Source of the DNA: Nanobdellota archaeon
GTDB taxonomy: Archaea > Nanobdellota > Nanobdellia > Pacearchaeales > GW2011-AR1
Assembly: GCA_018815925.1 (NCBI GenBank)
Contig: JAHIWS010000028.1
Coordinates: 1-56,236 of the forward strand
Length of the DNA: 56,236 nt
Direction: 5' to 3'
The position numbers and the translations under genes were made by a program. Each line of letters starts with the position of its first letter. Within the stretch, counting starts at the first letter, position 1. This document shows, in pieces, positions 1 through 56,236 of this stretch. Below the pieces are notes generated by a model. It ran no database searches. It had not been told where the DNA came from and worked only from the letters and a program-made list of their open reading frames with translations.

Positions 1-2275
1 AGCTTTTGCCCTCGCACTCAACTCCAGATTTCCAAGCTGGATGAGCTTGTCTTTGGGTCCTATCGATATTTTTTCGACAGGGCACCGCCCCAGTCAAACT
101 GCCCGCCTGCTGCTGTCTCCTAAAGGATGAGTAATTTTAGCAAAAATGGGTAGTATTACAAGATTGCTCAACAGCCACCAAAATGACTGCATCGACGCTC
201 CTACCTATGCTATGCGTTTCGGATAAAATCACAACAACAAGTTGCAGTAAAGTTCCACAAGGTCTTCGCTTCCCACTAGGTGTTTGTGGCATGTGCACCA
301 CACAGTATTTTCAGAAGGTACTAATTAGGGACAGTGACAACCTCGTTAAACCATTCATGCAAGTCGCAATTCATACGACAGGGTATTGCGCTACCTTAAG
401 AAGGTCATAGTTACCTCCGCCGTTTCATGGGGCTTAGCTCCCTTGAAAAAGAGTTTCACACACCACGACTGGGCAGGTCTCACCAAGTATACAAGTCTTT
501 GCAGATTAGCACTTGGTTACGTTTTTGGTAAACAGTCGGGCCGTCCTTGTTACTGAGATCTATTAATGCATTCAGGTTCTTGCGAATAAAAACACAAAAA
601 TAGACATCCCTTCAGCCGAAGCTACAGGACTAACTTGCCGAATTCCCTTAATTAGTTTAATCTTTCAGGTCTTAGCCTATTAAGCTAGGGCACCAGTGCC
701 GGTTGTGGGTACAGCTAATTAAATCAAGTGCATAATTTTTTCACTGGATCTAGGAATCAGAGATTTTGTTTAATAGATTCATTTGTATCTATGGATTACC
801 CTCCTCAAATTTCTCTATCAAAACACTCTTTCGAGTGTTCGCCTATCCTAAACCAAATTATACCCGTAAGACTTAATCAGTTCAGGAATATTAACCTGAT
901 GTCCATCGTTGAACTCCGTTAGGATACAACTTAGGTGCTGACTAACCCTCGGCTAAACGATATTGCCGAGGAAACCTTACCCTTACGACCTTATTCATTC
1001 TCAGAATAATCACATCCTACTATTACCAGGATTCTCATTGGTTTTCGTTCCAGCCTTTCTCTCGAAAAACCTTCTGCACAAAAACCACGCCTGCTTACCC
1101 GAACACTCTAATGAGTGCCGCTAAAGTATCGGTATTCTGTTTAGCCCCGTCCATTTTCAGCGCCCTGAACCTCGATAGGTGAGCTGTTACGCTTTCTTTA
1201 AATGATAGCTGCTTCTAAGCTTACATCCCTGGTGTCTCAGGTTCAAGACAACTTTTGTTACACTTAACAGAAATTTAAGGACCTTAACTTTAGTCTCCGT
1301 TGTTCCGGTTTCGGAAATGTATCTTACATACACACCCTGTTTCTTGTTTTAAACAGTTAATAGCTTCTGAGTTGGAAAAAATTCCGTAAGCATTAGCCCC
1401 TGCAAATTTTATCCGTACTTTACACCATTAACAAGCACAACAAGACTATACGTAGGCATATTTCAGCAGGAACCAGCCATCGCTGAGTTAGATAAGCTTT
1501 TCACCCCTATTCACAGGTCATCCAAGTGCATGTCCACAACACTGGTTCAGGCCTCCATCCCCCTTTCGAGAGACTTCACCTTGCCCATAAATAGATCACC
1601 CAGCTTCAGGTCTAATCCATATGACTAATGCACTTTCATACTTGCTTTCGCTTTGGTTACCCAATAAAATTGGTTAGCCTCGCCATATAGAATAACTCCC
1701 TGGCCCGTTTTTCAAAACGTACGTTACAAACCTTTCTCTTGCGAGTTAAGGTCAGTAACAAAATGTAACTGCTAGATTTCAAGTCTTTTCACACTCTGAT
1801 AAGAGTACTTTTCAGCTTTCCCTCGCGGTACTAGTTCACTATCGGACTTTGGTTTTATTTAGGGTTAGCAGTTAATCCTGCTGTATTCAGACCTCCAATC
1901 CAGGAAGCCCTACTCTTTTAGAGCCTGCCATAGAATTTTAGAATATGGGACTATCACCCTTTATAGTGCTGCATTCCAGCAGACTTTTTCTCAATTCCTT
2001 AGGCTTAGCATCCACCACATCTCTAACTTCTTTTCAAAAGCAGATTCAGTTTGCCCTGTTCCCTTTTCGCTCTCTGCTAATAGGGGAATAACTAATTGTT
2101 TTCTCTTCCTACTGGTACTAAGATGTTTCAATTCCCAGTGTAATTCCTCATCTCTGAGCATTCAGAAATCCTAGGATCAAAGCTTACTTGCAACTCCCCT
2201 AGGCTTATCGCAGCTTGCCACGTCTTTCATCAAAACCAAAACCAAGCTATCCTTCTAACAGTATAAATAAAGACA
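1..2275 (-). rRNA. rrl: 23S ribosomal RNA, 3' part outside the window
   Basis: Large-subunit rRNA read on the minus strand. Near the left edge the complement of the universally conserved domain V segment (GCACCGCCCCAGTCAAACTG, about 83-102) is readable. At the other end, GGCTTATCGCAGCTTGCCACG (about 2202-2222) is the complement of the conserved 5' region ending in GCTGCGATAAGCC. About 600 nt of the 3' end, including the sarcin/ricin loop, lie beyond position 1. The 5' end is set to about 2275 by comparison with other archaeal 23S genes and is good to about 20 nt. No intron-sized insertion is evident from the spacing of conserved blocks. All open frames inside are spurious. Confidence 0.95.
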
Positions 2276-2372
2276 ACCAAAGTTTTTCTTTATCAAACTT
2301 TCCTTTAAATTAAAGTCAAGCCTGATTAGACAACCATAGTTATCATAGTAGTATGTATTCTGAATATACCAA

Positions 2373-2508
2373 GTTAGAACATAAAGTTCTAACTAAAAAC
2401 GAACGAAATTAAAATTTCGTTCAGTGGGATTCTTCTGTGTAATATTATCATAGAATATCAATTTTTTACATTGATTATTCTCATTTTGATACAGTATTCT
2501 AAATACTG
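2373..2508. repeat. Hairpin-rich 16S-23S spacer (23S leader side)
   Basis: The 400 nt between the 23S 5' end and tRNA-Ala hold no gene. They contain three perfect inverted repeats: GTTAGAAC at 2373-2380 with GTTCTAAC at 2386-2393; GAACGAAATT at 2401-2410 with AATTTCGTTC at 2413-2422; and CAGTATT at 2492-2498 with AATACTG at 2502-2508. In archaeal rRNA operons the spacer forms processing stems cut by the splicing endonuclease. Such a role is inferred here; no bulge-helix-bulge was modelled. Confidence 0.5.
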
Positions 2509-2593
2509 CACCATTTCTCAATAAATGAGCATGATTTGAAATGTGAATTTTATTGTTTACTATTTTATTTTGTGTTATTTAATTAATCCAAAA

Positions 2594-2633
2594 TGGACCT
2601 GCCGTGAGTTGGGCTCTGAACAAGTTCAGGCCT
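2594..2633 (-). pseudogene. Degenerate tRNA-Ala fragment (acceptor/T-arm end)
   Basis: The 20 nt at 2592-2611 are identical to 2674-2693, the 3' end (T-arm 3' strand, acceptor 3' strand, discriminator A) of the intact tRNA-Ala 82 nt away. On the minus strand the fragment begins AGGCCTG (2633-2627), which can pair with the copied CAGGTCC except at the first position and keeps a G3:U70-like pair. The D-arm, anticodon arm and 5' half of the T-arm are missing. An adjacent inverted repeat CTGAAC/GTTCAG lies at 2616-2629. It is best read as a decayed tandem copy or processing element, not a functional tRNA. Confidence 0.5.
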
Positions 2634-2675
2634 GTATTTCAAAACAAGTTTGAAACACAAACAAGTTCAACTTAA

Positions 2676-2782
2676 TGGACCTGCCGTGAGTTGAACACGG
2701 ATCTCCTCGGTTCTTTCCTTAAAACCATTTTACTGATTTTATAGTTGCAAGCGAGGTATCTTAGCCGTTGGACAACAGGCCC
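2676..2782 (-). tRNA. tRNA-Ala(UGC) with a 35-nt intron
   Basis: On the minus strand the acceptor GGGCCTG (2782-2776) pairs with CAGGTCC (2683-2677), and the discriminator is A. The third pair is G:U, the classic alanine identity element. The anticodon stem is CCTCG/CGAGG, and the loop begins CTTGCA, giving anticodon TGC. The T-arm is CCGTG-TTCAACT-CACGG. The D-arm carries GG in its loop. The total is 107 nt against 72 nt of mature sequence, so a 35-nt intron follows the anticodon at the usual 37/38 site. CCA is not encoded, which fits the CCA-adding enzyme at 32680-33960. The gene sits between 16S and 23S, the standard position for tRNA-Ala in many archaea. Intron ends are precise to 1-2 nt only. 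Confidence 0.93.
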
Positions 2783-2983
2783 CCAAAAGACACCTAGTGG
2801 TTTCTTTTGTAAACTTCCCTCTCGACATTGTGAAGTTATTTTTTCCTTTGCCTCCGACGGAAATCACAAATTTTTAACCTGTGATGTCTATTTATTTTAG
2901 CCAGTTGTGTTTTTTAAGGCTTTTGATTATGAAAAGGGTATGTAGTAGTGTATCTAATTGTTCTCTATTTTTTAAAATAATTT

Positions 2984-4433
2984 AGGAGGTGATCCATCTG
3001 CAGGTTCCCCTACAGATACCTTGTGACGACTTAACCTACCTCATCTAGTCAAGGTTTTCCTTCGAAAAGTTTCACCATAACTAAACTTGGTTGGTTTGAC
3101 GGGCAGTGAGTGCAAGAGACAGTGACGTATTCACCGTTCGTTGCTAACAAACGATTACTACGGATTCCAGCGTCATGAGGCTGAGTTACAAACCTCAATC
3201 TGGACTGAGATGAACTTTAAGAGATTGGCTTCACCTTTCGGTGTTGCATCTCGTTGTATTCACCATTGACGCGCGCGTGTTGCCCAGGGCTGTCGGGCTA
3301 TACAGACCTAACGTAGCCCACACTTTCATCCTTGTTACCAAGGCAATCTGTATATAGTTCATTAGTAAATATACATGTGGGTTTTGCCTGTTACCTGATT
3401 TAACAGGTCATCTCACGACACAGGCTGACGTCGGCCATGCAACTCCTCTCAGCGTGTCAGGTAAGCCCTTCAGACTGACCTTCATTCTGCTGTCGGTCCT
3501 GGTGAGGTTCTCTGTGTATAATTAAATTAAACCGCACGCGTCACCCGTTGTAGTGTCTCCCCGCCTATTCCTTTAAGTTTCGGCCTTGCGACTATACTTC
3601 CCAGGTAGCACACTCTCCGGCTTCCCTTCAGCACCAATGCCTCTCGAGGAGGAACTGATGTTTAGTGTGCAGAGTTTACTGCTAGGACTACACAGGTATC
3701 TAATCTGTTTTGCGCCCCTAGCCTTCATCCCTGACTGTCAGAACTGTTCTCGTAAGATGCCTTCGCTATTGTTAGTCCGTTCAAGATTAAAACATTTTAC
3801 CGCTACTTTGAACGTACTTCTTACGTCTCCCAGTCTCTAGCTTTACAGTACCTCCTGCACGCCTTGTGTTTGAGACACAAGATTTCACAAGAGGCTTATA
3901 GAGCAAGCTACGGATGTTTTAGACCCAATAAAAATGGCTGCGACTTGGACCGCTAGTATTACCGCGGCGGCTGGCACTAGTCTTACCCAGTCCTTATTCG
4001 TAAAACTTTTTACATTCCACAAAAGCTTTCCAATTGGAAAGCACTCTGGCTCAAACTATCACGCTTGCGCGCATTGTAGATTATTCCTAACTGCTGCACC
4101 CCGTAGGGCTGGGAATAGTATCTCAGATTCCCTCTCAGGGCCTCTCCGTTAAGAGCCCTTACGGATCATTGCCTTGGTGGGCCATTACCCCGCCAACAAG
4201 CTAATCCGCCGCAGCCCCATCCTTGGGCACGAGTTTGAGAGATTAATCTTTCCAGGGTAAATCTCCTATCAAGTATTAGACTTAGTTTCCCAAGCTTATC
4301 CTTGACCTAAGGGTAGGTTAGCTACGTGTTACTGAGCAGTTTGCTTTTTACTAATTCCGAAGAACTAACAAAAAAACTTGCATGTCTAAGTGCAAACCAG
4401 AGAGCCGCAGCCGCCAGCAGGATCAACTGGATT
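2984..4433 (-). rRNA. rrs: 16S ribosomal RNA
   Basis: Complete small-subunit rRNA on the minus strand, about 1450 nt. The 3' end has the anti-Shine-Dalgarno as AGGAGGTGATCC (2984-2995, complement of GGATCACCTCCT). The 5' end reads ATCCAGTTGATCCTGCTGG (complement of about 4414-4432), a diverged form of the archaeal start. The 530 loop complement TATTACCGCGGCGGCTG lies near 3957-3973. Length is normal for an archaeal 16S and no intron is apparent. It is transcribed first, followed by tRNA-Ala and 23S. The terminal bases were placed by homology and may be off by a few nt. Confidence 0.97.
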
Positions 4434-4640
4434 TACAATTTCATAATAAAATTCAATTGCGCAATTTTCATGTAAGACAGAAAATTACTTCACTCATATC
4501 CTAACTAACAGCTTAAAAAAATAGTTGTTTACAACTAGATGACTGCCACTACATACCTCATACCTTAACGTATGTTAAACATGATTTAATACGCAATATT
4601 AAGGCACTCATCTTAATCACAAGATTTGTAAAAGTTAGGA

Positions 4641-4650
4641 GTTTATAAAT
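4641..4650 (-). promoter_or_regulatory. Candidate TATA box of the rRNA operon
   Basis: On the minus strand GATTTATAAACTCC gives an archaeal TATA box (TTTATAAAC) about 210 nt upstream of the 16S 5' end. A hairpin CTTTC-TA-CGAAAG (4651-4663) sits immediately upstream of it. Start of transcription would be expected about 25 nt downstream, near 4617, leaving a leader of roughly 185 nt. The 4434-4640 leader holds no gene. Confidence 0.5.
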
Positions 4651-4720
4651 CTTTCTACGAAAGATTTGTATTTTTACCGACGGAATAAAGACTTTTAATA
4701 ACTTTTCTAGAAATTTAAAA

Positions 4721-4730
4721 ATTTATATAC
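4721..4730 (+). promoter_or_regulatory. TATA box of the 3'-phosphoesterase gene
   Basis: ATTTATATAC lies 21-30 nt before the ATG at 4751, the spacing expected for an archaeal TATA box driving a leaderless or nearly leaderless mRNA. No Shine-Dalgarno is seen before the ATG. Confidence 0.55.
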
Positions 4731-4750
4731 TAAAGTTTGTTTATTTTTTT

Positions 4751-5122
4751 ATGCCAATCTTTGTAATACATGAACATTTTGCATCACACCACCATTGGGA
4801 TCTTCGCCTAGAAATAGGAGGAGTATTAAAATCATGGGCAGTGCCTAAACAACCTCCCAGGACAAAAGGGATTAAAAGACTCGCAATACAAGTTCCAGAT
4901 CATCTTTGTAGTTATGCTAAATTTGAAGGAGAAATTCCAGAAGGCCAGTATGGTGCAGGAAAAGTTGAAATTTGGGATAAAGGAAAGTTTCATTTAATAG
5001 AAAAAAACAAAAATAAAATTGAGTTTGAACTTAAAGGAATAAAACTTAAAGGTAAATATGTTTTAATAAAAACAAAATATGGAAAAGATCCTGACAAGAA
5101 CTGGCTTTTTTTTAAGATTTAG
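4751..5122 (+). CDS. Stand-alone LigD-type 3'-phosphoesterase (PE) domain
   Basis: At 123 aa this is just the PE domain that forms the N-terminal module of bacterial LigD. Family members trim 3'-phosphate or 3'-ribonucleotide ends of DNA using Mn2+, preparing them for end joining. The signature HEHFASHHHWDLRLE (residues 7-21) supplies the expected metal and phosphate ligands His9, His15, Asp17 and Arg19. VPDH supplies His51. SWAVPK and FEGEIPEGQYGAGKVEIWDKG complete the family pattern. No ligase or polymerase domain is attached or adjacent, so it may act with a separate ligase or as an RNA/DNA end-cleaning enzyme. It is monocistronic, next to the rRNA operon. Confidence 0.9.
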   Translation: MPIFVIHEHFASHHHWDLRLEIGGVLKSWAVPKQPPRTKGIKRLAIQVPDHLCSYAKFEGEIPEGQYGAGKVEIWDKGKFHLIEKNKNKIEFELKGIKLKGKYVLIKTKYGKDPDKNWLFFKI

Positions 5123-5287
5123 ATTTTAGGAATTCTAAATGGATTTTCGATTAAGGATTATATAAGAGTTTTCTTAATCCTACTCTTAGTGAAAAAAGTG
5201 AAAGCATTATTAATCTTTTTTTATTTGAGTAATATTTATAAAATATAATTCTTCTAATTATTTATAAAAATATATCCAGAACTTTAA

Positions 5288-6133
5288 TTATTTTTCCCCT
5301 GTCCAAAATTCTAAATCAGGAACATTTTTCTTAATTCCTTTGGTTTTACAAAAACCTCTTGTTAAAAGATAAAAAATAACCCCAAGACTTTTAGGACTTT
5401 TGTTATTTCCTATAATAACTTTATCAGCTCCTTTTGAGAAATTATTAGTGTCACAAATCATTAAAACTTTTTTATGAACTTTTAGAGTATCATTTAAGGC
5501 ATTTTTATCAAGCCAATGATCAGTGATGATTGTTAATTCATTTTCAAAAAAATCAGAAAGTTGTGTATTTGTTAAAATTCCTGCAGGATATTTTTTAGTA
5601 AATATTCTTATCCCTGTTAATTCTGAAAACATTTCTGCAGCTTTCCATCCAGCTTGTCTTTTACAAACAAGTATAATGTCTTTTGCATCAAATTTACTTA
5701 AGAACTCAACACCTTCTTTAATTTTCTCATCAATTAAATCTGTATTAAAGATAGCTAAACCATCAGCCCTCCTCCTATAAACAAAAGGTCTCATATTAGG
5801 TGTAACAACTTTAGTCCCAAGATAAATACCTGCTTTAACATACTCCTCAAGAGGAATAAGCATGTCTGTTTTTTTCTTAATTTTTACTTGCTCTTTTAAT
5901 TCTTCTGTTTTTATTCCTTCTACTTTTTTAGCAAGTTTTTTTGCTTTTTCTAAAAGAGCTTTTTTTCTTTCTTCTAGAGATTTTGCTTCATTAGAATTAT
6001 CTCTGCTTTCAGCTTCTGCTTCCTTTATTGATTTTTCATCGAGAGCTTCTTCTTTAGCTACTTCTTCAGAAACTCCAGATTCTTCAATATCTTCTATTAT
6101 TTCATCTTTAATTTCTTCTTTAACATCTACCAT
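5288..6133 (-). CDS. rps2: Ribosomal protein uS2 with acidic N-terminal extension
   Basis: Small-subunit ribosomal protein S2 (archaeal/eukaryotic SA type). Residues about 90-281 carry the core: YLGTKVVTPNMRPFVYRRRADG near the start, then LAIFNTDLIDEKI, AAEMFSELTGIRIFTKKYPAG and ILTNTQLSDFF. Ahead of it lie about 88 residues rich in Glu, Asp and Lys with likely coiled-coil character (SLEERKKALLEKAKKLAKKV). That extension is absent from ordinary archaeal uS2. A start at a Met near the core would give a normal length, but the frame is open, Glu-rich and codon-consistent to the ATG at 6133, so the long form is preferred. It is the last gene of the enolase-led run, 39 nt after the preceding gene. 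Confidence 0.92.
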   Translation of the reverse strand: MVDVKEEIKDEIIEDIEESGVSEEVAKEEALDEKSIKEAEAESRDNSNEAKSLEERKKALLEKAKKLAKKVEGIKTEELKEQVKIKKKTDMLIPLEEYVKAGIYLGTKVVTPNMRPFVYRRRADGLAIFNTDLIDEKIKEGVEFLSKFDAKDIILVCKRQAGWKAAEMFSELTGIRIFTKKYPAGILTNTQLSDFFENELTIITDHWLDKNALNDTLKVHKKVLMICDTNNFSKGADKVIIGNNKSPKSLGVIFYLLTRGFCKTKGIKKNVPDLEFWTGEK

Positions 6134-6172
6134 AAGGATTCAGATGAAAATTAGTTTAAAAAGTCTTTGGTC

Positions 6173-6502
6173 TTAAAATCCAAACACTAAAAGAATAAAC
6201 CCTAAAATCATAGTAATAGTATTAGCTATTAAAGAAATTAAAAGAGCTTTCCACCACTTCATTTTAAACATAAGCATAATTAGGACAAATTCTACAACAA
6301 ATACAATAAATTCTACTAAAAATATACTTTCTAAAGTAGAAAACCTAGTTGCTAAAGGCCAGGTAAAACCATTTATTAATAAAGCATAAAGTGCAGCCTT
6401 ACTAACTTTTGATTTTGTTCCTATTACATATACTACAAATTCTATGACAAAAGTTAATCCAAAAACAAAAAGTTTAATGAGATAGTAAAGTAGATCAATC
6501 AT
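6173..6502 (-). CDS. Small polytopic membrane protein, unrecognised
   Basis: 109 aa with about three hydrophobic stretches (residues about 5-25, 50-75 and 85-109) and a short basic loop (GTKSKVSKAA), so an integral membrane protein. I do not recognise the family. Its ATG overlaps the stop of the preceding gene by 4 nt (ATGA), which implies translational coupling with the anchored protein at 6499-7089; the two may work together. The uS2 gene follows 39 nt downstream. Confidence 0.7.
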   Translation of the reverse strand: MIDLLYYLIKLFVFGLTFVIEFVVYVIGTKSKVSKAALYALLINGFTWPLATRFSTLESIFLVEFIVFVVEFVLIMLMFKMKWWKALLISLIANTITMILGFILLVFGF

Positions 6503-7089
6503 TTCTTTCTCTTTACTAAGATTGTAATAATAATTGCAAGGGAGATTAACGAAATTAAAACATAAATTATTGTTTTTAGATATTCTATTTCTTTTTTTAC
6601 ATTATCTGGCTCTATTTTAACTTTTGACAAATCAATAGCATAAGTATTTATTTCTTCTGTTACAGTGCTTGAATCAGAAACGGTTTTGTATGTGTGTATA
6701 TTTTTAATAACTTCTTTGGCACTTATAGATTCCATAAAACTAAAGTACTCTGAATAAGTTTTTTCATAATCAACATCTTCTGCCTCCATAAATTTTTGTG
6801 CTTCTCCAATATCCCATTTATCTTTTTCTATTACAAAAATAGAAAGATCACATAGCTTATAATACTGGTTTGAGATTATTCCCTCTTCTACTATTTTTAT
6901 AGGACACATATTAAGACCAGGCCCTTGATTTTCTATTGGTGGAGCACTTATGAAAACATAATTAGGATAATCAATGATATTTGTTATTTTATTAATCACT
7001 GTGATTGGATGATGTCCTGGCAGAATAACATCTGCACTAATTAGTGGTATTATTAAAAGAATCATAATAAATATTCCTATTATTTTCAT
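6499..7089 (-). CDS. Secreted, C-terminally anchored protein, unrecognised
   Basis: 196 aa. Residues 1-19 (MKIIGIFIMILLIIPLISA) form a signal peptide. The exported part spans about 20-165. A C-terminal membrane helix at about 168-190 (LKTIIYVLISLISLAIIITI) is followed by a basic VKRKK tail, giving an outside-facing protein with a short cytoplasmic tail. Two Cys (CPIK, KLCDL) may form a disulfide. The family is not recognised. It overlaps the next gene by 4 nt, and its own start overlaps the stop of a 16-codon frame behind enolase. Confidence 0.7.
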   Translation of the reverse strand: MKIIGIFIMILLIIPLISADVILPGHHPITVINKITNIIDYPNYVFISAPPIENQGPGLNMCPIKIVEEGIISNQYYKLCDLSIFVIEKDKWDIGEAQKFMEAEDVDYEKTYSEYFSFMESISAKEVIKNIHTYKTVSDSSTVTEEINTYAIDLSKVKIEPDNVKKEIEYLKTIIYVLISLISLAIIITILVKRKK

Positions 7090-7136
7090 ACAGGAAGAAT
7101 GTTTTTTTGCTTTAAAAATCTCTCTATAACTTCCAT
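7086..7136 (-). CDS. Possible 16-aa leader ORF behind enolase
   Basis: ATG at 7136, two nt after the enolase stop, encodes MEVIERFLKQKNILPV. The stop (TGA at 7088-7086) overlaps the ATG of the next gene as ATGA. The exact fit between two operon genes is suggestive of a coupling peptide, but 16 codons can arise by chance. Confidence 0.25.
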   Translation of the reverse strand: MEVIERFLKQKNILPV

Positions 7137-7137
7137 T

Positions 7138-8319
7138 TTACTTGAAGTTATTTTCAATCTCAATAAGCCTCTTTATTTTTTCCTCACGACCATATCCACT
7201 TATTCCACACTTTAGAAAATCAGCTTGAAAACCAAATGCCAAGTCAGCTAAAATATTTTCATTTGTTTCTCCACTTCGATGTGAAAAAATTATCTTAATA
7301 TTGTTTTTTTTAGCTAATTCACAAACTTTTTCAACTTCAAGTAAAGAACCACACTGATTTGGTTTAACAATTATAGCATTAATGCTCTTCATTTTTATTG
7401 CTTTTTCAAGTCTTTTAGAATTTGTTACTGTTAAATCATCCCCAACAATAAGACAATCTTTTGTTTTTTTTAATAATTCTGAGAATCTTTCAAAATCTTC
7501 TTCATTAAACCCATCTTCTATATAAAGTATTTTATAATTTTTAATCATATTTCTAATATATCCCAATTGTTCTTCACTAGTTCTTGTTAATAATGGATTT
7601 TCATAATGATATTTTTTTCTTTTGTAGAAAGAAGATGCAGCTATATCAAATCCTATTTCTACTTTTTGATTTTTGAGTATATCTAAAATTTCTTTTTCAT
7701 TTAAAGAAGTTATCCAAGCATTTTCATCGTTTTTCTTATTTTTGAAATTAGGATCTTTTTCTTCTAATATTGTTCCAATTTTCTTTTGAATTTCTTTATT
7801 TAATTCAAAAGCTTCTTTTATGGTTTTTGTTTTAGGAATTAATAAAAATTCCTGAAAATCAGGTTTTTTATCTTTTGTTTGAGAATGTTTTCCTCCCCCA
7901 ACACAATTTCCAACTAATCTCGGGAATTTAGGCTTCTTTATTTTAGCAAAGAAATCATGTTTAGGATTCACCAATTCCCAAATTTCTTTTTTTTGCTCTT
8001 TTGCTAATGCCTTTAAAACACAAAATTCTAGGGCAGTAATACTATTAGCACCAACATGCCTATCTAATATATCCTCTATTCTTCTCAAGTCATTAAAATT
8101 CTCTATTTTTTCTTCTGAAAAATAATCACTAAATTTCTTTAAGGTGGTTATGTCCAATTCAAGGCTTTTCTTGTATGCTTTGCCTTCGTGTTTTCCCACT
8201 GATTTTCCACTTGGTGAACTAGATTTAAATTTACCTGCATTAGTATTTATAGTGACTTCAATTGTTTTATCTTTTCTAGAATCTAAAATAGCTTTTGCAT
8301 TCACACTCTTTATTATCAT
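7138..8319 (-). CDS. eno: Enolase, compact divergent form
   Basis: Phosphopyruvate hydratase (2-phosphoglycerate to PEP) of glycolysis/gluconeogenesis; 393 aa against about 410-430 usual. The N-terminal domain begins with AKAILDSRKDKTIEVTI and SSPSGKSVGKHEGKAY. Visible active-site elements are GGGKHS (substrate-loop His region), FQEFLLIP (Glu), DENAW (Glu, where typical enolases read GDEGG), GFDIAASSFY (Mg ligand Asp), YIEDGF (Mg ligand Glu), GDDLTVTN (Mg ligand Asp), IIVKPNQCGS (catalytic Lys) and SHRSGETNEN. The GDEGG to NDENA change is odd but keeps the Glu. A separate promoter precedes it, and it leads a run ending in uS2. Confidence 0.93.
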   Translation of the reverse strand: MIIKSVNAKAILDSRKDKTIEVTINTNAGKFKSSSPSGKSVGKHEGKAYKKSLELDITTLKKFSDYFSEEKIENFNDLRRIEDILDRHVGANSITALEFCVLKALAKEQKKEIWELVNPKHDFFAKIKKPKFPRLVGNCVGGGKHSQTKDKKPDFQEFLLIPKTKTIKEAFELNKEIQKKIGTILEEKDPNFKNKKNDENAWITSLNEKEILDILKNQKVEIGFDIAASSFYKRKKYHYENPLLTRTSEEQLGYIRNMIKNYKILYIEDGFNEEDFERFSELLKKTKDCLIVGDDLTVTNSKRLEKAIKMKSINAIIVKPNQCGSLLEVEKVCELAKKNNIKIIFSHRSGETNENILADLAFGFQADFLKCGISGYGREEKIKRLIEIENNFK

Positions 8320-8340
8320 AAAATGAGAAAAGAAATAGCG

Positions 8341-8349
8341 TTTATAACC
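8341..8349 (-). promoter_or_regulatory. TATA box of the enolase operon
   Basis: On the minus strand GGTTATAAACGC sits about 25 nt before the enolase ATG at 8319, in the 80-nt gap after rpoK. This suggests a leaderless transcript independent of the exosome superoperon. Confidence 0.5.
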
Positions 8350-8399
8350 TTTTTTGTAAAAAAAGTTATAGGTGGATAATGTTTTCCTTGGTCATATAT

Positions 8400-8774
8400 T
8401 TATTCTTCTTCTGCAGTATCTTCTCCACCTTCTTCTTCATCTTCAGGATTAGCGAGTTTCATTATTTCACCTTCTTTCACAATTTCTTCTTCTTCTTTAA
8501 TCTCTTTTTTTTCAATTTCTTTGTCACTTAATTTTTTTTCTTTAGCTCTTTTTAATTTTTCTTGTTTTTTTATTGGAAAAGGTTTTTTTATGGAAATTGG
8601 AAGTATATTAGAATTAAATTCTGTTTCAGCTATTTTTAAGGCATCATAATTTATTTTTTCTAAATCTTCTGGACTAATTTTGATTAAAAGAGGAGCGTTC
8701 ATTGCAATTTGTAAGGCCCTTGCTCCAAGAATTCTTGCACGTTCATATTTTGTGAATTCTTGTATATTTGTCAT
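8400..8774 (-). CDS. rpoK: RNA polymerase subunit K (Rpo6/RPB6) with acidic tail
   Basis: Archaeal omega/RPB6 homologue that clamps the largest RNAP subunit. KYERARILGARALQIAMNAP (residues 9-28) is the conserved core helix. About 55 residues follow as core (EDLEKINYDALKIAETEF, ILPISIKKPFP). The usual protein stops soon after; here about 50 more residues, mostly Glu and Lys (EKKEIKEEEEIVKEGE, then NPEDEEEGGEDTAEEE), form an unusual charged tail. It is the last gene of the superoperon, 1 nt after rrp42. Confidence 0.93.
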   Translation of the reverse strand: MTNIQEFTKYERARILGARALQIAMNAPLLIKISPEDLEKINYDALKIAETEFNSNILPISIKKPFPIKKQEKLKRAKEKKLSDKEIEKKEIKEEEEIVKEGEIMKLANPEDEEEGGEDTAEEE

Positions 8775-8775
8775 C

Positions 8776-9573
8776 TTATTTCAATTGTGCCCCAATCTTT
8801 TTAAAAATATCTTTATACACTTTTTCATTCATATCTAAAACTTTATTAAACTCTTCAATACTTAAAAGTGCTGAATTTCCTTTTTGCATAGAGCTTATTG
8901 ACTCATCGTAACTTCCAATAGTAATTCTTGCTTCACTTATATCTTCTTCTTCTCTTGTAGGATCAACGATAAAATTATCTCCTATTTTATGATAAGTGAT
9001 TGAAATTGGTGTGTGTTTTGCTAAAGGAATGTTATTATCTGTTAATTCTCCATAAAGAACTTTTTCTTCTTTTTCATCATATTTAGGGATTTTAGCTGTT
9101 TTTAATGCAGCAATAATTCCTAACCCAGCAGCATCCATTATGTTTCCATCATCATTTATGGAATAAACATCAATAAAGACTGTCCAAACTTTTTCTCCTT
9201 TTTTAATACACAATTTTTCAACATCAATAAACTTACTCTCTCTCACAAGCCTATCCAAAACCCTTCCTAATTCAATAGCAGGGAATTTAGGTGGCCCATT
9301 TTCAAATCTTGGAGAGCTTAAGGGAAGCAATTCTGCAGTAACCATCAAATTACCTTTATCAGGTGAATCAGGATATGGTTCACCAACATTCATTTTAATT
9401 CCTACTAAAACTTCTGTATTTCCTATTTTAACTTTTGCAGATCCTTCTGCATTTTTTGAAATCCCTGTTTCAATTTTTATATCTCTAAATTGTTCAGGAG
9501 TTCTATTATCAAACCTTTTTCCTTCTGATAAATATTTTTTTATTCTTTTTTCTGTTAATTCTGATGTTTCCAT
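8776..9573 (-). CDS. rrp42: Exosome subunit Rrp42
   Basis: RNase PH-fold subunit that pairs with Rrp41 in the archaeal exosome ring (3'-5' RNA decay and tailing). 265 aa, normal size. Readable family blocks: GKRFDNRTPEQFRDIKIETG near the start, AEGSAKVKIGNTEVLVGIK, LLPLSSPRFENGPP, RVLDRLVRESKFIDVEKLCI and VWTVFIDVYSINDDGNIMDA. It lacks the catalytic Asp pattern of Rrp41, as expected for the inactive but RNA-guiding partner. It follows a 94-aa unknown gene by 1 nt in a tight operon. Confidence 0.95.
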   Translation of the reverse strand: METSELTEKRIKKYLSEGKRFDNRTPEQFRDIKIETGISKNAEGSAKVKIGNTEVLVGIKMNVGEPYPDSPDKGNLMVTAELLPLSSPRFENGPPKFPAIELGRVLDRLVRESKFIDVEKLCIKKGEKVWTVFIDVYSINDDGNIMDAAGLGIIAALKTAKIPKYDEKEEKVLYGELTDNNIPLAKHTPISITYHKIGDNFIVDPTREEEDISEARITIGSYDESISSMQKGNSALLSIEEFNKVLDMNEKVYKDIFKKIGAQLK

Positions 9574-9574
9574 T

Positions 9575-9859
9575 TTAATTTTTACCTGTAACTTTCATGA
9601 TTTCTGCATTAAATGATTCTTTGTCTTTTTTTCTTAATAATTTTTCTATGTTAGGTTTGTTAAAATATTTTATTTTATCATCTGGAATCTCGAAAAAAGC
9701 TCCAAAGCTTGCACCAGCACAAATAGATTTTAGAGAAATATCATATTCTTTTTTTATAATTTCAGCTATTTTACAAATTTGAAATGGTTCTCCTCCCCTT
9801 CTTACTGGCTCTTTTTTTTCCATTAATTTATCTTTTATCTCAACATACATTGTTTTCAT
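9575..9859 (-). CDS. Unrecognised 94-aa protein inside the exosome operon
   Basis: Small basic protein, MKTMYVEIKDKLMEKKEPV at the start, then a Gly/Arg patch (RRGGEPFQ), an amphipathic helix (CKIAEIIKKEYDI), and an acidic and basic helical end. No signal or membrane segment. It is coupled to rrp41 by an ATGA overlap and followed by rrp42 after 1 nt, exactly between two subunits that form a heterodimer. In most archaea rrp41 and rrp42 are adjacent. I do not recognise a family. Position suggests an accessory factor of the exosome or an RNA-binding adaptor, by context only. Confidence 0.75.
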   Translation of the reverse strand: MKTMYVEIKDKLMEKKEPVRRGGEPFQICKIAEIIKKEYDISLKSICAGASFGAFFEIPDDKIKYFNKPNIEKLLRKKDKESFNAEIMKVTGKN

Positions 9860-10566
9860 TTTTCTTCTCCAGTATCTTTCAAAGCTTTTTTTTGAACTTC
9901 ATAAATTTTTTTTGATGCTTTTTTAGCCATTTCAATAGCTTCTTTTAATTGTTCTTTTGTAATATTTCCATCAATTTGAATATGGGTTAATTTTCCATCA
10001 TCAGTAAAAGTCATTGGAATGTCAGTTGAACCTTCTCCTTCTTCAAATTCAGAATCCTCATACTTATCTAAATCTAAAACAACTGTTTTATCTAATTTTC
10101 CAGCAGCAATACTCGAGACCATATTTTTCATAGGTATTCCTGCAGAGGCTAAAGCCATTGCAGCAGCATTTATTGCAGCACATCTTGTTCCTGCATCTGC
10201 TTGAATTATATTTATATGAACATCAATAACTGTATTGGGGAATTTGTCTATCATTAACACAGGTTCTATTGCCCATTCTATTATTTTACTTATTTCAGTG
10301 CTTCTTCTATTAGGTCCTGGCCTTATTCTGTCAGTCACAGAAAAACTAAGCATACTATAAGTGCATCTTAAAACACCTTTTCCAGGATCTTGCATATGTT
10401 GTGGATGCATTTTCTTAGGACCATAAACAGCAGCAATTGCTATTGTTTCTCCTGATTGATACATAGCACTTCCATCTGCATTTGGGATTATTCCAACTTT
10501 AGCACTGATTGGTCTCATTTCTTCAGGTTTTCTTCCACTTTTTCTTTTGAATATTTTTGTTGTCAT
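9856..10566 (-). CDS. rrp41: Exosome catalytic subunit Rrp41
   Basis: Phosphorolytic 3'-5' exoribonuclease of the archaeal exosome, RNase PH fold, 236 aa. Family blocks: RPISAKVGIIPNADGSA, AAVYGPKKMHPQHMQ, MLSFSVTDRIRPGPNRRSTE (phosphate-binding Arg), INIIQADAGTRCAAINAAA and AAGKLDKTVVLDLDKYED. The catalytic Asp is retained in GSTDIPMTF, although the region between YED and it is longer and more acidic (EFEEGEG) than usual. It overlaps both neighbours by 4 nt (ATGA), so it is translationally coupled in the superoperon. Confidence 0.95.
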   Translation of the reverse strand: MTTKIFKRKSGRKPEEMRPISAKVGIIPNADGSAMYQSGETIAIAAVYGPKKMHPQHMQDPGKGVLRCTYSMLSFSVTDRIRPGPNRRSTEISKIIEWAIEPVLMIDKFPNTVIDVHINIIQADAGTRCAAINAAAMALASAGIPMKNMVSSIAAGKLDKTVVLDLDKYEDSEFEEGEGSTDIPMTFTDDGKLTHIQIDGNITKEQLKEAIEMAKKASKKIYEVQKKALKDTGEEK

Positions 10567-10886
10567 TTTATTTTTTCTGTTTCAACATGATTTTTTTTGT
10601 ATTTATTAACAAAATCTCCTAATGTGTCTGTTCCTAATTTAAGAGATTCTTCAATTGTGCTTTCTAATTTTCCTAGAAAAATACTATTTATAGATTTAAC
10701 ATCTTCTAAATATAATTTATCATCACAAATAAGAATTCCTCCTCCAGATTTTATGGGGTAGTAATTACATTTAATTTTCCCATCTTTTTTAAATTTATAT
10801 CCAACTATTTTTGTTGAATTTTCTTCTACAAATTCAATTATACTTTTTTTATGATAATTTTTTAAATTAACTCCAATATGCCCCAT
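10563..10886 (-). CDS. Unrecognised 107-aa protein between rrp4 and rrp41
   Basis: Start taken at the ATG at 10886 (MGHIGVNLKNYHKKSIIEFV), 1 nt after the rrp4 stop. An upstream Met would overlap rrp4 by 26 nt. The protein looks like a small beta-rich domain (TKIVGYKFKKDGKIKCNYYP, GGGILICDDKLYLEDVKSI) followed by a helical region (LGKLESTIEESLKLGTDTLG). No signal or membrane helix. Its stop overlaps the rrp41 ATG. Family not recognised. The position between Rrp4 and Rrp41 suggests an RNA-processing role, by context only. Confidence 0.75.
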   Translation of the reverse strand: MGHIGVNLKNYHKKSIIEFVEENSTKIVGYKFKKDGKIKCNYYPIKSGGGILICDDKLYLEDVKSINSIFLGKLESTIEESLKLGTDTLGDFVNKYKKNHVETEKIK

Positions 10887-10887
10887 T

Positions 10888-11559
10888 TTATTTTTTCCCC
10901 CCTTCTTTTTCAAACCATTTTTTTATTTCATCAGTTAAACCAGATATAAATGATTTTTGAGTAACAAACAAAATTGCTTTTTTTGCAAGTAATTCATTAT
11001 CTATTCTATCTCCTTTTATCCAGATTAATCCGTTTTGTCCTACAGTAATATTACATCCTGTTTCGTCTTTTATCATTTTTATCATGCTTCCTTCTTTTCC
11101 AATAACTCTTGGGACTTTGTTAGAATTGATTTTAAAAACAATTCCTTCTTCTATTTTTCCAAGACCTCTTCCCTTTATTGTAAGGTCAATTCCTCTTTTA
11201 TTAATAGCCCATATTTTTGCTACAACATTATCTCCTATTTTCATAACCTCTTCCAGCCCATCTTTGTTCACATATCTTGGCACTTCAACTAAAGATAGAA
11301 ATGTGCTTTCAGGTGAACCAATATCTATAACCCACCCATTAAAAGTAACATTTTCAACTCTTCCAATAACAACATTTCCTCTTCTTGATTGATAAACTCC
11401 TGATAATGGAATTACTTTTACAAGTTTATTGTTTTCTTCTGCTAACCCAAATCTTAAAGCAACAATTTCATCTACTTTTTTTTCAGTTCCTTCTCCTGCT
11501 AAAAAATCATTTCCTTTTTCAATGATTTCCCCAGGTATTACTATTTTTCTATTGGTCAT
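10888..11559 (-). CDS. rrp4: Exosome RNA-binding cap subunit Rrp4
   Basis: Cap protein that sits on the Rrp41/42 ring and gives it poly(A) preference. 223 aa in three domains: N-terminal (IVIPGEIIEKGNDFLAGEGT), S1 (about 60-140; GNVVIGRVENVTFNGWVIDI) and KH (about 145-205; NKVPRVIGKEGSMIKMIKDE, with the IGKEG loop). Start at 11559 overlaps the SBDS stop by 11 nt. Order psmA-SBDS-rrp4-rrp41-rrp42 matches the conserved archaeal superoperon. Confidence 0.95.
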   Translation of the reverse strand: MTNRKIVIPGEIIEKGNDFLAGEGTEKKVDEIVALRFGLAEENNKLVKVIPLSGVYQSRRGNVVIGRVENVTFNGWVIDIGSPESTFLSLVEVPRYVNKDGLEEVMKIGDNVVAKIWAINKRGIDLTIKGRGLGKIEEGIVFKINSNKVPRVIGKEGSMIKMIKDETGCNITVGQNGLIWIKGDRIDNELLAKKAILFVTQKSFISGLTDEIKKWFEKEGGKK

Positions 11560-12226
11560 CTTTAATTTCCTCTGTCAAAGCACTTCCATGTGTTATTGAA
11601 TTTAATTTATCATAAAAATCCATAATTATTCCAGAAGGAACTTCTAAAATTGCTTCAATATCTCCATTATCTTTCCATTTTTCTTCTTTTTTATGAGGGT
11701 TTATTATTCCATATGCTTGTCCAGTATGCATAGCTGGAATAGTCACCTTAACCTTTTTAGTTGATATTTTTATAGGGATTATTTTACTTAATGATTCAAC
11801 TATTTCTTGAATTTGGGATTCAATTGGTATATTTTTAATATTTACTCCAGCTTGAGTTAGTGAACTTTTAATCCTTTCAGGGGTATGGGGGTTTCCTGAT
11901 TGAGGATCAATAGCATTTTTCGTTAAAAAATCAACAACTTGATTGAATTTCTTTTCTTGTTGAGCATCTCTATGTTCTTGAGTGGTCTGAACTTCTCCTT
12001 CTTTTATTATTTTAGAAACAATTTCAGAAATATTTTGGGTTCCAAAAGCTCCTTGCAAATCAGAATTTGATGCAACTTGCCCTTTTTTTGAATCTGTAAA
12101 TATTTTTTCCCCTTTTGCTTCAATACTTGAAATTTCGTTTTTTTTAAATTTCAATGCATCATCTAAATCAACAATAATTTCAAAATTCTTTCCTACTTTT
12201 TTAATTCTTGCTAGTGTTTGTGTCAT
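11549..12226 (-). CDS. SBDS/Sdo1 ribosome maturation factor
   Basis: Archaeal Shwachman-Bodian-Diamond protein, 225 aa, full length with three domains. N-terminal FYSH domain (about 1-90; LARIKKVGKNFEIIVDLDDA, KIFTDSKKGQVA). Helical domain (about 95-160; QEKKFNQVVDFLTKNAIDPQ, PHTPERIKSSLTQAGV). C-terminal ferredoxin-like domain (KVKVTIPAMHTGQAYGI, ILEVPSGIIMDFYDKLNSI). Together with EF-2-like GTPases it releases aIF6 from nascent large subunits. Overlaps psmA and rrp4 on either side. Confidence 0.95.
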   Translation of the reverse strand: MTQTLARIKKVGKNFEIIVDLDDALKFKKNEISSIEAKGEKIFTDSKKGQVASNSDLQGAFGTQNISEIVSKIIKEGEVQTTQEHRDAQQEKKFNQVVDFLTKNAIDPQSGNPHTPERIKSSLTQAGVNIKNIPIESQIQEIVESLSKIIPIKISTKKVKVTIPAMHTGQAYGIINPHKKEEKWKDNGDIEAILEVPSGIIMDFYDKLNSITHGSALTEEIKDDQ

Positions 12227-12948
12227 TTTACAAATTCTCTAATTTTTTCCCCTTCCATTTTAACTAATTTTGAATCTTCACTCCCAATATAACATAGTTC
12301 AGAGTCATTTATATTAAATTTTTTCCCTTGTATGTCCTTAAAAATATCTATTGCTATTTTTATTCCTTTTTTAAGTGTAAGACTTTCAGAATATTTTATT
12401 CTTAATTGTTCTTTTATTTTATCATCATTTTCTCCAATTGCATTTGTATAATAAGAAAAATAATTTCCTGTAACATCACTTGTGAATAATTGAGGTTTAT
12501 TATTATTAATTCCAGCAACCATTAAAGCAACTCCAAAAGGTCTAGCCCCTCCATATTGGGTAAATTGTTGTTTTGTGTTTGAGATCTCTTTGATTATTAA
12601 TTCTGGTTCTATTGGTGATTCATAAGTAATTCTATGCTGTTGTGCTACAAGTTGTGCTCTTTCTACAAGGATTCTTGCATCTGCTATGATGCCGGCTACA
12701 CTTGCAATTATATGTGAGTCAATTTCATAAATTTTATTAGCTGTTTCTTGAATTATTAGTTTATCTGTTATTCTTTTATCAGCTAATATGAAAACCCCAT
12801 CACTGCAAACCATTCCAATGCTTGCACTTCCAAGCCTGACTGTCTTTTCTGCATATTCTACTTGAAGTAAATGGCCTTCTGGTGAGAACATAGTTGCAGT
12901 TCTATCATAGCCCATTGCTTGATGTTGCATATCTATTGGCATATCCAT
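12223..12948 (-). CDS. psmA: Proteasome alpha subunit
   Basis: Outer-ring subunit of the 20S proteasome, 241 aa. The diagnostic N-terminus GYDRTATMFSPEGHLLQVEY (residues 13-32) forms the gate and the alpha-specific helix. RLGSASIGMVCSDGVFILAD and DSHIIASVAGIIADARILVE are the shared NTN-hydrolase fold. The beta partner is at 23365. First of a run of eight overlapping or near-touching genes ending with rpoK. A TATA-like TTATAAAA lies about 24 nt upstream of the ATG, implying a leaderless message. Confidence 0.96.
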   Translation of the reverse strand: MDMPIDMQHQAMGYDRTATMFSPEGHLLQVEYAEKTVRLGSASIGMVCSDGVFILADKRITDKLIIQETANKIYEIDSHIIASVAGIIADARILVERAQLVAQQHRITYESPIEPELIIKEISNTKQQFTQYGGARPFGVALMVAGINNNKPQLFTSDVTGNYFSYYTNAIGENDDKIKEQLRIKYSESLTLKKGIKIAIDIFKDIQGKKFNINDSELCYIGSEDSKLVKMEGEKIREFVK

Positions 12949-12967
12949 TTTTTCTAATTTTAGAGAA

Positions 12968-12975
12968 TTTTATAA
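12968..12975 (-). promoter_or_regulatory. TATA box of the psmA/exosome superoperon
   Basis: TTATAAAA on the minus strand, 20-27 nt before the psmA ATG at 12948. Its spacing fits a leaderless start. No Shine-Dalgarno is evident. Confidence 0.45.
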
Positions 12976-13034
12976 TAATCTAATCTTTTTCCTATTCTCT
13001 TTACATGTTTTAGAAATATAATGGGTTTTTAAAT

Positions 13035-13052
13035 TTTTTGGATATCCAAAAA
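13035..13052. promoter_or_regulatory. 18-bp perfect palindrome upstream of psmA
   Basis: Five T, then GGATATCC, then five A make a perfect 18-bp palindrome about 60 bp upstream of the psmA TATA box and 23 bp after the upstream small gene. It could be an operator for the superoperon, or a transcript-end hairpin of the pop5 run read on the minus strand. Confidence 0.35.
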
Positions 13053-13075
13053 CTTAGATTTTTTGAGTAATTAAT

Positions 13076-13270
13076 TCAGACATTACTAAGATTTTTAGAA
13101 TTCTCCTCGAGTTTAGATTCTTTTATCCTATTAAAAGTTTCTATAAATTTTCTTTCATTTCTTTTAAGAGGTTTATCTATAAATTGATAAATTATTCCAA
13201 GCCCAAGACTTACACCTCCAGTTAAAATAGTCACTTCTACAGCACTTTGATATAAATTAACCATATCCAT
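13076..13270 (-). CDS. 64-aa single-helix membrane protein, unrecognised
   Basis: One membrane helix at about residues 10-30 (VEVTILTGGVSLGLGIIYQF) followed by a basic, helical cytoplasmic end (KPLKRNERKFIETFNRIKES). It begins 1 nt after the pop5 stop and lies between pop5 and psmA, a position with no gene in the standard archaeal order. Family not recognised. Confidence 0.6.
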   Translation of the reverse strand: MDMVNLYQSAVEVTILTGGVSLGLGIIYQFIDKPLKRNERKFIETFNRIKESKLEENSKNLSNV

Positions 13271-13271
13271 A

Positions 13272-13577
13272 TTATTTAAGATTTTTTGTTCTTTTTATAT
13301 TTTTCTTCCCCAACCCTTTCAAAGTCCCACTGACCTTTTCAACCCCCACCTTGTCAGGACACACAGCAAAAGATGCTCTGACAGAGTTAATAGCTTCTCT
13401 GTTTACAGAAAGAACAGCAAAATCTACCCCAGATTTAATTATTTTAGGGCATGCTTTAGAATATCCCAACACACCTATAAATTCTAGTATGGCTTTTTCT
13501 ATGTTTATTTTAAGATTTTTACCCCTAACTAACAAATATCTTTTATTTTCTTTCATAGATGGTTTTAGGGCTTTCAT
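13272..13577 (-). CDS. rnp2: RNase P protein component 2 (Pop5)
   Basis: Pop5 subunit of archaeal RNase P, which matures tRNA 5' ends and forms a pair with Rpp30 on the catalytic RNA domain. 101 aa. Family features: KPSMKENKRYLLVRG at the N-terminus, FIGVLGYSKACPKII, DFAVLSVNREAINSVRASFA and the VSGTLKGLGKK C-terminal block. It lies just upstream of the psmA superoperon as in other archaea. Rpp30, often adjacent, is not in this position. Confidence 0.88.
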   Translation of the reverse strand: MKALKPSMKENKRYLLVRGKNLKINIEKAILEFIGVLGYSKACPKIIKSGVDFAVLSVNREAINSVRASFAVCPDKVGVEKVSGTLKGLGKKNIKRTKNLK

Positions 13578-13601
13578 AAGTATAGTAAGTGAAGAGAGTT
13601 T

Positions 13602-13922
13602 TTAAATTTGTTTTAAATTTGTTTTGTAATTTTTTTGTTCAAATTTATATTCCTTAGGCCCACTTGCTATTAACCTAATTGCTCCCCTATTATGTTGTTT
13701 ATATCCTCTAAAAATTTTAATACAATGATATAATATAAAATAGCTATTTGTTTCATTTAAATGTATATTTGTTATTTTTGGATGCCCCTTTATTTCTAAA
13801 TCTACCCTTGGGTTGCCCCTTCCCCATCCAACTCTTTTAACAATAATATCTATACTTTTTCCATTACCAGTTATATTTATTCCCTGCCCTCGTTTATAAC
13901 TTCTAATTAAAGCCATAAACAT
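13602..13922 (-). CDS. Unrecognised basic protein with CsrA-like N-terminal pattern
   Basis: 106 aa; start at 13922 or two codons later (MALIRSYKRGQG). Residues about 3-55 alternate short beta strands (INITGNGKSIDIIVKRVGW, RVDLEIKGHPKITNIHL). The hydrophobic spacing resembles the bacterial CsrA/RsmA fold (a LIxxxxRGxxINI start, IxIxV, then RVxLxI). This is pattern-level similarity only. The C-terminal half is basic (CIKIFRGYKQHNRGAIRLIA), compatible with nucleic-acid binding. It sits upstream of pop5 on the same strand, 24 nt away, where some archaea carry an RNase P or RNA-binding gene. Confidence 0.6.
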   Translation of the reverse strand: MFMALIRSYKRGQGINITGNGKSIDIIVKRVGWGRGNPRVDLEIKGHPKITNIHLNETNSYFILYHCIKIFRGYKQHNRGAIRLIASGPKEYKFEQKNYKTNLKQI

Positions 13923-13990
13923 TAGGAGAGGTTCATTTTTATAAAATTATGTCTTCTTAAAAACATTCTTAAACCCCTGATACTAATTAA

Positions 13991-13999
13991 ATTTATAAA
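13991..13999 (+). promoter_or_regulatory. TATA box before the RNase J leader
   Basis: TTTATAAAA within AAATTTATAAAAGAGG. A start about 25 nt downstream falls near 14016, giving a transcript with about 165 nt before the RNase J ATG. This is unusually long beside the leaderless genes nearby. Confidence 0.5.
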
Positions 14000-14014
14000 A
14001 GAGGTATGAGTATG

Positions 14015-14175
14015 TTTTCAATAATAGAAAACCTTTAGGTTTTCTTATCTGAATTCATCAGAGGTAATTAAAAAATAATCTCTTCGAGCTTGGGAAAACG
14101 AGCTTATTGGGAAGAGAGAAAATTAAGATAAATAACTGCTTTCCAATGAGGGAGCAGAAAAAAACCATAGGTTGT
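14015..14175 (+). ncRNA. Structured leader or small RNA upstream of RNase J
   Basis: This stretch lies in a 260-nt gap without an open frame. It folds by inspection into: a hairpin AAAACCT/AGGTTTT (about 14027-14043); a long stem TTATCTGAATT (14045-14055) with AATTAAGATAA (14121-14131), one mismatch; inside it TCTCTTC-GAGCTT (14079-14091) with GAGCTT (14100-14105) and GAAGAGA (14111-14117), loop GGGAAAAC; and a separate 8-bp hairpin CTGCTTTC/GGGAGCAG (14136-14157). The last hairpin's GGGAGCAG resembles an SRP motif, but the GGAA tetraloop context is missing. RNase P RNA signatures are not seen. A 5' UTR controlling the downstream ribonuclease, or an independent RNA, are both possible. Confidence 0.5.
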
Positions 14176-14182
14176 TTTTAAA

Positions 14183-15562
14183 ATGGAAATCTGTACAGTA
14201 GGAGGATATGAAGAAGTAGGAAAGAATATGACTGCTGTTAAGCTTGGTGAAGATGTTTTTATTTTTGATATAGGACTTTTTATACCTGGAATTGTTGAAC
14301 TCCAGGAAGAACACTTGTTTGAATATACTGATAGATTAAAAAAAGGAAAGATTAATCAAAGATACACAGAAGATAAACTTAGAAATTTTGGGGCAATTCC
14401 TAATGATGAGGTTTTAGATAAATTAGGGTGGAGAAATAAAGTTAGGGCAATATTCATAAGCCACGCACATTTAGATCATGTTGGAGGAGTTGCTTATCTT
14501 GCAAATCGATATCCTAATGTTCCTATTTTTGCTACTCCCTTTACAATGAAAGTTTTAGAGGCTGTTTTAGAAGATGAAAAAATAAAATTAAATAATCCAA
14601 GAAAAAAAGTTCAGCCAGATTCAATACATTTTGTTAAAGGCAAAAATAAAAAATACAAGGTTGAGTTTATTCATACAACTCATTCAACAATAGATTGTGT
14701 TTTTATAGCCTTACATACAAATGAAGGTATTTTCTTTTATGGTTTGGATTTGAAATTTGATAATTATCCTACAATGGGAAAACCTCCAAATTATAAAAAA
14801 CTCAAAGAATTAGGAAAATTAGGTGTCAAAGTCCTTGTAGTTGATGCACTTTATTCAGGATCAGAGAAAAGACCAGGAAGTGAAACAATAGCTAGACACA
14901 TGTTAGAAGATGCTTTTCAAAAAGTAAGAAATAGGAAATCAGCTTTTTTTATAACAACTTTTTCTTCTCATATTGAAAGATTAAACAGTATTGTGGGATT
15001 TGCTAAAAAAACAAACAGGCAAATAATATTTTTAGGAAGAAGTTTAAATAAATATATGAATGCTGCAATTGAAGTTGGAAAATGTCCTTTTAAAAAAAAT
15101 ATAACTTTAATCAAATATAGAAAACAAATAAACTCTTTTTTAAGAAAGATAGAACAACATAGGGATAAATATCTTATTGTTTGTACAGGGCATCAAGCAG
15201 AGGAAAATTCTATTTTAGATAGAATTGTTAAGGGTGAAACCCCTTTTAAGTTTAGAGATGGCGACAATTTAATTTTTTCATCATCTGTTATACCCACACC
15301 AGTTAATATTCTTGCCAGGGATAAATTAGACAATAAACTAAGAAAAATTGGTGTTAAAATTCAAACAGACATACATGTTCATGGACATGGGAGTAGGGAT
15401 GATTTAAGAGAGATAATACAACTTTTAAAACCTAAAAATGTTATTCCTGCACACGGAACTTTACAACAAGAAACACCTTTTATAGAATTATCTTCAGAAT
15501 TGGGTTATAAATTTAGAGAAACATCTCATCTTTCATCAGACGGGAATGTTTTGAAATTGTAA
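14183..15562 (+). CDS. rnj: Archaeal RNase J (beta-CASP ribonuclease)
   Basis: Metallo-beta-lactamase/beta-CASP nuclease with 5'-3' exonucleolytic activity on RNA. 459 aa, standard for the archaeal form. Motifs: CTVGGYEEVGKNM start, SHAHLDHVGG (motif 2, residues about 94-103), THSTIDCVF (motif 3), GLDLKFDNYP (motif 4), FSSHIERLNSIV (beta-CASP motif A/B region), and C-terminal HVHGHGSRDDLREIIQLLKP with NVIPAHG. The start is the ATG at 14183, directly behind the folded leader described above. A second beta-CASP protein, aCPSF1, is at 24065. Confidence 0.93.
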   Translation: MEICTVGGYEEVGKNMTAVKLGEDVFIFDIGLFIPGIVELQEEHLFEYTDRLKKGKINQRYTEDKLRNFGAIPNDEVLDKLGWRNKVRAIFISHAHLDHVGGVAYLANRYPNVPIFATPFTMKVLEAVLEDEKIKLNNPRKKVQPDSIHFVKGKNKKYKVEFIHTTHSTIDCVFIALHTNEGIFFYGLDLKFDNYPTMGKPPNYKKLKELGKLGVKVLVVDALYSGSEKRPGSETIARHMLEDAFQKVRNRKSAFFITTFSSHIERLNSIVGFAKKTNRQIIFLGRSLNKYMNAAIEVGKCPFKKNITLIKYRKQINSFLRKIEQHRDKYLIVCTGHQAEENSILDRIVKGETPFKFRDGDNLIFSSSVIPTPVNILARDKLDNKLRKIGVKIQTDIHVHGHGSRDDLREIIQLLKPKNVIPAHGTLQQETPFIELSSELGYKFRETSHLSSDGNVLKL

Positions 15563-15594
15563 AATTAATTAAACCCATATTTCATTAATAGAAC

Positions 15595-16080
15595 ATGGTA
15601 AACCAGGAAATAGTTGAAGGGTTAAAGCTTGCATTACATAGAGGTGAAACTCTTAAGCAAGCAATGATGAGTTTTTTTAATTCAGGTTATGATAGAAATG
15701 AAATTCAAGAAGCTGCAAGAGCTTTATATACTCAACAAGATGTAATTCCCATAGAACATCAAGTAAAACACACTCCCCCAGAAAAACCAAAAACAATTTT
15801 TAAACCATTAAACCAATTAGTAAAAAAAATACAATCACAGACCAAAGAACAAGGATTTGAAAAACCAAATCAAGTTCCCCAAGAAATTGTTAAGGAAAAC
15901 ATAAAGCCAGGTGTTTTTACCCAGGGAGTTTCAGATTATGGTCCAAAACAATCAAGTCCAAAAAAGAAATTATTACTTATTCTTTTATTACTCTTTTTTA
16001 TTTGTCTTTTAGGTTTTTTTATAGTGTGGTTCTTTTTTAAAGAACAATTTATAACTCTTATTAGTGGTTTAACAGGGTAA
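15595..16080 (+). CDS. C-terminally anchored protein with UBA-like N-terminus
   Basis: 161 aa. The N-terminus (IVEGLKLALHRGETLKQAMM, then SGYDRNEIQEAARAL) reads like a three-helix UBA/CUE-like bundle. A Pro/Lys-rich linker spans about 50-120 (TPPEKPKTIFKPLNQL). A membrane helix at about 125-148 (KLLLILLLLFFICLLGFFIV) leaves a short C-terminal end, so the bulk is probably cytoplasmic (tail-anchored). Family not recognised. It lies between RNase J and the methyltransferase, stop and next ATG 1 nt apart, so all three may form one operon. Confidence 0.65.
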   Translation: MVNQEIVEGLKLALHRGETLKQAMMSFFNSGYDRNEIQEAARALYTQQDVIPIEHQVKHTPPEKPKTIFKPLNQLVKKIQSQTKEQGFEKPNQVPQEIVKENIKPGVFTQGVSDYGPKQSSPKKKLLLILLLLFFICLLGFFIVWFFFKEQFITLISGLTG

Positions 16081-16081
16081 A

Positions 16082-16630
16082 ATGTCTGAAATTTATTCTC
16101 CTGAAGAAGATTCTTATTTATTATCTAGAGTAGTTAGTGATTATTGCAAAGAAAATAAAATTGAGAAAGTTATTGATATTGGATCTGGATTAGGTATTCA
16201 AGCTCAGACTTGTATTTATAATGGAGTAGACCCTAAAAATATAACTTTAGCAGATATAAATAAAGATGCAGTTAATTACCTTAAATCAAAATTTCCTAAA
16301 TCTCAAATAATACAATCAAATTTATTCTCAAATATCAAAGACAAATATGACTTTATAATATTCAATCCCCCTTATTTACCTGAATCTAAACATGATAAGG
16401 AACCAGACACAACAGGAGGAAAAAAAGGAGATGAATTAATAATTAGATTTCTTAAACAACTGAGAAGTCATTTAGCTTCTAAAGGAAGAGCATTATTATT
16501 ACTGAGCTCACTAACTCCTATGGTTAATGTTAATAATTATTTTAAAACTTATAAAACAAAATTAATAGCAAAAAAGAAATTGTTTTTTGAAGAACTTTAT
16601 GTTTGGGAGTTGGGTTGTCGATTTACATAA
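16082..16630 (+). CDS. HemK2/Mtq2-like protein-glutamine methyltransferase
   Basis: Class I SAM-dependent methyltransferase, 182 aa. The N-terminus IYSPEEDSYLL is typical of archaeal HemK2/Mtq2 proteins, which methylate the GGQ glutamine of release factor aRF1 with Trm112 as partner. VIDIGSGLGIQ (residues about 31-41) is the SAM-binding loop. ITLADINKDA provides the acidic ribose-binding residue. NPPYLP is the catalytic NPPY motif. LRSHLASKGRALLLLSS is the C-terminal sheet. No Trm112 is visible nearby. Substrate is inferred from the family. Confidence 0.85.
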   Translation: MSEIYSPEEDSYLLSRVVSDYCKENKIEKVIDIGSGLGIQAQTCIYNGVDPKNITLADINKDAVNYLKSKFPKSQIIQSNLFSNIKDKYDFIIFNPPYLPESKHDKEPDTTGGKKGDELIIRFLKQLRSHLASKGRALLLLSSLTPMVNVNNYFKTYKTKLIAKKKLFFEELYVWELGCRFT

Positions 16631-16812
16631 GAATCTGTTACCCCTTTAAAGAATTGAGATCCAACCCCAAATATACCTATATAATAAGCTGCAATAAAAT
16701 TACCTTCATCTAATCCAGTATTAAGAGTATCTCATATCCAATATAATCCTGCTAATATAGATAAACCTATTCCTATCTTTCCCCCTTCATTAATAATTTT
16801 TGCTAAACCCAT
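16597..16812 (-). pseudogene. Small membrane protein gene interrupted by in-frame UGA
   Basis: From ATG at 16812 the minus strand reads MGLAKIINEGGKIGIGLSIL, then AGLYWI, then TGA (16734-16732). It continues in frame as DTLNTGLDEGNFIAAYY, IGIFGVGSQFFKGVTDSYV and a stop at 16597. Both halves are hydrophobic and coding-like, forming a two-helix 71-aa protein if the TGA is read. TGA is a normal stop elsewhere in the window (mre11, metF, rrp41), so a nonsense mutation is the simple explanation. The distal end overlaps the convergent methyltransferase gene by 34 nt. Confidence 0.5.
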
Positions 16813-16845
16813 ATTAACTTAAAGAATTTTTAATATATACAGATC

Positions 16846-17673
16846 TCATCTCTTAATACCCTTCCATCCAAGAGGACCGAGTTTTTGAAGTTGCGGAAAT
16901 TGTTCTTCAAAAATAGGTTTTTGAACTTGATAAAAAATTCCAACAGGAATTTTTGTGTCTGATTTTATTTCATTGTAGTCAAATTCCTCTACCTTTTTCA
17001 TTGCTGCTTGAAAATCTTGTTTTTTATGCCCTGATTTTTGCAAATCATAAATTTTATTTTTGTATTTTAAGGTTTCTGGATGAAAAATTAAACAAGGTTG
17101 TAAAATTTCTATAAAACAAAATCCCTTATGTTTAAGAGCTTCTTTTATAACATTCTCTACTTGTTGAATGTCAGCAAATACTCTTGCAACAAAACTAGCA
17201 CCACTCGCAAGCATAAGTTTAATCGGATTTAATGGAAAAGTTTTAACCCCCAAAGGAGTTGTTTTATCTTTATAACCTATTTCAGTTGTAGGTGTTGGTT
17301 GACCTGTTGTTAATGAAAATACTTGATTATTGTGAACAATATAAATCCAATTTGAATTATATCTTGCAGAGTGTATAGTATGTTCTAATCCTTCTGCATA
17401 AGCATCACCATCTCCTGAAAAACCTAAAACACTAAGGTTTGGATTTCCCATTTTAAGTCCAAAACAAACAGGAGGAACTCTTCCATGCAGACTATTAAGT
17501 CCAGGAAGATTCAAATAATCAAAGATTTTAGCATGACACCCTATTCCAGAAACAATAACCATTTCATTTTGCTTTTTCCCACTATTTTCAAGGGCTTTTT
17601 TTACACCAGCAAGTATCATAAAATTTGGGCATCCAGGACACCATGTTGATTTCACATTTGTTGATATATTCAT
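16846..17673 (-). CDS. 2-oxoacid:ferredoxin oxidoreductase beta subunit
   Basis: Thiamine-diphosphate-binding subunit of a pyruvate/2-oxoglutarate-type ferredoxin oxidoreductase, 275 aa. WCPGCPNFMIL (residues about 11-21) is the conserved Cys-pair N-terminus. SGIGCHAKIFDYL and LHGRVPPVCFGLK precede the TPP/Mg site GFSGDGDAYAEG, and NNQVFSLTTGQPTPTT follows it. No separate ferredoxin-like delta subunit is visible. The other subunits are fused in the gene at 18357. Substrate cannot be set from sequence alone. Confidence 0.92.
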   Translation of the reverse strand: MNISTNVKSTWCPGCPNFMILAGVKKALENSGKKQNEMVIVSGIGCHAKIFDYLNLPGLNSLHGRVPPVCFGLKMGNPNLSVLGFSGDGDAYAEGLEHTIHSARYNSNWIYIVHNNQVFSLTTGQPTPTTEIGYKDKTTPLGVKTFPLNPIKLMLASGASFVARVFADIQQVENVIKEALKHKGFCFIEILQPCLIFHPETLKYKNKIYDLQKSGHKKQDFQAAMKKVEEFDYNEIKSDTKIPVGIFYQVQKPIFEEQFPQLQKLGPLGWKGIKR

Positions 17674-17718
17674 TTTAATCTTTTTTAGTTATGGGTTAAT
17701 ACTTCTTTTTATATCCTT

Positions 17719-18342
17719 TTAATTATTTATTTCTTTAAAAATTTCTGTTTTTGTTCCAGTAACTTTTAGTAGGGGATAAGGACAAGGGTCAGAGTGAAAA
17801 TTTCTTAAAATTTTTCCAGTTTTTTTAGAAATTTCATAATAACTATTATACTCACAAACCATGCCTTCATTTATAGGGTGATGAAATTCATTAACTTTAT
17901 AAGTATTATTCAGGTCTTCAATTGTGGTTGTAGTGTTTATTCCAAATCTTTTTCCATTGCTGGTTCCAACTTCTCCTTTTTTTGCCATTTTTAAAACAAA
18001 TTCAATAGCTTTTTTGATTTTTGGTGTTGGTATGAAAAAGCGCTTATTTTTAACTTCAATATTTCCTGGAAATTGACCAAAAAAATTAACATACTCAAAT
18101 TTTTCAGAAATAATTACATCAACATTATAAACAAAATTTTTCTTACTTTTGTTTTGAACAAAAATAACAGGCATCCCAAATTTAACACAAACTGTTTTAT
18201 CACTCATCTTAACTTTTATCTTAGTAAAATTTTTTATATTAAACCCTTTGATATTCTTTTTTAAACATTCTTCTCTAATTTTTTCTGCTGCAATTTTAAT
18301 AATCTTTTTTCTTCCAAATTTTTTAATTTCTTTGATTTTCAT
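17719..18342 (-). CDS. Unrecognised 207-aa protein inside the OFOR operon
   Basis: Basic, soluble, no signal or membrane segment. N-terminal helices (KKFGRKKIIKIAAEKIREEC), a central beta region (TVCVKFGMPVIFVQNK, VDVIISEKFEYVNFFG), a Thr-rich turn (RFGINTTTTIEDL) and a C-terminal part with three Cys and several His (VNEFHHPIN, VCEYNSYYE, FHSDPCPYPLLK). The Cys/His set could hold a metal. It lies 14 nt after the gamma-alpha subunit and 45 nt before the beta subunit, so it is likely co-expressed. No family recognised. Confidence 0.7.
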   Translation of the reverse strand: MKIKEIKKFGRKKIIKIAAEKIREECLKKNIKGFNIKNFTKIKVKMSDKTVCVKFGMPVIFVQNKSKKNFVYNVDVIISEKFEYVNFFGQFPGNIEVKNKRFFIPTPKIKKAIEFVLKMAKKGEVGTSNGKRFGINTTTTIEDLNNTYKVNEFHHPINEGMVCEYNSYYEISKKTGKILRNFHSDPCPYPLLKVTGTKTEIFKEINN

Positions 18343-18356
18343 AAAAATACTTGAAT

Positions 18357-19847
18357 TTAATTTAATCTTTTCTTAACCTCTAAATTTAATTCATCAGCTA
18401 AAAAAGGCCTCCCATCAAATCTTAAGATTTTATTTTTATCTTCAATAAAAATACCTGTTTTCTCTGTTATTAACTGCCCTAGTTGTGCGGTAGCATTATT
18501 TTCAATTAAAATTATATTTTTGTTTTTAAGAAATTTTAGAATTTCTTTTGGAAAAGGTTCCATATAAAGTATCTGTAAAAATTCTGTATCTAGTCCTTGA
18601 ATAGCATCTAAAATAGCACCTTTTGTAGAACCCCAAGATACAATTAAATTTTTAGAATTCTTTTTTCCAAAATTCTTATACTGGATAAATTTTTCTGCTT
18701 CTTTTTCAATATCCCAAACTTTTTTTAATCTTTCAATATTATTTTTTTCAATTCTTTTGCTATCCTCTGTTGATATTCCTTCTGAAGTAGATTCATAACT
18801 ATTAAACTTACCAAGAGAAATTGTTTTTTGAGATTTAATTATTTTTGGAATTTCTTTTAAACTATAAAAACTTTCAGCAAGATGTTTGTCATTTAGGACA
18901 ATACAAGGAATTTTGTATTTTTGTGAAAAATAAAATGCTTGATTTGTTAATTCCCTGCATTCTATTGGGTCACCTGGTGCAAGAACCATTCTTGGAAACT
19001 CTCCATGACCGGCATGTCTAGCTATATTTAGATCTCCTTGAGCAGTATAAGTAGGAACTCCTGATGCAGGTCCAGGCCTTTGTGCTAAATAAACAACTAA
19101 AGGTACTCCAGCAATACCAGCCATACTCAAACCTTCTGTCATTAAATCAAATCCTCCACCACTAGTACCAATCATTACTTTTGCCCCTGTAATAGCACTT
19201 CCTATTGCAGAATTAATAACAGCAATTTCATTTTCTGGTTCTAAAACAAGATAATTTTTTTCAATTTGTTTTTCTGCTAATTCTCTTAAAACAGGAGTTG
19301 CAGGCGTCATAGGATAAGCATAATAAACATCAAGACCAGATTCAATTGCTCCTTGACTAATTTCTTTACTCCCATTTAAAAAATAAATTTTATTTTTTTG
19401 ATTTTTAACATGACAAATATTTTTAGTTTCTTCTTCATAACCTAATTTAGCATTTTTTAAATTTTCTTCATACTTCTTTTTTAATTCTCTTAATTCTTGA
19501 TTTAAGGTTTCAAAATCTAAACAAAGAAGTTTAAATAATCTTCCGGCAAAATACATATTTTCATGTTTTCCATCTAAAATTATTCCTTCTTTTTTCATTT
19601 TTGTGCTATGAATCTTCTTAGTATTTTCATCTAAAGCAACTAAAACATCAATTTTAGAATCATTACTATGAATAGGAGAATCTGAAAAAGTCAAAACATT
19701 AAAATTATGCCCCCCTCTTATTAAGGATTGGTAATCTCTTGAGTAAAATACATAATACCCTTGTTTTACAAGTGCTTCTCCTAATATTTCCCCTAAAATA
19801 TTAGGGCCTTGTCCTGCTTGACCTCCAAAAAGAATATTATATCGCAC
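18357..19847 (-). CDS. 2-oxoacid:ferredoxin oxidoreductase gamma-alpha fusion
   Basis: 496 aa. Residues about 1-140 are the gamma domain (LFGGQAGQGPNILGEILGEA, FYSRDYQSLIRGGHNFNVL). After a charged linker, about 175-496 are the alpha domain (GAIESGLDVYYAYPMTPATP, EPENEIAVINSAIGSAITGA, GTSGGGFDLMTEGLSMAGIA, RPGPASGVPTYTAQGDL). Gamma-alpha fusion is common in archaeal enzymes of this family. It transfers electrons from 2-oxoacid decarboxylation to ferredoxin together with the beta subunit at 16846. First gene of the minus-strand run, divergent from mre11. Confidence 0.93.
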   Translation of the reverse strand: MRYNILFGGQAGQGPNILGEILGEALVKQGYYVFYSRDYQSLIRGGHNFNVLTFSDSPIHSNDSKIDVLVALDENTKKIHSTKMKKEGIILDGKHENMYFAGRLFKLLCLDFETLNQELRELKKKYEENLKNAKLGYEEETKNICHVKNQKNKIYFLNGSKEISQGAIESGLDVYYAYPMTPATPVLRELAEKQIEKNYLVLEPENEIAVINSAIGSAITGAKVMIGTSGGGFDLMTEGLSMAGIAGVPLVVYLAQRPGPASGVPTYTAQGDLNIARHAGHGEFPRMVLAPGDPIECRELTNQAFYFSQKYKIPCIVLNDKHLAESFYSLKEIPKIIKSQKTISLGKFNSYESTSEGISTEDSKRIEKNNIERLKKVWDIEKEAEKFIQYKNFGKKNSKNLIVSWGSTKGAILDAIQGLDTEFLQILYMEPFPKEILKFLKNKNIILIENNATAQLGQLITEKTGIFIEDKNKILRFDGRPFLADELNLEVKKRLN

Positions 19848-19947
19848 TTTATCACCATCAATTTTATATATTTAAGGATTTAATAAGTTTTAAAGTTTTG
19901 TTATATTACAAACTTTCTTTTTAAAACCTATGTATTATAAATAAAAA

Positions 19948-21108
19948 ATGGTTAGATTCGCACATATGGCAGACATACATTTAGGAGGATGGAAACAGCC
20001 AGAGCTCCAAAATCTTAATTTCCAATCATTTATAAAAGCAATAGATATTTGTATAAAAGAAAAATTAGATTTTATTTTAATTGCAGGAGACCTTTTTGAT
20101 ACTGCCTTTCCTGGAATTGAAATTCTTAAAGAAACTTTTGCACAATTCAAGAAACTTAAAGATTCTAAGATACCATGTTTCATAATAGCAGGGTCTCATG
20201 ATTATTCTGTTTCTGGAAAAACTTTTCTTGATGTTTTAGAAAAAGCAGGATTTTGTAAAAATGTGACAAAAATAGAAGAAAAAGAAAATGAGATTATCTT
20301 AAATCCCACAATTTATGAAGGAGTAGCTATTTATGGATATCCTGGAAAAAAATCAGGATTAGAAATACCAGATTTAAGGAGAATAAGGTTTAATGAATCT
20401 CCAGGTTTATTTAAAATTCTTATGCTCCACACAACTATTGATAAAGCAAAAGGAACTCTTCCAATTGATGCGTTAGAGATAGATAAAATTCCTGTAGCAG
20501 ATTATTATGCCTTAGGTCATTTGCATATTGATTTTCAATATGAAAATTTTGTTTATCCCGGTCCAATCTTTCCTAATAATTTTCAAGAACTAGAAGATTT
20601 AAACCACGGAAGTTTTTATATTGTAGATACAAATTCTCCAAATATGCTTAAAAAAATTGAAATCCCAATAAAAAAAACAATTCAGGTTATTGTTGAAATA
20701 GATAATGCTCTTAATGCAACTGAAAAAATAATGTCTTTTCTTAATGAAAAAGACCTTGAAGATAAAATTGTTCTTTTGAGAATAAAGGGAGAATTAAAAA
20801 AAGGAAAAATTTCAGATATAAACTTTCTTCAGATGGAGGAGTTAATTAAGAAAAAAAAGGCTTTTTTTTGGTTGAGAAATACCCACGATTTAAGGGTAAA
20901 AGAAGAAGAAATAGAAATAGAACTTGAAAATACAGAAAACATAGAAGAAGAGGTTATAAAAATTTATTCTGAAAAAAATCCCTCGGATTTTAACCAATTG
21001 ATTCCACAATTAATGAATTCTCTTTCAATAGAAAAACAAGAAGGAGAAACCAATGAAAATTTTAGCAAAAGACTTATAGAGATTGCCAATAAAGTTTTGA
21101 AATTTTGA
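19948..21108 (+). CDS. mre11: Mre11-type DNA double-strand-break nuclease
   Basis: Calcineurin-like phosphoesterase that trims DNA ends with Rad50; 386 aa. Motifs in order: FAHMADIHLGGWK (D-x-H), ILIAGDLFDTAFP (GD), IIAGSHDYSVSG (the usual GNHD is read as GSHD), MLHTTIDKA, and DYYALGHLHIDFQ (GHxH). A C-terminal Rad50-binding region follows. The Asn to Ser change in GNHD is notable, because that Asn is normally a metal ligand. The stop TGA is followed directly by rad50. Confidence 0.93.
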   Translation: MVRFAHMADIHLGGWKQPELQNLNFQSFIKAIDICIKEKLDFILIAGDLFDTAFPGIEILKETFAQFKKLKDSKIPCFIIAGSHDYSVSGKTFLDVLEKAGFCKNVTKIEEKENEIILNPTIYEGVAIYGYPGKKSGLEIPDLRRIRFNESPGLFKILMLHTTIDKAKGTLPIDALEIDKIPVADYYALGHLHIDFQYENFVYPGPIFPNNFQELEDLNHGSFYIVDTNSPNMLKKIEIPIKKTIQVIVEIDNALNATEKIMSFLNEKDLEDKIVLLRIKGELKKGKISDINFLQMEELIKKKKAFFWLRNTHDLRVKEEEIEIELENTENIEEEVIKIYSEKNPSDFNQLIPQLMNSLSIEKQEGETNENFSKRLIEIANKVLKF

Positions 21109-21125
21109 AAAAATGCTGTTTCCAA

Positions 21126-23171
21126 ATGATACTAAAAAAAATCACACTCAATAATATAAGAAGCTATAAAAATCAATCAATAGTTTTTCCAAAAGGATCT
21201 ACCCTACTTTCAGGTGATATTGGATCTGGGAAAACATCTATTCTTTTAGGGATAGAATTTGCACTTTTTGGTTTACAACCAGGCCAAAGAGGTTCATCTA
21301 TTTTAAGAAATGGAGAAGACCAAGGAAGGGTTATTGTTAAATTTGAGATTGATGGAAAAGAAATAATCATTGAAAAAACTTTAAAGAGAGGTAAAACAAT
21401 CTCACAGGATTATTGCTCAATAACTATTGAAGGATCTAAAAAAGAATTGTCTGTCACTGAATTAAAAAATAAAGTATTAGAGATTCTTAATTATCCTAAG
21501 GAGTTTGCAAAGAAGCAAAATCTTCTATATAAATTTACTGTTTATACCCCTCAAGAAGAAATGAAACAAATTATCTTACAAGATCCTGAAACTAGAATTA
21601 ACACTCTTAGGCACATATTTGGTATAGATAAATATAAGAGGATTTTGGAGAATATCTCTATTTTAACATCTAAACTAAGGGAAGAAAAAAGGATTAAGCA
21701 AGCTTTAATCTATAATTTAGAACAAGATAAATTGGTGGTTGTTGAAAAAGAAAATGAACTAGAGTCTAAACATTATAATCTCTCTTCAATTGAAAAAGAA
21801 CTTTTTTTAAAAACCGAAATCAGAAAAAAAATTCAAGAAGAAAAAGAGGAGATTTCTTTAAAAATAGATGAAAAAAAAACATTAGAAGGGGAAATAGCAA
21901 AAACAAATATAATGTTGTCTAACAAAAAAGAAACATCATTGAATCATGAAAGAATGGTGAAAAAATTGAAACTTGAGATAGAAAGTTTAAATGATCAGCA
22001 GTTTGAGGATTCAAAAATTAATGAATTAGAAATTCAAATTAGGTCTTTAAAGATTGAAAGGGAAAAATTAAATGAAGATAATTTAGAAGTTTCTTCCCAA
22101 ATTAGTTCTCTATTACTAAAAAATAAAGAATCTGAATTATTAAAAGAAAATTTAAAAAAAATAGAAATGTGTCCAACTTGTTTGCAAGATGTAGATTCAT
22201 CCTACAAAGCAAATGTATCGAATAAGTTAGATTCAGATATATCCGGGAATGTTTTTAAAATAAAAAATTTGACTTTGGAAAAAAACAAAATTTCTAATAA
22301 GATTTTTTCTTTAAAACAGAAAATATCAGAATGTGAAAAAATGCTCCAAGATTTTAAGATATTAAAAATAAGGTTTGAAAATTTTAAGGAAAAAGAAACT
22401 AGGATTACTGAATTAAGGAACCTAAATTCTTCAATTGAAAAAGATATATCTCTTCTAGAAGAACAATTAAGCTTTTTGAAAACTGCTGTCTTTCAATTAA
22501 ATAAATTTGATGGTTTATTTGAAGCAAAGAAAAGAGACCTAGAGGAGGCTTTGAATCAAGAAAGAATAGTTGAGATAAAAGTGGCAGAATTAAAAAAAGA
22601 AATAGAGGTTTTTTCTAAACAAATTGAAGAGTTAAAAGAGAAAATAAAAAAAACAGAGCAAATAAGAAAAGAATTAATTCAGATTTCAGAATTAGAGTCC
22701 TGGATTTCTCAAAAATTTGTTTTCCTTGTTTCCTTTATTGAAAGAAATGTAATGCTTAAACTTAAATCTGATTTTTCAAGATTATTTCAAGAATGGTTTT
22801 CTATGTTAGTTTCTGGAATTTTTAATGTGGGGGTTAGAGATGATTTTACTCCTATAATTGAGCAACATGATTATGAAATTGATTATGCTTATCTTTCAGG
22901 AGGAGAAAGAACTGCAATTGCTTTAGCTTATAGGTTAGCACTTAATCAAGTTATTAATTCACTCTTGAGTAAAATAAAAACTAAAAATTTTGTTATTCTT
23001 GACGAGCCTACAGATGGTTTTTCTGATCAACAATTAGATAAGATGAGGAATGTTCTTGAACAACTTAATGTGGACCAACTCATTATTGTAAGTCATGAGC
23101 AAAAAATAGAAAGTTTTGTAGAAAATGTGATTAGATTTGAGAAGAATCATGATGTTAGTAGGATGAGTTAA
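21126..23171 (+). CDS. rad50: Rad50-type SMC ATPase with zinc hook
   Basis: 681 aa from the ATG at 21126 (MILKKITLNNIRSY). A TTG 21 nt earlier is open but less likely. Walker A GDIGSGKTSIL near residue 33, Q-loop TVYTPQEEM, long coiled coil, zinc hook CPTC at about residue 348 in the middle, second coiled coil, signature LSGGERTAIALAYRLAL and Walker B FVILDEPTDGFSD, then SHEQ (switch His). Shorter than typical archaeal Rad50 (about 850-900) because the coiled-coil arms are reduced. It works with Mre11 in end resection. Confidence 0.93.
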   Translation: MILKKITLNNIRSYKNQSIVFPKGSTLLSGDIGSGKTSILLGIEFALFGLQPGQRGSSILRNGEDQGRVIVKFEIDGKEIIIEKTLKRGKTISQDYCSITIEGSKKELSVTELKNKVLEILNYPKEFAKKQNLLYKFTVYTPQEEMKQIILQDPETRINTLRHIFGIDKYKRILENISILTSKLREEKRIKQALIYNLEQDKLVVVEKENELESKHYNLSSIEKELFLKTEIRKKIQEEKEEISLKIDEKKTLEGEIAKTNIMLSNKKETSLNHERMVKKLKLEIESLNDQQFEDSKINELEIQIRSLKIEREKLNEDNLEVSSQISSLLLKNKESELLKENLKKIEMCPTCLQDVDSSYKANVSNKLDSDISGNVFKIKNLTLEKNKISNKIFSLKQKISECEKMLQDFKILKIRFENFKEKETRITELRNLNSSIEKDISLLEEQLSFLKTAVFQLNKFDGLFEAKKRDLEEALNQERIVEIKVAELKKEIEVFSKQIEELKEKIKKTEQIRKELIQISELESWISQKFVFLVSFIERNVMLKLKSDFSRLFQEWFSMLVSGIFNVGVRDDFTPIIEQHDYEIDYAYLSGGERTAIALAYRLALNQVINSLLSKIKTKNFVILDEPTDGFSDQQLDKMRNVLEQLNVDQLIIVSHEQKIESFVENVIRFEKNHDVSRMS

Positions 23172-23308
23172 AAAGAACATATAGATAAAGAGATAAAAGA
23201 TGGTTTAGAAAAAAAGTTTGATTTACATGTTTTTAGGTAATAGACCTGAAAATGGAATCATCTCAAAATTACCAACCGCTTATGCACCAATGAACTTAAT
23301 CCGAAAAC

Positions 23309-23316
23309 TTTAAATA
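23309..23316 (+). promoter_or_regulatory. TATA box of psmB
   Basis: TTTAAATA preceded by the purine-rich CGAAAAC (BRE-like), about 50 nt before the psmB ATG, implying a leader of about 25 nt. The remainder of the 193-nt gap after rad50 holds a short frame (EHIDKEIKDGLEKKFDLHV) without a start, and nothing else I can support. Confidence 0.4.
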
Positions 23317-23364
23317 CCTTTTATTTCATCATATAAAGTGTAAGATCATTCTGTTCTAATTAAA

Positions 23365-24027
23365 ATGGATCAAGAATTAAAAAATTCAATTTTGAAAACA
23401 GGTACTACAATTTTAGGAATTGTTTGTAAAGATGGAGTTGTAATGGCTTCAGATAAACAAGTGACTATGGGAAGAAATATTGTTGGAAAAAAAGATTTTC
23501 AAAAAACCTTTTTAATTAATGATTATCTGGCAATTTCTGTTTGTGGAGGCGCTGCAGATGCTCAAAAATTAGTAAAAGTTATTGCTGCAGAACTTAGACT
23601 TAAAGAACTTAGGTCAAAGTCTCGACCAACAGTTAAACAAGGAGCCTCACTTACAGCTTCTGTTACTTTTTCAAATGTTAGACAAATGTCAATGATTCCA
23701 AGTATAGTGGGGACTTTAGTTGCAGGATATAATGAAGATGGCTCAACAGAATTATACTCAATTGGAGCAGATGGGACAATAGATATAATAAAAGATTATG
23801 ATGCAAATATGGGTTCTGGAATGCCTTTTGTTTTAGGGCTCTTAGAAAGACAATATAAAAAAGATATGAGTTTAAAAGAAGGCATCGAACTAGCTAAAGA
23901 ATCTTTAAAATCTTCTACACAAAGGGATGTTGGTTCTGGTTATGGAATTGACATTTTTACCATAACAAAAGATGGAATTAAAAAAGTGGTTGACCAAACA
24001 ATAACATCTGAATTTAAAGACAGGTGA
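23365..24027 (+). CDS. psmB: Proteasome beta subunit
   Basis: Catalytic inner-ring subunit, 220 aa. A 13-residue propeptide ends in KTG, and cleavage exposes Thr14, the nucleophile (TTILGIVCKDGVVMASDKQV). The catalytic Asp is in ASDKQ, and the Lys aligns with QK in DFQKTFLI after a one-residue insertion. SGMPFVLGLLERQYKKDMSL and STQRDVGSGYGIDIFTI are typical C-terminal blocks. The alpha subunit is at 12223. Confidence 0.95.
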   Translation: MDQELKNSILKTGTTILGIVCKDGVVMASDKQVTMGRNIVGKKDFQKTFLINDYLAISVCGGAADAQKLVKVIAAELRLKELRSKSRPTVKQGASLTASVTFSNVRQMSMIPSIVGTLVAGYNEDGSTELYSIGADGTIDIIKDYDANMGSGMPFVLGLLERQYKKDMSLKEGIELAKESLKSSTQRDVGSGYGIDIFTITKDGIKKVVDQTITSEFKDR

Positions 24028-24064
24028 TTTATACAGCTTATATATTTTATGTTAATAATATAAA

Positions 24065-25948
24065 ATGGATATTTTGAAAAATATTAAAGAAAAACTTCCT
24101 CCAGAAATTACTGATGCAATGTTTGAAGGAGCTAATATAGTTCTTTATACAAATAATGAGAATTTCTTTAAGCAAGGAGAAGGGAGGATAAGAGAAGTTG
24201 TAGAAGAGATAAAAAAAAGAATAGAGTTAAGAGCAGATCAAAAAATCCTTTTAGATAAAGAAAAAGCAGAGCAAGAAGTAAGAAAAATAGTTCCTGAAGA
24301 AGCAGAAATAACAAACCTACATTTTGATTTCCACAGAAGTGTTGTCATCATCGAAGCTAAAAAACCAGGAATGGTTATAGGTAAACAAGGTTCTATTTTA
24401 GAAGAAATTAAAAAGAAAACTCTCTGGTCCCCCCAAATTCAAAGATCACCTGCAATTAAGAGTCAAATTACTGAGAATATAAGAGAGGTTTTATATGACA
24501 ATAATAATTATAGGAGAAAATTTCTTAATTCAATAGGTGAGAAAATATATAGGGAATGGAATCCTGAAAAATCAGAAGAGTGGATAAGAATTACTTTTTT
24601 AGGAGGGGCAAGACAAGTTGGAAGAAGTTGTATTCTTTTACAAACCCCTAATTCAAAGGTGCTTCTTGATTGTGGTATTGATGTTGCTGCTCAAGGAGCA
24701 AATAAATTTCCCTACCTTAATGTTCCTGAATTTAATATAAATGATTTAGACGCAGTGATAATTACACACGGACATCTTGATCATGTTGGGTTGTTGCCTT
24801 ATCTTTATAAAATGGGATACAAAGGACCTGTGTATATGACTGCTCCTACAAGGGATATAGCAGCTTTGCTTTCTTTAGATTTTATTGGGGTGGCTTATAA
24901 ACAAGCAGCACAGCCACTGTTTAATTCAACAAATATAAAAGAAATGGTTAAACATAGTATTTGCCTTAATTATAATGAAGTTACAGATGTAGCTTCTGAT
25001 GTAAGGCTTACTTTTTATAATTCAGGCCATGTTTTAGGAGGAGCAATGATTCATCTTAATATAGGGAATGGAGCACATAATCTTCTTTATGCAGGAGATT
25101 ATAAATATTCAAGAACACGTCTTTTAGATCCTGCCATAACTAATTTTCCAAGAGTAGAAACAGTGATTACAGAATCAACTTATGGATCAAAAAATGATGT
25201 TCTTCCACCTAGAAAAGAAACAGAGGCTAAATTTCTTCAAATGGTTAAAGAAACAATAGAAAAAAAAGGAAAAGTTTTAATTCCAGAGCTTGGGTTGGGT
25301 CATGCCCAGGAAACTCTTTTAAGAGTCGAAGAAGCTATAAGGCAAGGAGATCTTCCAAAAGTTCCCATGTATATAGATGGTATGATATGGGATATTGATG
25401 CAATTCACACAGCTTATCCTGATTTTTTAAGTAATAAAGTAAAATCACAAGTTTTTCAAGATAATAATCCTTTTATATCAGATATATTTACAAGAGTAGG
25501 TTCACCTCAAGAAAGAAAAAAAGTAATTGAAGGAGGTCCATGTATTATAATCGCTACGTCAGGTATGTTAGTTGGAGGAGCTTCTGTAGAGTATCTTAAA
25601 AATCTAGCAGAAAATAAAAATAATCTTATGATTCTTAGTTGTTATCAGGGACCAGGTTCTATTGGAAGACAAATCCAAGATGGTGAAAGAGAAGTTCTTA
25701 TTGAAGATGAAGATGGAAAAAGAAAAATAGAGATAAAAATGAGGATAGAAATGTTGACAGGTTTGTCACCCCATGCAGGAAGAAATGAGTTATTAGCATT
25801 TTTTAATAATATGAGGCCCAAACCAAAAAGAATAATTGTAAACCATGGTGAAGTTTCAAAATCTTTAGATTTAGCTTCTGCACTCTACAAATTAAATAGA
25901 GTTGAGACAAATGTTCCAAGGACTCTAGAAACCTTAAGATTGAGATAG
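24065..25948 (+). CDS. aCPSF1 (FttA), transcription termination ribonuclease
   Basis: 627 aa with the full archaeal aCPSF1 architecture. Two KH domains cover about 1-145 (VVIIEAKKPGMVIGKQGSIL). A metallo-beta-lactamase/beta-CASP nuclease follows: FLGGARQVGRSCILLQT, ITHGHLDHVGLLPYL, YAGDYKYSRTRLLDP, ESTYGSKNDVLPPR, IPELGLGHAQETLL, SGMLVGGASVEYL, GLSPHAGRNELLAF, VNHGE. The C-terminal RTLETLRLR matches the conserved dimerisation tail. It cleaves nascent RNA at U-rich 3' ends and ends transcription. It has its own start 37 nt after psmB, same strand. Confidence 0.96.
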   Translation: MDILKNIKEKLPPEITDAMFEGANIVLYTNNENFFKQGEGRIREVVEEIKKRIELRADQKILLDKEKAEQEVRKIVPEEAEITNLHFDFHRSVVIIEAKKPGMVIGKQGSILEEIKKKTLWSPQIQRSPAIKSQITENIREVLYDNNNYRRKFLNSIGEKIYREWNPEKSEEWIRITFLGGARQVGRSCILLQTPNSKVLLDCGIDVAAQGANKFPYLNVPEFNINDLDAVIITHGHLDHVGLLPYLYKMGYKGPVYMTAPTRDIAALLSLDFIGVAYKQAAQPLFNSTNIKEMVKHSICLNYNEVTDVASDVRLTFYNSGHVLGGAMIHLNIGNGAHNLLYAGDYKYSRTRLLDPAITNFPRVETVITESTYGSKNDVLPPRKETEAKFLQMVKETIEKKGKVLIPELGLGHAQETLLRVEEAIRQGDLPKVPMYIDGMIWDIDAIHTAYPDFLSNKVKSQVFQDNNPFISDIFTRVGSPQERKKVIEGGPCIIIATSGMLVGGASVEYLKNLAENKNNLMILSCYQGPGSIGRQIQDGEREVLIEDEDGKRKIEIKMRIEMLTGLSPHAGRNELLAFFNNMRPKPKRIIVNHGEVSKSLDLASALYKLNRVETNVPRTLETLRLR

Positions 25949-25989
25949 ACTCCAATAATTCTTATAAAGAACTTGTTTTTAGTGTTTTA

Positions 25990-26913
25990 ATGAAGGTGAT
26001 AGATCATATAAAGAGAGCAGATTCTACTTTAATTAGTTTTGAAATAACACCTCCCAAAAGAGAAGGTTCTCTAAATGATGTTTTAGAACCTGTTGAAAGA
26101 TTACAAAAATATAACCCTTCTTTTATTGATGTTACTTATCATCCAATTAGAATTGAATACGAAGAAAATGAAGGTGGAATAGAAAAAATATTAAGAAGAA
26201 AAAATATGGGAACAAGATCTATTTGTTCAAGTATACAAAGAAGTGGAATAGATGCTGTTTCTCATGTTTTATGTAGGGGTTTTACTAAAGGAGAAACAGA
26301 AGAATATCTTAGAGAAACACAGTTTGACGGAATAAATAATATTTTGGTTGTTCAAGGGGATGATACAGGATATAGAAGACCAAAAGAAAAAGGAGTTAAA
26401 ATTTTTGAACATTCTTCAGAGATGATTCCTTACATAAAAGAAAGTTTTGGAAATTATTTTTGTATAGGAGTAGCAGGATATCCTGAAAAACATTATTGTT
26501 CACCAAATCCAGAAACAGATTTAAAATATCTTAAACAAAAAGTTGATACAGGGGCAGATTATATTGTAACCCAAATGGTTTTTGACAATAAAAGACTTTT
26601 TGAATTTATAGATAAATGTAGAAAAAATAATATAGAAGTCCCAATCATTCCTGGTTTAAAACCAATACTTAAAAAATCTCAGTTTACAAGCATCCCTAAA
26701 AATTTTTATGTAGATATTCCTCTTGAGATTTCAGAAAAAATAGATAATTCAACTAAAGAAGAGATAGTGAAAATTGGGATAGAAGAGCTAACAAAACAAG
26801 CTCAAGAATTAATTAATAATAAATTTCCTGTTTTGCACTTTTTTGTTTATGAAAAACAAGATCCAGAAGCAATTTCACAAGTTCTTGATAATTTAAATTT
26901 TAAGAAATCTTGA
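25990..26913 (+). CDS. metF: Methylenetetrahydrofolate reductase (MetF)
   Basis: 307-aa TIM-barrel flavoenzyme that reduces methylene- to methyl-tetrahydrofolate (or a related pterin). SFEITPPKREGSLNDVLEPV is the N-terminal signature with the catalytic Glu. FIDVTYHP, NILVVQGDD, IGVAGYPEKHYCSPNPETDL and GADYIVTQMVFD follow, the last with the substrate-binding Gln. PIIPGLKPI replaces the usual PIMPI(Q)N block. It converges with the methionine-synthase operon, overlapping it by 14 nt, and supplies the methyl donor for the pathway proposed there. Confidence 0.92.
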   Translation: MKVIDHIKRADSTLISFEITPPKREGSLNDVLEPVERLQKYNPSFIDVTYHPIRIEYEENEGGIEKILRRKNMGTRSICSSIQRSGIDAVSHVLCRGFTKGETEEYLRETQFDGINNILVVQGDDTGYRRPKEKGVKIFEHSSEMIPYIKESFGNYFCIGVAGYPEKHYCSPNPETDLKYLKQKVDTGADYIVTQMVFDNKRLFEFIDKCRKNNIEVPIIPGLKPILKKSQFTSIPKNFYVDIPLEISEKIDNSTKEEIVKIGIEELTKQAQELINNKFPVLHFFVYEKQDPEAISQVLDNLNFKKS

Positions 26914-28123
26914 GTTTTCTGTCTTGAATATAATCTAAGTTATTTCTTAAAGCAGTTTCTGCTTTTTGAAGTTCTGTTGCAATATATCCATAATGTCTTT
27001 TACCATTTTGATCCTCATTTGTCAATTTAAATTTGAGAACAGAATTAAGTATGGCTTCTGCATTATCTCCATATATTATTTTTTGAAGAATGTGGTTATA
27101 ATCATAATTTTCAACTCTTATTTGTTTATTTTGTTTATCAAGAAGAATATAAAAATATCCTTTTTTATCCCAATCTTTGTCTGTTAATTTCTTTTTTTTA
27201 GCCTTTATTGTATTTATTCCATAAAATTTATTTCTTGCCTTAACCATATTTTCTAATTTTTGATATGCTATTTTTCTTAAACCAAGTCCAAACAACCCAC
27301 AATCTGGATCAAGAATTATTTTATCTTCTCCAAACACTTTCACAGCTTTTTCAATATTTTTAACAATTTCTTCTACAGATTCAATCCTACCATCGTAAGA
27401 GTTTACACACCCATACCCTATTTTCTGACTAAACCCTGTTTTTGATATTTGGTTGATTAATTCTGGATTTGCTACAAATTCATGATCAAGAATATCTACT
27501 TGATATTTTGTTAATTTTTCAAATATTTTAGAAACATCTCCACACACATGCAATGCAATGGGTTTTTTTATTTCTTTTCTAACAATTGATATTAGTTTTT
27601 TTCCATATTCAGGATATTCTATAGAAAACATAGGTTCATCAATTTGTATATTATCTACTTCGTATTCAATTGCTTTTGCTTCTTTATTTAAAATTTCTGC
27701 AAAATCAAAAGCAAGTTCTTCAATATTTTTATAACCAGAATCACGTGTTATTTTACAGGTTTTTGAAAGTGTATAAGGTCCTGTAAGGATGCCTTTTATT
27801 TTTTTGTTTTTTGGTATTAAATTTTTAGCATAAACTAAATCATACAAGGTTATGGGTTTTACAAATTTTAGCTTTGATATTATGTATTTTTCCCCTTTAA
27901 TTTCTTTTATTCCAGAGATTCTTCTTGTAAATTCAGAAATCATATCTGTCCTGACCTGCCCTGTTGAAATTATATCAATCCCAGCAGAGAGTTGATCTTC
28001 TACTGCTTTTTTAATATGTGGAAGAAAAAATTCAGACCAACTTGTTTTATTTTCTTGTGCATTTCTTATGTGTTTTATTGTAATTGGTATTGGATAGCTT
28101 CCAACAACACTTGTCTCAATCAT
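26900..28123 (-). CDS. Core MetE-type (cobalamin-independent fold) methionine synthase
   Basis: Homocysteine methyltransferase with only the MetE catalytic domain, plus a C-terminal addition; 407 aa. TSVVGSYPIP is the family start. NIQIDEPMFSIEYP is substrate-binding. Zinc ligands are visible as His192 and Cys194 (LHVCGDV), Glu215 (DHEF) and Cys275 (DPDCGL). The folate-binding N-terminal half of bacterial MetE is absent, as in core enzymes that accept methyl from a corrinoid protein. Residues about 315-400 (GYFYILLDKQNKQIRVENYD, then YGYIATELQKAETALRN and LDYIQD) resemble the DUF4346 pattern, from memory. Its ATG overlaps the mtrH stop (ATGA). Confidence 0.85.
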   Translation of the reverse strand: MIETSVVGSYPIPITIKHIRNAQENKTSWSEFFLPHIKKAVEDQLSAGIDIISTGQVRTDMISEFTRRISGIKEIKGEKYIISKLKFVKPITLYDLVYAKNLIPKNKKIKGILTGPYTLSKTCKITRDSGYKNIEELAFDFAEILNKEAKAIEYEVDNIQIDEPMFSIEYPEYGKKLISIVRKEIKKPIALHVCGDVSKIFEKLTKYQVDILDHEFVANPELINQISKTGFSQKIGYGCVNSYDGRIESVEEIVKNIEKAVKVFGEDKIILDPDCGLFGLGLRKIAYQKLENMVKARNKFYGINTIKAKKKKLTDKDWDKKGYFYILLDKQNKQIRVENYDYNHILQKIIYGDNAEAILNSVLKFKLTNEDQNGKRHYGYIATELQKAETALRNNLDYIQDRKLKIS

Positions 28124-28989
28124 GTTATTTTTGATTTTAGCCCAAAATATCCTTTATTGGCTTCTGCATTTATTTTATCTGTCATTTTAACACTATTGAA
28201 AATGTGTTCAGCAATTTTTAAAGGACCATAAATTAAAAAATCAGCACCCATTAATTGAGCCAAAGAATTAGCAGATGCAATTGAGTTTGTATATTCAGGA
28301 GTATCTTTTTTATCTTTGATATATTTCCAAGACTCTATAAGGTTTATCATTGCACATCCTGTTGCAAGTCCTGTTTCTGATTTAATTACCATTATTGACC
28401 TTAAAACTTCTCCAGCCATATTTTCATTATCAAATGCTTTTGTTCCAGGATCAACAAGCATATTTTCAATATTTGCTTTTTTTGCATAAGGGACTAATCT
28501 ATTTTCTAATAAATTTAAGGAACCATCTGCATTTGGATGAGTTATATCAGAAGCAAGTAATATAGCAGACTTTATTTTATGTTTTTTTAGTAAATTAACT
28601 TCTCCTTCATCTGTTAGAGGATTTATGGAATTATAGATGATCCTATCTTGTAAATTGTTTTTTGTAACATATTCCAAAACATCTTTTTTTAATTCTAATT
28701 CTCCCCATGGAAGATCTAATAAAAATGGTTCTGAGATTTGTTTTGCAATAAAATCAAGACTAGTTTTAATATCTTCTTTTCTTCTTATAAATAAATCAAC
28801 AGAAGCAGGAATATTAAAATTATCAGAAAGAGTTTTTTGTGTCCTAAGTCCTTCAATAATAGTTTCTTTGTTTTTTTCAGTGATTTTTCTTATTCCTCCA
28901 AACAACACAGTAGAATATTCACCTGGCTGCCCCCCAATTTCCCAATTTTCTATTTTACAAATTTTTGGTTTTGTTTGAAAATGAAACAT
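28120..28989 (-). CDS. MtrH-like methyltransferase subunit
   Basis: 289 aa, TIM barrel of the MtrH family. In methanogens MtrH moves the methyl group from methyl-tetrahydromethanopterin to the cobamide on MtrA. FHFQTKPKICKIENWEIGG, then QPGEYSTVLFGGI matches the family N-terminus (IGGQPGEYPT). PFLLDLPWGELEL, IIYNSINPLTDEGE, NMLVDPGTKAF and GLATGCAMINLIESWKY are further family blocks, and MGADFLIYGPLKIAEHIF is near the end. No other membrane Mtr subunits (B-G) are present, so a soluble use is inferred: charging MtrA for methionine synthesis. Tightly placed, 1 nt after mtrA and overlapping metE. Confidence 0.88.
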   Translation of the reverse strand: MFHFQTKPKICKIENWEIGGQPGEYSTVLFGGIRKITEKNKETIIEGLRTQKTLSDNFNIPASVDLFIRRKEDIKTSLDFIAKQISEPFLLDLPWGELELKKDVLEYVTKNNLQDRIIYNSINPLTDEGEVNLLKKHKIKSAILLASDITHPNADGSLNLLENRLVPYAKKANIENMLVDPGTKAFDNENMAGEVLRSIMVIKSETGLATGCAMINLIESWKYIKDKKDTPEYTNSIASANSLAQLMGADFLIYGPLKIAEHIFNSVKMTDKINAEANKGYFGLKSKIT

Positions 28990-28990
28990 T

Positions 28991-29569
28991 TTATCTTCTC
29001 ATAATATAAAAATTATTTAAATTTATTTTTGAATGAATAGCAATATTATCTTGAATGAATATACCTAAATTTTCTGCTTTTTTTAATTTAACTTTATAAG
29101 GACAACTCATTGGTGAACTGTTTTTTTCTAATAATTTTTCTATTTTACTTTTTATTTTTTTAATATCTTTTTCTCCAAGCATATTCACTAAAGTAATTTG
29201 ATTTCTAAACCTCTCCCTCACTTTTCCAATTTCTTCAATAGGAAGTTTTGGGTCTTTTGCTCTTGTATTTTTTATAGTAATTATATTTGTTTTTTTATCT
29301 TCAGTATAGCCTTGATTATAAAAAGAAATTAATGCATCTCCTGGATAATGTCCATTAACATCTCTTCCACAAACAACCAAATATCTTATGTTTTTATTAG
29401 AAAGAATATTTGCAAGTATTCTTGTTACCCCAAGATTTTCAGTCATTACTTTACCATAAATTGCAACTTTATTTTTATCAAATGAAAAATTATCTAAAAG
29501 AGTTAGAACAGCTACTGAACTTTTTTTATTACCTATTTCATATTCCCCTGGAATTAGTTTCCAATTCAT
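28991..29569 (-). CDS. MtrA-like corrinoid protein, soluble
   Basis: 192 aa. LIPGEYEIGNKKSSVAVLTL and GKVMTENLGVTRILANILSN, then NIRYLVVCGRDVNGHYPGDA match MtrA of methanogens. His74 in VNGHYPG corresponds to the His that binds cobalt in MtrA. The C-terminal membrane anchor of methanogen MtrA is missing; the C-terminus (IHSKINLNNFYIMRR) is polar, so the protein should be cytosolic. First gene of the mtrA-mtrH-metE run. Expected role: carry a methyl-cobamide from MtrH to the core MetE enzyme. Cobamide biosynthesis or uptake genes are not in the window. Confidence 0.85.
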   Translation of the reverse strand: MNWKLIPGEYEIGNKKSSVAVLTLLDNFSFDKNKVAIYGKVMTENLGVTRILANILSNKNIRYLVVCGRDVNGHYPGDALISFYNQGYTEDKKTNIITIKNTRAKDPKLPIEEIGKVRERFRNQITLVNMLGEKDIKKIKSKIEKLLEKNSSPMSCPYKVKLKKAENLGIFIQDNIAIHSKINLNNFYIMRR

Positions 29570-29663
29570 ACCTAATTTTTGTTTTTTTCTTTTTTTAAGA
29601 TTTAGGTGCTAAGAGTAAACTTAAAAACCTTTATTTCCTTTAGTATAATATGGGGTTTTTACT

Positions 29664-30608
29664 ATGAAACACAACTTAAAAATAACAATTATTCTTTTGT
29701 CAATGTTTCTTATTACACAATTTATAGGGTTAGGTGTTATTCATGCAGATCCTTTTAATATTAATATGGTTGTGAATGGAACAATTCAAAAAGTTCCAAA
29801 TCCTTCTTTATCTTGGATTTCTCCTCCAGAAGCTGAAGCAGGAAGTGATTTTTGGACAAAGTTTTTTCCCTCAATTATTATAGCATTTATAGTAGCAGTA
29901 TCTTTATTATTTTTATTAAGTAAATTTAAATTAGAATTTATCTTAAAAGCATGGTTCTTTCTTGTTGTGACTTTTGCTATTTGGCTCACTATTTATTCTT
30001 TTGAAATACTTGTTCCCTTTGTAATTTCTCCAACATTGGCTCTGATTATTCCAACAATCATAGCACTTCCCTTAGCCATTAAAAAAATATTTGGAAGGAA
30101 TTTTTTAGTTCATAATTTTACAGAGTTATTAGTTTATCCTGGAATTGCTGCTGTTTTTGTTCCTATTTTGAGTTTTTGGACAATAATAGCTCTTTTAATT
30201 GTAATTTCCTTATATGATATGTGGGCTGTCTGGCATTCAGGAATAATGCAAAGTATGGCTAAATATCAGATAGATAAGCTTAAGATTTTTTCTGGATTTT
30301 TTGTACCTTATGTTTCAAAAAAAGTAAAGATTAAATTAAAAAAACTTAGCAAATCCCAGTTAAAAAAGAAAAAAATAAAGGCAAATGTTGCTATTTTAGG
30401 AGGGGGGGATATTATTTTTCCAATTATTACAGCAGGAGTAATGTTAAGAACCCTTGGAATAATTTCTGCTTTGCTTGTTATAGCAGGAGCAACACTAGGC
30501 CTTGCAACATTGTTTTTCTTAGCAGAGAAGAAGAAGTTTTATCCTGCAATGCCTTTTATTACAGCAGGAATTTTCATAGGGATTATTTTAGGTTGTTTTG
30601 TTTTTTAA
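29664..30608 (+). CDS. Presenilin-like intramembrane aspartyl protease
   Basis: 314 aa with about nine membrane helices and an N-terminal signal-like segment. The family's three motifs are in order: YD at Asp185 (ISLYDMWAVW), GGGD at Asp249 (AILGGGDIIFP) and PAMPF (294-298, the PAL position). A basic cytoplasmic loop of about 35 residues (KKVKIKLKKLSKSQLKKKKI) separates the two Asp helices, as usual. Archaeal members cleave membrane-spanning peptides. Divergent from mtrA. Convergent 4-nt overlap with the next gene. Confidence 0.9.
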   Translation: MKHNLKITIILLSMFLITQFIGLGVIHADPFNINMVVNGTIQKVPNPSLSWISPPEAEAGSDFWTKFFPSIIIAFIVAVSLLFLLSKFKLEFILKAWFFLVVTFAIWLTIYSFEILVPFVISPTLALIIPTIIALPLAIKKIFGRNFLVHNFTELLVYPGIAAVFVPILSFWTIIALLIVISLYDMWAVWHSGIMQSMAKYQIDKLKIFSGFFVPYVSKKVKIKLKKLSKSQLKKKKIKANVAILGGGDIIFPIITAGVMLRTLGIISALLVIAGATLGLATLFFLAEKKKFYPAMPFITAGIFIGIILGCFVF

Positions 30609-30859
30609 AGAATTATTTTTTTAGGATACATTGTTTCAATTCCATTTCTATCTACTAATAACTCATCAGTTCCATATACCCTTGGATCGAGATTTACTAA
30701 AACATTATGGTTTGAAACTCCTTTTACAATACAATCTATAGATCCCCACTTTTTATGGAGAAGAGCTACTCTAAGGTTTAAATACCTTGTAGGATCAATT
30801 TCTTCTTTTTGAATAGGTTCTGAATCAAACCCCACTGTTCTTTTTAAATTATTTTCCAT
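30605..30859 (-). CDS. Unrecognised 84-aa protein
   Basis: Soluble, mixed-charge protein. ALLHKKWGSIDCIVKGVSNH and VLVNLDPRVYGTDELLVDRN read as a small beta barrel, possibly Sm/SH3-like, but I assign no family. Its ATG at 30859 is 21-30 nt below a TATA box (30881-30889), so leaderless. The promoter mirrors that of the divergent operon at 30979. Confidence 0.65.
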   Translation of the reverse strand: MENNLKRTVGFDSEPIQKEEIDPTRYLNLRVALLHKKWGSIDCIVKGVSNHNVLVNLDPRVYGTDELLVDRNGIETMYPKKIIL

Positions 30860-30879
30860 GCCTTCTTTTACTCATATCT

Positions 30880-30955
30880 CTTTATAAAGCTTATTAAGTT
30901 TATTTCGCAAGATGTTCTTACTGATGAAAGGTGACAAATAGTAAGCTTTATAAAG
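30880..30955. promoter_or_regulatory. Twin divergent promoters sharing a 14-bp element
   Basis: TAAGCTTTATAAAG occurs in opposite orientations at 30880-30893 (minus) and 30942-30955 (plus), each with TTTATAAA about 25-30 nt before the ATG it serves (30859 and 30979). The core CTTTATAAAG is itself palindromic. The shared sequence beyond a TATA box suggests common regulation of both sides, possibly by the TrmB-type regulator encoded in the plus-strand operon. Confidence 0.5.
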
Positions 30956-30978
30956 CATTGATTCTATGGATTTTTACA

Positions 30979-31329
30979 ATGAAAGACGAGAAATCTGAAG
31001 GAAAGGATAATGAAAAAAAATTAAAGTTAGAAGAATGTACTAGAAAGCTTACTTTAGTCCATCCAGAAAGAAAAAGCTCTGATTATTCACCCTTAAAAAT
31101 AGAAATACCTGATTATTCAAAATTGAATAAAGATCAGATAAGAAATACCGAAGAAGGAATTTTAAAAAAATGTGTTAAAGAATCTATTGATAATTTAGTA
31201 GGGTTTAAAATTAAAGGTTATGATCCTAGTTCAAGTACTATTTATTGTGAGCTAACCACACAAGATTCAAGCTGTGATTTAAATGCTCTTTATACTAAAT
31301 TAACTGATAATAAATTTGTAATTCAATAA
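30979..31329 (+). CDS. Unrecognised 116-aa protein, first in TrmB operon
   Basis: Start placed at ATG 30979 (MKDEKSEGKDNEKKLKLEEC). The frame is open to a GTG at 30931, but that lies across the TATA box. Highly charged N-terminus, then PLKIEIPDYSKLNKDQIRNT and a short beta region (NLVGFKIKGYD, STIYCELTTQ). No membrane segment. No family recognised. Ends 2 nt before the regulator gene. Confidence 0.65.
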   Translation: MKDEKSEGKDNEKKLKLEECTRKLTLVHPERKSSDYSPLKIEIPDYSKLNKDQIRNTEEGILKKCVKESIDNLVGFKIKGYDPSSSTIYCELTTQDSSCDLNALYTKLTDNKFVIQ

Positions 31330-31331
31330 AA

Positions 31332-32114
31332 ATGCTCGTAAAACATGAACTTATTAGTAAAATTAAGGATTTTTTTGACCTTAATATATATGAAACAAAG
31401 GTTTGGTTAGCTTTGCTTGGAAAAGGAGTTGCATCTGCAGGAGAAGTTGCAGAGATTTCAAGAGTTCCAAGGTCAAGAACTTATGATGTTCTTGAAAGTC
31501 TTGAGAAAAAAGGATTTGCAATAGTAAAATTAGGAAAACCAGTAAAATATCTTGGGATTAAACCAAAGATGATTCTTGAAAAACTTAAGAACAATGCAAG
31601 AAAAGAAGCAGAAGAAAGAGTATTAGGTTTATCAAACATTAAAGACACAGAAGAATTTGCAAAACTTGAAGAAATTTATAGAGAAGGAATAAATCCTGTT
31701 AAAAGAGAAGATATATCTGCAGCATTAAAAGGCAAATCAAATATTTCTAATTATTTAAGAGAAATAATTCAAAACGCAGCAAAAGAAGTGATAATTTGTA
31801 CAAATGCTGAAGAAATGGATCAAAAATCAAAATTATTTCAACAAACTTTTGATATTTTAAAAAAAGCAAACATAAAAGTAAAAATAGCTTTATCTGGAGA
31901 TAAAAATTTAATTAAACAAATATCTGATAAATTTAAGATAAGCATAAAACCAATAACTATTGATGCTAAATTCTTTATAATAGACAGAAAAGAAATATTG
32001 TTTTATCTTTCAAAAAGTTCTGACAAAGAAGATGTTGCTATATGGTTAAATTCTGAATTTTTCGCGCAGTCTTTTGCGGTTTTATTTGAAAAAGCAATGG
32101 ATGGGGGCAAATAA
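31332..32114 (+). CDS. TrmB-family transcriptional regulator
   Basis: 260 aa. N-terminal winged helix-turn-helix about 1-80 (FFDLNIYETKVWLALLGKG, SAGEVAEISRVPRSRTYDVL, ESLEKKGFAIVKLGKP), then a short coiled coil. An effector domain of the phospholipase-D-like type found in short TrmB proteins covers about 120-255 (AAKEVIICTNAEEMDQKSKL, KFFIIDRKEILFYLS). TrmB proteins usually control sugar or metabolic genes. It may regulate its own operon and the divergent gene through the shared promoter element. Confidence 0.88.
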   Translation: MLVKHELISKIKDFFDLNIYETKVWLALLGKGVASAGEVAEISRVPRSRTYDVLESLEKKGFAIVKLGKPVKYLGIKPKMILEKLKNNARKEAEERVLGLSNIKDTEEFAKLEEIYREGINPVKREDISAALKGKSNISNYLREIIQNAAKEVIICTNAEEMDQKSKLFQQTFDILKKANIKVKIALSGDKNLIKQISDKFKISIKPITIDAKFFIIDRKEILFYLSKSSDKEDVAIWLNSEFFAQSFAVLFEKAMDGGK

Positions 32115-32115
32115 A

Positions 32116-32421
32116 ATGAATGCACATAATTTACCTTTAGATATGTTTGACAATTATGGATTTATAAAAGAGACAGAATTAAGGTTGAGTATTTATTCTG
32201 AAAATGACCAAACTATCAGAGTTCCTGAAGTAAAGTTTAGTAGAAGTGCAAAAAGTAATTTGCCTACACTTAATCTAACTATAGGAAGTTTCCAAAAAGG
32301 ATATAGAATATCTATTTGTTCTACACCTTCAGATGAAAAATTGAATTATTTAACCAATATTATTCCTTTTAATAAATTAAAAGAAGAAGTAGCCAACTAT
32401 ATGGCAAAGATTGAATTATAA
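32116..32421 (+). CDS. Unrecognised 101-aa protein in TrmB operon
   Basis: ATG at 32116 is 1 nt after the TrmB stop. The track of beta strands (ELRLSIYSEND, VPEVKFSRSA, LPTLNLTIGSFQKGYRISIC) and a C-terminal helix (FNKLKEEVANYMAKIEL) suggest a small alpha/beta domain. No signal or membrane helix. Unknown family. Its spacing to both neighbours (1 nt) points to co-translation. Confidence 0.65.
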   Translation: MNAHNLPLDMFDNYGFIKETELRLSIYSENDQTIRVPEVKFSRSAKSNLPTLNLTIGSFQKGYRISICSTPSDEKLNYLTNIIPFNKLKEEVANYMAKIEL

Positions 32422-32422
32422 A

Positions 32423-32668
32423 ATGAACACATATTTAATAGAAGCTTATAGAAAAGAAGGGAGTAAAAACCCATATAGAACTGAAGCCAATAGGACTATT
32501 AATCACACAGATTCAGATGTTAGTTTTTTAGTCTTTAAAGGAGATTCAAGGGTTCCTGTACAAAATGGGGTTGAGAGAACTTTAATAGAGAGTTATTCTG
32601 AATACCTGTTAGATGTACTTAAAGAAAATCCCCTTAAAAAAATAGCAACAAAAATAGTAAAAGTATGA
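32423..32668 (+). CDS. Unrecognised 81-aa protein, last in TrmB operon
   Basis: ATG at 32423, 1 nt after the preceding stop (a TTG 12 nt upstream is less likely). MNTYLIEAYRKEGSKNPYRT, SDVSFLVFKGDSRVPVQNGV and SYSEYLLDVLKENPLKKI. Small soluble protein, family not recognised. The four-gene run 30979-32668 of one regulator and three small unknown proteins looks like a dedicated module. Confidence 0.6.
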   Translation: MNTYLIEAYRKEGSKNPYRTEANRTINHTDSDVSFLVFKGDSRVPVQNGVERTLIESYSEYLLDVLKENPLKKIATKIVKV

Positions 32669-32679
32669 TTTTTTTGATT

Positions 32680-33960
32680 TTACTCTATAATTTCTAGTTT
32701 TTCAACACACATTTCTTTTAGCTTTTTTTTGTTTTTTAATATCCAATTATCTATAAATTTATTTATATTATCTTCTATTTTATTTTTAGAATATAATTTA
32801 TTTTTTTTAGTGAAATAAGTTTGATGTTTTTTCTTAAACTTTTTAGCATTTTTTTCATCTTTTAAACATGGTCCAGAAATAAGTATTTCTCCTTTGTTTT
32901 TAACAACAAAAAAGAATCTTGCAGCATTTTTTTTATTATAATTGAACCCTTTATCTTTTATTAAAAAGAAATTTTGTATTTCTTCTGAAAAATGTTTATA
33001 AAATTTTAATAATTTAGATCCAGCAATATCCCCTTCTTGTTTATTTGTATGAGCTTCTAGTAAAATAAATTCACTCTTTGAACTTTTTGCATCTTTTTTT
33101 ATTTGTTCTAAATCTGTTTTTTTAAGTTCAAATGCTTCTTCAGACGGCTCAGATAAAAAATCTTTACAAGATTTTTTAAATTTTTCAAGTGTTTCATCAG
33201 AAAGAGCAGCTAAAGCATTTCTTTGTTTATAAGTAGGGTCTATCAAAATAATTGGTGATTCAAGTTTGGCACTATTAATATCAATTAATATTGTGGACTT
33301 ATTTTTGTATAATTTTTCAATATCAATTACTAATTTTTTCTTAATATCTATTTTAGAAATAGCCTTGATAAACTTCATAAAACCTTTATAATAATATATT
33401 AAAAGTTCAAGTGCATATCCTGAAAATCCATTAATATAAGATTCTGCTCCATAACAATGGTTTGCATAGCAAAATGCCTTGGCAAGCATTATATCATCTA
33501 AAAGTTTAGGATTTTTTACTCTTCTTTTTATATATGAAACATGAGCATAAGAAAGATCAGTAATATTCTCTGCTTGCTTTGGATTCTTAACTTTTAATAC
33601 AGGAATTAATTCAATAAAAAAATCAGAAAATATTTGTATCTTAAAATAATCTCTTGAACCATGGATTATTGTAAATCCACCAATATTTTTGATAATTTTT
33701 TCTGTTATTTTTGATATTTCTTCTTTATATTTTTTATTAAATCTTAAAAAAATATCAATATCATAAATATCTTTTTTAATAACTGTTTTTTTTGCAAAAC
33801 TTCCCCCTACAAAAATTTCTACATCTATTTTTAGTTCATTTATTCTTTTCTTTATCTGTTCCAAAAAATTTCCTAAGGACTTTTCTATTCTTGTTGAATC
33901 TTCTTTTGTGAGTTTAATTTTTTCTAACACATTATTTAAAATAGAATTAATTTTTTTCAT
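32680..33960 (-). CDS. cca: CCA-adding tRNA nucleotidyltransferase (archaeal class I)
   Basis: 426 aa, expected length. Nucleotidyltransferase core: VEIFVGGSFAKKTVIKKDIY then DIDIFLRF, giving GGS and the two metal-binding Asp of DID, and the third acidic residue in FIELIPVLKV. The archaeal-type region YAHVSYIKRRVKNPKLLDDI, LAKAFCYANHCYGAESYING and FSGYALELLIYYY follows, then the tail domain. The tRNA-Ala here lacks an encoded CCA, matching a need for this enzyme. Minus strand, convergent with the TrmB operon. Confidence 0.92.
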   Translation of the reverse strand: MKKINSILNNVLEKIKLTKEDSTRIEKSLGNFLEQIKKRINELKIDVEIFVGGSFAKKTVIKKDIYDIDIFLRFNKKYKEEISKITEKIIKNIGGFTIIHGSRDYFKIQIFSDFFIELIPVLKVKNPKQAENITDLSYAHVSYIKRRVKNPKLLDDIMLAKAFCYANHCYGAESYINGFSGYALELLIYYYKGFMKFIKAISKIDIKKKLVIDIEKLYKNKSTILIDINSAKLESPIILIDPTYKQRNALAALSDETLEKFKKSCKDFLSEPSEEAFELKKTDLEQIKKDAKSSKSEFILLEAHTNKQEGDIAGSKLLKFYKHFSEEIQNFFLIKDKGFNYNKKNAARFFFVVKNKGEILISGPCLKDEKNAKKFKKKHQTYFTKKNKLYSKNKIEDNINKFIDNWILKNKKKLKEMCVEKLEIIE

Positions 33961-33990
33961 AAAAAAAGTAAGAGAATATACTTAATAAAT

Positions 33991-34401
33991 TTATTCCTTA
34001 TCAGGTTTTTGAATTTCCTTTATCTCACTCATACTTTGTTTTAATGTTGTAGCTAAATCAATTATATATTTTCCCTCTTCAAGCTTATAAATTAAAGGTC
34101 TATCTTTTCTAAAGAGATTTACAATGTCAATTTCAAATTTTCCATCCCCTTTGACTCTAATTGATTCAAGATCAAGTATGACTGGTGCATTTTCTTCTGG
34201 GATTCCAGCCATCTCTCTAATATCTTGCTCTATTTTGTCTTTTTCTTTTTCAGGAATTTCAATAGGTTTTTCTTTTATTTTTTGTAATTGTTCTTCCCTA
34301 ATATAAAAGAAAAATTTACCACCACATTCACTACACCCTTCTAATAATTCTTTACTTGCAATTGGAATAATTCTAGAACATTTTACACACTGGTGGGGCA
34401 T
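33991..34401 (-). CDS. Zn-ribbon protein of the DUF2072 type
   Basis: 136 aa. The N-terminal zinc ribbon is plain: HQCVKCSRIIP and LEGCSECGGKFFFYI (CxxC...CxxC). The rest is a charged helix (EIPEKEKDKIEQDIREMAG) and a beta C-terminal domain (DLESIRVKGDGKFEIDIVNL). This architecture and the adjacent DUF2073-type gene and GTPase match a conserved archaeal trio of unknown function. The family name is from memory of the pattern. Confidence 0.75.
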   Translation of the reverse strand: MPHQCVKCSRIIPIASKELLEGCSECGGKFFFYIREEQLQKIKEKPIEIPEKEKDKIEQDIREMAGIPEENAPVILDLESIRVKGDGKFEIDIVNLFRKDRPLIYKLEEGKYIIDLATTLKQSMSEIKEIQKPDKE

Positions 34402-34524
34402 TTTTTGATTTGACTAATTTTATTTATTAAGGATATGTTAAAGAATGTCATTAGCATTGTGTTACAAAGAAAAACTTAAAGTTAATAAATTTAATGGTAA
34501 TAAATAATACATTCAAAATTAAAA

Positions 34525-34762
34525 TTATCTATTCAACATCAACTCAATCTTTTTAGGATTTCTTTTTATTTCTTTATGCGAAGTAACTATGTTGACGAGC
34601 GTCTATGAGATAAAAAGTTATCTATTCAACATCAACTCAATCTTTTTAGGATTTCTTTTTATTTCTTTATGCGAAGTAACTATGTTGACGAGCGTCTATG
34701 AGATAAAAAGTCATCTATTCAACATCAACTCAATCTTTTTAGGATTTCTTTTTATTTCTTTA
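34525..34762. repeat. 93-bp tandem duplication at a gene 3' end
   Basis: Two perfect 93-bp copies (34525-34617 and 34618-34710) plus a third, partial 52-bp copy (34711-34762) that is the 3' end of the DUF2073-type gene. Each full copy repeats the last 17 codons and stop of that gene, followed by about 40 bp containing the small palindrome GACG-AG-CGTC. The gene copy ends TGA, the downstream copies TAA, the only mismatch. The remainder of the 309-nt gap, 34402-34524, holds no gene I can see. Confidence 0.92.
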
Positions 34763-35115
34763 ACAACAGTAGCAGGACCAATAATTGTTATAGCGCCTAA
34801 ATCTCCTCCACTAAGTGCATTTGCAAGACCTTGTTTCATTTTTGAAAAGAACCCCCCATACCCATTTCCAGAAATAACTGCAAGCTCTATTCCCTTGAAA
34901 TTATTTATATGCCCTATCATAGCCATTGTATCTCCAATAAGCCTTGTTTCTTCTTCTGCTCTTAATTTTCCTTGAAGAATTAAAATATTCTGTCCAAGAA
35001 TAAGCCCTAAAATTTTTTTAATCCTCTCATTACTATCTAAATCTTTTATTTCTGAATAAGGAAGGAATTGTATTGAAAACCCCTTAATTTTTCCCAGCTT
35101 TTTTTTCTTAGACAT
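34711..35115 (-). CDS. DUF2073-type conserved archaeal protein
   Basis: 134 aa, soluble. LGKIKGFSIQFLPYSEIKDL, KKILGLILGQNILILQGKLR, AEEETRLIGDTMAMIG and SGDLGAITIIGPATVVKEIK are readable blocks of an archaeal family of unknown function. It lies between a Zn-ribbon protein and an Era-like GTPase, an arrangement that recurs in archaea and suggests a complex, perhaps in ribosome or RNA metabolism. Its last 17 codons are tandemly duplicated downstream. Confidence 0.75.
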   Translation of the reverse strand: MSKKKKLGKIKGFSIQFLPYSEIKDLDSNERIKKILGLILGQNILILQGKLRAEEETRLIGDTMAMIGHINNFKGIELAVISGNGYGGFFSKMKQGLANALSGGDLGAITIIGPATVVKEIKRNPKKIELMLNR

Positions 35116-35160
35116 TTTTCCCTCTTTTTTGAATTACTTATTATTAAGTTTTTTTGCTTT

Positions 35161-35802
35161 TTAAATTTTTTTTGTGAGTTTAAATATAGATTCATAAAAT
35201 TCTTCAAGATTTTTCCCATATTTTGCACTTATTCCCACTACATCATATTCCGGAAATGCTGCTTCAATTTTTTTTATATCTGCTTTTCTAAGGTCAATTT
35301 TATTTGCAACAATTAAAACAGGTATGTTTCTTGCAACCAAATTGCCTATTATTGTTATATTTACTTGATTATAGGGGTTTTCAGTAGCATCTAAGACAAT
35401 TACAACCATATCCATATCATCGAGCCACTTAATACTTTCAACAACTCCTTGTGTTGCTTCTTTTGCCCTGGTTTTAGCCTCTTTCTTTTTTACTTTAAAT
35501 TTTAAAAAATCTTCATAATCTATTTTAGTAGCAATTCCAGGAGTATCTATCATTTTGAAAGTCATTTGCTTTCCTTTGTAGCTTATTTCAACTTTTTCTT
35601 TGAATTGAACATTCCTTGTTTCATGAGGTATTTTACTAACAGTTCCTATTTCTTCTCCAGCAAAATCTTTGCATATTCTGTTTGCTAGACTAGTTTTTCC
35701 AGCATTTGGAGGTCCATAAAACCCTAATTTAATATGTTCTTTTTTCTGGAACATATTGGAAAAAACTTTCTTGAAAAAATTCTTAAAAACTTTTATAACC
35801 AT
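35161..35802 (-). CDS. Era-like small GTPase
   Basis: 213 aa TRAFAC-class GTPase. G1 GFYGPPNAGKTSLANRI (residues about 27-43), G2 region IPHETRNVQFKEKV, G3 FKMIDTPGIATKI, G4 VLIVANKIDLRKAD, G5 VGISAKYGKNLEEF. A short basic N-terminus (KNFFKKVFSNMFQKK) may contact RNA or membrane. No KH domain follows, unlike bacterial Era. Upstream, same strand, of the DUF2073/DUF2072-type genes. Confidence 0.88.
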   Translation of the reverse strand: MVIKVFKNFFKKVFSNMFQKKEHIKLGFYGPPNAGKTSLANRICKDFAGEEIGTVSKIPHETRNVQFKEKVEISYKGKQMTFKMIDTPGIATKIDYEDFLKFKVKKKEAKTRAKEATQGVVESIKWLDDMDMVVIVLDATENPYNQVNITIIGNLVARNIPVLIVANKIDLRKADIKKIEAAFPEYDVVGISAKYGKNLEEFYESIFKLTKKI

Positions 35803-35863
35803 ATTATAATTTTATCATAGGAGTTTATAAATATTTCATCACTTTTTTATAACCTTAATGTTT

Positions 35864-38542
35864 TCAAAATCTTTTGAATCTTTTTTCAGGAGGGGGTTGT
35901 GAAAAAAATCTTTTTTCAGATTCTTCTTTTAGCATTTTTTTCTTAAATTTAATAGGAATTTCAACCATTCCTGTTCTTTTTCCAGCATGTTTTTTCATAG
36001 CATAGATTATTTGTTCACCTTTCCATCCAGCTCGTTTAAGTTTAGATCCAATTTCTTTATTTGTGGTTCCTTTTCTTTTAGAGTGCTCAATATAAGTAAT
36101 AAGATTAAATAAATTATTTCTATTTTTAAACAGATATTGTTCATATTTTCTTTTATACCATTCCTGCAAAACAATATATATTGTGAATCCAAATACAAGA
36201 ACAAGACCAAGAATCAATGCAAAAACAGTCCATTTGGAGGTTTTTTCTTCATTAGGATCAATTGGTCCAATTACTACTAGTTCACTAATTTTAGGAGAAA
36301 TAAAAATTGGAAGATCAATAAAATCCACATTTTCTGTTGTTGAAAAAATAAAGGTTTCTTGAGGATTTTGTAATTCAATATACACTGAATCTTGGATTTC
36401 TGTTTTACCATAATCATTCTTAAACCTCAAATTTTCAAGGTTATCTAAAATCAAATAAGGATTGGTTGTCAAAGAATTTTTTTCATTTGTTTTTATTTCA
36501 AAAATTCTTAAAAGAGGTTCTTTTTCTAACATATATTCAACTGAGATTTCTTTAAAACTTATTTTTGTCTCTAGATTTTCCTGATTCCAAGCCAAAATAG
36601 CATTAATATAATCCTGCTTATTTTCACCAACATCTTTTGTACTAATTTCTTCTACAATACTTAAATCAATATTAGCTGAATTAATAATAAAAATAGATGA
36701 TTCAATACTAGTGCTTGTGATTAATGATTCTGGAATTTTTAAATCTAAAAGAGCAGACATAATTTCATTATAATTTTCTTCAGAATTTGTTTGTGTAAAC
36801 TTTCTTTGAAGGTCTGTCAAAAAATCATCGAGAAATTGCACTTTTAATGCAGATTTTAAACTATTTTGAATAAATACATCATAATTGTTTATTTGGTTGT
36901 TTACATTAGTCAAATCTTCTATTTTCTTTTTTAAACTTTTATTAATTTCTTCTTCAGGAGTTCTTACAAGAATACTAAAGGTTTTAGAAGCATTTCTATT
37001 TGTATAATCTATTGTTGTTATTTTAAGATTATAGGTTCCTGTAGATGCATAAGTGTGGGTTGATTTATTTGTAGTTGTTGTATCTGTTGAATTATCTCCA
37101 AAATCCCAAATATACCTTGTTATATTTGAAGCTTCAACTTCTACAGTAAAAGTAGTTGGAAATGCTGATGCTGTTGTTGTGGGTGATATAAAATTTATTA
37201 CTGGCATTTTTTCAATAACTACTTTTTCTGAAAATATTTTTTCATTATTTAATTTTAAAAAAAAAGTATAGTTCCCATAATTATTTCTAACACTTAAGTT
37301 ACTATTATCTAAAGAGATTTTATGAAAATTAGAGCTGATTTTTGAAGCAGTTTCAACTAAATCATAAAAATCTGTTTCTATTTGTCCTTGAAAACTTTCA
37401 GTATTATATCCTATAGAGAGATTTTTTAAAATTATAGTTTGACCTACTTTTGATTCAAAAGTTATAGGAACAATACACCCCCTAGAACAATCAAGATTTC
37501 CATATTTTGATGCAAGATAATTTTCAATCGAGTTTTCTAAAAGATTACTGCTAAAATTAATCTTCAAATTACCAACAACTTCAAATTTTTTTGGTTGGGC
37601 AAATATTTTATAGGATGCTGTTTCAGATTTAATTGGAAAACCATTAAAACCGCAGCCATTTGCGTCGGGATATCCTTTTATTCTGTAGATTCCTGAGCCA
37701 GTATAAGAAACACACACATAATAATTATCTGGGTTTAAAACTAAATAATTTATGTTACAAGAAACATCTCCCCCAGAAGTACTAATTTCCTGAACATCTA
37801 TCTCACAATCTGCACCTATAGCCTTTACGCCGTTTTTAGTGTAAAGTGTCATTTTTATTTTATTATTTCCAGCAGTGTATTCTTTTATCCATGCACCTAA
37901 TTTAAACCCAGGAGCTTCAGAAAGCTGAATTTTTTGACAATAAGGAACACTGCCTATGCCTCCTTCACTATTGGTTTTGTTTTCATCAAAACATCCATAA
38001 TTCTTTGTAGAGCAAAATTCGTCAGATGAGGCATTAGTATTTTTTACAAAAAGGGTTTCATCATTAAAAAAATCTATTTTTAATTGGTTTTCGCAGGATT
38101 TAACTGCATTACTTTCTATAATAAAATTTGCAGAAGTTATATCTACATTGTCACCATTGATTTTAAATCCAATAATTTTAGATTCATTTGTACCGAGAGT
38201 AAAAGTTTTTGTTGATTCTCCACTGCCTATTGTATTATAATCTGATTTACATCCAGGTACATTACAAGTGTATTCTATACCTTCCTCTAATTGAGTATTT
38301 AAGTTTAATAATTCAATTAAAGTTATTGTGTTGTCTTCTGAATCCTCAAAAATAGAATTTGCAGGTTCATTATCCATGCTTATATTTATCCATGCTTTAA
38401 TATTTTCAGAAGGTCCATAATATGTTTTAGTTAACTTATGTGATAGATTCCCAATATCAAAACCAGCAGAGATTAAACTAATTAAAAATATAAACAATAG
38501 GATACTAACTACACCTCGTTTTAACATGATTTTTATAGGCAA
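35864..38542 (-). CDS. Large anchored surface protein with PKD domain
   Basis: 892 aa. Signal peptide about 1-26 (GVVSILLFIFLISLISAG). A long exported beta-rich region carries paired Cys. A PKD/Ig-like domain near residues 455-530 shows NITRYIWDFGDNSTDTTTTN, then HTYASTGTYNLKITTIDYTN. A helical stretch follows (KKKIEDLTNVNNQINNY). A membrane helix lies near 770-795 (KWTVFALILGLVLVFGFTIY). The cytoplasmic tail of about 95 residues (GTTNKEIGSKLKRAGWKGEQ, IIYAMKKHAGKRTG) looks like a winged-helix fold. Probably a cell-surface or sensor-like protein; partner unknown. Confidence 0.7.
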   Translation of the reverse strand: MPIKIMLKRGVVSILLFIFLISLISAGFDIGNLSHKLTKTYYGPSENIKAWINISMDNEPANSIFEDSEDNTITLIELLNLNTQLEEGIEYTCNVPGCKSDYNTIGSGESTKTFTLGTNESKIIGFKINGDNVDITSANFIIESNAVKSCENQLKIDFFNDETLFVKNTNASSDEFCSTKNYGCFDENKTNSEGGIGSVPYCQKIQLSEAPGFKLGAWIKEYTAGNNKIKMTLYTKNGVKAIGADCEIDVQEISTSGGDVSCNINYLVLNPDNYYVCVSYTGSGIYRIKGYPDANGCGFNGFPIKSETASYKIFAQPKKFEVVGNLKINFSSNLLENSIENYLASKYGNLDCSRGCIVPITFESKVGQTIILKNLSIGYNTESFQGQIETDFYDLVETASKISSNFHKISLDNSNLSVRNNYGNYTFFLKLNNEKIFSEKVVIEKMPVINFISPTTTASAFPTTFTVEVEASNITRYIWDFGDNSTDTTTTNKSTHTYASTGTYNLKITTIDYTNRNASKTFSILVRTPEEEINKSLKKKIEDLTNVNNQINNYDVFIQNSLKSALKVQFLDDFLTDLQRKFTQTNSEENYNEIMSALLDLKIPESLITSTSIESSIFIINSANIDLSIVEEISTKDVGENKQDYINAILAWNQENLETKISFKEISVEYMLEKEPLLRIFEIKTNEKNSLTTNPYLILDNLENLRFKNDYGKTEIQDSVYIELQNPQETFIFSTTENVDFIDLPIFISPKISELVVIGPIDPNEEKTSKWTVFALILGLVLVFGFTIYIVLQEWYKRKYEQYLFKNRNNLFNLITYIEHSKRKGTTNKEIGSKLKRAGWKGEQIIYAMKKHAGKRTGMVEIPIKFKKKMLKEESEKRFFSQPPPEKRFKRF

Positions 38543-38615
38543 AACTTATTTATAAAACTTTCAATGTTTTTGAAAAAATTAAACCTTAAAGACATCTTAA
38601 TTCCCAAGATATTTT

Positions 38616-38687
38616 TTAAATAGTATACTCCCAATCAGTTTTGCCAGATAATTCATTAATAAATTTATCAAGTGAAAGACTTGACAT
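38616..38687 (-). pseudogene. Possible gene remnant or 23-aa peptide
   Basis: In the 184-nt gap between two surface-protein genes, ATG at 38687 reads MSSLSLDKFINELSGKTDWE, ending YTI and stop. The frame continues upstream past a TGA (KLVLCDIS-stop-SRLT). It looks like the decayed end of a gene, or chance. Low support. Confidence 0.2.
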
Positions 38688-38725
38688 AGTCAGTCTTGAT
38701 CAACTAATATCACAAAGCACTAATT

Positions 38726-40729
38726 TTAATTTACAGCAAATTTTTTTCTCTTCACTAGAAATAAGTAAATAAAACCCACAATTACAAGAGTAATTATAAA
38801 ATTAAAAATTCCAAAAAATGGAAGTGCTATTTGCCCAACACATGGTAAAGTTCTTGAAAATGAGTCACATCCTTGTGTTGTAGAAGTATATTGCACTATA
38901 ATATATTCATCTCCATCAGCACAATTTCCAATAATTGATTGTGAATAAATGCAACTATCACCAGGACCGATTGGAGAACAATCTAAATGGTTGTTAGGAT
39001 CATATTCATAATCTGTTTTTTGTTCACAACTATCATCCCATTCACAACCTATTCCATTTCTTCTTACCCAACATTGAGGATCATCAGTGTAATTATACCA
39101 AGTTCCTGTAAAGTTTCCCACATGTTCTATATCACCATCACAATCTGTAGGATTTGTATAATTAGCACAAATTATTATTTCATGTGGTGGAGAATCAGAT
39201 TTTGTAACACTTAATTTACCACTTTCATCTATAAATTCACTTGCATTATAATTTAACCATGCTTTAAACACATATTCTGAATTATCATTAGATCCTCCTT
39301 CATCTCCTACCCATTCAGCTATCCAATAAGCAGTAGCTTGCCCATTAATAAGCAAACGAGCTGTTCTGTTGATTGTTAGTTTAGAAGTATCTGTATCATC
39401 TTTATGAGCATAGTCTCCAAAAATAATATCATCACTTTCTCCAATATCAAACACCACCCCTGTCACACTACTGCAGTTATCTCCAATTACAATTAATTCA
39501 ACTAAAGTTCCCTCTTCTACACTAGTTGCATTCCAATGAGCAGAAGTTAAGACACATCCAGGTGAAGGAGGTTGTGAAGATTGTGATACACTTAAAATAC
39601 TATGTGTTTGTTGTTGTTCATTTGGGTTATTTACAAGAAAAGCTCTAAAATAATATTCCGAATTACCTCCATCACTATCACTATCATCTGTAAATACTGT
39701 TGTCCATTCTTTTGAATCATAGGTTCCAATAAAAGATGTAACATAGTCAGTTTGTCCTCCAGCACCATCAAATTCATAAATTGTAAAATTAACTTGTTGG
39801 GAACTACAATCTGTTCCTGTTAATTTTAATAATACTTTATCTCCTGCTACAGCACTTGTTTGATTCCAATAAGCAGATGTTAAGTTGCATTGATTTCCTC
39901 CTGTACAAGCAGGATCTGGGTCAAGCCAATAATATCCAAGTCCTGAAAGTGCTTCACAATCTTGTTGATTTAGTATAGCTCCATTTACATAACGTTGATT
40001 ACAACATCCATCAGTATCACATAGATTATCGCAATTATTATCCACATTATCATCACATATTTCTATTGCTCCAGGATAAATTTCTCCTCCCCCTGTTGTA
40101 TCATCACAATCAAAAGGTCCATCACAATTAGATATCTCTTGATAATATCCATCAAAATCAGCATCATATTTACTAAAACAATCAGAATCTAAACAATCAA
40201 TTTCACCATCACAATCATTATCTAAATTATCACCACACATAGTTGGAAATACTGCTATATTTTCATTTAATTTTAGTATTGACCACCAACGATAATATCC
40301 TGGTCGTAATTCAGCACATTTAAGAGCTTGATGACATCCTTGAGATATTTGACATTGTGTAAAGTTGTTGCATGTTTCAGAATATAATGGTTGACAATTA
40401 TTTTGATCATAATCTTCATATATTTCCCACCCATGACACTTATCTTGCTCATCACAATAATTATAATCTGGACACTCATTAAAATCCCATTGACACAAGC
40501 ATCCACAATCTTGACCAGAACCAGTACTACAATGAGGATAATAACATTCCTCGCATGTGTTTGGAATGTCCCAAATTTCAGTATCAGGAATACATAAACC
40601 CCCTGCCGAATTATTTACACCAAAAAAACTGCAACTACAACCCCCCTGAGAATCCACTCTCCCAGAACTAACCAACACAACCCCTATCATAATTATTAAA
40701 AACAATAATTTCACCCCTACTTTTTTCAT
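38726..40729 (-). CDS. Secreted Cys-rich protein with MopE-like metal-binding motifs
   Basis: 667 aa. Signal peptide about 1-27 (GVKLLFLIIMIGVVLVSSG). Cys-rich N-terminal region. A MopE-type acidic motif block near 165-245 shows CGDNLDNDCDGEIDCLDSDC, DCDDTTGGGEIYPGAIEICD and NVDNNCDNLCD, likely Ca2+-binding. Then come two Ig-like repeats that start alike (NLTSAYWNQTS and VLTSAHWNATS) and a second Cys-rich part. A C-terminal membrane helix (FFGIFNFIITLVIVGFIYLF) is followed by KRKK. Probably a surface or adhesion protein. Upstream of the other surface protein on the same strand, 183 nt apart. Confidence 0.75.
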   Translation of the reverse strand: MKKVGVKLLFLIIMIGVVLVSSGRVDSQGGCSCSFFGVNNSAGGLCIPDTEIWDIPNTCEECYYPHCSTGSGQDCGCLCQWDFNECPDYNYCDEQDKCHGWEIYEDYDQNNCQPLYSETCNNFTQCQISQGCHQALKCAELRPGYYRWWSILKLNENIAVFPTMCGDNLDNDCDGEIDCLDSDCFSKYDADFDGYYQEISNCDGPFDCDDTTGGGEIYPGAIEICDDNVDNNCDNLCDTDGCCNQRYVNGAILNQQDCEALSGLGYYWLDPDPACTGGNQCNLTSAYWNQTSAVAGDKVLLKLTGTDCSSQQVNFTIYEFDGAGGQTDYVTSFIGTYDSKEWTTVFTDDSDSDGGNSEYYFRAFLVNNPNEQQQTHSILSVSQSSQPPSPGCVLTSAHWNATSVEEGTLVELIVIGDNCSSVTGVVFDIGESDDIIFGDYAHKDDTDTSKLTINRTARLLINGQATAYWIAEWVGDEGGSNDNSEYVFKAWLNYNASEFIDESGKLSVTKSDSPPHEIIICANYTNPTDCDGDIEHVGNFTGTWYNYTDDPQCWVRRNGIGCEWDDSCEQKTDYEYDPNNHLDCSPIGPGDSCIYSQSIIGNCADGDEYIIVQYTSTTQGCDSFSRTLPCVGQIALPFFGIFNFIITLVIVGFIYLFLVKRKKFAVN

Positions 40730-40761
40730 AAATAAGTTAGTAAAAAGAACTTTTTAAAGTT

Positions 40762-42177
40762 TTATCCCTTAACAACACCCATTGGTTTTAATCTTGCTAT
40801 TTTTTTACTTATTTCCAATTCGTCTACAACTCTTACTACTTCATCAATATCTTTGTAAACATCAGGAGCTTCTTCTGCTAATGATTTCCAACTTCCTGAT
40901 TTTACTTCAATTCCTTTATCGTGAAGTTCTTGTTTTACTTTTTCTCCTCTTAGTGTTTTTAATGCAGCGCTCCTGGATTTAACTCTACCAGCTCCATGAA
41001 CAGTTGAACCAAAAGTTAATTCTTCTGCTTTTTTTGTTCCAACTAAAACATAAGAAGCAGTTCCCATGCTTCCAGGAATAATTACAGGCTGTCCAACTTT
41101 TCTATATGTTTTTGGAATTTCTTTTCTTCCTGGCCCAAAACTCCGAGTCGCACCTTTTCTATGAACACATACTTTTTGATTTTTACCTTTGACAATATGC
41201 TCTTCAAACTTTGCAATGTTGTGACAAATATCATAAACAACATCAATTTTTATTTTTGGAAATAAATGATTCATTTCTTCTCTTATCCAGTGAGTTATTA
41301 ATTGTTTATTTGCAAATGCAAAATTTGCTGCACAAGCCATTGCAGCAAAATAATCTTTTCCTAATTGACTTTTTATTGGAGCATTAATTAATTCTCTATC
41401 TGGTAAATCTTTAAAACCATATTTATCTTCCATTTTTTTAATATAATCACTTGCAATCTGATGTCCAAGTCCACGACTTCCACAATGAACCATTATTGTA
41501 ATCTGGTCTTTTTTTAAACCAAAAGCTTTAGCAATATTTTCATCATAAATTTCATCAACATACTGAACTTCCAAAAAATGATTTCCTGCTCCTAAAGTTC
41601 CTAATTGCCCAAGACCTCTTTTTATAGCTCTTTCAGATACTTTACTAGCATCTGCTCCTTTTATACAGCCTTCTTCTTCCATATTTAAATAATCTTGTTT
41701 TTCACCATAACCCTTCTCAACAATATATTTTGCTCCTTTTTCTAACACATTTTTTAGTTTTTCTTTTGTTATTTGAAATGTGCTCCCTCTTCCAACTCCA
41801 GAAGGAATTTTCCTATAAAGAGCTTCAACAACTTCTTGTTTTTTGTTTTCAATGTCTTTTTTCATTAGGTTTGTTTTTAATAATCTAACTGAGCAATTAA
41901 TATCATAACCAACTCCTCCAGGAGAAATAATTCCTTTATCTATATCAAATGCAGCTACACCTCCTATACTAAAACCATATCCACAATGAGCATCTGTTAA
42001 TGCAATGCTTGCCTTTAATATTCCAGGTAACATTGCAACATTTTGAATCTGATTTAAAGTTCCATCTTCTTTAATAGCTTCAATTATTTTTTCACTAGCA
42101 TAAATTCTCCCAGGAACTAGCATTTTGCCTTCTTTTGGAATTTCATACACATTTTCTGATATTTTTTTGATTTTCAT
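40762..42177 (-). CDS. rtcB: RtcB RNA ligase
   Basis: 3'-phosphate RNA ligase that joins tRNA exons after splicing. 471 aa, full length, no intein. DAHCGYGFSIGGVAAFD and GGVGYDINCSVRLL carry the metal-binding Asp and Cys; GNHFLEVQ and VHCGSRGLGHQ supply further ligands. HNIAKFEEHIVKG and VCVHRKGATRSFGPG hold the GMP-accepting His region. GSMGTASYVLVGT and STVHGAGRVKSRSAA complete the site. The activating partner archease is 1.1 kb away. The intron-containing tRNA-Ala in this window is a natural substrate. Confidence 0.96.
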   Translation of the reverse strand: MKIKKISENVYEIPKEGKMLVPGRIYASEKIIEAIKEDGTLNQIQNVAMLPGILKASIALTDAHCGYGFSIGGVAAFDIDKGIISPGGVGYDINCSVRLLKTNLMKKDIENKKQEVVEALYRKIPSGVGRGSTFQITKEKLKNVLEKGAKYIVEKGYGEKQDYLNMEEEGCIKGADASKVSERAIKRGLGQLGTLGAGNHFLEVQYVDEIYDENIAKAFGLKKDQITIMVHCGSRGLGHQIASDYIKKMEDKYGFKDLPDRELINAPIKSQLGKDYFAAMACAANFAFANKQLITHWIREEMNHLFPKIKIDVVYDICHNIAKFEEHIVKGKNQKVCVHRKGATRSFGPGRKEIPKTYRKVGQPVIIPGSMGTASYVLVGTKKAEELTFGSTVHGAGRVKSRSAALKTLRGEKVKQELHDKGIEVKSGSWKSLAEEAPDVYKDIDEVVRVVDELEISKKIARLKPMGVVKG

Positions 42178-42230
42178 GATGATTAATTTAGTATGAAAAA
42201 GAATATAAAGTTTTCTGATTAAATAGTAAT

Positions 42231-42461
42231 ATGGATTTTAAACCAACTAAGTGGAAGATAAATATTAGTTCTTTAATATCAATAATATTTAATTTAACAT
42301 TGTGGGGTGGCCCTTTTCTTGTATTATGTGGCCCAAATCCTTGTCCTCAAACCTTTAATAAATATGTTAATAATCTTATTGGAAACTTTGGTTTATTTTT
42401 ATTAACCACAATAATTGTTTTTGTTTTAATTTATGTAGTTTGGAGTTTTATTGTAGAGTAA
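42231..42461 (+). CDS. Small two-helix membrane protein, unrecognised
   Basis: 76 aa. Hydrophobic segments at about 13-32 (ISSLISIIFNLTLWGGPFLV) and 51-73 (FGLFLLTTIIVFVLIYVVW), with an external loop holding two Cys (LCGPNPCPQTF) that may pair. Divergent from rtcB. Family not recognised. Confidence 0.55.
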   Translation: MDFKPTKWKINISSLISIIFNLTLWGGPFLVLCGPNPCPQTFNKYVNNLIGNFGLFLLTTIIVFVLIYVVWSFIVE

Positions 42462-42476
42462 TTGATTTTTATCCAT

Positions 42477-42890
42477 TTAAAGTTTTAATTTAAATAAACC
42501 ATAAACACATGCTCTTGGTTCTTCAAGAAATATGGTTCTAAGAAATGATTTATGTTCTGTATCTCCCTTCAATATATGGTATAATTCATGCCTGACTGTT
42601 GCCCTTGTAGATACAATGCTCCCTCCTATATTTAACAAATGTTTATCTGCTTTTTTTACTACATAATCAATACCATTTTCACCAAAACGTGCCTTAATTT
42701 TTGAGCGATCTAATCCTAGTTTAGATACTTCTTGATTAACAACTTGTTCTAATTCTGTTTGAGAGTTTATTTCTTGACTTAAGGCATGCGCTAGCCCCAA
42801 ACCAACTAATGAGACCATATATCCGCCCCCACCAACAGATAGCCAGGTGAGTCCTTTAGCTAAGTATCCTGAAATTTCATTCGCATCCAT
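42477..42890 (-). CDS. Membrane-anchored protein with HExxH metalloprotease motif
   Basis: 137 aa. A hydrophobic stretch at about 14-38 (LTWLSVGGGGYMVSLVGLGL) may anchor it. TVRHELYHILKGDTEH carries His101-Glu102-x-x-His105. FLEEPRACVYG supplies a Glu 18-19 residues later, the spacing expected for a third zinc ligand in small gluzincin-type domains such as ImmA/IrrE. Convergent with the previous gene. Function uncertain; an active peptidase is plausible. Confidence 0.6.
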   Translation of the reverse strand: MDANEISGYLAKGLTWLSVGGGGYMVSLVGLGLAHALSQEINSQTELEQVVNQEVSKLGLDRSKIKARFGENGIDYVVKKADKHLLNIGGSIVSTRATVRHELYHILKGDTEHKSFLRTIFLEEPRACVYGLFKLKL

Positions 42891-42935
42891 ATATTTTTCT
42901 CATAATTTATCCTTTATTAAATTAATGATTAGTTT

Positions 42936-43244
42936 TTATTTCATTTCTGGTCCAATGTGTCTTGTCAAATCTAAAGAATTAGTACTATTTCTACTTGAAT
43001 CTGGATTATATATTAAATTATAAGATAAAGGATTATTATAATCTTTAGGAAGAGTAAATTGATTATAAGTTGAATCTGCAATAATTCTTGTTCTTTTTAA
43101 TCTTCTTTCTTGTTTTATAGGTTGGTTTTTTTTATTTTGAGGATAATCAGGAAACTCAATAGTAAATGCCCCTATAATTGCAATCACTATAGCAATTGGA
43201 ATAAAAACAAAAGCCCCCATAGGATCACGGCTACTCATAATCAT
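42936..43244 (-). CDS. Small single-helix membrane protein, unrecognised
   Basis: 102 aa. One membrane helix at about 8-30 (MGAFVFIPIAIVIAIIGAF) and a basic, polar remainder (NKKNQPIKQERRLKRTRIIA). No family recognised. Lies between the HExxH protein and archease on the same strand. Confidence 0.55.
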   Translation of the reverse strand: MIMSSRDPMGAFVFIPIAIVIAIIGAFTIEFPDYPQNKKNQPIKQERRLKRTRIIADSTYNQFTLPKDYNNPLSYNLIYNPDSSRNSTNSLDLTRHIGPEMK

Positions 43245-43287
43245 ATTGGGCTATTATTATTTATAAAGATATAGTTATTTGAGTAAA

Positions 43288-43698
43288 TCAAACATCCAAA
43301 ACAACTTGACTAACCCAGTTGTCTTTAATTTTTTTCACAAACATTTCATTATAAGTTATTGCCTTAACATCAATATGAATTTCATAATCTTCTGCATGAT
43401 TTCCAACAACTTCTGCAATTAAAGATTTTTTATCTTTATTAATTTTAACTTTGATTTTACTAAGAAAAAAATCTTTTGTATCTAATAAAAATAATAATTC
43501 TTCAAGAAAATTATACATTAAAGCTTCTAAATCTTTACCCTTAACTTTAAATTTTAATTTTTCTTTTTCCTGAACTTTTCCATCATACATAGCATTAAAC
43601 ATAGCTAATGCTGAATTTTTAAACACATCCTCTAAACTTTTTCCAAATGCCTGAAATTTTATATCTGCAGTATGTTCAAGGAACTTAAATTTAACCAT
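43288..43698 (-). CDS. Archease, RtcB activator
   Basis: 136 aa, normal length. FKFLEHTADIKFQAFGKSLE (the His and Asp of the metal site), VFKNSALAMFNAMYD, LEALMYNFLEELLFLLDTKD, YEIHIDVKAITYNEMFVKK and the C-terminal WVSQVVLDV are the family blocks; the terminal Asp is a metal ligand. Archease speeds guanylylation and multiple turnover of RtcB, whose gene lies 1.1 kb away on the same strand. Confidence 0.95.
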   Translation of the reverse strand: MVKFKFLEHTADIKFQAFGKSLEDVFKNSALAMFNAMYDGKVQEKEKLKFKVKGKDLEALMYNFLEELLFLLDTKDFFLSKIKVKINKDKKSLIAEVVGNHAEDYEIHIDVKAITYNEMFVKKIKDNWVSQVVLDV

Positions 43699-43738
43699 AA
43701 AAAGAAAGAGTAAAAAGACTTTATATTTTTAATGAATT

Positions 43739-44293
43739 TTATTTTCCTCTTTGCCTTCTTTCTTTGCCCTTTAATCTGTATATTTGTTCAGTATATTCAT
43801 GCCAGGTTTTTGTTGCTTTTATTAATTCTATTTTATTACTATTTAAAACATTTGCAATCATCTTGTCTTTTTTTGGATTTTGTTGATATTTATGTTTAAT
43901 TTTATTTCTATTAGCATCTTGAGTATAATCTCTAGTAAAAATTATTGGATTTCCCCCATTTGCAATAATATATTTATCATATTTATGGTCTCCTATTACC
44001 TCGCTTGATTTTTCCCAATTTTCTATTATTTCTATTAAGCCTTTTCCTTTACTCTCGCCTGTAAATTCTTGCGTATATATTTCAAGTCTATCAGGAGAGT
44101 TTTTATTACCCCTATACAATTTAACATATTTCCCCCTAACATCTCCCTCATAAAATAAATTTTGTTGGCTTATGTCAGCATCCCTATAAATTTCTTTACA
44201 CCCTAAAATTCTAGAAAGAATAAGGGGGGTAACAACTGCCCCTGCTACTTTTAATCCTTTGATCATAAAATTCCTTCTTGATAGATTACCCAT
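43739..44293 (-). CDS. Twin-arginine-type exported lipoprotein candidate
   Basis: 184 aa. N-terminus LSRRNFMIKGLKVAGAVV has a Tat motif (SRRNFM) followed by a hydrophobic core and a lipobox-like ILGC (Cys32). The mature part is basic and polar (RGKYVKLYRGNKNSPDRLEI, KYDKYIIANGGNPIIFTRDY). No family recognised. Whether this organism encodes TatA/TatC is not visible here, so export route is inferred from the motif alone. Confidence 0.6.
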   Translation of the reverse strand: MGNLSRRNFMIKGLKVAGAVVTPLILSRILGCKEIYRDADISQQNLFYEGDVRGKYVKLYRGNKNSPDRLEIYTQEFTGESKGKGLIEIIENWEKSSEVIGDHKYDKYIIANGGNPIIFTRDYTQDANRNKIKHKYQQNPKKDKMIANVLNSNKIELIKATKTWHEYTEQIYRLKGKERRQRGK

Positions 44294-44384
44294 ATAAAAT
44301 TCCTATAAAAAGAGTATTTAAATATTCTGGTTAAAACATGAGAATATTTTAGGGATTTTGTAAGGAATTAAGAAGTTATTTAAT

Positions 44385-45410
44385 TTACCAATTTTTTAAA
44401 GTCCTTGCAAGTTCTACATAAAACTCTTGTCTTTTTTTAACATCCTCAATTTTATCACAAACATTCGCATCAAGTTCTATATGCGTACAATAAACTCCAA
44501 CACAAACATCTCTATCTGGCTGAGAAAGTGATTCACAAATTGAAATATTTTTACTATACTTTGCCCTGTCTTTAATACAAGAAACTTTATTCGGAAAATC
44601 ATCGCAAAAAGATAATGGTTGTTCAAAAAAAGTTAAACAATTAGGATTATCTCCGCACATAGAAATATCTCTCGCTTTTAATGCAAGACAAGTATTCTCA
44701 TCAGCAGAATCAAGATGCCCACACATATCAGTAGTTATCTCATCAGACTTCCCCCATTGATATAAATTACTCATAAAACTAAAATAACATTGTTCTCTTT
44801 CTTCTTTGTTTTCTTGTGCTGTATCTAAATAATCAATATCATCGCAAAAATTAACATTTTCGCTTGACACAGCAAGCATAAAATAACAAACATGTTTTGT
44901 ATCATCACCAATATGGGTTGCATCTTGACCTTCAATTTTTTTGCAATAAGATGAATCTTCATTTGCATGAGCTAAACAAAGATTTTTCTCATTTTCTGTA
45001 TCTGCTGATTCACAAAATTTGGCATCATTATTAATTATGGCGAGACAATAATATCTTTGATCATAAGGGGGTCGACCAGATAAAGGAATCTTTTTACATA
45101 ATTGATTTGAAGGATTATCTGGAATAACTATTTCTTCTAATTCTGAAACAAGCCAATTTTTATCTTCATCCACTCCATTTCCATCATCTACATCACCCTC
45201 ATCTTCATTATCTCCTTCTCCAATACCCTCAAGCATATCACAATTATTTTCTTGAGAATCCCATTCACATTCTAAATGCAATAAACATTCGTCTTGATTA
45301 CCATCATAATCTGGACAGAAGACTTCTTTTTCTCCACTAAAATAAAAATACCCAGCAATAGCTAATATGACAATTCCTGCAACTATCTCAATTACCACAC
45401 CCTTTTTCAT
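44385..45410 (-). CDS. Anchored acidic Cys-rich extracellular protein
   Basis: 341 aa. N-terminal membrane segment about 5-25 (VVIEIVAGIVILAIAGYFYF). A Glu/Asp-rich stretch (GEGDNEDEGDVDDGNGVDED) follows. The rest is built of short repeats with spaced Cys, each around FCESADTENEKNLCLAHANE or YCKKIEGQD. These resemble the 'C-x(n)-C-xx-xA' helical repeats of many DPANN surface proteins. It starts 1 nt before the end of the preceding gene. Function unknown; likely cell surface. Confidence 0.65.
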   Translation of the reverse strand: MKKGVVIEIVAGIVILAIAGYFYFSGEKEVFCPDYDGNQDECLLHLECEWDSQENNCDMLEGIGEGDNEDEGDVDDGNGVDEDKNWLVSELEEIVIPDNPSNQLCKKIPLSGRPPYDQRYYCLAIINNDAKFCESADTENEKNLCLAHANEDSSYCKKIEGQDATHIGDDTKHVCYFMLAVSSENVNFCDDIDYLDTAQENKEEREQCYFSFMSNLYQWGKSDEITTDMCGHLDSADENTCLALKARDISMCGDNPNCLTFFEQPLSFCDDFPNKVSCIKDRAKYSKNISICESLSQPDRDVCVGVYCTHIELDANVCDKIEDVKKRQEFYVELARTLKNW

Positions 45411-46457
45411 TTAAAACATCCAATCAAATATTTTTTTTATTATATTATTAGAATTAGAATTTTTTACAACTTCTCCTGTTATTCCACCATCTCCTCCAGA
45501 ATCTTCACTATTACTTTCACTTCCACTATTTCCATCCGAACTTGATTCGCTACTATCTTCTACTGAATTATCTATAGAATCAGAGGGCGGACCATCCTCT
45601 CTTGGCTCAGGGACTATTACACCCACAATTCCGTCTGGTCCTGGAGCAACATCATTATCAATTACATTAGGTGCAGGAGTTACATCTTCATTATCTTTAG
45701 TAATTTGATTTTCCACAGAATTTTCTCCTTTTGCGATTTCCATTTCTCTTTTTTCTATTTGTTTAGCAACTTCTATTTTGACTTCAGGTTTTAATCCATC
45801 ATCTCCATTTGCTACTTCTGTTTTAACTTCCCATGTTAAACCTTCATCTCGTCCCCCATCTTTACCTACACTATTTTTAACAACCCAATTTTTAATTTCA
45901 TTGTCAATTTCTCCAATCCTCGTTTCTATTTCCATAATTCTATTTTGCCCATTATCCTCACCCTTAACTATTTCTACTTCTCTCTTTAATGTCTGCCCTT
46001 CTTTTCCATTAACTTCCACAACCCATTCTGCTGTAAGTTCTGTTTTTTCTTCTTCTAAAATATAAACTTCAAAATCTTCTGCTAAGTTTTCTTCTTGATT
46101 TATTTTTTCTTTAATTTGAGAAGAACTTGCTTGAACTTGTTCTGCAATATTCAAAGAAACTTTTTCTTGAACTAATTGAAGTTTTTTCCAAGCATTTTTT
46201 AAATTCCTAGATGTGTCTTCTTCATCTTCATTGTTATTATTCTCTATTGCAGAATAAACTTCCTTCTCTTTAATTTCTAAAGCTAAAAGAACTTTATTAT
46301 CTCCAGAAGAAAAAAATAATTTAACATTGTCAACAAATCTATTAAATCCAGAATAAATTTTTATTTGATCCTCATTTTGAGATTGTTCTTTAGCAAGAAC
46401 TAAGGGTGAAAAGAATAATATGCCTAATAAAACTAAGACTATCACTTCTTTTTTCAT
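45411..46457 (-). CDS. Secreted Glu-rich protein with Ser/Asp-rich stalk
   Basis: 348 aa. Signal peptide about 1-22 (EVIVLVLLGILFFSPLVLA). Helical Glu/Lys-rich region follows (ALEIKEKEVYSAIENNNNED, KLQLVQEKVSLNIAEQVQAS). Then beta-like repeats such as VKTEVANGDDGLKPEVKIEV and a low-complexity Ser/Asp/Gly stretch. The end GGITGEVVKNSNSNNIIKKI, FDWMF is a short conserved-looking tail that could be a sorting or anchoring signal (inference). Directly upstream of, and touching, the gene at 44385. Confidence 0.65.
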   Translation of the reverse strand: MKKEVIVLVLLGILFFSPLVLAKEQSQNEDQIKIYSGFNRFVDNVKLFFSSGDNKVLLALEIKEKEVYSAIENNNNEDEEDTSRNLKNAWKKLQLVQEKVSLNIAEQVQASSSQIKEKINQEENLAEDFEVYILEEEKTELTAEWVVEVNGKEGQTLKREVEIVKGEDNGQNRIMEIETRIGEIDNEIKNWVVKNSVGKDGGRDEGLTWEVKTEVANGDDGLKPEVKIEVAKQIEKREMEIAKGENSVENQITKDNEDVTPAPNVIDNDVAPGPDGIVGVIVPEPREDGPPSDSIDNSVEDSSESSSDGNSGSESNSEDSGGDGGITGEVVKNSNSNNIIKKIFDWMF

Positions 46458-46593
46458 TAAAAATAAAGGAAAATAGTGTATAAAAAGTTATCTTTTCAAA
46501 GAAAGTGTTGCTTTCTCCAAATAATTATCACACTTTTCCAATAGTTATTTAAATATTATCATATTTAATTTAAAATTTTTTTTGAGATTAGCA

Positions 46594-47070
46594 CTAAATA
46601 ACCCAACAAAAAATCTTTAATTGTTTTGGAGTATATTGTGTTAAATTTGCAGAGATTATTGTTGACTGGACATAAAGATTTCTCATAGGAGAACTTTCAA
46701 CTTGGCATTCTTCTTGAATTGTGCTACATATTCTTGCCTCACATTTTAAATAACTAGGAATTTTTTGGTCTATTGTATTATTAATTCCTTGAGAAAGACT
46801 AATTCTCAACACATCACTTCTAAGAGAATCATTTAATTGTATTTCTTTTAGTATGGATTTTTCTAAATTATATATTTTTTTTGAAACACCACTATTTGTG
46901 ACATCACTCTTACTTATGATTATTAATGCAACACTTGTTATTAATAATATAGCAATAAATGCTTCTACAATTTTTATCCAACCTTTTTTATTTTTAATAA
47001 GTTTTTTCATTCTAGTGTTCAGTTCATAAAATTCCTTAATTTTTCTTTTTATACTATATACTCTTTCCAT
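46594..47070 (-). CDS. Prepilin-like protein with class III signal
   Basis: 158 aa from ATG 47070; a Met 20 codons in (47010) would give a short leader typical of prepilins. KKLIKNKKG precedes WIKIVEAFIAILLITSVALI, a basic leader, Gly, and a hydrophobic helix with an early Glu: the archaeal prepilin pattern. The exported part has three Cys near the C-terminus (YLKCEARICSTIQEECQVES). Follows a HEPN gene by 26 nt on the same strand, at the end of the pilus cluster. Confidence 0.65.
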   Translation of the reverse strand: MERVYSIKRKIKEFYELNTRMKKLIKNKKGWIKIVEAFIAILLITSVALIIISKSDVTNSGVSKKIYNLEKSILKEIQLNDSLRSDVLRISLSQGINNTIDQKIPSYLKCEARICSTIQEECQVESSPMRNLYVQSTIISANLTQYTPKQLKIFCWVI

Positions 47071-47096
47071 TATTTCTCTTGTTTGTTCTTTAGTAA

Positions 47097-47540
47097 TTAT
47101 TTCACAATCTTTCTTAACCTCATAATAATTTTATTAAGGAAAGCATAAACCTTTTCAGCATATTCTTTATCTAATATCTTTCCATAATAAGTTATTGAAT
47201 TTCTCAAATATCTTAATTCATTCAAAAAAGATAGCTCACTGTCAGGAAAACCTAATTTTTTAAGATATGAAACTTCTCCCTCGTGTGCGTAGCTTCCAGA
47301 TGCAGAATATCCTTCTAAAAGAAGTTTTGCTCTTATTAGTTCCATAATTATATCATAACAATCTTTTATTATAGAATTAGCATTAAATTCATCTATATTC
47401 ATTATTTTAACCCTATTCTTCAATCCTTTCAAAGAGGTTTCAACTTCCTTAAGCAAAAAATCAGCTCTTGGTTTATCTGCAGCTTGCTTTTTTACTATTC
47501 CCTTTTGCAAATAATATTCAAATTCTTTAGGCATTTTCAT
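47097..47540 (-). CDS. HEPN-domain protein paired with MNT (first pair)
   Basis: 147 aa all-helical. DCYDIIMELIRAKLLLEGYS and YAHEGEVSYLKKLGF match the HEPN helix pair. The usual RNase motif Rx4-6H appears as R113-N-S-I-T-Y118-Y119-G-K, so the catalytic His position is Tyr. Its start overlaps the MNT stop by 4 nt. In HEPN/MNT toxin-antitoxin pairs the MNT enzyme adds AMP to a Tyr near this motif. The Tyr is kept here, but RNase activity is doubtful. Confidence 0.85.
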   Translation of the reverse strand: MKMPKEFEYYLQKGIVKKQAADKPRADFLLKEVETSLKGLKNRVKIMNIDEFNANSIIKDCYDIIMELIRAKLLLEGYSASGSYAHEGEVSYLKKLGFPDSELSFLNELRYLRNSITYYGKILDKEYAEKVYAFLNKIIMRLRKIVK

Positions 47541-48103
47541 AGATCCACACTCCCTGACAAAACAATACCGTTTAGAATATTATCCCTCAAATGTTTATGA
47601 ATTTTCTTAAATGAAAGGTAGAAATTAATTATAATTGTTCTTTCAAGTTTTTTGTTAAAATCTGCCAATTTTATATCCTTACCCTTTGTTCCTATTATTG
47701 CAATATCAATATCAGATCTATTTTCTTCTGTTGAATTAGCCCAAACATCATCTCCTCTTGAATAACTTCCAAAAAGAATAATTGTTGTTCCAGGAAAGCT
47801 TTCTTCTAAGAATTTAGCAAGTCCAGATTCATAAATCAGTTTTAAATTTTCAATTCGCTTTAGTTCAATTGCTTTTTCATCATCCCTATTAAATCCAATA
47901 GAAAGCAATCTAATCTTATCTGCTTTTCCTATTTTTATTAACCCCTCTTTTTCTAGGTCTTGTAAAGCTTTAGAAACAGCTGTAGGAGATTTTTTTAATG
48001 GTCTGGCGATGCTTCTTAAATTGAAGTTATGACCTGCTTTTATACAGAGAAACCTAAATATTTCTGCTTGCAGTCTTGTCCATTTTATAATATACATGTC
48101 CAT
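47537..48103 (-). CDS. Winged-helix MNT nucleotidyltransferase (first pair)
   Basis: 188 aa from ATG 48103; an in-frame GTG at 48115 lies inside a palindrome and is less likely. N-terminal winged helix (FNLRSIARPLKKSPTAVSKA, LQDLEKEGLIKIG) for DNA binding. The minimal nucleotidyltransferase domain has ILFGSYSRGDDVWAN and RSDIDIAIIG (GS...DxD). The C-terminus ends NILNGIVLSGSVDL. The pair MNT-HEPN with a DNA-binding domain on the antitoxin suggests autoregulation. Embedded among pilus genes. Confidence 0.88.
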   Translation of the reverse strand: MDMYIIKWTRLQAEIFRFLCIKAGHNFNLRSIARPLKKSPTAVSKALQDLEKEGLIKIGKADKIRLLSIGFNRDDEKAIELKRIENLKLIYESGLAKFLEESFPGTTIILFGSYSRGDDVWANSTEENRSDIDIAIIGTKGKDIKLADFNKKLERTIIINFYLSFKKIHKHLRDNILNGIVLSGSVDL

Positions 48104-48110
48104 TATATAT

Positions 48111-48120
48111 GACACGTGTC
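48111..48120. promoter_or_regulatory. Palindromic candidate operator of the first MNT/HEPN pair
   Basis: GACACGTGTC is a perfect 10-bp palindrome 8 nt before the MNT ATG. A TATA box (GTTTATAAA, 48129-48137 on the minus strand) lies about 26-34 nt before the ATG. The palindrome therefore sits at or beside the expected transcription start, where a bound winged-helix protein would block initiation. Confidence 0.5.
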
Positions 48121-48192
48121 TATTTTAGTTTATAAACATTTCTACATAATATTGGATAAACAAATTCATTTCTTCTTTTGGTTTTAGTTGAT

Positions 48193-48891
48193 TTACCCCC
48201 AAGTTCTGATGTTTAAGGTTCCAATTAAAATATTTGCAGATTCATCAACATATTGCACTGAAATTTCTTCAGCATAAATACTAGTAGAAACATCTTTTTC
48301 TTCCACCCCTATAGATGTTTTATTATTTAATATAAAATTAAATCCAAACTCACCCCCAGCATAAAGGTTTAATTCATTTTTTAATCCTCCATAATCATTT
48401 TCATATTTTTGTTTTAACTCAGATATTTTATTTATAGAAACATATTTGTTTGCTTTTGTTAATCCAAGTGTATAGTTGATTGGTGTTAATTCTAGACATG
48501 AAGATAAATAAACAGATCTATCACCAAATAATTCTGCTTCATAAATTTTAAAGAAGTTAGAATCACTATTTATTTTCAAAGCACTTATTTTTTCATAACC
48601 TAATTCATTATTTAATTTGTCTTTAATTACAAGATTTGAACTAGAAATAAAATTAGGATTTATTATTTCAATACAACTAGCACTTCCTAGATAATCTATA
48701 ATTTTAAGAGTAGTAATATTTACTTCAACAGAAAGTTCCTTTATTAAGTTTATTTTTAAGTCCTCTAAAATAAGTTCAGTGTCTTTTTCTGTTTTTATTG
48801 AAGGTTCTAAAATACCATATAAGAAAATTAAAAATACTATAAAGATTGTAAATGAAATCATGATTCCTATATGTGACCCTTTTTTATTCAT
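48193..48891 (-). CDS. Prepilin-like protein of the pilus cluster
   Basis: 232 aa from ATG 48891 (MNKKGSHIGIMISFTIFIVF); a TTG 45 nt upstream is open but less likely. Short basic leader NKKG, then a hydrophobic helix of about 20 residues, the class III arrangement. Exported beta-rich part of about 200 residues (VEVNITTLKIIDYLGSASCI, AGGEFGFNFILNN). No conserved Glu at +5 is seen, so it may be a minor or pseudo-pilin. Follows the platform-protein genes. Confidence 0.65.
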   Translation of the reverse strand: MNKKGSHIGIMISFTIFIVFLIFLYGILEPSIKTEKDTELILEDLKINLIKELSVEVNITTLKIIDYLGSASCIEIINPNFISSSNLVIKDKLNNELGYEKISALKINSDSNFFKIYEAELFGDRSVYLSSCLELTPINYTLGLTKANKYVSINKISELKQKYENDYGGLKNELNLYAGGEFGFNFILNNKTSIGVEEKDVSTSIYAEEISVQYVDESANILIGTLNIRTWG

Positions 48892-48928
48892 AAAAAATAA
48901 AAGGAATTTGTATTTATTAAATATGTGT

Positions 48929-49759
48929 TTACCCAAAAAATAAATTAGTTCCAGCCGAGACTAAGAATGAAATTAGCATTAGAGTAAAAGAATGTTTTAT
49001 TCCTGCCTTTATGTTTCCTTCTGCTAGTTTTCCAATTGCTAACCCACTAAAAAAACCCTGAATTAGAAGTAGATATAGAAATGCATTGGATATTTCTTCT
49101 GTGCTAACCGCCCCGCCCCCTTTTGAAATATTAAGTTCACTGCTTATTCCTGGAATCTCACTCACCATTGGAAGTATTTTAAATTGCATAACTAAAATTA
49201 TTATCATAAATACAAAAAAGATAATATATCCCTGGACAACAAGGGTGGATATTGTAGATTTTCTTTCTTTTTTTAATTTATCTGACATACTTACTGCTCC
49301 GGCAACTGATTCGAGTATTTCTCCAATATTTCCTCCTGCTCTTTCTGCCTGGCCTATTAATGTAAGAGCCCTTGAAATTGATTTATTTCCAACATCTTTT
49401 GAAAATACTTTTAGGGCTATGTTTAAGGGAATCCCTAAAGAAATTTGATTAGCTAATTTTTCAATATTCTCACTTAAAACTCCATAAAATTTATTTTTTA
49501 AATTTATAATACTTTTACTTATAGGAGTTCCTGTTTTAACACTCTCTACTAGATTTCTAGCAAATTCTAAGAACATCTCTTCTTTTTCAGAAGCTATTCT
49601 ATTTTCGTTTATTATCGCAAGAATAAATGGAAAGATTCCTATTAAAACCCCAAAACCAATTAAAAGAAAGAAAAATTTTGTATTGATTAATATGACTGAT
49701 AAAATTATCATTGCAAGTGATAATATTATTCCAATCCAATGTATTTTTGTTATTTTCAT
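48929..49759 (-). CDS. Type IV pilus platform protein (TadC/FlaJ-like), second copy
   Basis: 276 aa, T2SSF domain. N-terminal pair of membrane helices, then cytoplasmic core EMFLEFARNLVESVKTGTPI, SKSIINLKNKFYGVLSENIE and LIGQAERAGGNIGEILESVA (the conserved Gly-rich T2SSF helix). Then C-terminal helices (GYIIFFVFMIIILVMQFKIL; FFSGLAIGKLAEGNIKAGIK). Pairs with the longer platform protein upstream, 1 nt apart, resembling TadB/TadC organisation. Confidence 0.85.
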   Translation of the reverse strand: MKITKIHWIGIILSLAMIILSVILINTKFFFLLIGFGVLIGIFPFILAIINENRIASEKEEMFLEFARNLVESVKTGTPISKSIINLKNKFYGVLSENIEKLANQISLGIPLNIALKVFSKDVGNKSISRALTLIGQAERAGGNIGEILESVAGAVSMSDKLKKERKSTISTLVVQGYIIFFVFMIIILVMQFKILPMVSEIPGISSELNISKGGGAVSTEEISNAFLYLLLIQGFFSGLAIGKLAEGNIKAGIKHSFTLMLISFLVSAGTNLFFG

Positions 49760-49760
49760 T

Positions 49761-51059
49761 TTATTCTGTAGACCCTTTCAAATGCAAAAAACCTAAAAAA
49801 ATAATATTTGCTAATGAAACCCCCAATATCATTATTAATGTAATCATTGAAGGAGTAATCCAACTTAACCCACTTATACTCATCATCATTAATAAAAGCA
49901 TTAAGATCATTGGGGCGGCAATAACTACACTTATGTAAATATCCATAAATGTTTCAGCAGCTTTTGTTTGTTTTTCTTTGTCAATTCTATGTTCAAAAAG
50001 AAGTGTTTGAGATCTTTTATCAAAGAATTCTGGAAGGTCACCCCCTGAATTTATTGTTGTTGCTACACCATTTAATAAGTCTGCAAGTTTTTTACTAGGG
50101 CTGTTGAATGCAACATTTCTAAGAGAAGTAGCTAAATTATATCCATAAACATTAGTTTCATTAATTATTTTTATAAATTCTTTTTCTATTGCAGGATATT
50201 CTTTTGTTGAGATGATTATACTGAATATTTTTCCAGGTTCAATTAGTGATCCAGAAATAGCAGCCATGTGTATTGTAGCAAATGGTAGTTCTCTGTTAAT
50301 CTTAATTTCAGCAGTTTTTTTTTCTAAAGATGGATAAAAATACATAATTAAAAAAGTTGCTATTGGAACTATAAATAAAATCCAAAATACCTTAACAAAT
50401 CTTGTACCTAGGTTTTCTGTAACAGAAGTTATTATTGGAAAACTAGACCCAATATTAAAAAATAAGAAAAATAAAAATATAACAATTCCCCCTAATACTG
50501 AAAACAAGGTGGTTAACAAAATTATAGATATATAGGTGATTGGTGTAGTTTGTATTTTTGATTTTATAAGGTCTCTTCCTAAGGTCCTGAATGATGTTTT
50601 TTTAATTAAAGAAGTAGCGAGGCCAGAAAAAGTTTTATTTGCTAATTGAAGATATCTACTAGGTTTTTCTCTTTTTCTCTTTTTCTCTTTTTCTTTTTTC
50701 TTTCTAAATCGTTTTAGAGTTTCTTCTTCAAGTTTTGATATTCCCATATTTATTTTAGGTTTTTCAGTTGGGATAAATGTTTTTTTAATTGGAACCGAAA
50801 TTCTTTTAACATTTGGTGTTTCCTTTATTTGAAGAAGGGGTTTTGAAAGGTTTATTCTTTCAAGATTGATCATAATATTTTTACTTATTGTTTTCAATGA
50901 ATCTTTTAAAGAATTTATCTGAGAATCTAACATCTTTTTTTCAGCAAGATTATCTTCTTTATCCAGAGAAATAAATAAAGATTTTAATTCCCTAATTATT
51001 GTTTTCTCTTTTGAAATATTATTTTTTAATTCTTTTACAAAATCCTTTTTTGAAATCAT
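49761..51059 (-). CDS. Type IV pilus platform protein (TadB/FlaJ-like), first copy
   Basis: 432 aa. N-terminal coiled coil about 1-100 (KKDFVKELKNNISKEKTIIR), a very basic linker (RKKEKEKKRKREKPSRY), two membrane helices near 170-250, the cytoplasmic T2SSF core (INRELPFATIHMAAISGSLI, GYNLATSLRNVAFNSPSKKL, GVATTINSGGDLPEFF), and two final helices. The N-terminal coiled coil is an addition to the usual fold. Its ATG overlaps the stop of a 54-aa ORF. Confidence 0.85.
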   Translation of the reverse strand: MISKKDFVKELKNNISKEKTIIRELKSLFISLDKEDNLAEKKMLDSQINSLKDSLKTISKNIMINLERINLSKPLLQIKETPNVKRISVPIKKTFIPTEKPKINMGISKLEEETLKRFRKKKEKEKKRKREKPSRYLQLANKTFSGLATSLIKKTSFRTLGRDLIKSKIQTTPITYISIILLTTLFSVLGGIVIFLFFLFFNIGSSFPIITSVTENLGTRFVKVFWILFIVPIATFLIMYFYPSLEKKTAEIKINRELPFATIHMAAISGSLIEPGKIFSIIISTKEYPAIEKEFIKIINETNVYGYNLATSLRNVAFNSPSKKLADLLNGVATTINSGGDLPEFFDKRSQTLLFEHRIDKEKQTKAAETFMDIYISVVIAAPMILMLLLMMMSISGLSWITPSMITLIMILGVSLANIIFLGFLHLKGSTE

Positions 51060-51220
51060 TTAATTTCTCCATTAATTTTTTTTTGTACCTGTAGAATAAA
51101 TTTTTTTGCTTTGTTGAATTTTTCAGAGTTTTTACTATTGTATGCTTGTTCTAGTTGAATCCCAGCTTCTTCAACAGAATTAACTATCTGATTAAGAAAT
51201 TCTATATGCTCTTTTTCCAT
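51056..51220 (-). CDS. 54-aa coiled-coil protein between HEPN and platform gene
   Basis: ATG at 51220 reads MEKEHIEFLNQIVNSVEEAG, IQLEQAYNSKNSEKFNKAKK, then FILQVQKKINGEIK. The stop TGA overlaps the platform gene's ATG as ATGA, and the start overlaps the HEPN 3' end by 19 nt. Coding is supported by this operon fit and by helical heptad-like sequence with no forbidden features. No family recognised; perhaps a partner of the platform coiled coil. Confidence 0.7.
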   Translation of the reverse strand: MEKEHIEFLNQIVNSVEEAGIQLEQAYNSKNSEKFNKAKKFILQVQKKINGEIK

Positions 51221-51642
51221 TTTTCGCTTCTTTTTAGATATTTTTTTATTATTTCTTTCCTTAATAATGAAATCTCTTTTATTATACTTTTTGCTTCTTC
51301 TACAGGAATATCTTTTCCATAGTAATTTATCTGGTTTTTAATCTTCCTAAATTTGTTAAAATTTACAGAAGAGCTTTTATCGTGACATATTTCTTCTAAA
51401 AATGCACAAAAACATTCGTGATTATATATTTTAAAACATTTTTTTATTACTAAAACTTCAAGAATTTCTCTTAATGATTCATAGCCCACACTAACTTTAG
51501 TAGAAGCAGTTGTTTCATCAAGTTCTAATCTTTTATTGCTCTCAAATTTCTTTTTACTTGATTTAATAAGTGAGTTAATTAGATTTGTATCTATTTTAAT
51601 TCTTTTTACAAGTTTTTTATCCTTACATTCTTTCCAATCCAT
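51202..51642 (-). CDS. HEPN-domain protein paired with MNT (second pair)
   Basis: 146 aa all-helical. VGYESLREILEVLVIKKCFK and IYNHECFCAFLEEIC match the HEPN helix pair, including the HE. The motif region is K102-N-Q-I-N-Y107-Y108-G-K: both the Arg and the His of Rx4-6H are replaced (Lys, Tyr), but the NxIxYYGK core equals that of the first pair (RNSITYYGK). Its start overlaps the MNT stop by 1 nt. Probably a regulatory or substrate HEPN, not an active RNase. Confidence 0.8.
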   Translation of the reverse strand: MDWKECKDKKLVKRIKIDTNLINSLIKSSKKKFESNKRLELDETTASTKVSVGYESLREILEVLVIKKCFKIYNHECFCAFLEEICHDKSSSVNFNKFRKIKNQINYYGKDIPVEEAKSIIKEISLLRKEIIKKYLKRSEKWKKSI

Positions 51643-52151
51643 TATATTATTTCCCCTCCAAGAACATATCCATTAAGTATATTCATTTTAAGTTCTTTAC
51701 TCTTTATTTTATCTATTGAATCAAATTTAAATGATTGTATGTTTCTTTTAATTTCCTTTTCAAACTTTTCAAAATTAACTTTTTTACTTATTTTACCAAA
51801 CACTGCTAAATCAATATCAGAGTCTTTTTTTGTTTCTAATTTAGATAGGGATCCAAACAAAATAATATAAGGATAATGGAGATTATCATTTAAATATTCA
51901 ATAATTCTTTTTAATTTTTCCTTCCAGTATATTCTAGATAAATCTTTTAAAACAAAACTTTCTCTGTTGGCTCTAAATAATAAATACCCTCTTTCTCCTC
52001 TTTTTTTGAGTAAATTTTCTTTTTCAAATTTTTTTAATAAATTTGATGCTGTTGGTGGGCTTACTCCCATAAGTCTAGAGTATTCTCTGACTCCTACCTC
52101 AATATAACAGTCCTCAAAAAAAGGTGAAAGATTGTTAATTATATTTAACAT
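51642..52151 (-). CDS. Winged-helix MNT nucleotidyltransferase (second pair)
   Basis: 169 aa. N-terminal winged helix (VGVREYSRLMGVSPPTASNL, LKKFEKENLLKKRGERGYLL). Nucleotidyltransferase core: IILFGSLSKLETKKDSDIDL then AVFG (GS...DxD). C-terminus NILNGYVLGGEII resembles the first pair's NILNGIVLSGSVDL. Leaderless start behind a TATA box that is bracketed by an inverted repeat. Sits between the ATPase and platform genes of the pilus cluster. Confidence 0.85.
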   Translation of the reverse strand: MLNIINNLSPFFEDCYIEVGVREYSRLMGVSPPTASNLLKKFEKENLLKKRGERGYLLFRANRESFVLKDLSRIYWKEKLKRIIEYLNDNLHYPYIILFGSLSKLETKKDSDIDLAVFGKISKKVNFEKFEKEIKRNIQSFKFDSIDKIKSKELKMNILNGYVLGGEII

Positions 52152-52191
52152 ATGTAAAGGATACTTAACAGATGTTTATAAATCTTTACAT
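52152..52191. promoter_or_regulatory. Inverted repeat around the second MNT/HEPN promoter
   Basis: ATGTAAAG (52152-52159) and CTTTACAT (52184-52191) form perfect 8-bp arms with 32 bp between centres, about three helical turns. They enclose the TATA box (GTTTATAAA, 52174-52182, palindromic core) and abut the MNT ATG at 52151. This is the geometry of an autoregulatory operator for the MNT's own winged helix. Confidence 0.6.
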
Positions 52192-52206
52192 TTAATATTT
52201 TAACTT

Positions 52207-53769
52207 TTACATAATCCCAAATTTTCTTAGGGTCTGCTCTGGCTTTTTATAATATTGGTTAATTACATCCTGAACTTCTTCAAACTTAAAAATCTTATTT
52301 TTATATAAAGCATAAATCAATCGAACTCTTTTTTTAAATTCTAGTTCAAGTTCCTCTAGTCTTAATCCATATCTTTGAGAAATTTTTTCAAATATTTTGC
52401 TATTTTTCTTAAAGTAAAACTGATCATCACGAGGATTCCATTTAAAAGGGGTATTTGTCAAAGCTATTCCATTTGAATTTATATTAACAATTTCAGCTAT
52501 TTCCTTAAGTTTTCTTGTTTCTTGTTTATTTACTATTGCATGAGTCATAATACAAACACAATCAAGAATATTTAGCAGAGTTGGAGAAAGTTCAATTGGA
52601 GGAGTTTCTAATCTTTTTATCACAGTATCTACAGAATCTGCATGCATTGTGCTTAGAGATGAGTGTCCTGAGGCCATTCCTTGAAATAAAACATAAGTTT
52701 CTTTTCCTCTTACCTCCCCCACTATTACATAGTCTGGATTTTGTCTAAAAGAACTTTTTAGTAAGGTAAATAAATTTACTTCACCAGCTTTTTCTATTCC
52801 TGTAGCATTTCTAACAATACTTGGAAGCCAGTTTTCTCTTGGAAGGTTTAATTCCCTTGTGTCTTCAATTGAAACAACTCTTGCTTCAGGAGGAATAAAA
52901 AATACAATAGCATTTAACAAAGTGGTTTTTCCAGAAGAGGTTCCTCCAGTAATAAGAAGATTCATTTTGTACTGAATTAATATCCAAAGATAAGCAAGCA
53001 TTTCTGCACTTAAAGTTTTTAATGATATTAATTGGGTTGGAGTCCAGGGAGTTTTTGTGAATTTTCTTATTGTAAATGTTGGACCTCTGCTAGTAATGTC
53101 CTTGGTGTATGTAGCATTTACTCTGCTCCCATCAGGTAAACTACCATCTAAAATAGGATTAGAATAAGAGATATATTTACCACATCTTTGAGCAAGTTTT
53201 TCAACAAAATTTGACAGCTTATTACTGTTTTTAAATTTAATATTTGTTTTTATGTTTCTGTACAGTCTGTGCACAATATAAATAGGAGTATTAATTCCAT
53301 TACACTCAATATCTTCAACAAAATAATCTCTTAACAAAGGATCTGTTTCATTAAATCCTATAAAATCCCTGGCAAGATAATAAAATATTTTTTGATAAGA
53401 TTCATAAGGTAAATCTATTCCAAGTTCGATAGCAAGTATTTTAAATCTTTTATCAATATAGTCTAAAAGAGTTTCTTGATTTTTTTCTATGACAGTATCA
53501 AAATTAATCATATCCCTCATCGCAGAAATTATCTGGTTTTTGTAAATGATTTCTTTCTCATTAAGATATGGCTCTTCAACTTCATAAACTAATTCATATT
53601 CTTTAGGATCCCAATAAATATGTGCAAAAGAAAAAGGAGATATAAGGCTATATCTTACATTTATCTTACTTTTATCTTTAATCTTCTTTAAATGAGGTAT
53701 TTTTGGAGTAAATTTTATTTCAACTCTTTGGTAATTTTGTATGTTTATTCTTTTTTCTTTTTGTAACAT
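52207..53769 (-). CDS. Type IV pilus/archaellum-type secretion ATPase
   Basis: 520 aa, PilT/GspE superfamily (FlaI/TadA-like). N-terminal domain 1-150, then DPLLRDYFVEDIECNGINTP, DGSLPDGSRVNATYT and TFTIRKFTKTPWTPTQLI. Walker A GGTSSGKT (275-282), Asp box SIEDTREL, Walker B DYVIVGEVRGKE (346-357), His box GMASGHSSLSTMHADSVDTV. Powers pilin assembly through the platform proteins. Follows the QxxxE prepilin gene by 1 nt. Confidence 0.93.
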   Translation of the reverse strand: MLQKEKRINIQNYQRVEIKFTPKIPHLKKIKDKSKINVRYSLISPFSFAHIYWDPKEYELVYEVEEPYLNEKEIIYKNQIISAMRDMINFDTVIEKNQETLLDYIDKRFKILAIELGIDLPYESYQKIFYYLARDFIGFNETDPLLRDYFVEDIECNGINTPIYIVHRLYRNIKTNIKFKNSNKLSNFVEKLAQRCGKYISYSNPILDGSLPDGSRVNATYTKDITSRGPTFTIRKFTKTPWTPTQLISLKTLSAEMLAYLWILIQYKMNLLITGGTSSGKTTLLNAIVFFIPPEARVVSIEDTRELNLPRENWLPSIVRNATGIEKAGEVNLFTLLKSSFRQNPDYVIVGEVRGKETYVLFQGMASGHSSLSTMHADSVDTVIKRLETPPIELSPTLLNILDCVCIMTHAIVNKQETRKLKEIAEIVNINSNGIALTNTPFKWNPRDDQFYFKKNSKIFEKISQRYGLRLEELELEFKKRVRLIYALYKNKIFKFEEVQDVINQYYKKPEQTLRKFGIM

Positions 53770-53770
53770 T

Positions 53771-54295
53771 TTAATTTAATTCAACATCTATTATTGTTGG
53801 TGTTCCTCCTTTATTTGAAAAAAATACATTATAAGGTGTTGGAGCCTTAGGAATTATTTTTAATTCATCTATTGAATTAAAAGTTATATTATATGTATTA
53901 TTATAAGTCCTTGTTAAAGTGACTTTATTAGAATTACCTATTTTTTCAGTGTGTACAACCAATGTCCCATAAGATATATCTTCTCCTGGTTGGCTATACA
54001 TATCCTTGCTATCCATCTCAAATACAATTTTATCATTTTCTGAATCTATTTTTAACACACCTTTTCTTAATCCAAGCTCAACTAATCTTTTATTTCCTAA
54101 TCCTCCTTCATCTAGTTCTAAAATGATTGTATCTATATTTTCCATTATAGTGATTGATTGTTCAATTATGGCTCTATCTTGCATTTCATCTATTTTAGGT
54201 TTTACAAAAGATAATACTAAACCAATCATAACTAAGGCAATTAGGGTGTAAATTACTGTCTCTACCCAAATTTGACCTCTTGTTTTTTTCTTCAT
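53771..54295 (-). CDS. Prepilin with class III signal peptide
   Basis: 174 aa. KKKTRG is the basic leader, cleavage expected before QIWVETVIYTLIALVMIGLV, with Glu at +5. This is the archaeal prepilin peptidase (PibD/EppA-type) pattern. A long helix (KPKIDEMQDRAIIEQSITIM) and a C-terminal beta domain (GTLVVHTEKIGNSNKVTL) follow. First gene of the pilus cluster, directly upstream of the ATPase. The prepilin peptidase is not in the window. Confidence 0.8.
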   Translation of the reverse strand: MKKKTRGQIWVETVIYTLIALVMIGLVLSFVKPKIDEMQDRAIIEQSITIMENIDTIILELDEGGLGNKRLVELGLRKGVLKIDSENDKIVFEMDSKDMYSQPGEDISYGTLVVHTEKIGNSNKVTLTRTYNNTYNITFNSIDELKIIPKAPTPYNVFFSNKGGTPTIIDVELN

Positions 54296-54401
54296 AATAT
54301 ACCTCTTTTATATTCTTTCTTTATAGTATTTTAAATAGAAATCAGTTTATAATATTTTTCTTTCAAGGGTTAAACCTGTATAATGGTTGTTGTGATTATT
54401 T

Positions 54402-55355
54402 TTAGTCCCTACTGGAATTATATAAATTTGTTGCTAATTTTTCTAACATAGAAGTATTTTCTACATTTTTGATCCAATTTCCAGGGATTTTAGAAATACT
54501 ATTATATGCTCCACTAATTGCTCCTGTAATACAAGCAATTGTATCTGAGTCACCATCTGTATTAGCTGCTAATAATACTGATTTTTTATAATCATTTGGT
54601 GAACTTAAAAAACAATATAAAGAAGCTGCTACAGCTTCTTCTCCTATCCAACCATCTCCAAGAAAATGAACACCTTTAATTAAATCTAATTTTTTAGCTT
54701 GAGATATTTCTTTTATTTTTGAATTAAATTCATTAACATCAAAGTTCATTTTTTTGCCTGTTTTTTCCATAAAATCAATTAACATTGTTTCATACTTGTT
54801 TGGATCAACATTTTTAACAGCCAAACTTGTAAGATAAGCTGTTGCAATTCCAGATGCAATTCCAGAGTTATGTCCATGTGTACATTTACTTACTGCATAA
54901 GAAACTTCTGCAAGTTTTTCTTCACCATTAAAATAAAATAAACCTATTGGTGCACTTCTCATTGCTGCACCACAACCCTTTGAATTATTATCCCCTGATT
55001 TTCTCCAATCAATACCTTTTTCTAAATTCCTACATCCAGATAAACATGTATTTCCAGGAGCCCTGTTATTTTCAGGATCATGAAGCCATTTAACAAATTC
55101 ATTAGAAACATATTTCATCACATTATCAACTGAATAATGTTCTCTACTTGCTTTTATTAGTCCATTAGCAACAGCTATGCTCATTTGTGCATCATCACTA
55201 TATTTTTTTCCAATAAAATCTGTTAATCCTTTTTCTCCAAATAATTTTTTAATTTCAGAATACCTCATAAATTCTACAGCATAACCTAGTTGATCTCCTA
55301 TTGCTAAACCATAGACTGCTCCTTTAAACTTACTTAAAAGGTTGATTTTCTTCAT
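54402..55355 (-). CDS. ADP-ribosylglycohydrolase (DraG/ARH), likely immunity protein
   Basis: 317 aa, all-helical ADP-ribosyl hydrolase fold. FKGAVYGLAIGDQLGYAVEF (10-29) is the start signature. YSDDAQM supplies Asp54 and Asp55 of the di-metal site (family TDDTxM). KGCGAAMRSAPIGLF matches GNGxxMRxxP. NTDGDSDTIACITGAISGAY carries Asp269 and Asp271 of the second metal set. The key residues are intact, so an active enzyme that removes ADP-ribose from arginine is expected. It lies 52 nt downstream of an RHS protein with an ADP-ribosyltransferase-like tip, the classic position of an immunity gene. Confidence 0.92.
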   Translation of the reverse strand: MKKINLLSKFKGAVYGLAIGDQLGYAVEFMRYSEIKKLFGEKGLTDFIGKKYSDDAQMSIAVANGLIKASREHYSVDNVMKYVSNEFVKWLHDPENNRAPGNTCLSGCRNLEKGIDWRKSGDNNSKGCGAAMRSAPIGLFYFNGEEKLAEVSYAVSKCTHGHNSGIASGIATAYLTSLAVKNVDPNKYETMLIDFMEKTGKKMNFDVNEFNSKIKEISQAKKLDLIKGVHFLGDGWIGEEAVAASLYCFLSSPNDYKKSVLLAANTDGDSDTIACITGAISGAYNSISKIPGNWIKNVENTSMLEKLATNLYNSSRD

Positions 55356-55407
55356 AAAATCTAATTTCTAGAAGCCTTTATAAACTTTCTTAGTGACCTA
55401 AAAAATA

Positions 55408-56236
55408 CTATTCTACAGGTTTTAATTTAAGAATTTTATAATCTGTTAAAGGTTCTCCAACAAATATTTCCCTTTCATAGCTAAGAGCATCAGATGCTTC
55501 ATAATCTCCTTTCCCATAAGGTATTTCTCTTACAAGTGGATTTTCCATATCAACTTTTGCTTCTATAAAAACTTTAAATTGTGGTTCAGGTGTCCTTTCA
55601 AATTTAGTATCTCTATAAAAAACCTCTGCAGCAGATTTATCCCAACTTGTGCTTAAACCAAATTTATTAGAATTAGGTCCAACTTCATGAACATGAAAAA
55701 GAGAAACTTTTTCTATCCCAATTCTTTCAATCTCTTCTTTTGCTGCTTCTGCAAATTCATTAGCACCACCATAATTTTTGTTATAATAAGGTTCACCTTC
55801 TATTATTTTTGACAACATTTTTTTACCTATAACATCCCCCCTATACACTTTCCTAATCATTCCTCCAACTCCAGCCAAATCCCCGTTTTGCATATCTTGT
55901 TTTAAAGAAGTTGGTTGACCCATAGAAGTAAGGGCTTCTCCAATTCCTGCTAATAAAGGATTAGGACCCCACATATCACCTTGTGTTTTTGACAAATGAG
56001 TAAAAGATTCTCCAATTTTTCTAAGACCCCAATTGATAGGATTATCAACAGGTTTATTAATAAAATTATGAATATTACTATCTCCGTCTGCATTCCCACT
56101 AGGATCAATATACTTCAAAGGATTATTTTTAACATACACATATCTATTTAATGAAAGAGGATCAGCAATTCCTCCCCTTACAACATCTGCTTGCATAAAT
56201 CTTCCTAATTCAGATTTATAATATCGAGCACCATAA
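55408..56236 (-). CDS. RHS-repeat protein C-terminus with ADP-ribosyltransferase-like toxin domain (partial)
   Basis: Open to the window edge; the first Met (56196) is internal. Upstream codons give YGARYYKSELGRFM, then QADVV and LSLNRYVYVKNNPLKYIDPS, the RHS core that precedes variable toxin tips. Numbering from that Met, the tip (about 40-262) shows VYRG (Arg119), FGLSTSWDKSAA (S182-T-S184) and SYEREIF (Glu241-x-Glu243), in the order R, STS, ExE of arginine-type ADP-ribosyltransferases. The tip assignment rests on motif order and spacing, not an alignment. The next gene on the strand is an ADP-ribosylglycohydrolase, which fits a toxin-immunity pair. The N-terminal bulk is outside the window. 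Confidence 0.8.
   Translation of the reverse strand, partial: YGARYYKSELGRFMQADVVRGGIADPLSLNRYVYVKNNPLKYIDPSGNADGDSNIHNFINKPVDNPINWGLRKIGESFTHLSKTQGDMWGPNPLLAGIGEALTSMGQPTSLKQDMQNGDLAGVGGMIRKVYRGDVIGKKMLSKIIEGEPYYNKNYGGANEFAEAAKEEIERIGIEKVSLFHVHEVGPNSNKFGLSTSWDKSAAEVFYRDTKFERTPEPQFKVFIEAKVDMENPLVREIPYGKGDYEASDALSYEREIFVGEPLTDYKILKLKPVE

Follow-up and report, generated by a model that had tools for sequence, protein, structure and literature searches.

What methyl transfer could be served by an operon for an MtrA-like corrinoid protein, an MtrH-like methyltransferase and a core MetE, which runs towards a convergent metF gene in an archaeon of the Nanobdellota? The window analysed here is a contig of 56,236 nucleotides, and all positions are counted along it. 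The four open reading frames recognized in the first-pass annotation, which was made from the letters alone, agreed in position and identity with profile matches (Table 1), as did the convergence of metF on the operon. There is 1 nt between the MtrA and MtrH genes and a 4-nt overlap between the MtrH and MetE genes; the convergent metF shares 14 nt with the 3' end of the MetE gene. MetF scored 240 bits against TIGR00676, under the equivalog cut-off of 293.7, and is the probable source of methyl-pterin. No further Mtr subunit was found beside MtrA in the window.

Table 1. Genes and domains of the methyl-transfer locus, in coordinates of the window.
Feature	Position	Strand	Profile match	Extent
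metF: MetF, methylene-tetrahydropterin reductase	25990..26913	+	PF02219, 1.5e-61	
Core MetE (MesA-type + DUF4346 fusion)	26900..28123	-	PF01717, 6.9e-38	
MesA-type core methionine synthase domain	27209..28123	-		residues 1-305
DUF4346 domain, C-terminus of MesA	26900..27208	-	PF14251, 8.9e-13	residues 306-407 (domain ~319-401)
MtrH-like methyl-pterin:corrinoid methyltransferase	28120..28989	-	PF02007, 2.6e-42	289 aa
MtrA-like soluble corrinoid protein	28991..29569	-	PF04208, 3.4e-34	192 aa

The MetE-like protein had been described as a catalytic domain only. This was correct in that all four Zn ligands (H192, C194, E215, C275) are present and the PF01717 match extends over residues 4-296 as a single catalytic domain with no N-terminal folate-binding half, the weak PF08267 match (106-242) lying inside the same MesA barrel; the C-terminal DUF4346 (PF14251) had been overlooked. 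The homocysteine residues S9, Q56, and D162 are present as well, and both residue sets are conserved in 41/41 sequences of the cassette alignment. Against the methionine-synthase equivalog NF002119/PRK00957 of NCBIfam, the window MesA reached 287.8 bits and passed the cut-off of 258; some MesA proteins of Thermoplasmatota were slightly below it (246.3 and 256.2 bits). Price et al. (2021) used an identity of ~40% or more to the characterised MesA of M. thermautotrophicus (PMC7857596), and the window MesA is 41% identical to a MesA of Methanosarcinales (G427), a reference other than the M. thermautotrophicus protein itself. In the predicted model of all 407 residues, the MesA barrel is good and DUF4346 has a pLDDT <50.

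The MtrA-like protein carries both the His and its Glu partner in an MtrA fold, which places it by sequence among the MtrA-type corrinoid proteins. In an alignment with solved MtrA (5laa/8q3v/5l8x), His74 (codon 29348-29350) falls on the His that ligates cobalt. The linkage of His84 and Glu54 in MtrA, and the occurrence of short cytoplasmic extra MtrA copies in methanogens, were described by Wagner et al. (2016, PMC4915002); the corresponding residues of the window protein are His74 and Glu44, both of which occur in 40/40 cassette MtrA. The loss of corrinoid-binding residues, named in the first-pass annotation as grounds for rejecting its idea, was thus not found, and His74 is predicted to be the lower cobalt ligand with Glu44 as its hydrogen-bond partner. 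The protein ends ahead of the membrane anchor of Mtr-complex MtrA and is soluble, as first described. The place of the anchor is occupied by a C-terminal tail with D174/H179/I182, which is common to cassette MtrA only (0/62 other MtrA). The window MtrH matches solved MtrH and MtgA. Its residues D92, N120, D180, and N216, invariant between these structures and the window and kept in 40/40 cassette MtrH, are taken by us to be pterin contacts, by analogy with AcsE/MeTr. The cassette-specific C-terminal Y281-F282 was found in 40/40 cassette MtrH and in <=1/98 others, and it is kept in the window.

Two phylum samples were compared, the window's own phylum (n=371 genomes) and the phylum of a Thermoplasmata relative (n=340 genomes). 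MesA and MtrH were paired in 40 of the 340 genomes of Thermoplasmatota. All four modules were present in 37 loci, and their strand and order, MtrA-MtrH-MesA-DUF4346, were identical in 37/37. McrA was found in 0/40 cassette carriers, whereas it was found in 10/11 genomes with MtrA-MtrH but without MesA (Fisher p 8.6e-10). It is conceivable that MtrA and MtrH serve another methyl flow, from an outside donor to pterin or as a branch of the Wood-Ljungdahl pathway, and that MesA is a mere neighbour topping up methionine. Orphan archaeal MtrAH was proposed as a feeder of the Wood-Ljungdahl pathway (PMC9635834), and MtgA, a relative of MtrH, methylates THF from a corrinoid protein, as the name of the match indicates. 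However, MesA and DUF4346 were the only constant partners of MtrA-MtrH in the 37 loci, and the flanks contained no recurrent donor-specific methyltransferase. Moreover, the methyl donor of MesA has to be a corrinoid (PMC7857596), and the one encoded alongside is MtrA. We consider such a separate flow improbable. No further Mtr subunit recurred in the flanks.

We return to the methionine reading: the conserved four-module operon points, from its sequence, to a previously unreported dedicated methionine route, and we consider it likely that the locus encodes a soluble, corrinoid-dependent, modular and dedicated methionine synthase in the form of a transferred Thermoplasmatota cassette. The domains and residues, the order of the genes, the phylogeny, and the lack of McrA among the carriers were observed; from these we infer the following catalytic steps and direction of flow. 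MetF would reduce methylene-tetrahydropterin to methyl-tetrahydropterin, and MtrH would transfer the methyl group to cob(I)amide on MtrA, held via His74. Methyl-MtrA would then dock onto the MesA barrel, where the zinc-bound thiolate of homocysteine would accept the methyl group to give methionine; DUF4346, invariably the neighbour of MesA in the cassettes and fused to it here, would probably act as the MtrA dock or bind pterin. A flow from MetF via MtrH and MtrA to MetE had been proposed from the window alone. Its part from MtrH to MtrA to core MetE without methanogenesis gained from the ordered set in ~40 McrA-less Thermoplasmatota and from the retained residues. The MetF link gained support from three other loci (L033, L111, and L166) with MetF at the head of MesA-MtrH operons, L033 forming one run of MetV-MetF-MtrA-MtrH-MesA-DUF4346; MetF is not adjacent to the cassette in 39/40 Thermoplasmatota, which was counted against the route.

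The window's own genome is 88% complete, and the following statements on it are based on single-family searches. None of its six proteins with a PF02310 B12 domain is MetH by size and layout, five of them carrying the radical-SAM motif CxxxCxxC, and no other MetE-like gene was found, in line with the earlier claim of methionine synthesis without MetH. FolD, SHMT, and GcvT, as candidate sources of methylene-pterin, were not found in the 88%-complete genome, nor was a permease of the FecCD/BtuC type for cobamide uptake; both results were counted against the route. The small genome and the undetected FolD/SHMT/GcvT would suit a methionine-scavenging symbiont in which the module chiefly remethylates homocysteine for the SAM cycle, with methyl-pterin and cobamide from neighbours, and not for de novo synthesis, and relatives of the family live without any such synthase. 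The chemistry would be identical, so this would alter the role of the module and not its mechanism. We regard it as a serious possibility, albeit less probable than its opposite.

In the own phylum, MtrH was found in 1/371 genomes and full MesA only in the genome of the window, which was counted against the proposal; co-occurrence of the gene set among DPANN genomes, suggested in the first-pass annotation as a check, was thus not found in the sampled own-phylum relatives. MtrA was rejected as a marker: 47/371 genomes match, but the examined matches are MtrA-ThyA-DUF4346 thymidylate synthase fusions or variants and not relatives of the operon, so MtrH was used. The suggested phylogeny of MtrA and MtrH was resolved for MtrH, in which the window lies inside the cassette clade (support 98/97), separate from methanogenic-type MtrH, and its grouping with McrA-linked MtrH of Thermoplasmatota was disfavoured (p-AU 0.028). 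In a tree that included the thymidylate-synthase fusions, the window MtrA was placed without support; by itself, this protein is not long enough to carry the placement. The window forms one long branch adjoining the Thermoplasmatota cassette clade, which we read as horizontal acquisition; most likely the cassette was gained by an old transfer, and the idea that it preserves a simple ancestral form of the pathway was not supported. An operon unique among 371 sampled genomes could also be an assembly or binning artefact from another organism. However, its position is in the middle of the contig with archaeal housekeeping genes on either side, the contig carries archaeal 16S and 23S rRNA, and GC, GC3, and codon use are like those of neighbouring genes. 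The MesA-DUF4346 fusion and the long branch are unlike every Thermoplasmatota copy as well, so an artefact is very improbable.

DUF4346, fused to MesA in the window, is a gene of its own in the Thermoplasmatota cassettes, and the two forms are 32-41% identical. Modelled separately it gave a strand-strand-strand-helix-helix arrangement with pLDDT 72, better than within the 407-aa model. No solved relatives were found by sequence, and fold comparison gave no clear match (best Z 6.7, among unrelated proteins), which was counted against the route. Profile comparison gave no support for a degenerate MtrA copy. The Pfam label of PF14251 is 'PterinBD-DUF4346', and the domain also occurs as a fusion with thymidylate synthases, enzymes that use a methylene-pterin; MesA-DUF4346 might accordingly take the methyl group directly from a methyl-pterin bound to DUF4346, while MtrA and MtrH serve elsewhere. 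On the other hand, DUF4346 accompanies MtrA in the contexts examined, and the cobalt ligand is kept by 40/40 cassette MtrA but by 6/29 of the thymidylate-synthase-type fusions, which makes direct transfer unlikely. With methyl-MtrA as the donor, DUF4346 probably docks MtrA or binds pterin, and the cassette would be its first functional context. More tentatively, MtrA-type domains and DUF4346 may form a second, independent family of cobamide/pterin carriers plugged into archaeal one-carbon enzymes. In non-methanogens they would combine with MtrH and MesA to give a modular methionine synthase, and in small-genome archaea they would appear as ThyA fusions, in which the cobalt ligand has mostly been lost. 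The methionine cassette would then be one role of orphan MtrAH outside methane metabolism.

Among the closest known systems is MesA of methanogens, reportedly a methylcobalamin:homocysteine methyltransferase and said to have been described as such by Schroeder and Thauer in 1999. MesA was reported in methanogens only, with MtrA of the Mtr complex as predicted methyl donor (Price et al., 2021, PMC7857596), and MtrA feeding MesA was also predicted in PMC11378808, in both cases independently of the present locus, which speaks for the route; such feeding has so far been a distribution-based prediction. The window protein shares with methanogen MesA the single MetE catalytic domain, the residues for Zn and homocysteine, among them the Gln of the MesA/MesC type, a PRK00957 score above the cut-off, and the predicted donor MtrA, but here the donor MtrA and the loader MtrH would be dedicated, soluble, and encoded in the same operon of McrA-less genomes, with DUF4346 added. 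The Na+-pumping Mtr complex (MtrA-H) has homologous MtrA and MtrH and the half-reaction from methyl-pterin to cobamide, whereas the cassette has no MtrA anchor, no other Mtr subunit, a distinct MtrH clade, and homocysteine instead of coenzyme M as predicted acceptor. A corrinoid protein also feeds the core-MetE of Dehalococcoides (MesB), but that is another family with CoFeSP of the Wood-Ljungdahl pathway as predicted donor (PMC7005905). The soluble extra MtrA of methanogens (PMC4915002) is likewise short and cytoplasmic with His84/Glu54, whereas a conserved C-terminal tail of their own and an unvarying operon setting distinguish the MtrA proteins of the cassette. MtrA and MtrH without McrA are also known from Asgard and other non-methanogens, where it was called unclear what they do or where the methyl group goes (PMC9635834, PMC11291895); those papers make no link to methionine synthesis, whereas here the operon itself encodes the acceptor enzyme. 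The overall reaction from methyl-pterin via cobamide to homocysteine is that of MetH, but the corrinoid and homocysteine modules are different and split among proteins, and no reactivation domain was seen. A modular B12 methionine synthase, with a corrinoid part unlike that of MetH, would be added. The best reading of the sequences is that the prediction of Price et al. for methanogens extends to a dedicated cassette in non-methanogens. Its strict conservation in McrA-less genomes opens both the role of MtrA/MtrH outside methanogens and the feeding of MesA by MtrA to direct tests, for which four small soluble proteins would suffice and neither a membrane complex nor a methanogen would be needed.

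The ORF listing confirmed all four positions of the first-pass annotation exactly, and each product matched a Pfam family (see table). The minus-strand gene order is MtrA, MtrH, and MetE, with a gap of 1 nt between the first two and an overlap of 4 nt between the last two. The metF gene is convergent with MetE, and their 3' ends overlap by 14 nt. The MetE protein scored 287.8 bits against NCBIfam PRK00957, above the equivalog cut-off of 258 bits, and is thus placed among the MesA-type core synthases. It had been described as a MetE catalytic domain only; the core synthase was correct, but an extra C-terminal domain, PF14251 ('PterinBD-DUF4346'), at residues 319–401 was overlooked. MesA and DUF4346 are fused here, in the same order as in the Thermoplasmatota cassettes (MtrA-MtrH-MesA-DUF4346).

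Coordinates of the operon region in the window and of loci in other genomes
Locus	Position	Strand	Feature	Pfam match
Window	25990-26913	+	metF	MTHFR/MetF, E 1.5e-61
Window	26900-28123	-	core MetE	Meth_synt_2, E 6.9e-38
Window	28120-28989	-	MtrH	MtrH, E 2.6e-42
Window	28991-29569	-	MtrA	MtrA, E 3.4e-34
Window	29664-30608		presenilin/signal-peptide-peptidase-like membrane protease, divergent, upstream of operon	PF06550
L002	1492-2967		fusion protein	
L003	406-1944		fusion protein	
L107	412-8377		Thorarchaeota locus	
L111	4163-6915		Odinarchaeota operon	
L166	7178-9945		Baldrarchaeota operon	
L168	7198-9206		Borrarchaeum tandem pair	

The expected co-occurrence of the gene set in relatives of the organism was not borne out. 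MtrH was found in 1/371 genomes of its phylum, namely its own. In the set of 76 closer relatives, full MesA was likewise confined to this genome, and two other matches were weak and restricted to the DUF4346 part. MtrA-domain matches occurred in 47/371 genomes, and those examined were MtrA-thymidylate synthase-DUF4346 fusions or variants, a different protein, and were rejected as operon relatives. Single proteins of this kind are present in many genomes of the phylum (L002–L030, e.g., L002, L003, and L018). The domain order in L003 is MtrA-DUF4346-ThyA. In most fusions the MtrA domain has lost its cobalt-ligand His, which a few retain.

The gene set is conserved outside this phylum. The best match of the MtrH alignment, scanned against 84,980 species, was a Thermoplasmata archaeon (L033) with an operon of MetV, MetF, MtrA, MtrH, MesA, and DUF4346. 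MtrH was present in 58/340 genomes of its phylum, and MesA stood beside it in 40 of the 51 neighbourhoods read. All four modules were recognised in 37/40, and all 37 share a single-strand arrangement of MtrA-MtrH-MesA-DUF4346. At L194, MtrA is ~6 kb distant from the rest. Two of the three incomplete loci (L192 and L207) have a contig end near DUF4346, and the third (L216) is without recognisable MtrA and full-length MtrH. No further same-strand gene recurred in the flanks of most cassette loci. Within the 340 genomes, McrA was found in 0/40 cassette carriers versus 10/11 genomes with MtrA-MtrH without MesA (Fisher p 8.6e-10, without correction for genome relatedness), so the cassette is a feature of McrA-less genomes there.

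In alignments with solved MtrA structures, His74 of the window MtrA falls on the His that ligates cobalt, which (as His84) is hydrogen-bonded to Glu54 (PMC4915002). The window MesA has all four Zn ligands, as first reported, and the Ser/Gln/Asp homocysteine residues described for MesA and MesC (Price et al., PMC7857596). In the cassette alignment, MtrA His74 and Glu44 (40/40), MtrH D92, N120, D180, and N216 (40/40), and seven MesA functional residues (41/41) are invariant; the loss of corrinoid-binding residues, named earlier as an argument against the route, was not observed.

The window MtrH groups with cassette MtrH (support 98/97) in the careful tree, where it forms a long branch next to the Thermoplasmatota copies as a whole, and a 138-row quick tree gave the same placement. 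Identity to cassette proteins is only about one third, yet cassette-only residues are kept: MtrA D174, H179, and I182 (0/62 other MtrA) and MtrH Y281 and F282 (at most 1/98 other MtrH). The GC content and codon use of the operon match those of neighbouring genes; this makes a binning error improbable and implies that a transfer, if one occurred, took place long ago. The window is an entire contig of a genome of 930 kb and 88% completeness, and also carries archaeal 16S and 23S rRNA. The compact genome, relatives with similarly small genomes, and an archaeal gene complement suggest a DPANN-type archaeon.

The best-supported reading is a route in which a methyl-pterin, based on either H4folate or H4MPT, would hand its methyl group to MtrH, MtrH would methylate MtrA-cobamide, and the latter would methylate MesA-bound homocysteine, yielding methionine. 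MetF probably supplies the methyl-pterin, because metF is convergent in the window and MetF stands beside MesA and MtrH in L033, L111, and L166. The MetF-MesA-MtrH operons of L111 and L166 have no adjoining MtrA or DUF4346, and their corrinoid partner must be located elsewhere. At L107, a MetV-like gene, MetF, MtrH, MtrA, a second MtrH, and an ASKHA-like gene, a possible corrinoid activator, lie on one strand with no MesA nearby; L083 resembles it at MtrH-MtrA-MtrH. The core-MetE-like pair of L168 has ~31–33% identity to cassette MesA. DUF4346 has a predicted fold of three strands plus two helices, for which neither sequence nor fold comparison gave a clear relative among solved structures. 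Its constant association with MtrA domains suggests a role in docking or pterin binding.

In agreement with the proposed absence of MetH, none of the six B12-domain proteins of this genome (G000) is MetH-like; five contain a radical-SAM motif, and all six (L219–L224) cluster on two contigs, C10 and C13. Single-family searches of the 88% complete genome detected no FolD, SHMT, GcvT, or FecCD permease. Either the supply genes are hidden in the unassembled 12%, or the organism obtains methyl-pterin and cobamide from an outside source.

A full-text search, with most subscription papers and preprints outside its coverage, found no description of the cassette. The role of MtrAH outside methanogens was called unclear (Adam et al., PMC9635834), and an Asgard study did not settle where the methyl group goes (PMC11291895). 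Price et al. detected MesA in methanogens alone and predicted MtrA as the donor (PMC7857596), later adding that the MesA and MtrA genes are close together in a few genomes (PMC11378808). Here, the predicted MtrA-MesA link takes the form of a putative dedicated module in non-methanogens.

What the first reader, a model, noticed from the sequence alone, without database searches (positions are those of the whole stretch)
54402..56236. RHS polymorphic toxin with ADP-ribosyltransferase tip and ADP-ribosylglycohydrolase immunity in an archaeon
Seen: the RHS core end (YGARYYKSELGRF, then YVKNNPLKYIDPS), followed by a C-terminal tip with VYRG, GLSTSW and YEREI in the order of R-STS-ExE transferases. 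52 nt downstream lies a DraG/ARH-type hydrolase with both metal-binding Asp sets intact. Known: ExE-type transferases modify Arg; ARH1/DraG remove ADP-ribose from Arg; bacterial Tre1/Tri1 pairs an ADP-ribosylating effector with an ARH-type immunity protein and targets FtsZ. Inferred: this is an equivalent contact or secreted toxin system, perhaps aimed at the archaeal host or at rival episymbionts.
Basis: partly seen in the sequence, partly recalled or inferred. Interest (0 to 1): 0.88.

Follow-up and report, generated by a model that had tools for sequence, protein, structure and literature searches.

The report
Archaeal toxin cassette with possible antidote
At the end of this contig from a tiny, probably symbiotic archaeon lies the tail of a secreted toxin that probably attaches ADP-ribose to proteins, next to an enzyme able to remove it; the toxin seems to belong to a little-noticed archaeal kind of RHS system in which shell and swappable toxin ends are made as separate secreted proteins.

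Summary
The contig ends inside an RHS core end followed by a 228-residue tip carrying YRG, STS and ERE in the right order. An intact ADP-ribosylglycohydrolase (PF03747, E 6.5e-68) starts 52 nt downstream. The tip matched no Pfam, NCBIfam or PDB entry and no genome searched, and its single-sequence fold failed (pLDDT 31), so "ART" rests on motifs and context: likely, not shown. ARH as antidote has bacterial precedent (Imm-ARG with R-S-E ART toxins) but is weak here: one example, an own TATA-like box, nearest relatives not beside RHS genes.
The first 141 bp are identical to the end of contig C19, which continues into another tip and then RHS shell genes lacking the core end. In this phylum 43 of 371 sampled genomes carry RHS core ends; 87 of 98 lie in short frames (650 aa or less). 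Most complete ones read out have a signal-peptide-like start, core end and variable tip. Long secreted proteins nearby carry the repeats without the core end. This is a split RHS system with exchangeable secreted toxin subunits, resembling TcB/TcC; I found no description of it in the papers searched.

The parts
55408..56235 (-). RHS core-end + tip ORF, 275 aa, 5' end beyond the contig
56092..56235 (-). RHS-associated core end (residues 1-48), with the conserved Asp pair of the self-cleavage site (GRFxxxD: D17; DPSG: D44)
   Evidence: TIGR03696 E 5.1e-13; both Asp invariant across relatives
56096..56236 (.). 141 bp identical to the end of contig C19 of the same assembly: fork between two different tips
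55411..55848 (-). Putative ADP-ribosyltransferase domain (residues 130-275)
   Evidence: motif order only; no family match, no homologue found, model uninformative
55840..55842 (-). Arg of the YRG motif
   Evidence: sequence
55645..55653 (-). STS motif
   Evidence: sequence
55468..55476 (-). ExE motif (Glu-Arg-Glu)
   Evidence: sequence
54402..55355 (-). ADP-ribosylglycohydrolase (ARH/DraG family), 317 aa, no signal peptide
   Evidence: PF03747 E 6.5e-68; best PDB match 1t5j MJ1187 2e-29
55191..55196 (-). First metal-binding Asp pair of ARH (SDD)
   Evidence: sequence; alignment
54543..54557 (-). Second metal-binding set of ARH (DGDSD, followed by T)
   Evidence: sequence; alignment
55377..55384 (-). 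TATA-like box TTTATAAA 29 nt upstream of the ARH start: possible own leaderless promoter
   Evidence: motif upstream of 23/58 ORFs, background 12.7%

Best explanation
The feature is the 3' end of a short secreted toxin subunit ('cassette') of a split RHS system in a woesearchaeote-like DPANN archaeon. The cassette would be made as signal peptide + RHS core end + tip. It would dock onto a separately made, secreted RHS shell such as the 1354-aa and 818-aa proteins of contig C19, complete the shell, cleave itself after DPSG by the Asp pair, and release the tip into a target cell. The tip is most likely an R-S-E clade ADP-ribosyltransferase. The cytosolic ARH next door most likely protects the producer and its kin by removing ADP-ribose from arginine. 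Shown: the core end, the ARH, the motif order, the assembly fork, and the split architecture in the phylum. Inferred: that this cassette is short, ART activity, ARH immunity, docking, self-cleavage, and the target.
For: Core end confirmed. The first 141 bp are shared exactly with C19, which carries a second tip followed by ORFs of 1354 and 818 aa that start with signal-peptide-like stretches and carry RHS repeats but no core end. No third contig of the assembly holds the core end, and RHS repeats occur only on C19, as expected if the repeated upstream node is short. In the phylum 98 core ends occur in 43/371 genomes, 87 of them in frames of 650 aa or less. In loci read out, 29 complete short cassettes were found: 23 with a signal-peptide-like start, 12 followed within 120 nt by a 70-320 aa ORF on the same strand, 7 followed by another cassette. 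Shells score on YD repeats and on NF041261 positions 490-763 but not on TIGR03696; cassettes score on TIGR03696 and, in one case, NF041261 1153-1260. R-STS-ExE order in 8/20,000 shuffles. ARG-domain immunity proteins strictly accompany R-S-E ART toxins in bacteria (PMC3482391). Separately encoded C subunits fill one RHS shell in Yersinia entomophaga (PMC11067744).
Against: No homologue of the tip was found in any search, and the single-sequence fold failed, so ART is motif-based. The pair is seen once. The closest ARHs (51, 47, 44%) are not beside RHS genes. The ARH has its own TATA-like box. The 5' end of this cassette is not in the assembly. About one in nine core ends in the phylum sits in a long frame, so a fused form is possible here.
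Confidence: 0.5

Rival explanations
1. The ARH is an ordinary, independently expressed hydrolase of this lineage that happens to border the toxin array; it is not the immunity gene of this tip.
For: PF03747 occurs in 31/371 genomes of the phylum at 35 places and only this one touches an RHS core end. Nearest relatives lie beside unrelated genes. It has its own TATA-like box and is larger than the usual immunity-sized neighbours.
Against: Only three genomes of the sample hold both ARH and core ends (12 core ends), so chance adjacency is about 0.01 by my estimate. It sits where immunity-sized genes sit in this phylum. The functional match with an R-S-E type tip has bacterial precedent.
Confidence: 0.3
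2. The tip has the ART fold but acts as an NAD(P) glycohydrolase (Tne5-like) or modifies a non-arginine target, or is not an ART at all.
For: An ART-fold Rhs toxin that is a NADase is described (PMC13285283). No family match for this tip.
Against: The ExE form is the arginine-type signature (general knowledge), and an ARH-family hydrolase sits next to it.
Confidence: 0.25
3. The tip is the end of a conventional single-chain RHS protein whose repeats lie beyond the contig edge.
For: About 11 of 98 core ends in the phylum lie in frames above 650 aa, for example a 1574-aa protein in L171.
Against: A unique long upstream gene should have assembled into a contig ending in the shared 141 bp; none is in the assembly. 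The C19 shells lack the core end.
Confidence: 0.2

Closest known systems
Tox-ART-RSE with Imm-ADP-RGHD (Imm-ARG) polymorphic toxins (Zhang et al. 2012, PMC3482391)
   Same: RHS-type carrier, R-S-E type tip, ARG-domain hydrolase as next gene
   Different: Reported there in bacteria; here a DPANN archaeon, the tip matches no known family, the ARH has its own TATA-like box, and there is one example only
Tc/ABC toxins, TcB + TcC with several interchangeable C subunits (PMC11067744)
   Same: RHS shell built from separate proteins, toxin on the subunit that carries the core end, several toxin subunits per shell
   Different: Split lies near the end of the repeats, cassettes are only about 300-500 aa, most with their own signal-peptide-like start; TcA was not searched for
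Tre1/Tri1 of Serratia proteamaculans
   Different: ARH lacks the Tri1 N-terminal extension and is far below the Tri1 cut-off; no T6SS context seen

Membership tests
RHS polymorphic toxin | RHS-associated core end followed by a variable tip | tested here: met
   TIGR03696 over cut-off; a different tip on the same core end in C19
RHS polymorphic toxin | RHS/YD repeats in the same polypeptide | tested here: inconclusive
   Contig ends; repeats found only on C19 in separate ORFs
R-S-E clade ADP-ribosyltransferase | R, STS, ExE motifs in order | tested here: met
   Sequence; 8/20,000 shuffles, post hoc
R-S-E clade ADP-ribosyltransferase | Detectable homology to a known ART family | tested here: not met
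   No Pfam, NCBIfam, PADLOC or PDB match
R-S-E clade ADP-ribosyltransferase | ART fold | tested here: inconclusive
   AlphaFold2 single sequence, mean pLDDT 30.6
ADP-ribosylglycohydrolase PF03747 | Profile match over curated cut-off and intact metal sites | tested here: met
   229.9 bits against 26.2; SDD and DGDSDT
Tri1 (NF041672) | Equivalog score and N-terminal extension | tested here: not met
   87.8 bits against 490; match starts at profile position 65
Imm-ARG immunity protein | Recurrent linkage to R-S-E ART toxins | tested here: not met
   1 of 35 ARH places beside a core end; relatives beside unrelated genes; the tip itself has no homologues with which to test recurrence
Tc toxin TcB/TcC | Shell and toxin subunit in separate genes | tested here: met
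   Phylum-wide short cassettes and core-less shells; for this very cassette inferred
Tc toxin TcB/TcC | TcA translocation channel | not tested
   Not searched for

The most novel reading that the evidence does not exclude
DPANN archaea use a split RHS weapon: one secreted shell is armed in trans by any of several small secreted toxin subunits, each made of signal peptide, core end and tip. One such subunit here is an arginine ADP-ribosyltransferase whose producer is protected enzymatically by an ARH.
Probability: 0.4. Interest if true: 0.8.

Novelty: new variant of a known kind. Interest (0 to 1): 0.6.

Why it matters
How DPANN archaea attack, invade or compete is largely unknown. A shell with several separately secreted, interchangeable toxin subunits gives candidate effectors and immunity genes that can be expressed singly. 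It would be the RHS solution reduced to a very small toxin carrier, and an enzymatic antidote in an archaeon would extend a pairing so far reported from bacteria.

Tried and rejected
Tip homologues: tblastn in plasmids and phages, pattern scans of viral and genome collections, whole-genome searches of 371 phylum, 181 family, 378 class and 9 cassette-rich family genomes (samples overlap). No real relative; the best hit, G410, overlaps a tyrosine-recombinase-like ORF and is judged chance. AlphaFold2 on the tip alone gave pLDDT 31 and was not taken to a fold search. phrog_33878 at E 0.033 was judged chance. Among 80 RHS loci from public genomes none has a relative of the tip or of the ARH nearby. 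Strain variation as the cause of the C26/C19 fork is not excluded. Binning error for C19 is possible, but its composition agrees with the window (tetranucleotide correlation 0.956 against 0.949-0.981 for stretches of the window). The other end of C19 joins no contig of the assembly.

Full report
Observation. The window is a whole contig (C26 of a 929,670-base, 29-contig assembly, 87.7% complete). Its right edge cuts a 275-residue open frame whose first 47 residues are the end of an RHS-associated core (TIGR03696, E 5.1e-13), followed by a 228-residue tip with VYRGD, GLSTSW and YEREI in that order. An ARH-family gene of 317 residues starts 52 nt after the stop, on the same strand, with both metal-binding sets.

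The tip. It matches nothing in Pfam, NCBIfam, PADLOC or the PDB by sequence, and no relative was found in any collection or genome searched. A single-sequence AlphaFold model is uninformative (pLDDT 30.6). The motif order is unlikely by chance (8 of 20,000 shuffles, with a pattern written after seeing the sequence). My own estimate is about 0.7 for an ART fold and somewhat less for arginine transferase activity; an ART-fold NADase (Tne5, PMC13285283) is the best alternative.

The ARH. It is a clear PF03747 enzyme closest in the PDB to MJ1187 and not a Tri1 equivalog. ARG-domain proteins are known enzymatic immunity proteins that accompany R-S-E ART toxins in bacteria (PMC3482391). Against a dedicated role here: 35 ARH places in 31 of 371 phylum genomes, only this one beside a core end; nearest relatives (51, 47 and 44%) lie beside unrelated genes; and a TATA-like box lies 29 nt before its start. 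For it: in this phylum the gene after a cassette is often an immunity-sized ORF, and only three sampled genomes hold both ARH and core ends, so chance adjacency is about 0.01 by my estimate.

The carrier. The first 141 bases of the frame are identical to the end of contig C19, after which the sequences differ. C19 carries another tip and then two ORFs of 1354 and 818 aa with signal-peptide-like starts and RHS repeats; the second has a dockerin domain, and neither has the core end. This is what a repeated core end does to a k=141 assembly (inference). No further contig holds the core end, and RHS repeats are found only on C19.

Relatives. A scan with the core end gave three DPANN records at the top: Woesearchaeota L047, Micrarchaeota L048 and Nanoarchaeota L049. 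L047 holds five, and its fuller stretch L163 six, tandem ORFs of 346-413 aa, each with a signal-peptide-like start, the core end and a different tip, after two long secreted ORFs of 1765 and 1218 aa. In 371 genomes of the phylum 43 carry 98 core ends, 87 of them in frames of 650 aa or less (frames cut by contig ends are counted too). Of 29 complete short cassettes read out, 23 have a signal-peptide-like start by a simple hydropathy test, 12 are followed by a small ORF on the same strand and 7 by another cassette. Shells carry YD repeats but no TIGR03696, and cassettes carry TIGR03696. The split falls at about the same point in L047, C19 and L048: shells stop after the YLY..G..IYEE stretch, and cassettes contribute the Y..DHLGS stretch and what follows.

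Mechanism. By analogy with TcB/TcC, where separately encoded C subunits fill one RHS shell (PMC11067744), and with Rhs self-cleavage by an aspartyl protease (PMC8765631), I propose that secreted cassettes complete a secreted shell, cleave after the core end and release the tip. The Asp pair is invariant in the cassettes aligned. Docking, cleavage, delivery and target are inferred, not shown.

Literature. Archaeal polymorphic toxins, including RHS cassettes in Methanosarcina, are known (PMC3482391), and archaeal polymorphic toxin loci have been discussed alongside DPANN genomes (PMC6393860). I found no paper in the library describing DPANN RHS systems with separate toxin subunits. That search is limited to open-licence papers.

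Noticed in passing
L047:2608-8041 (L163:9503-16143): Array of tandem secreted core-end cassettes with no immunity genes between them; tips look by eye like metallopeptidases (HELSH, HETGH), a transglutaminase-like C-H-D protein and caspase-like proteins. Lack of immunity genes may mean targets outside the producer's cytosol.
   Followed up: partly
L003:145-2601 and L048:5579-7984: RHS shell proteins of the own genome and of a Micrarchaeota share a Cys-rich start and a dockerin-like end in place of the core end.
   Followed up: partly
L049:1-987 and L047:5822-6862: A marine Nanoarchaeota and a Woesearchaeota share, by eye, the same transglutaminase-like tip on the core end, suggesting exchange of cassettes.
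   Followed up: no
49761-54295: Type IV pilus or archaellum-like genes (TadC-like, secretion ATPase, pilin-like protein, named by eye) lie directly downstream of the ARH on the same strand.
   Followed up: no
L195:5124-6738 and L198:169-1843: The closest ARH relatives in G333 and G331 share an uncharacterised 227-228 aa neighbour, a possible functional partner.
   Followed up: partly
L003:6715-7392: Second tip (about 225 aa) of the own genome on C19 matches no family.
   Followed up: partly
L170, L164, L003 and the window edge: Several assemblies of this phylum break inside RHS cassettes or shells, so such toxins are probably under-counted in MAGs.
   Followed up: no
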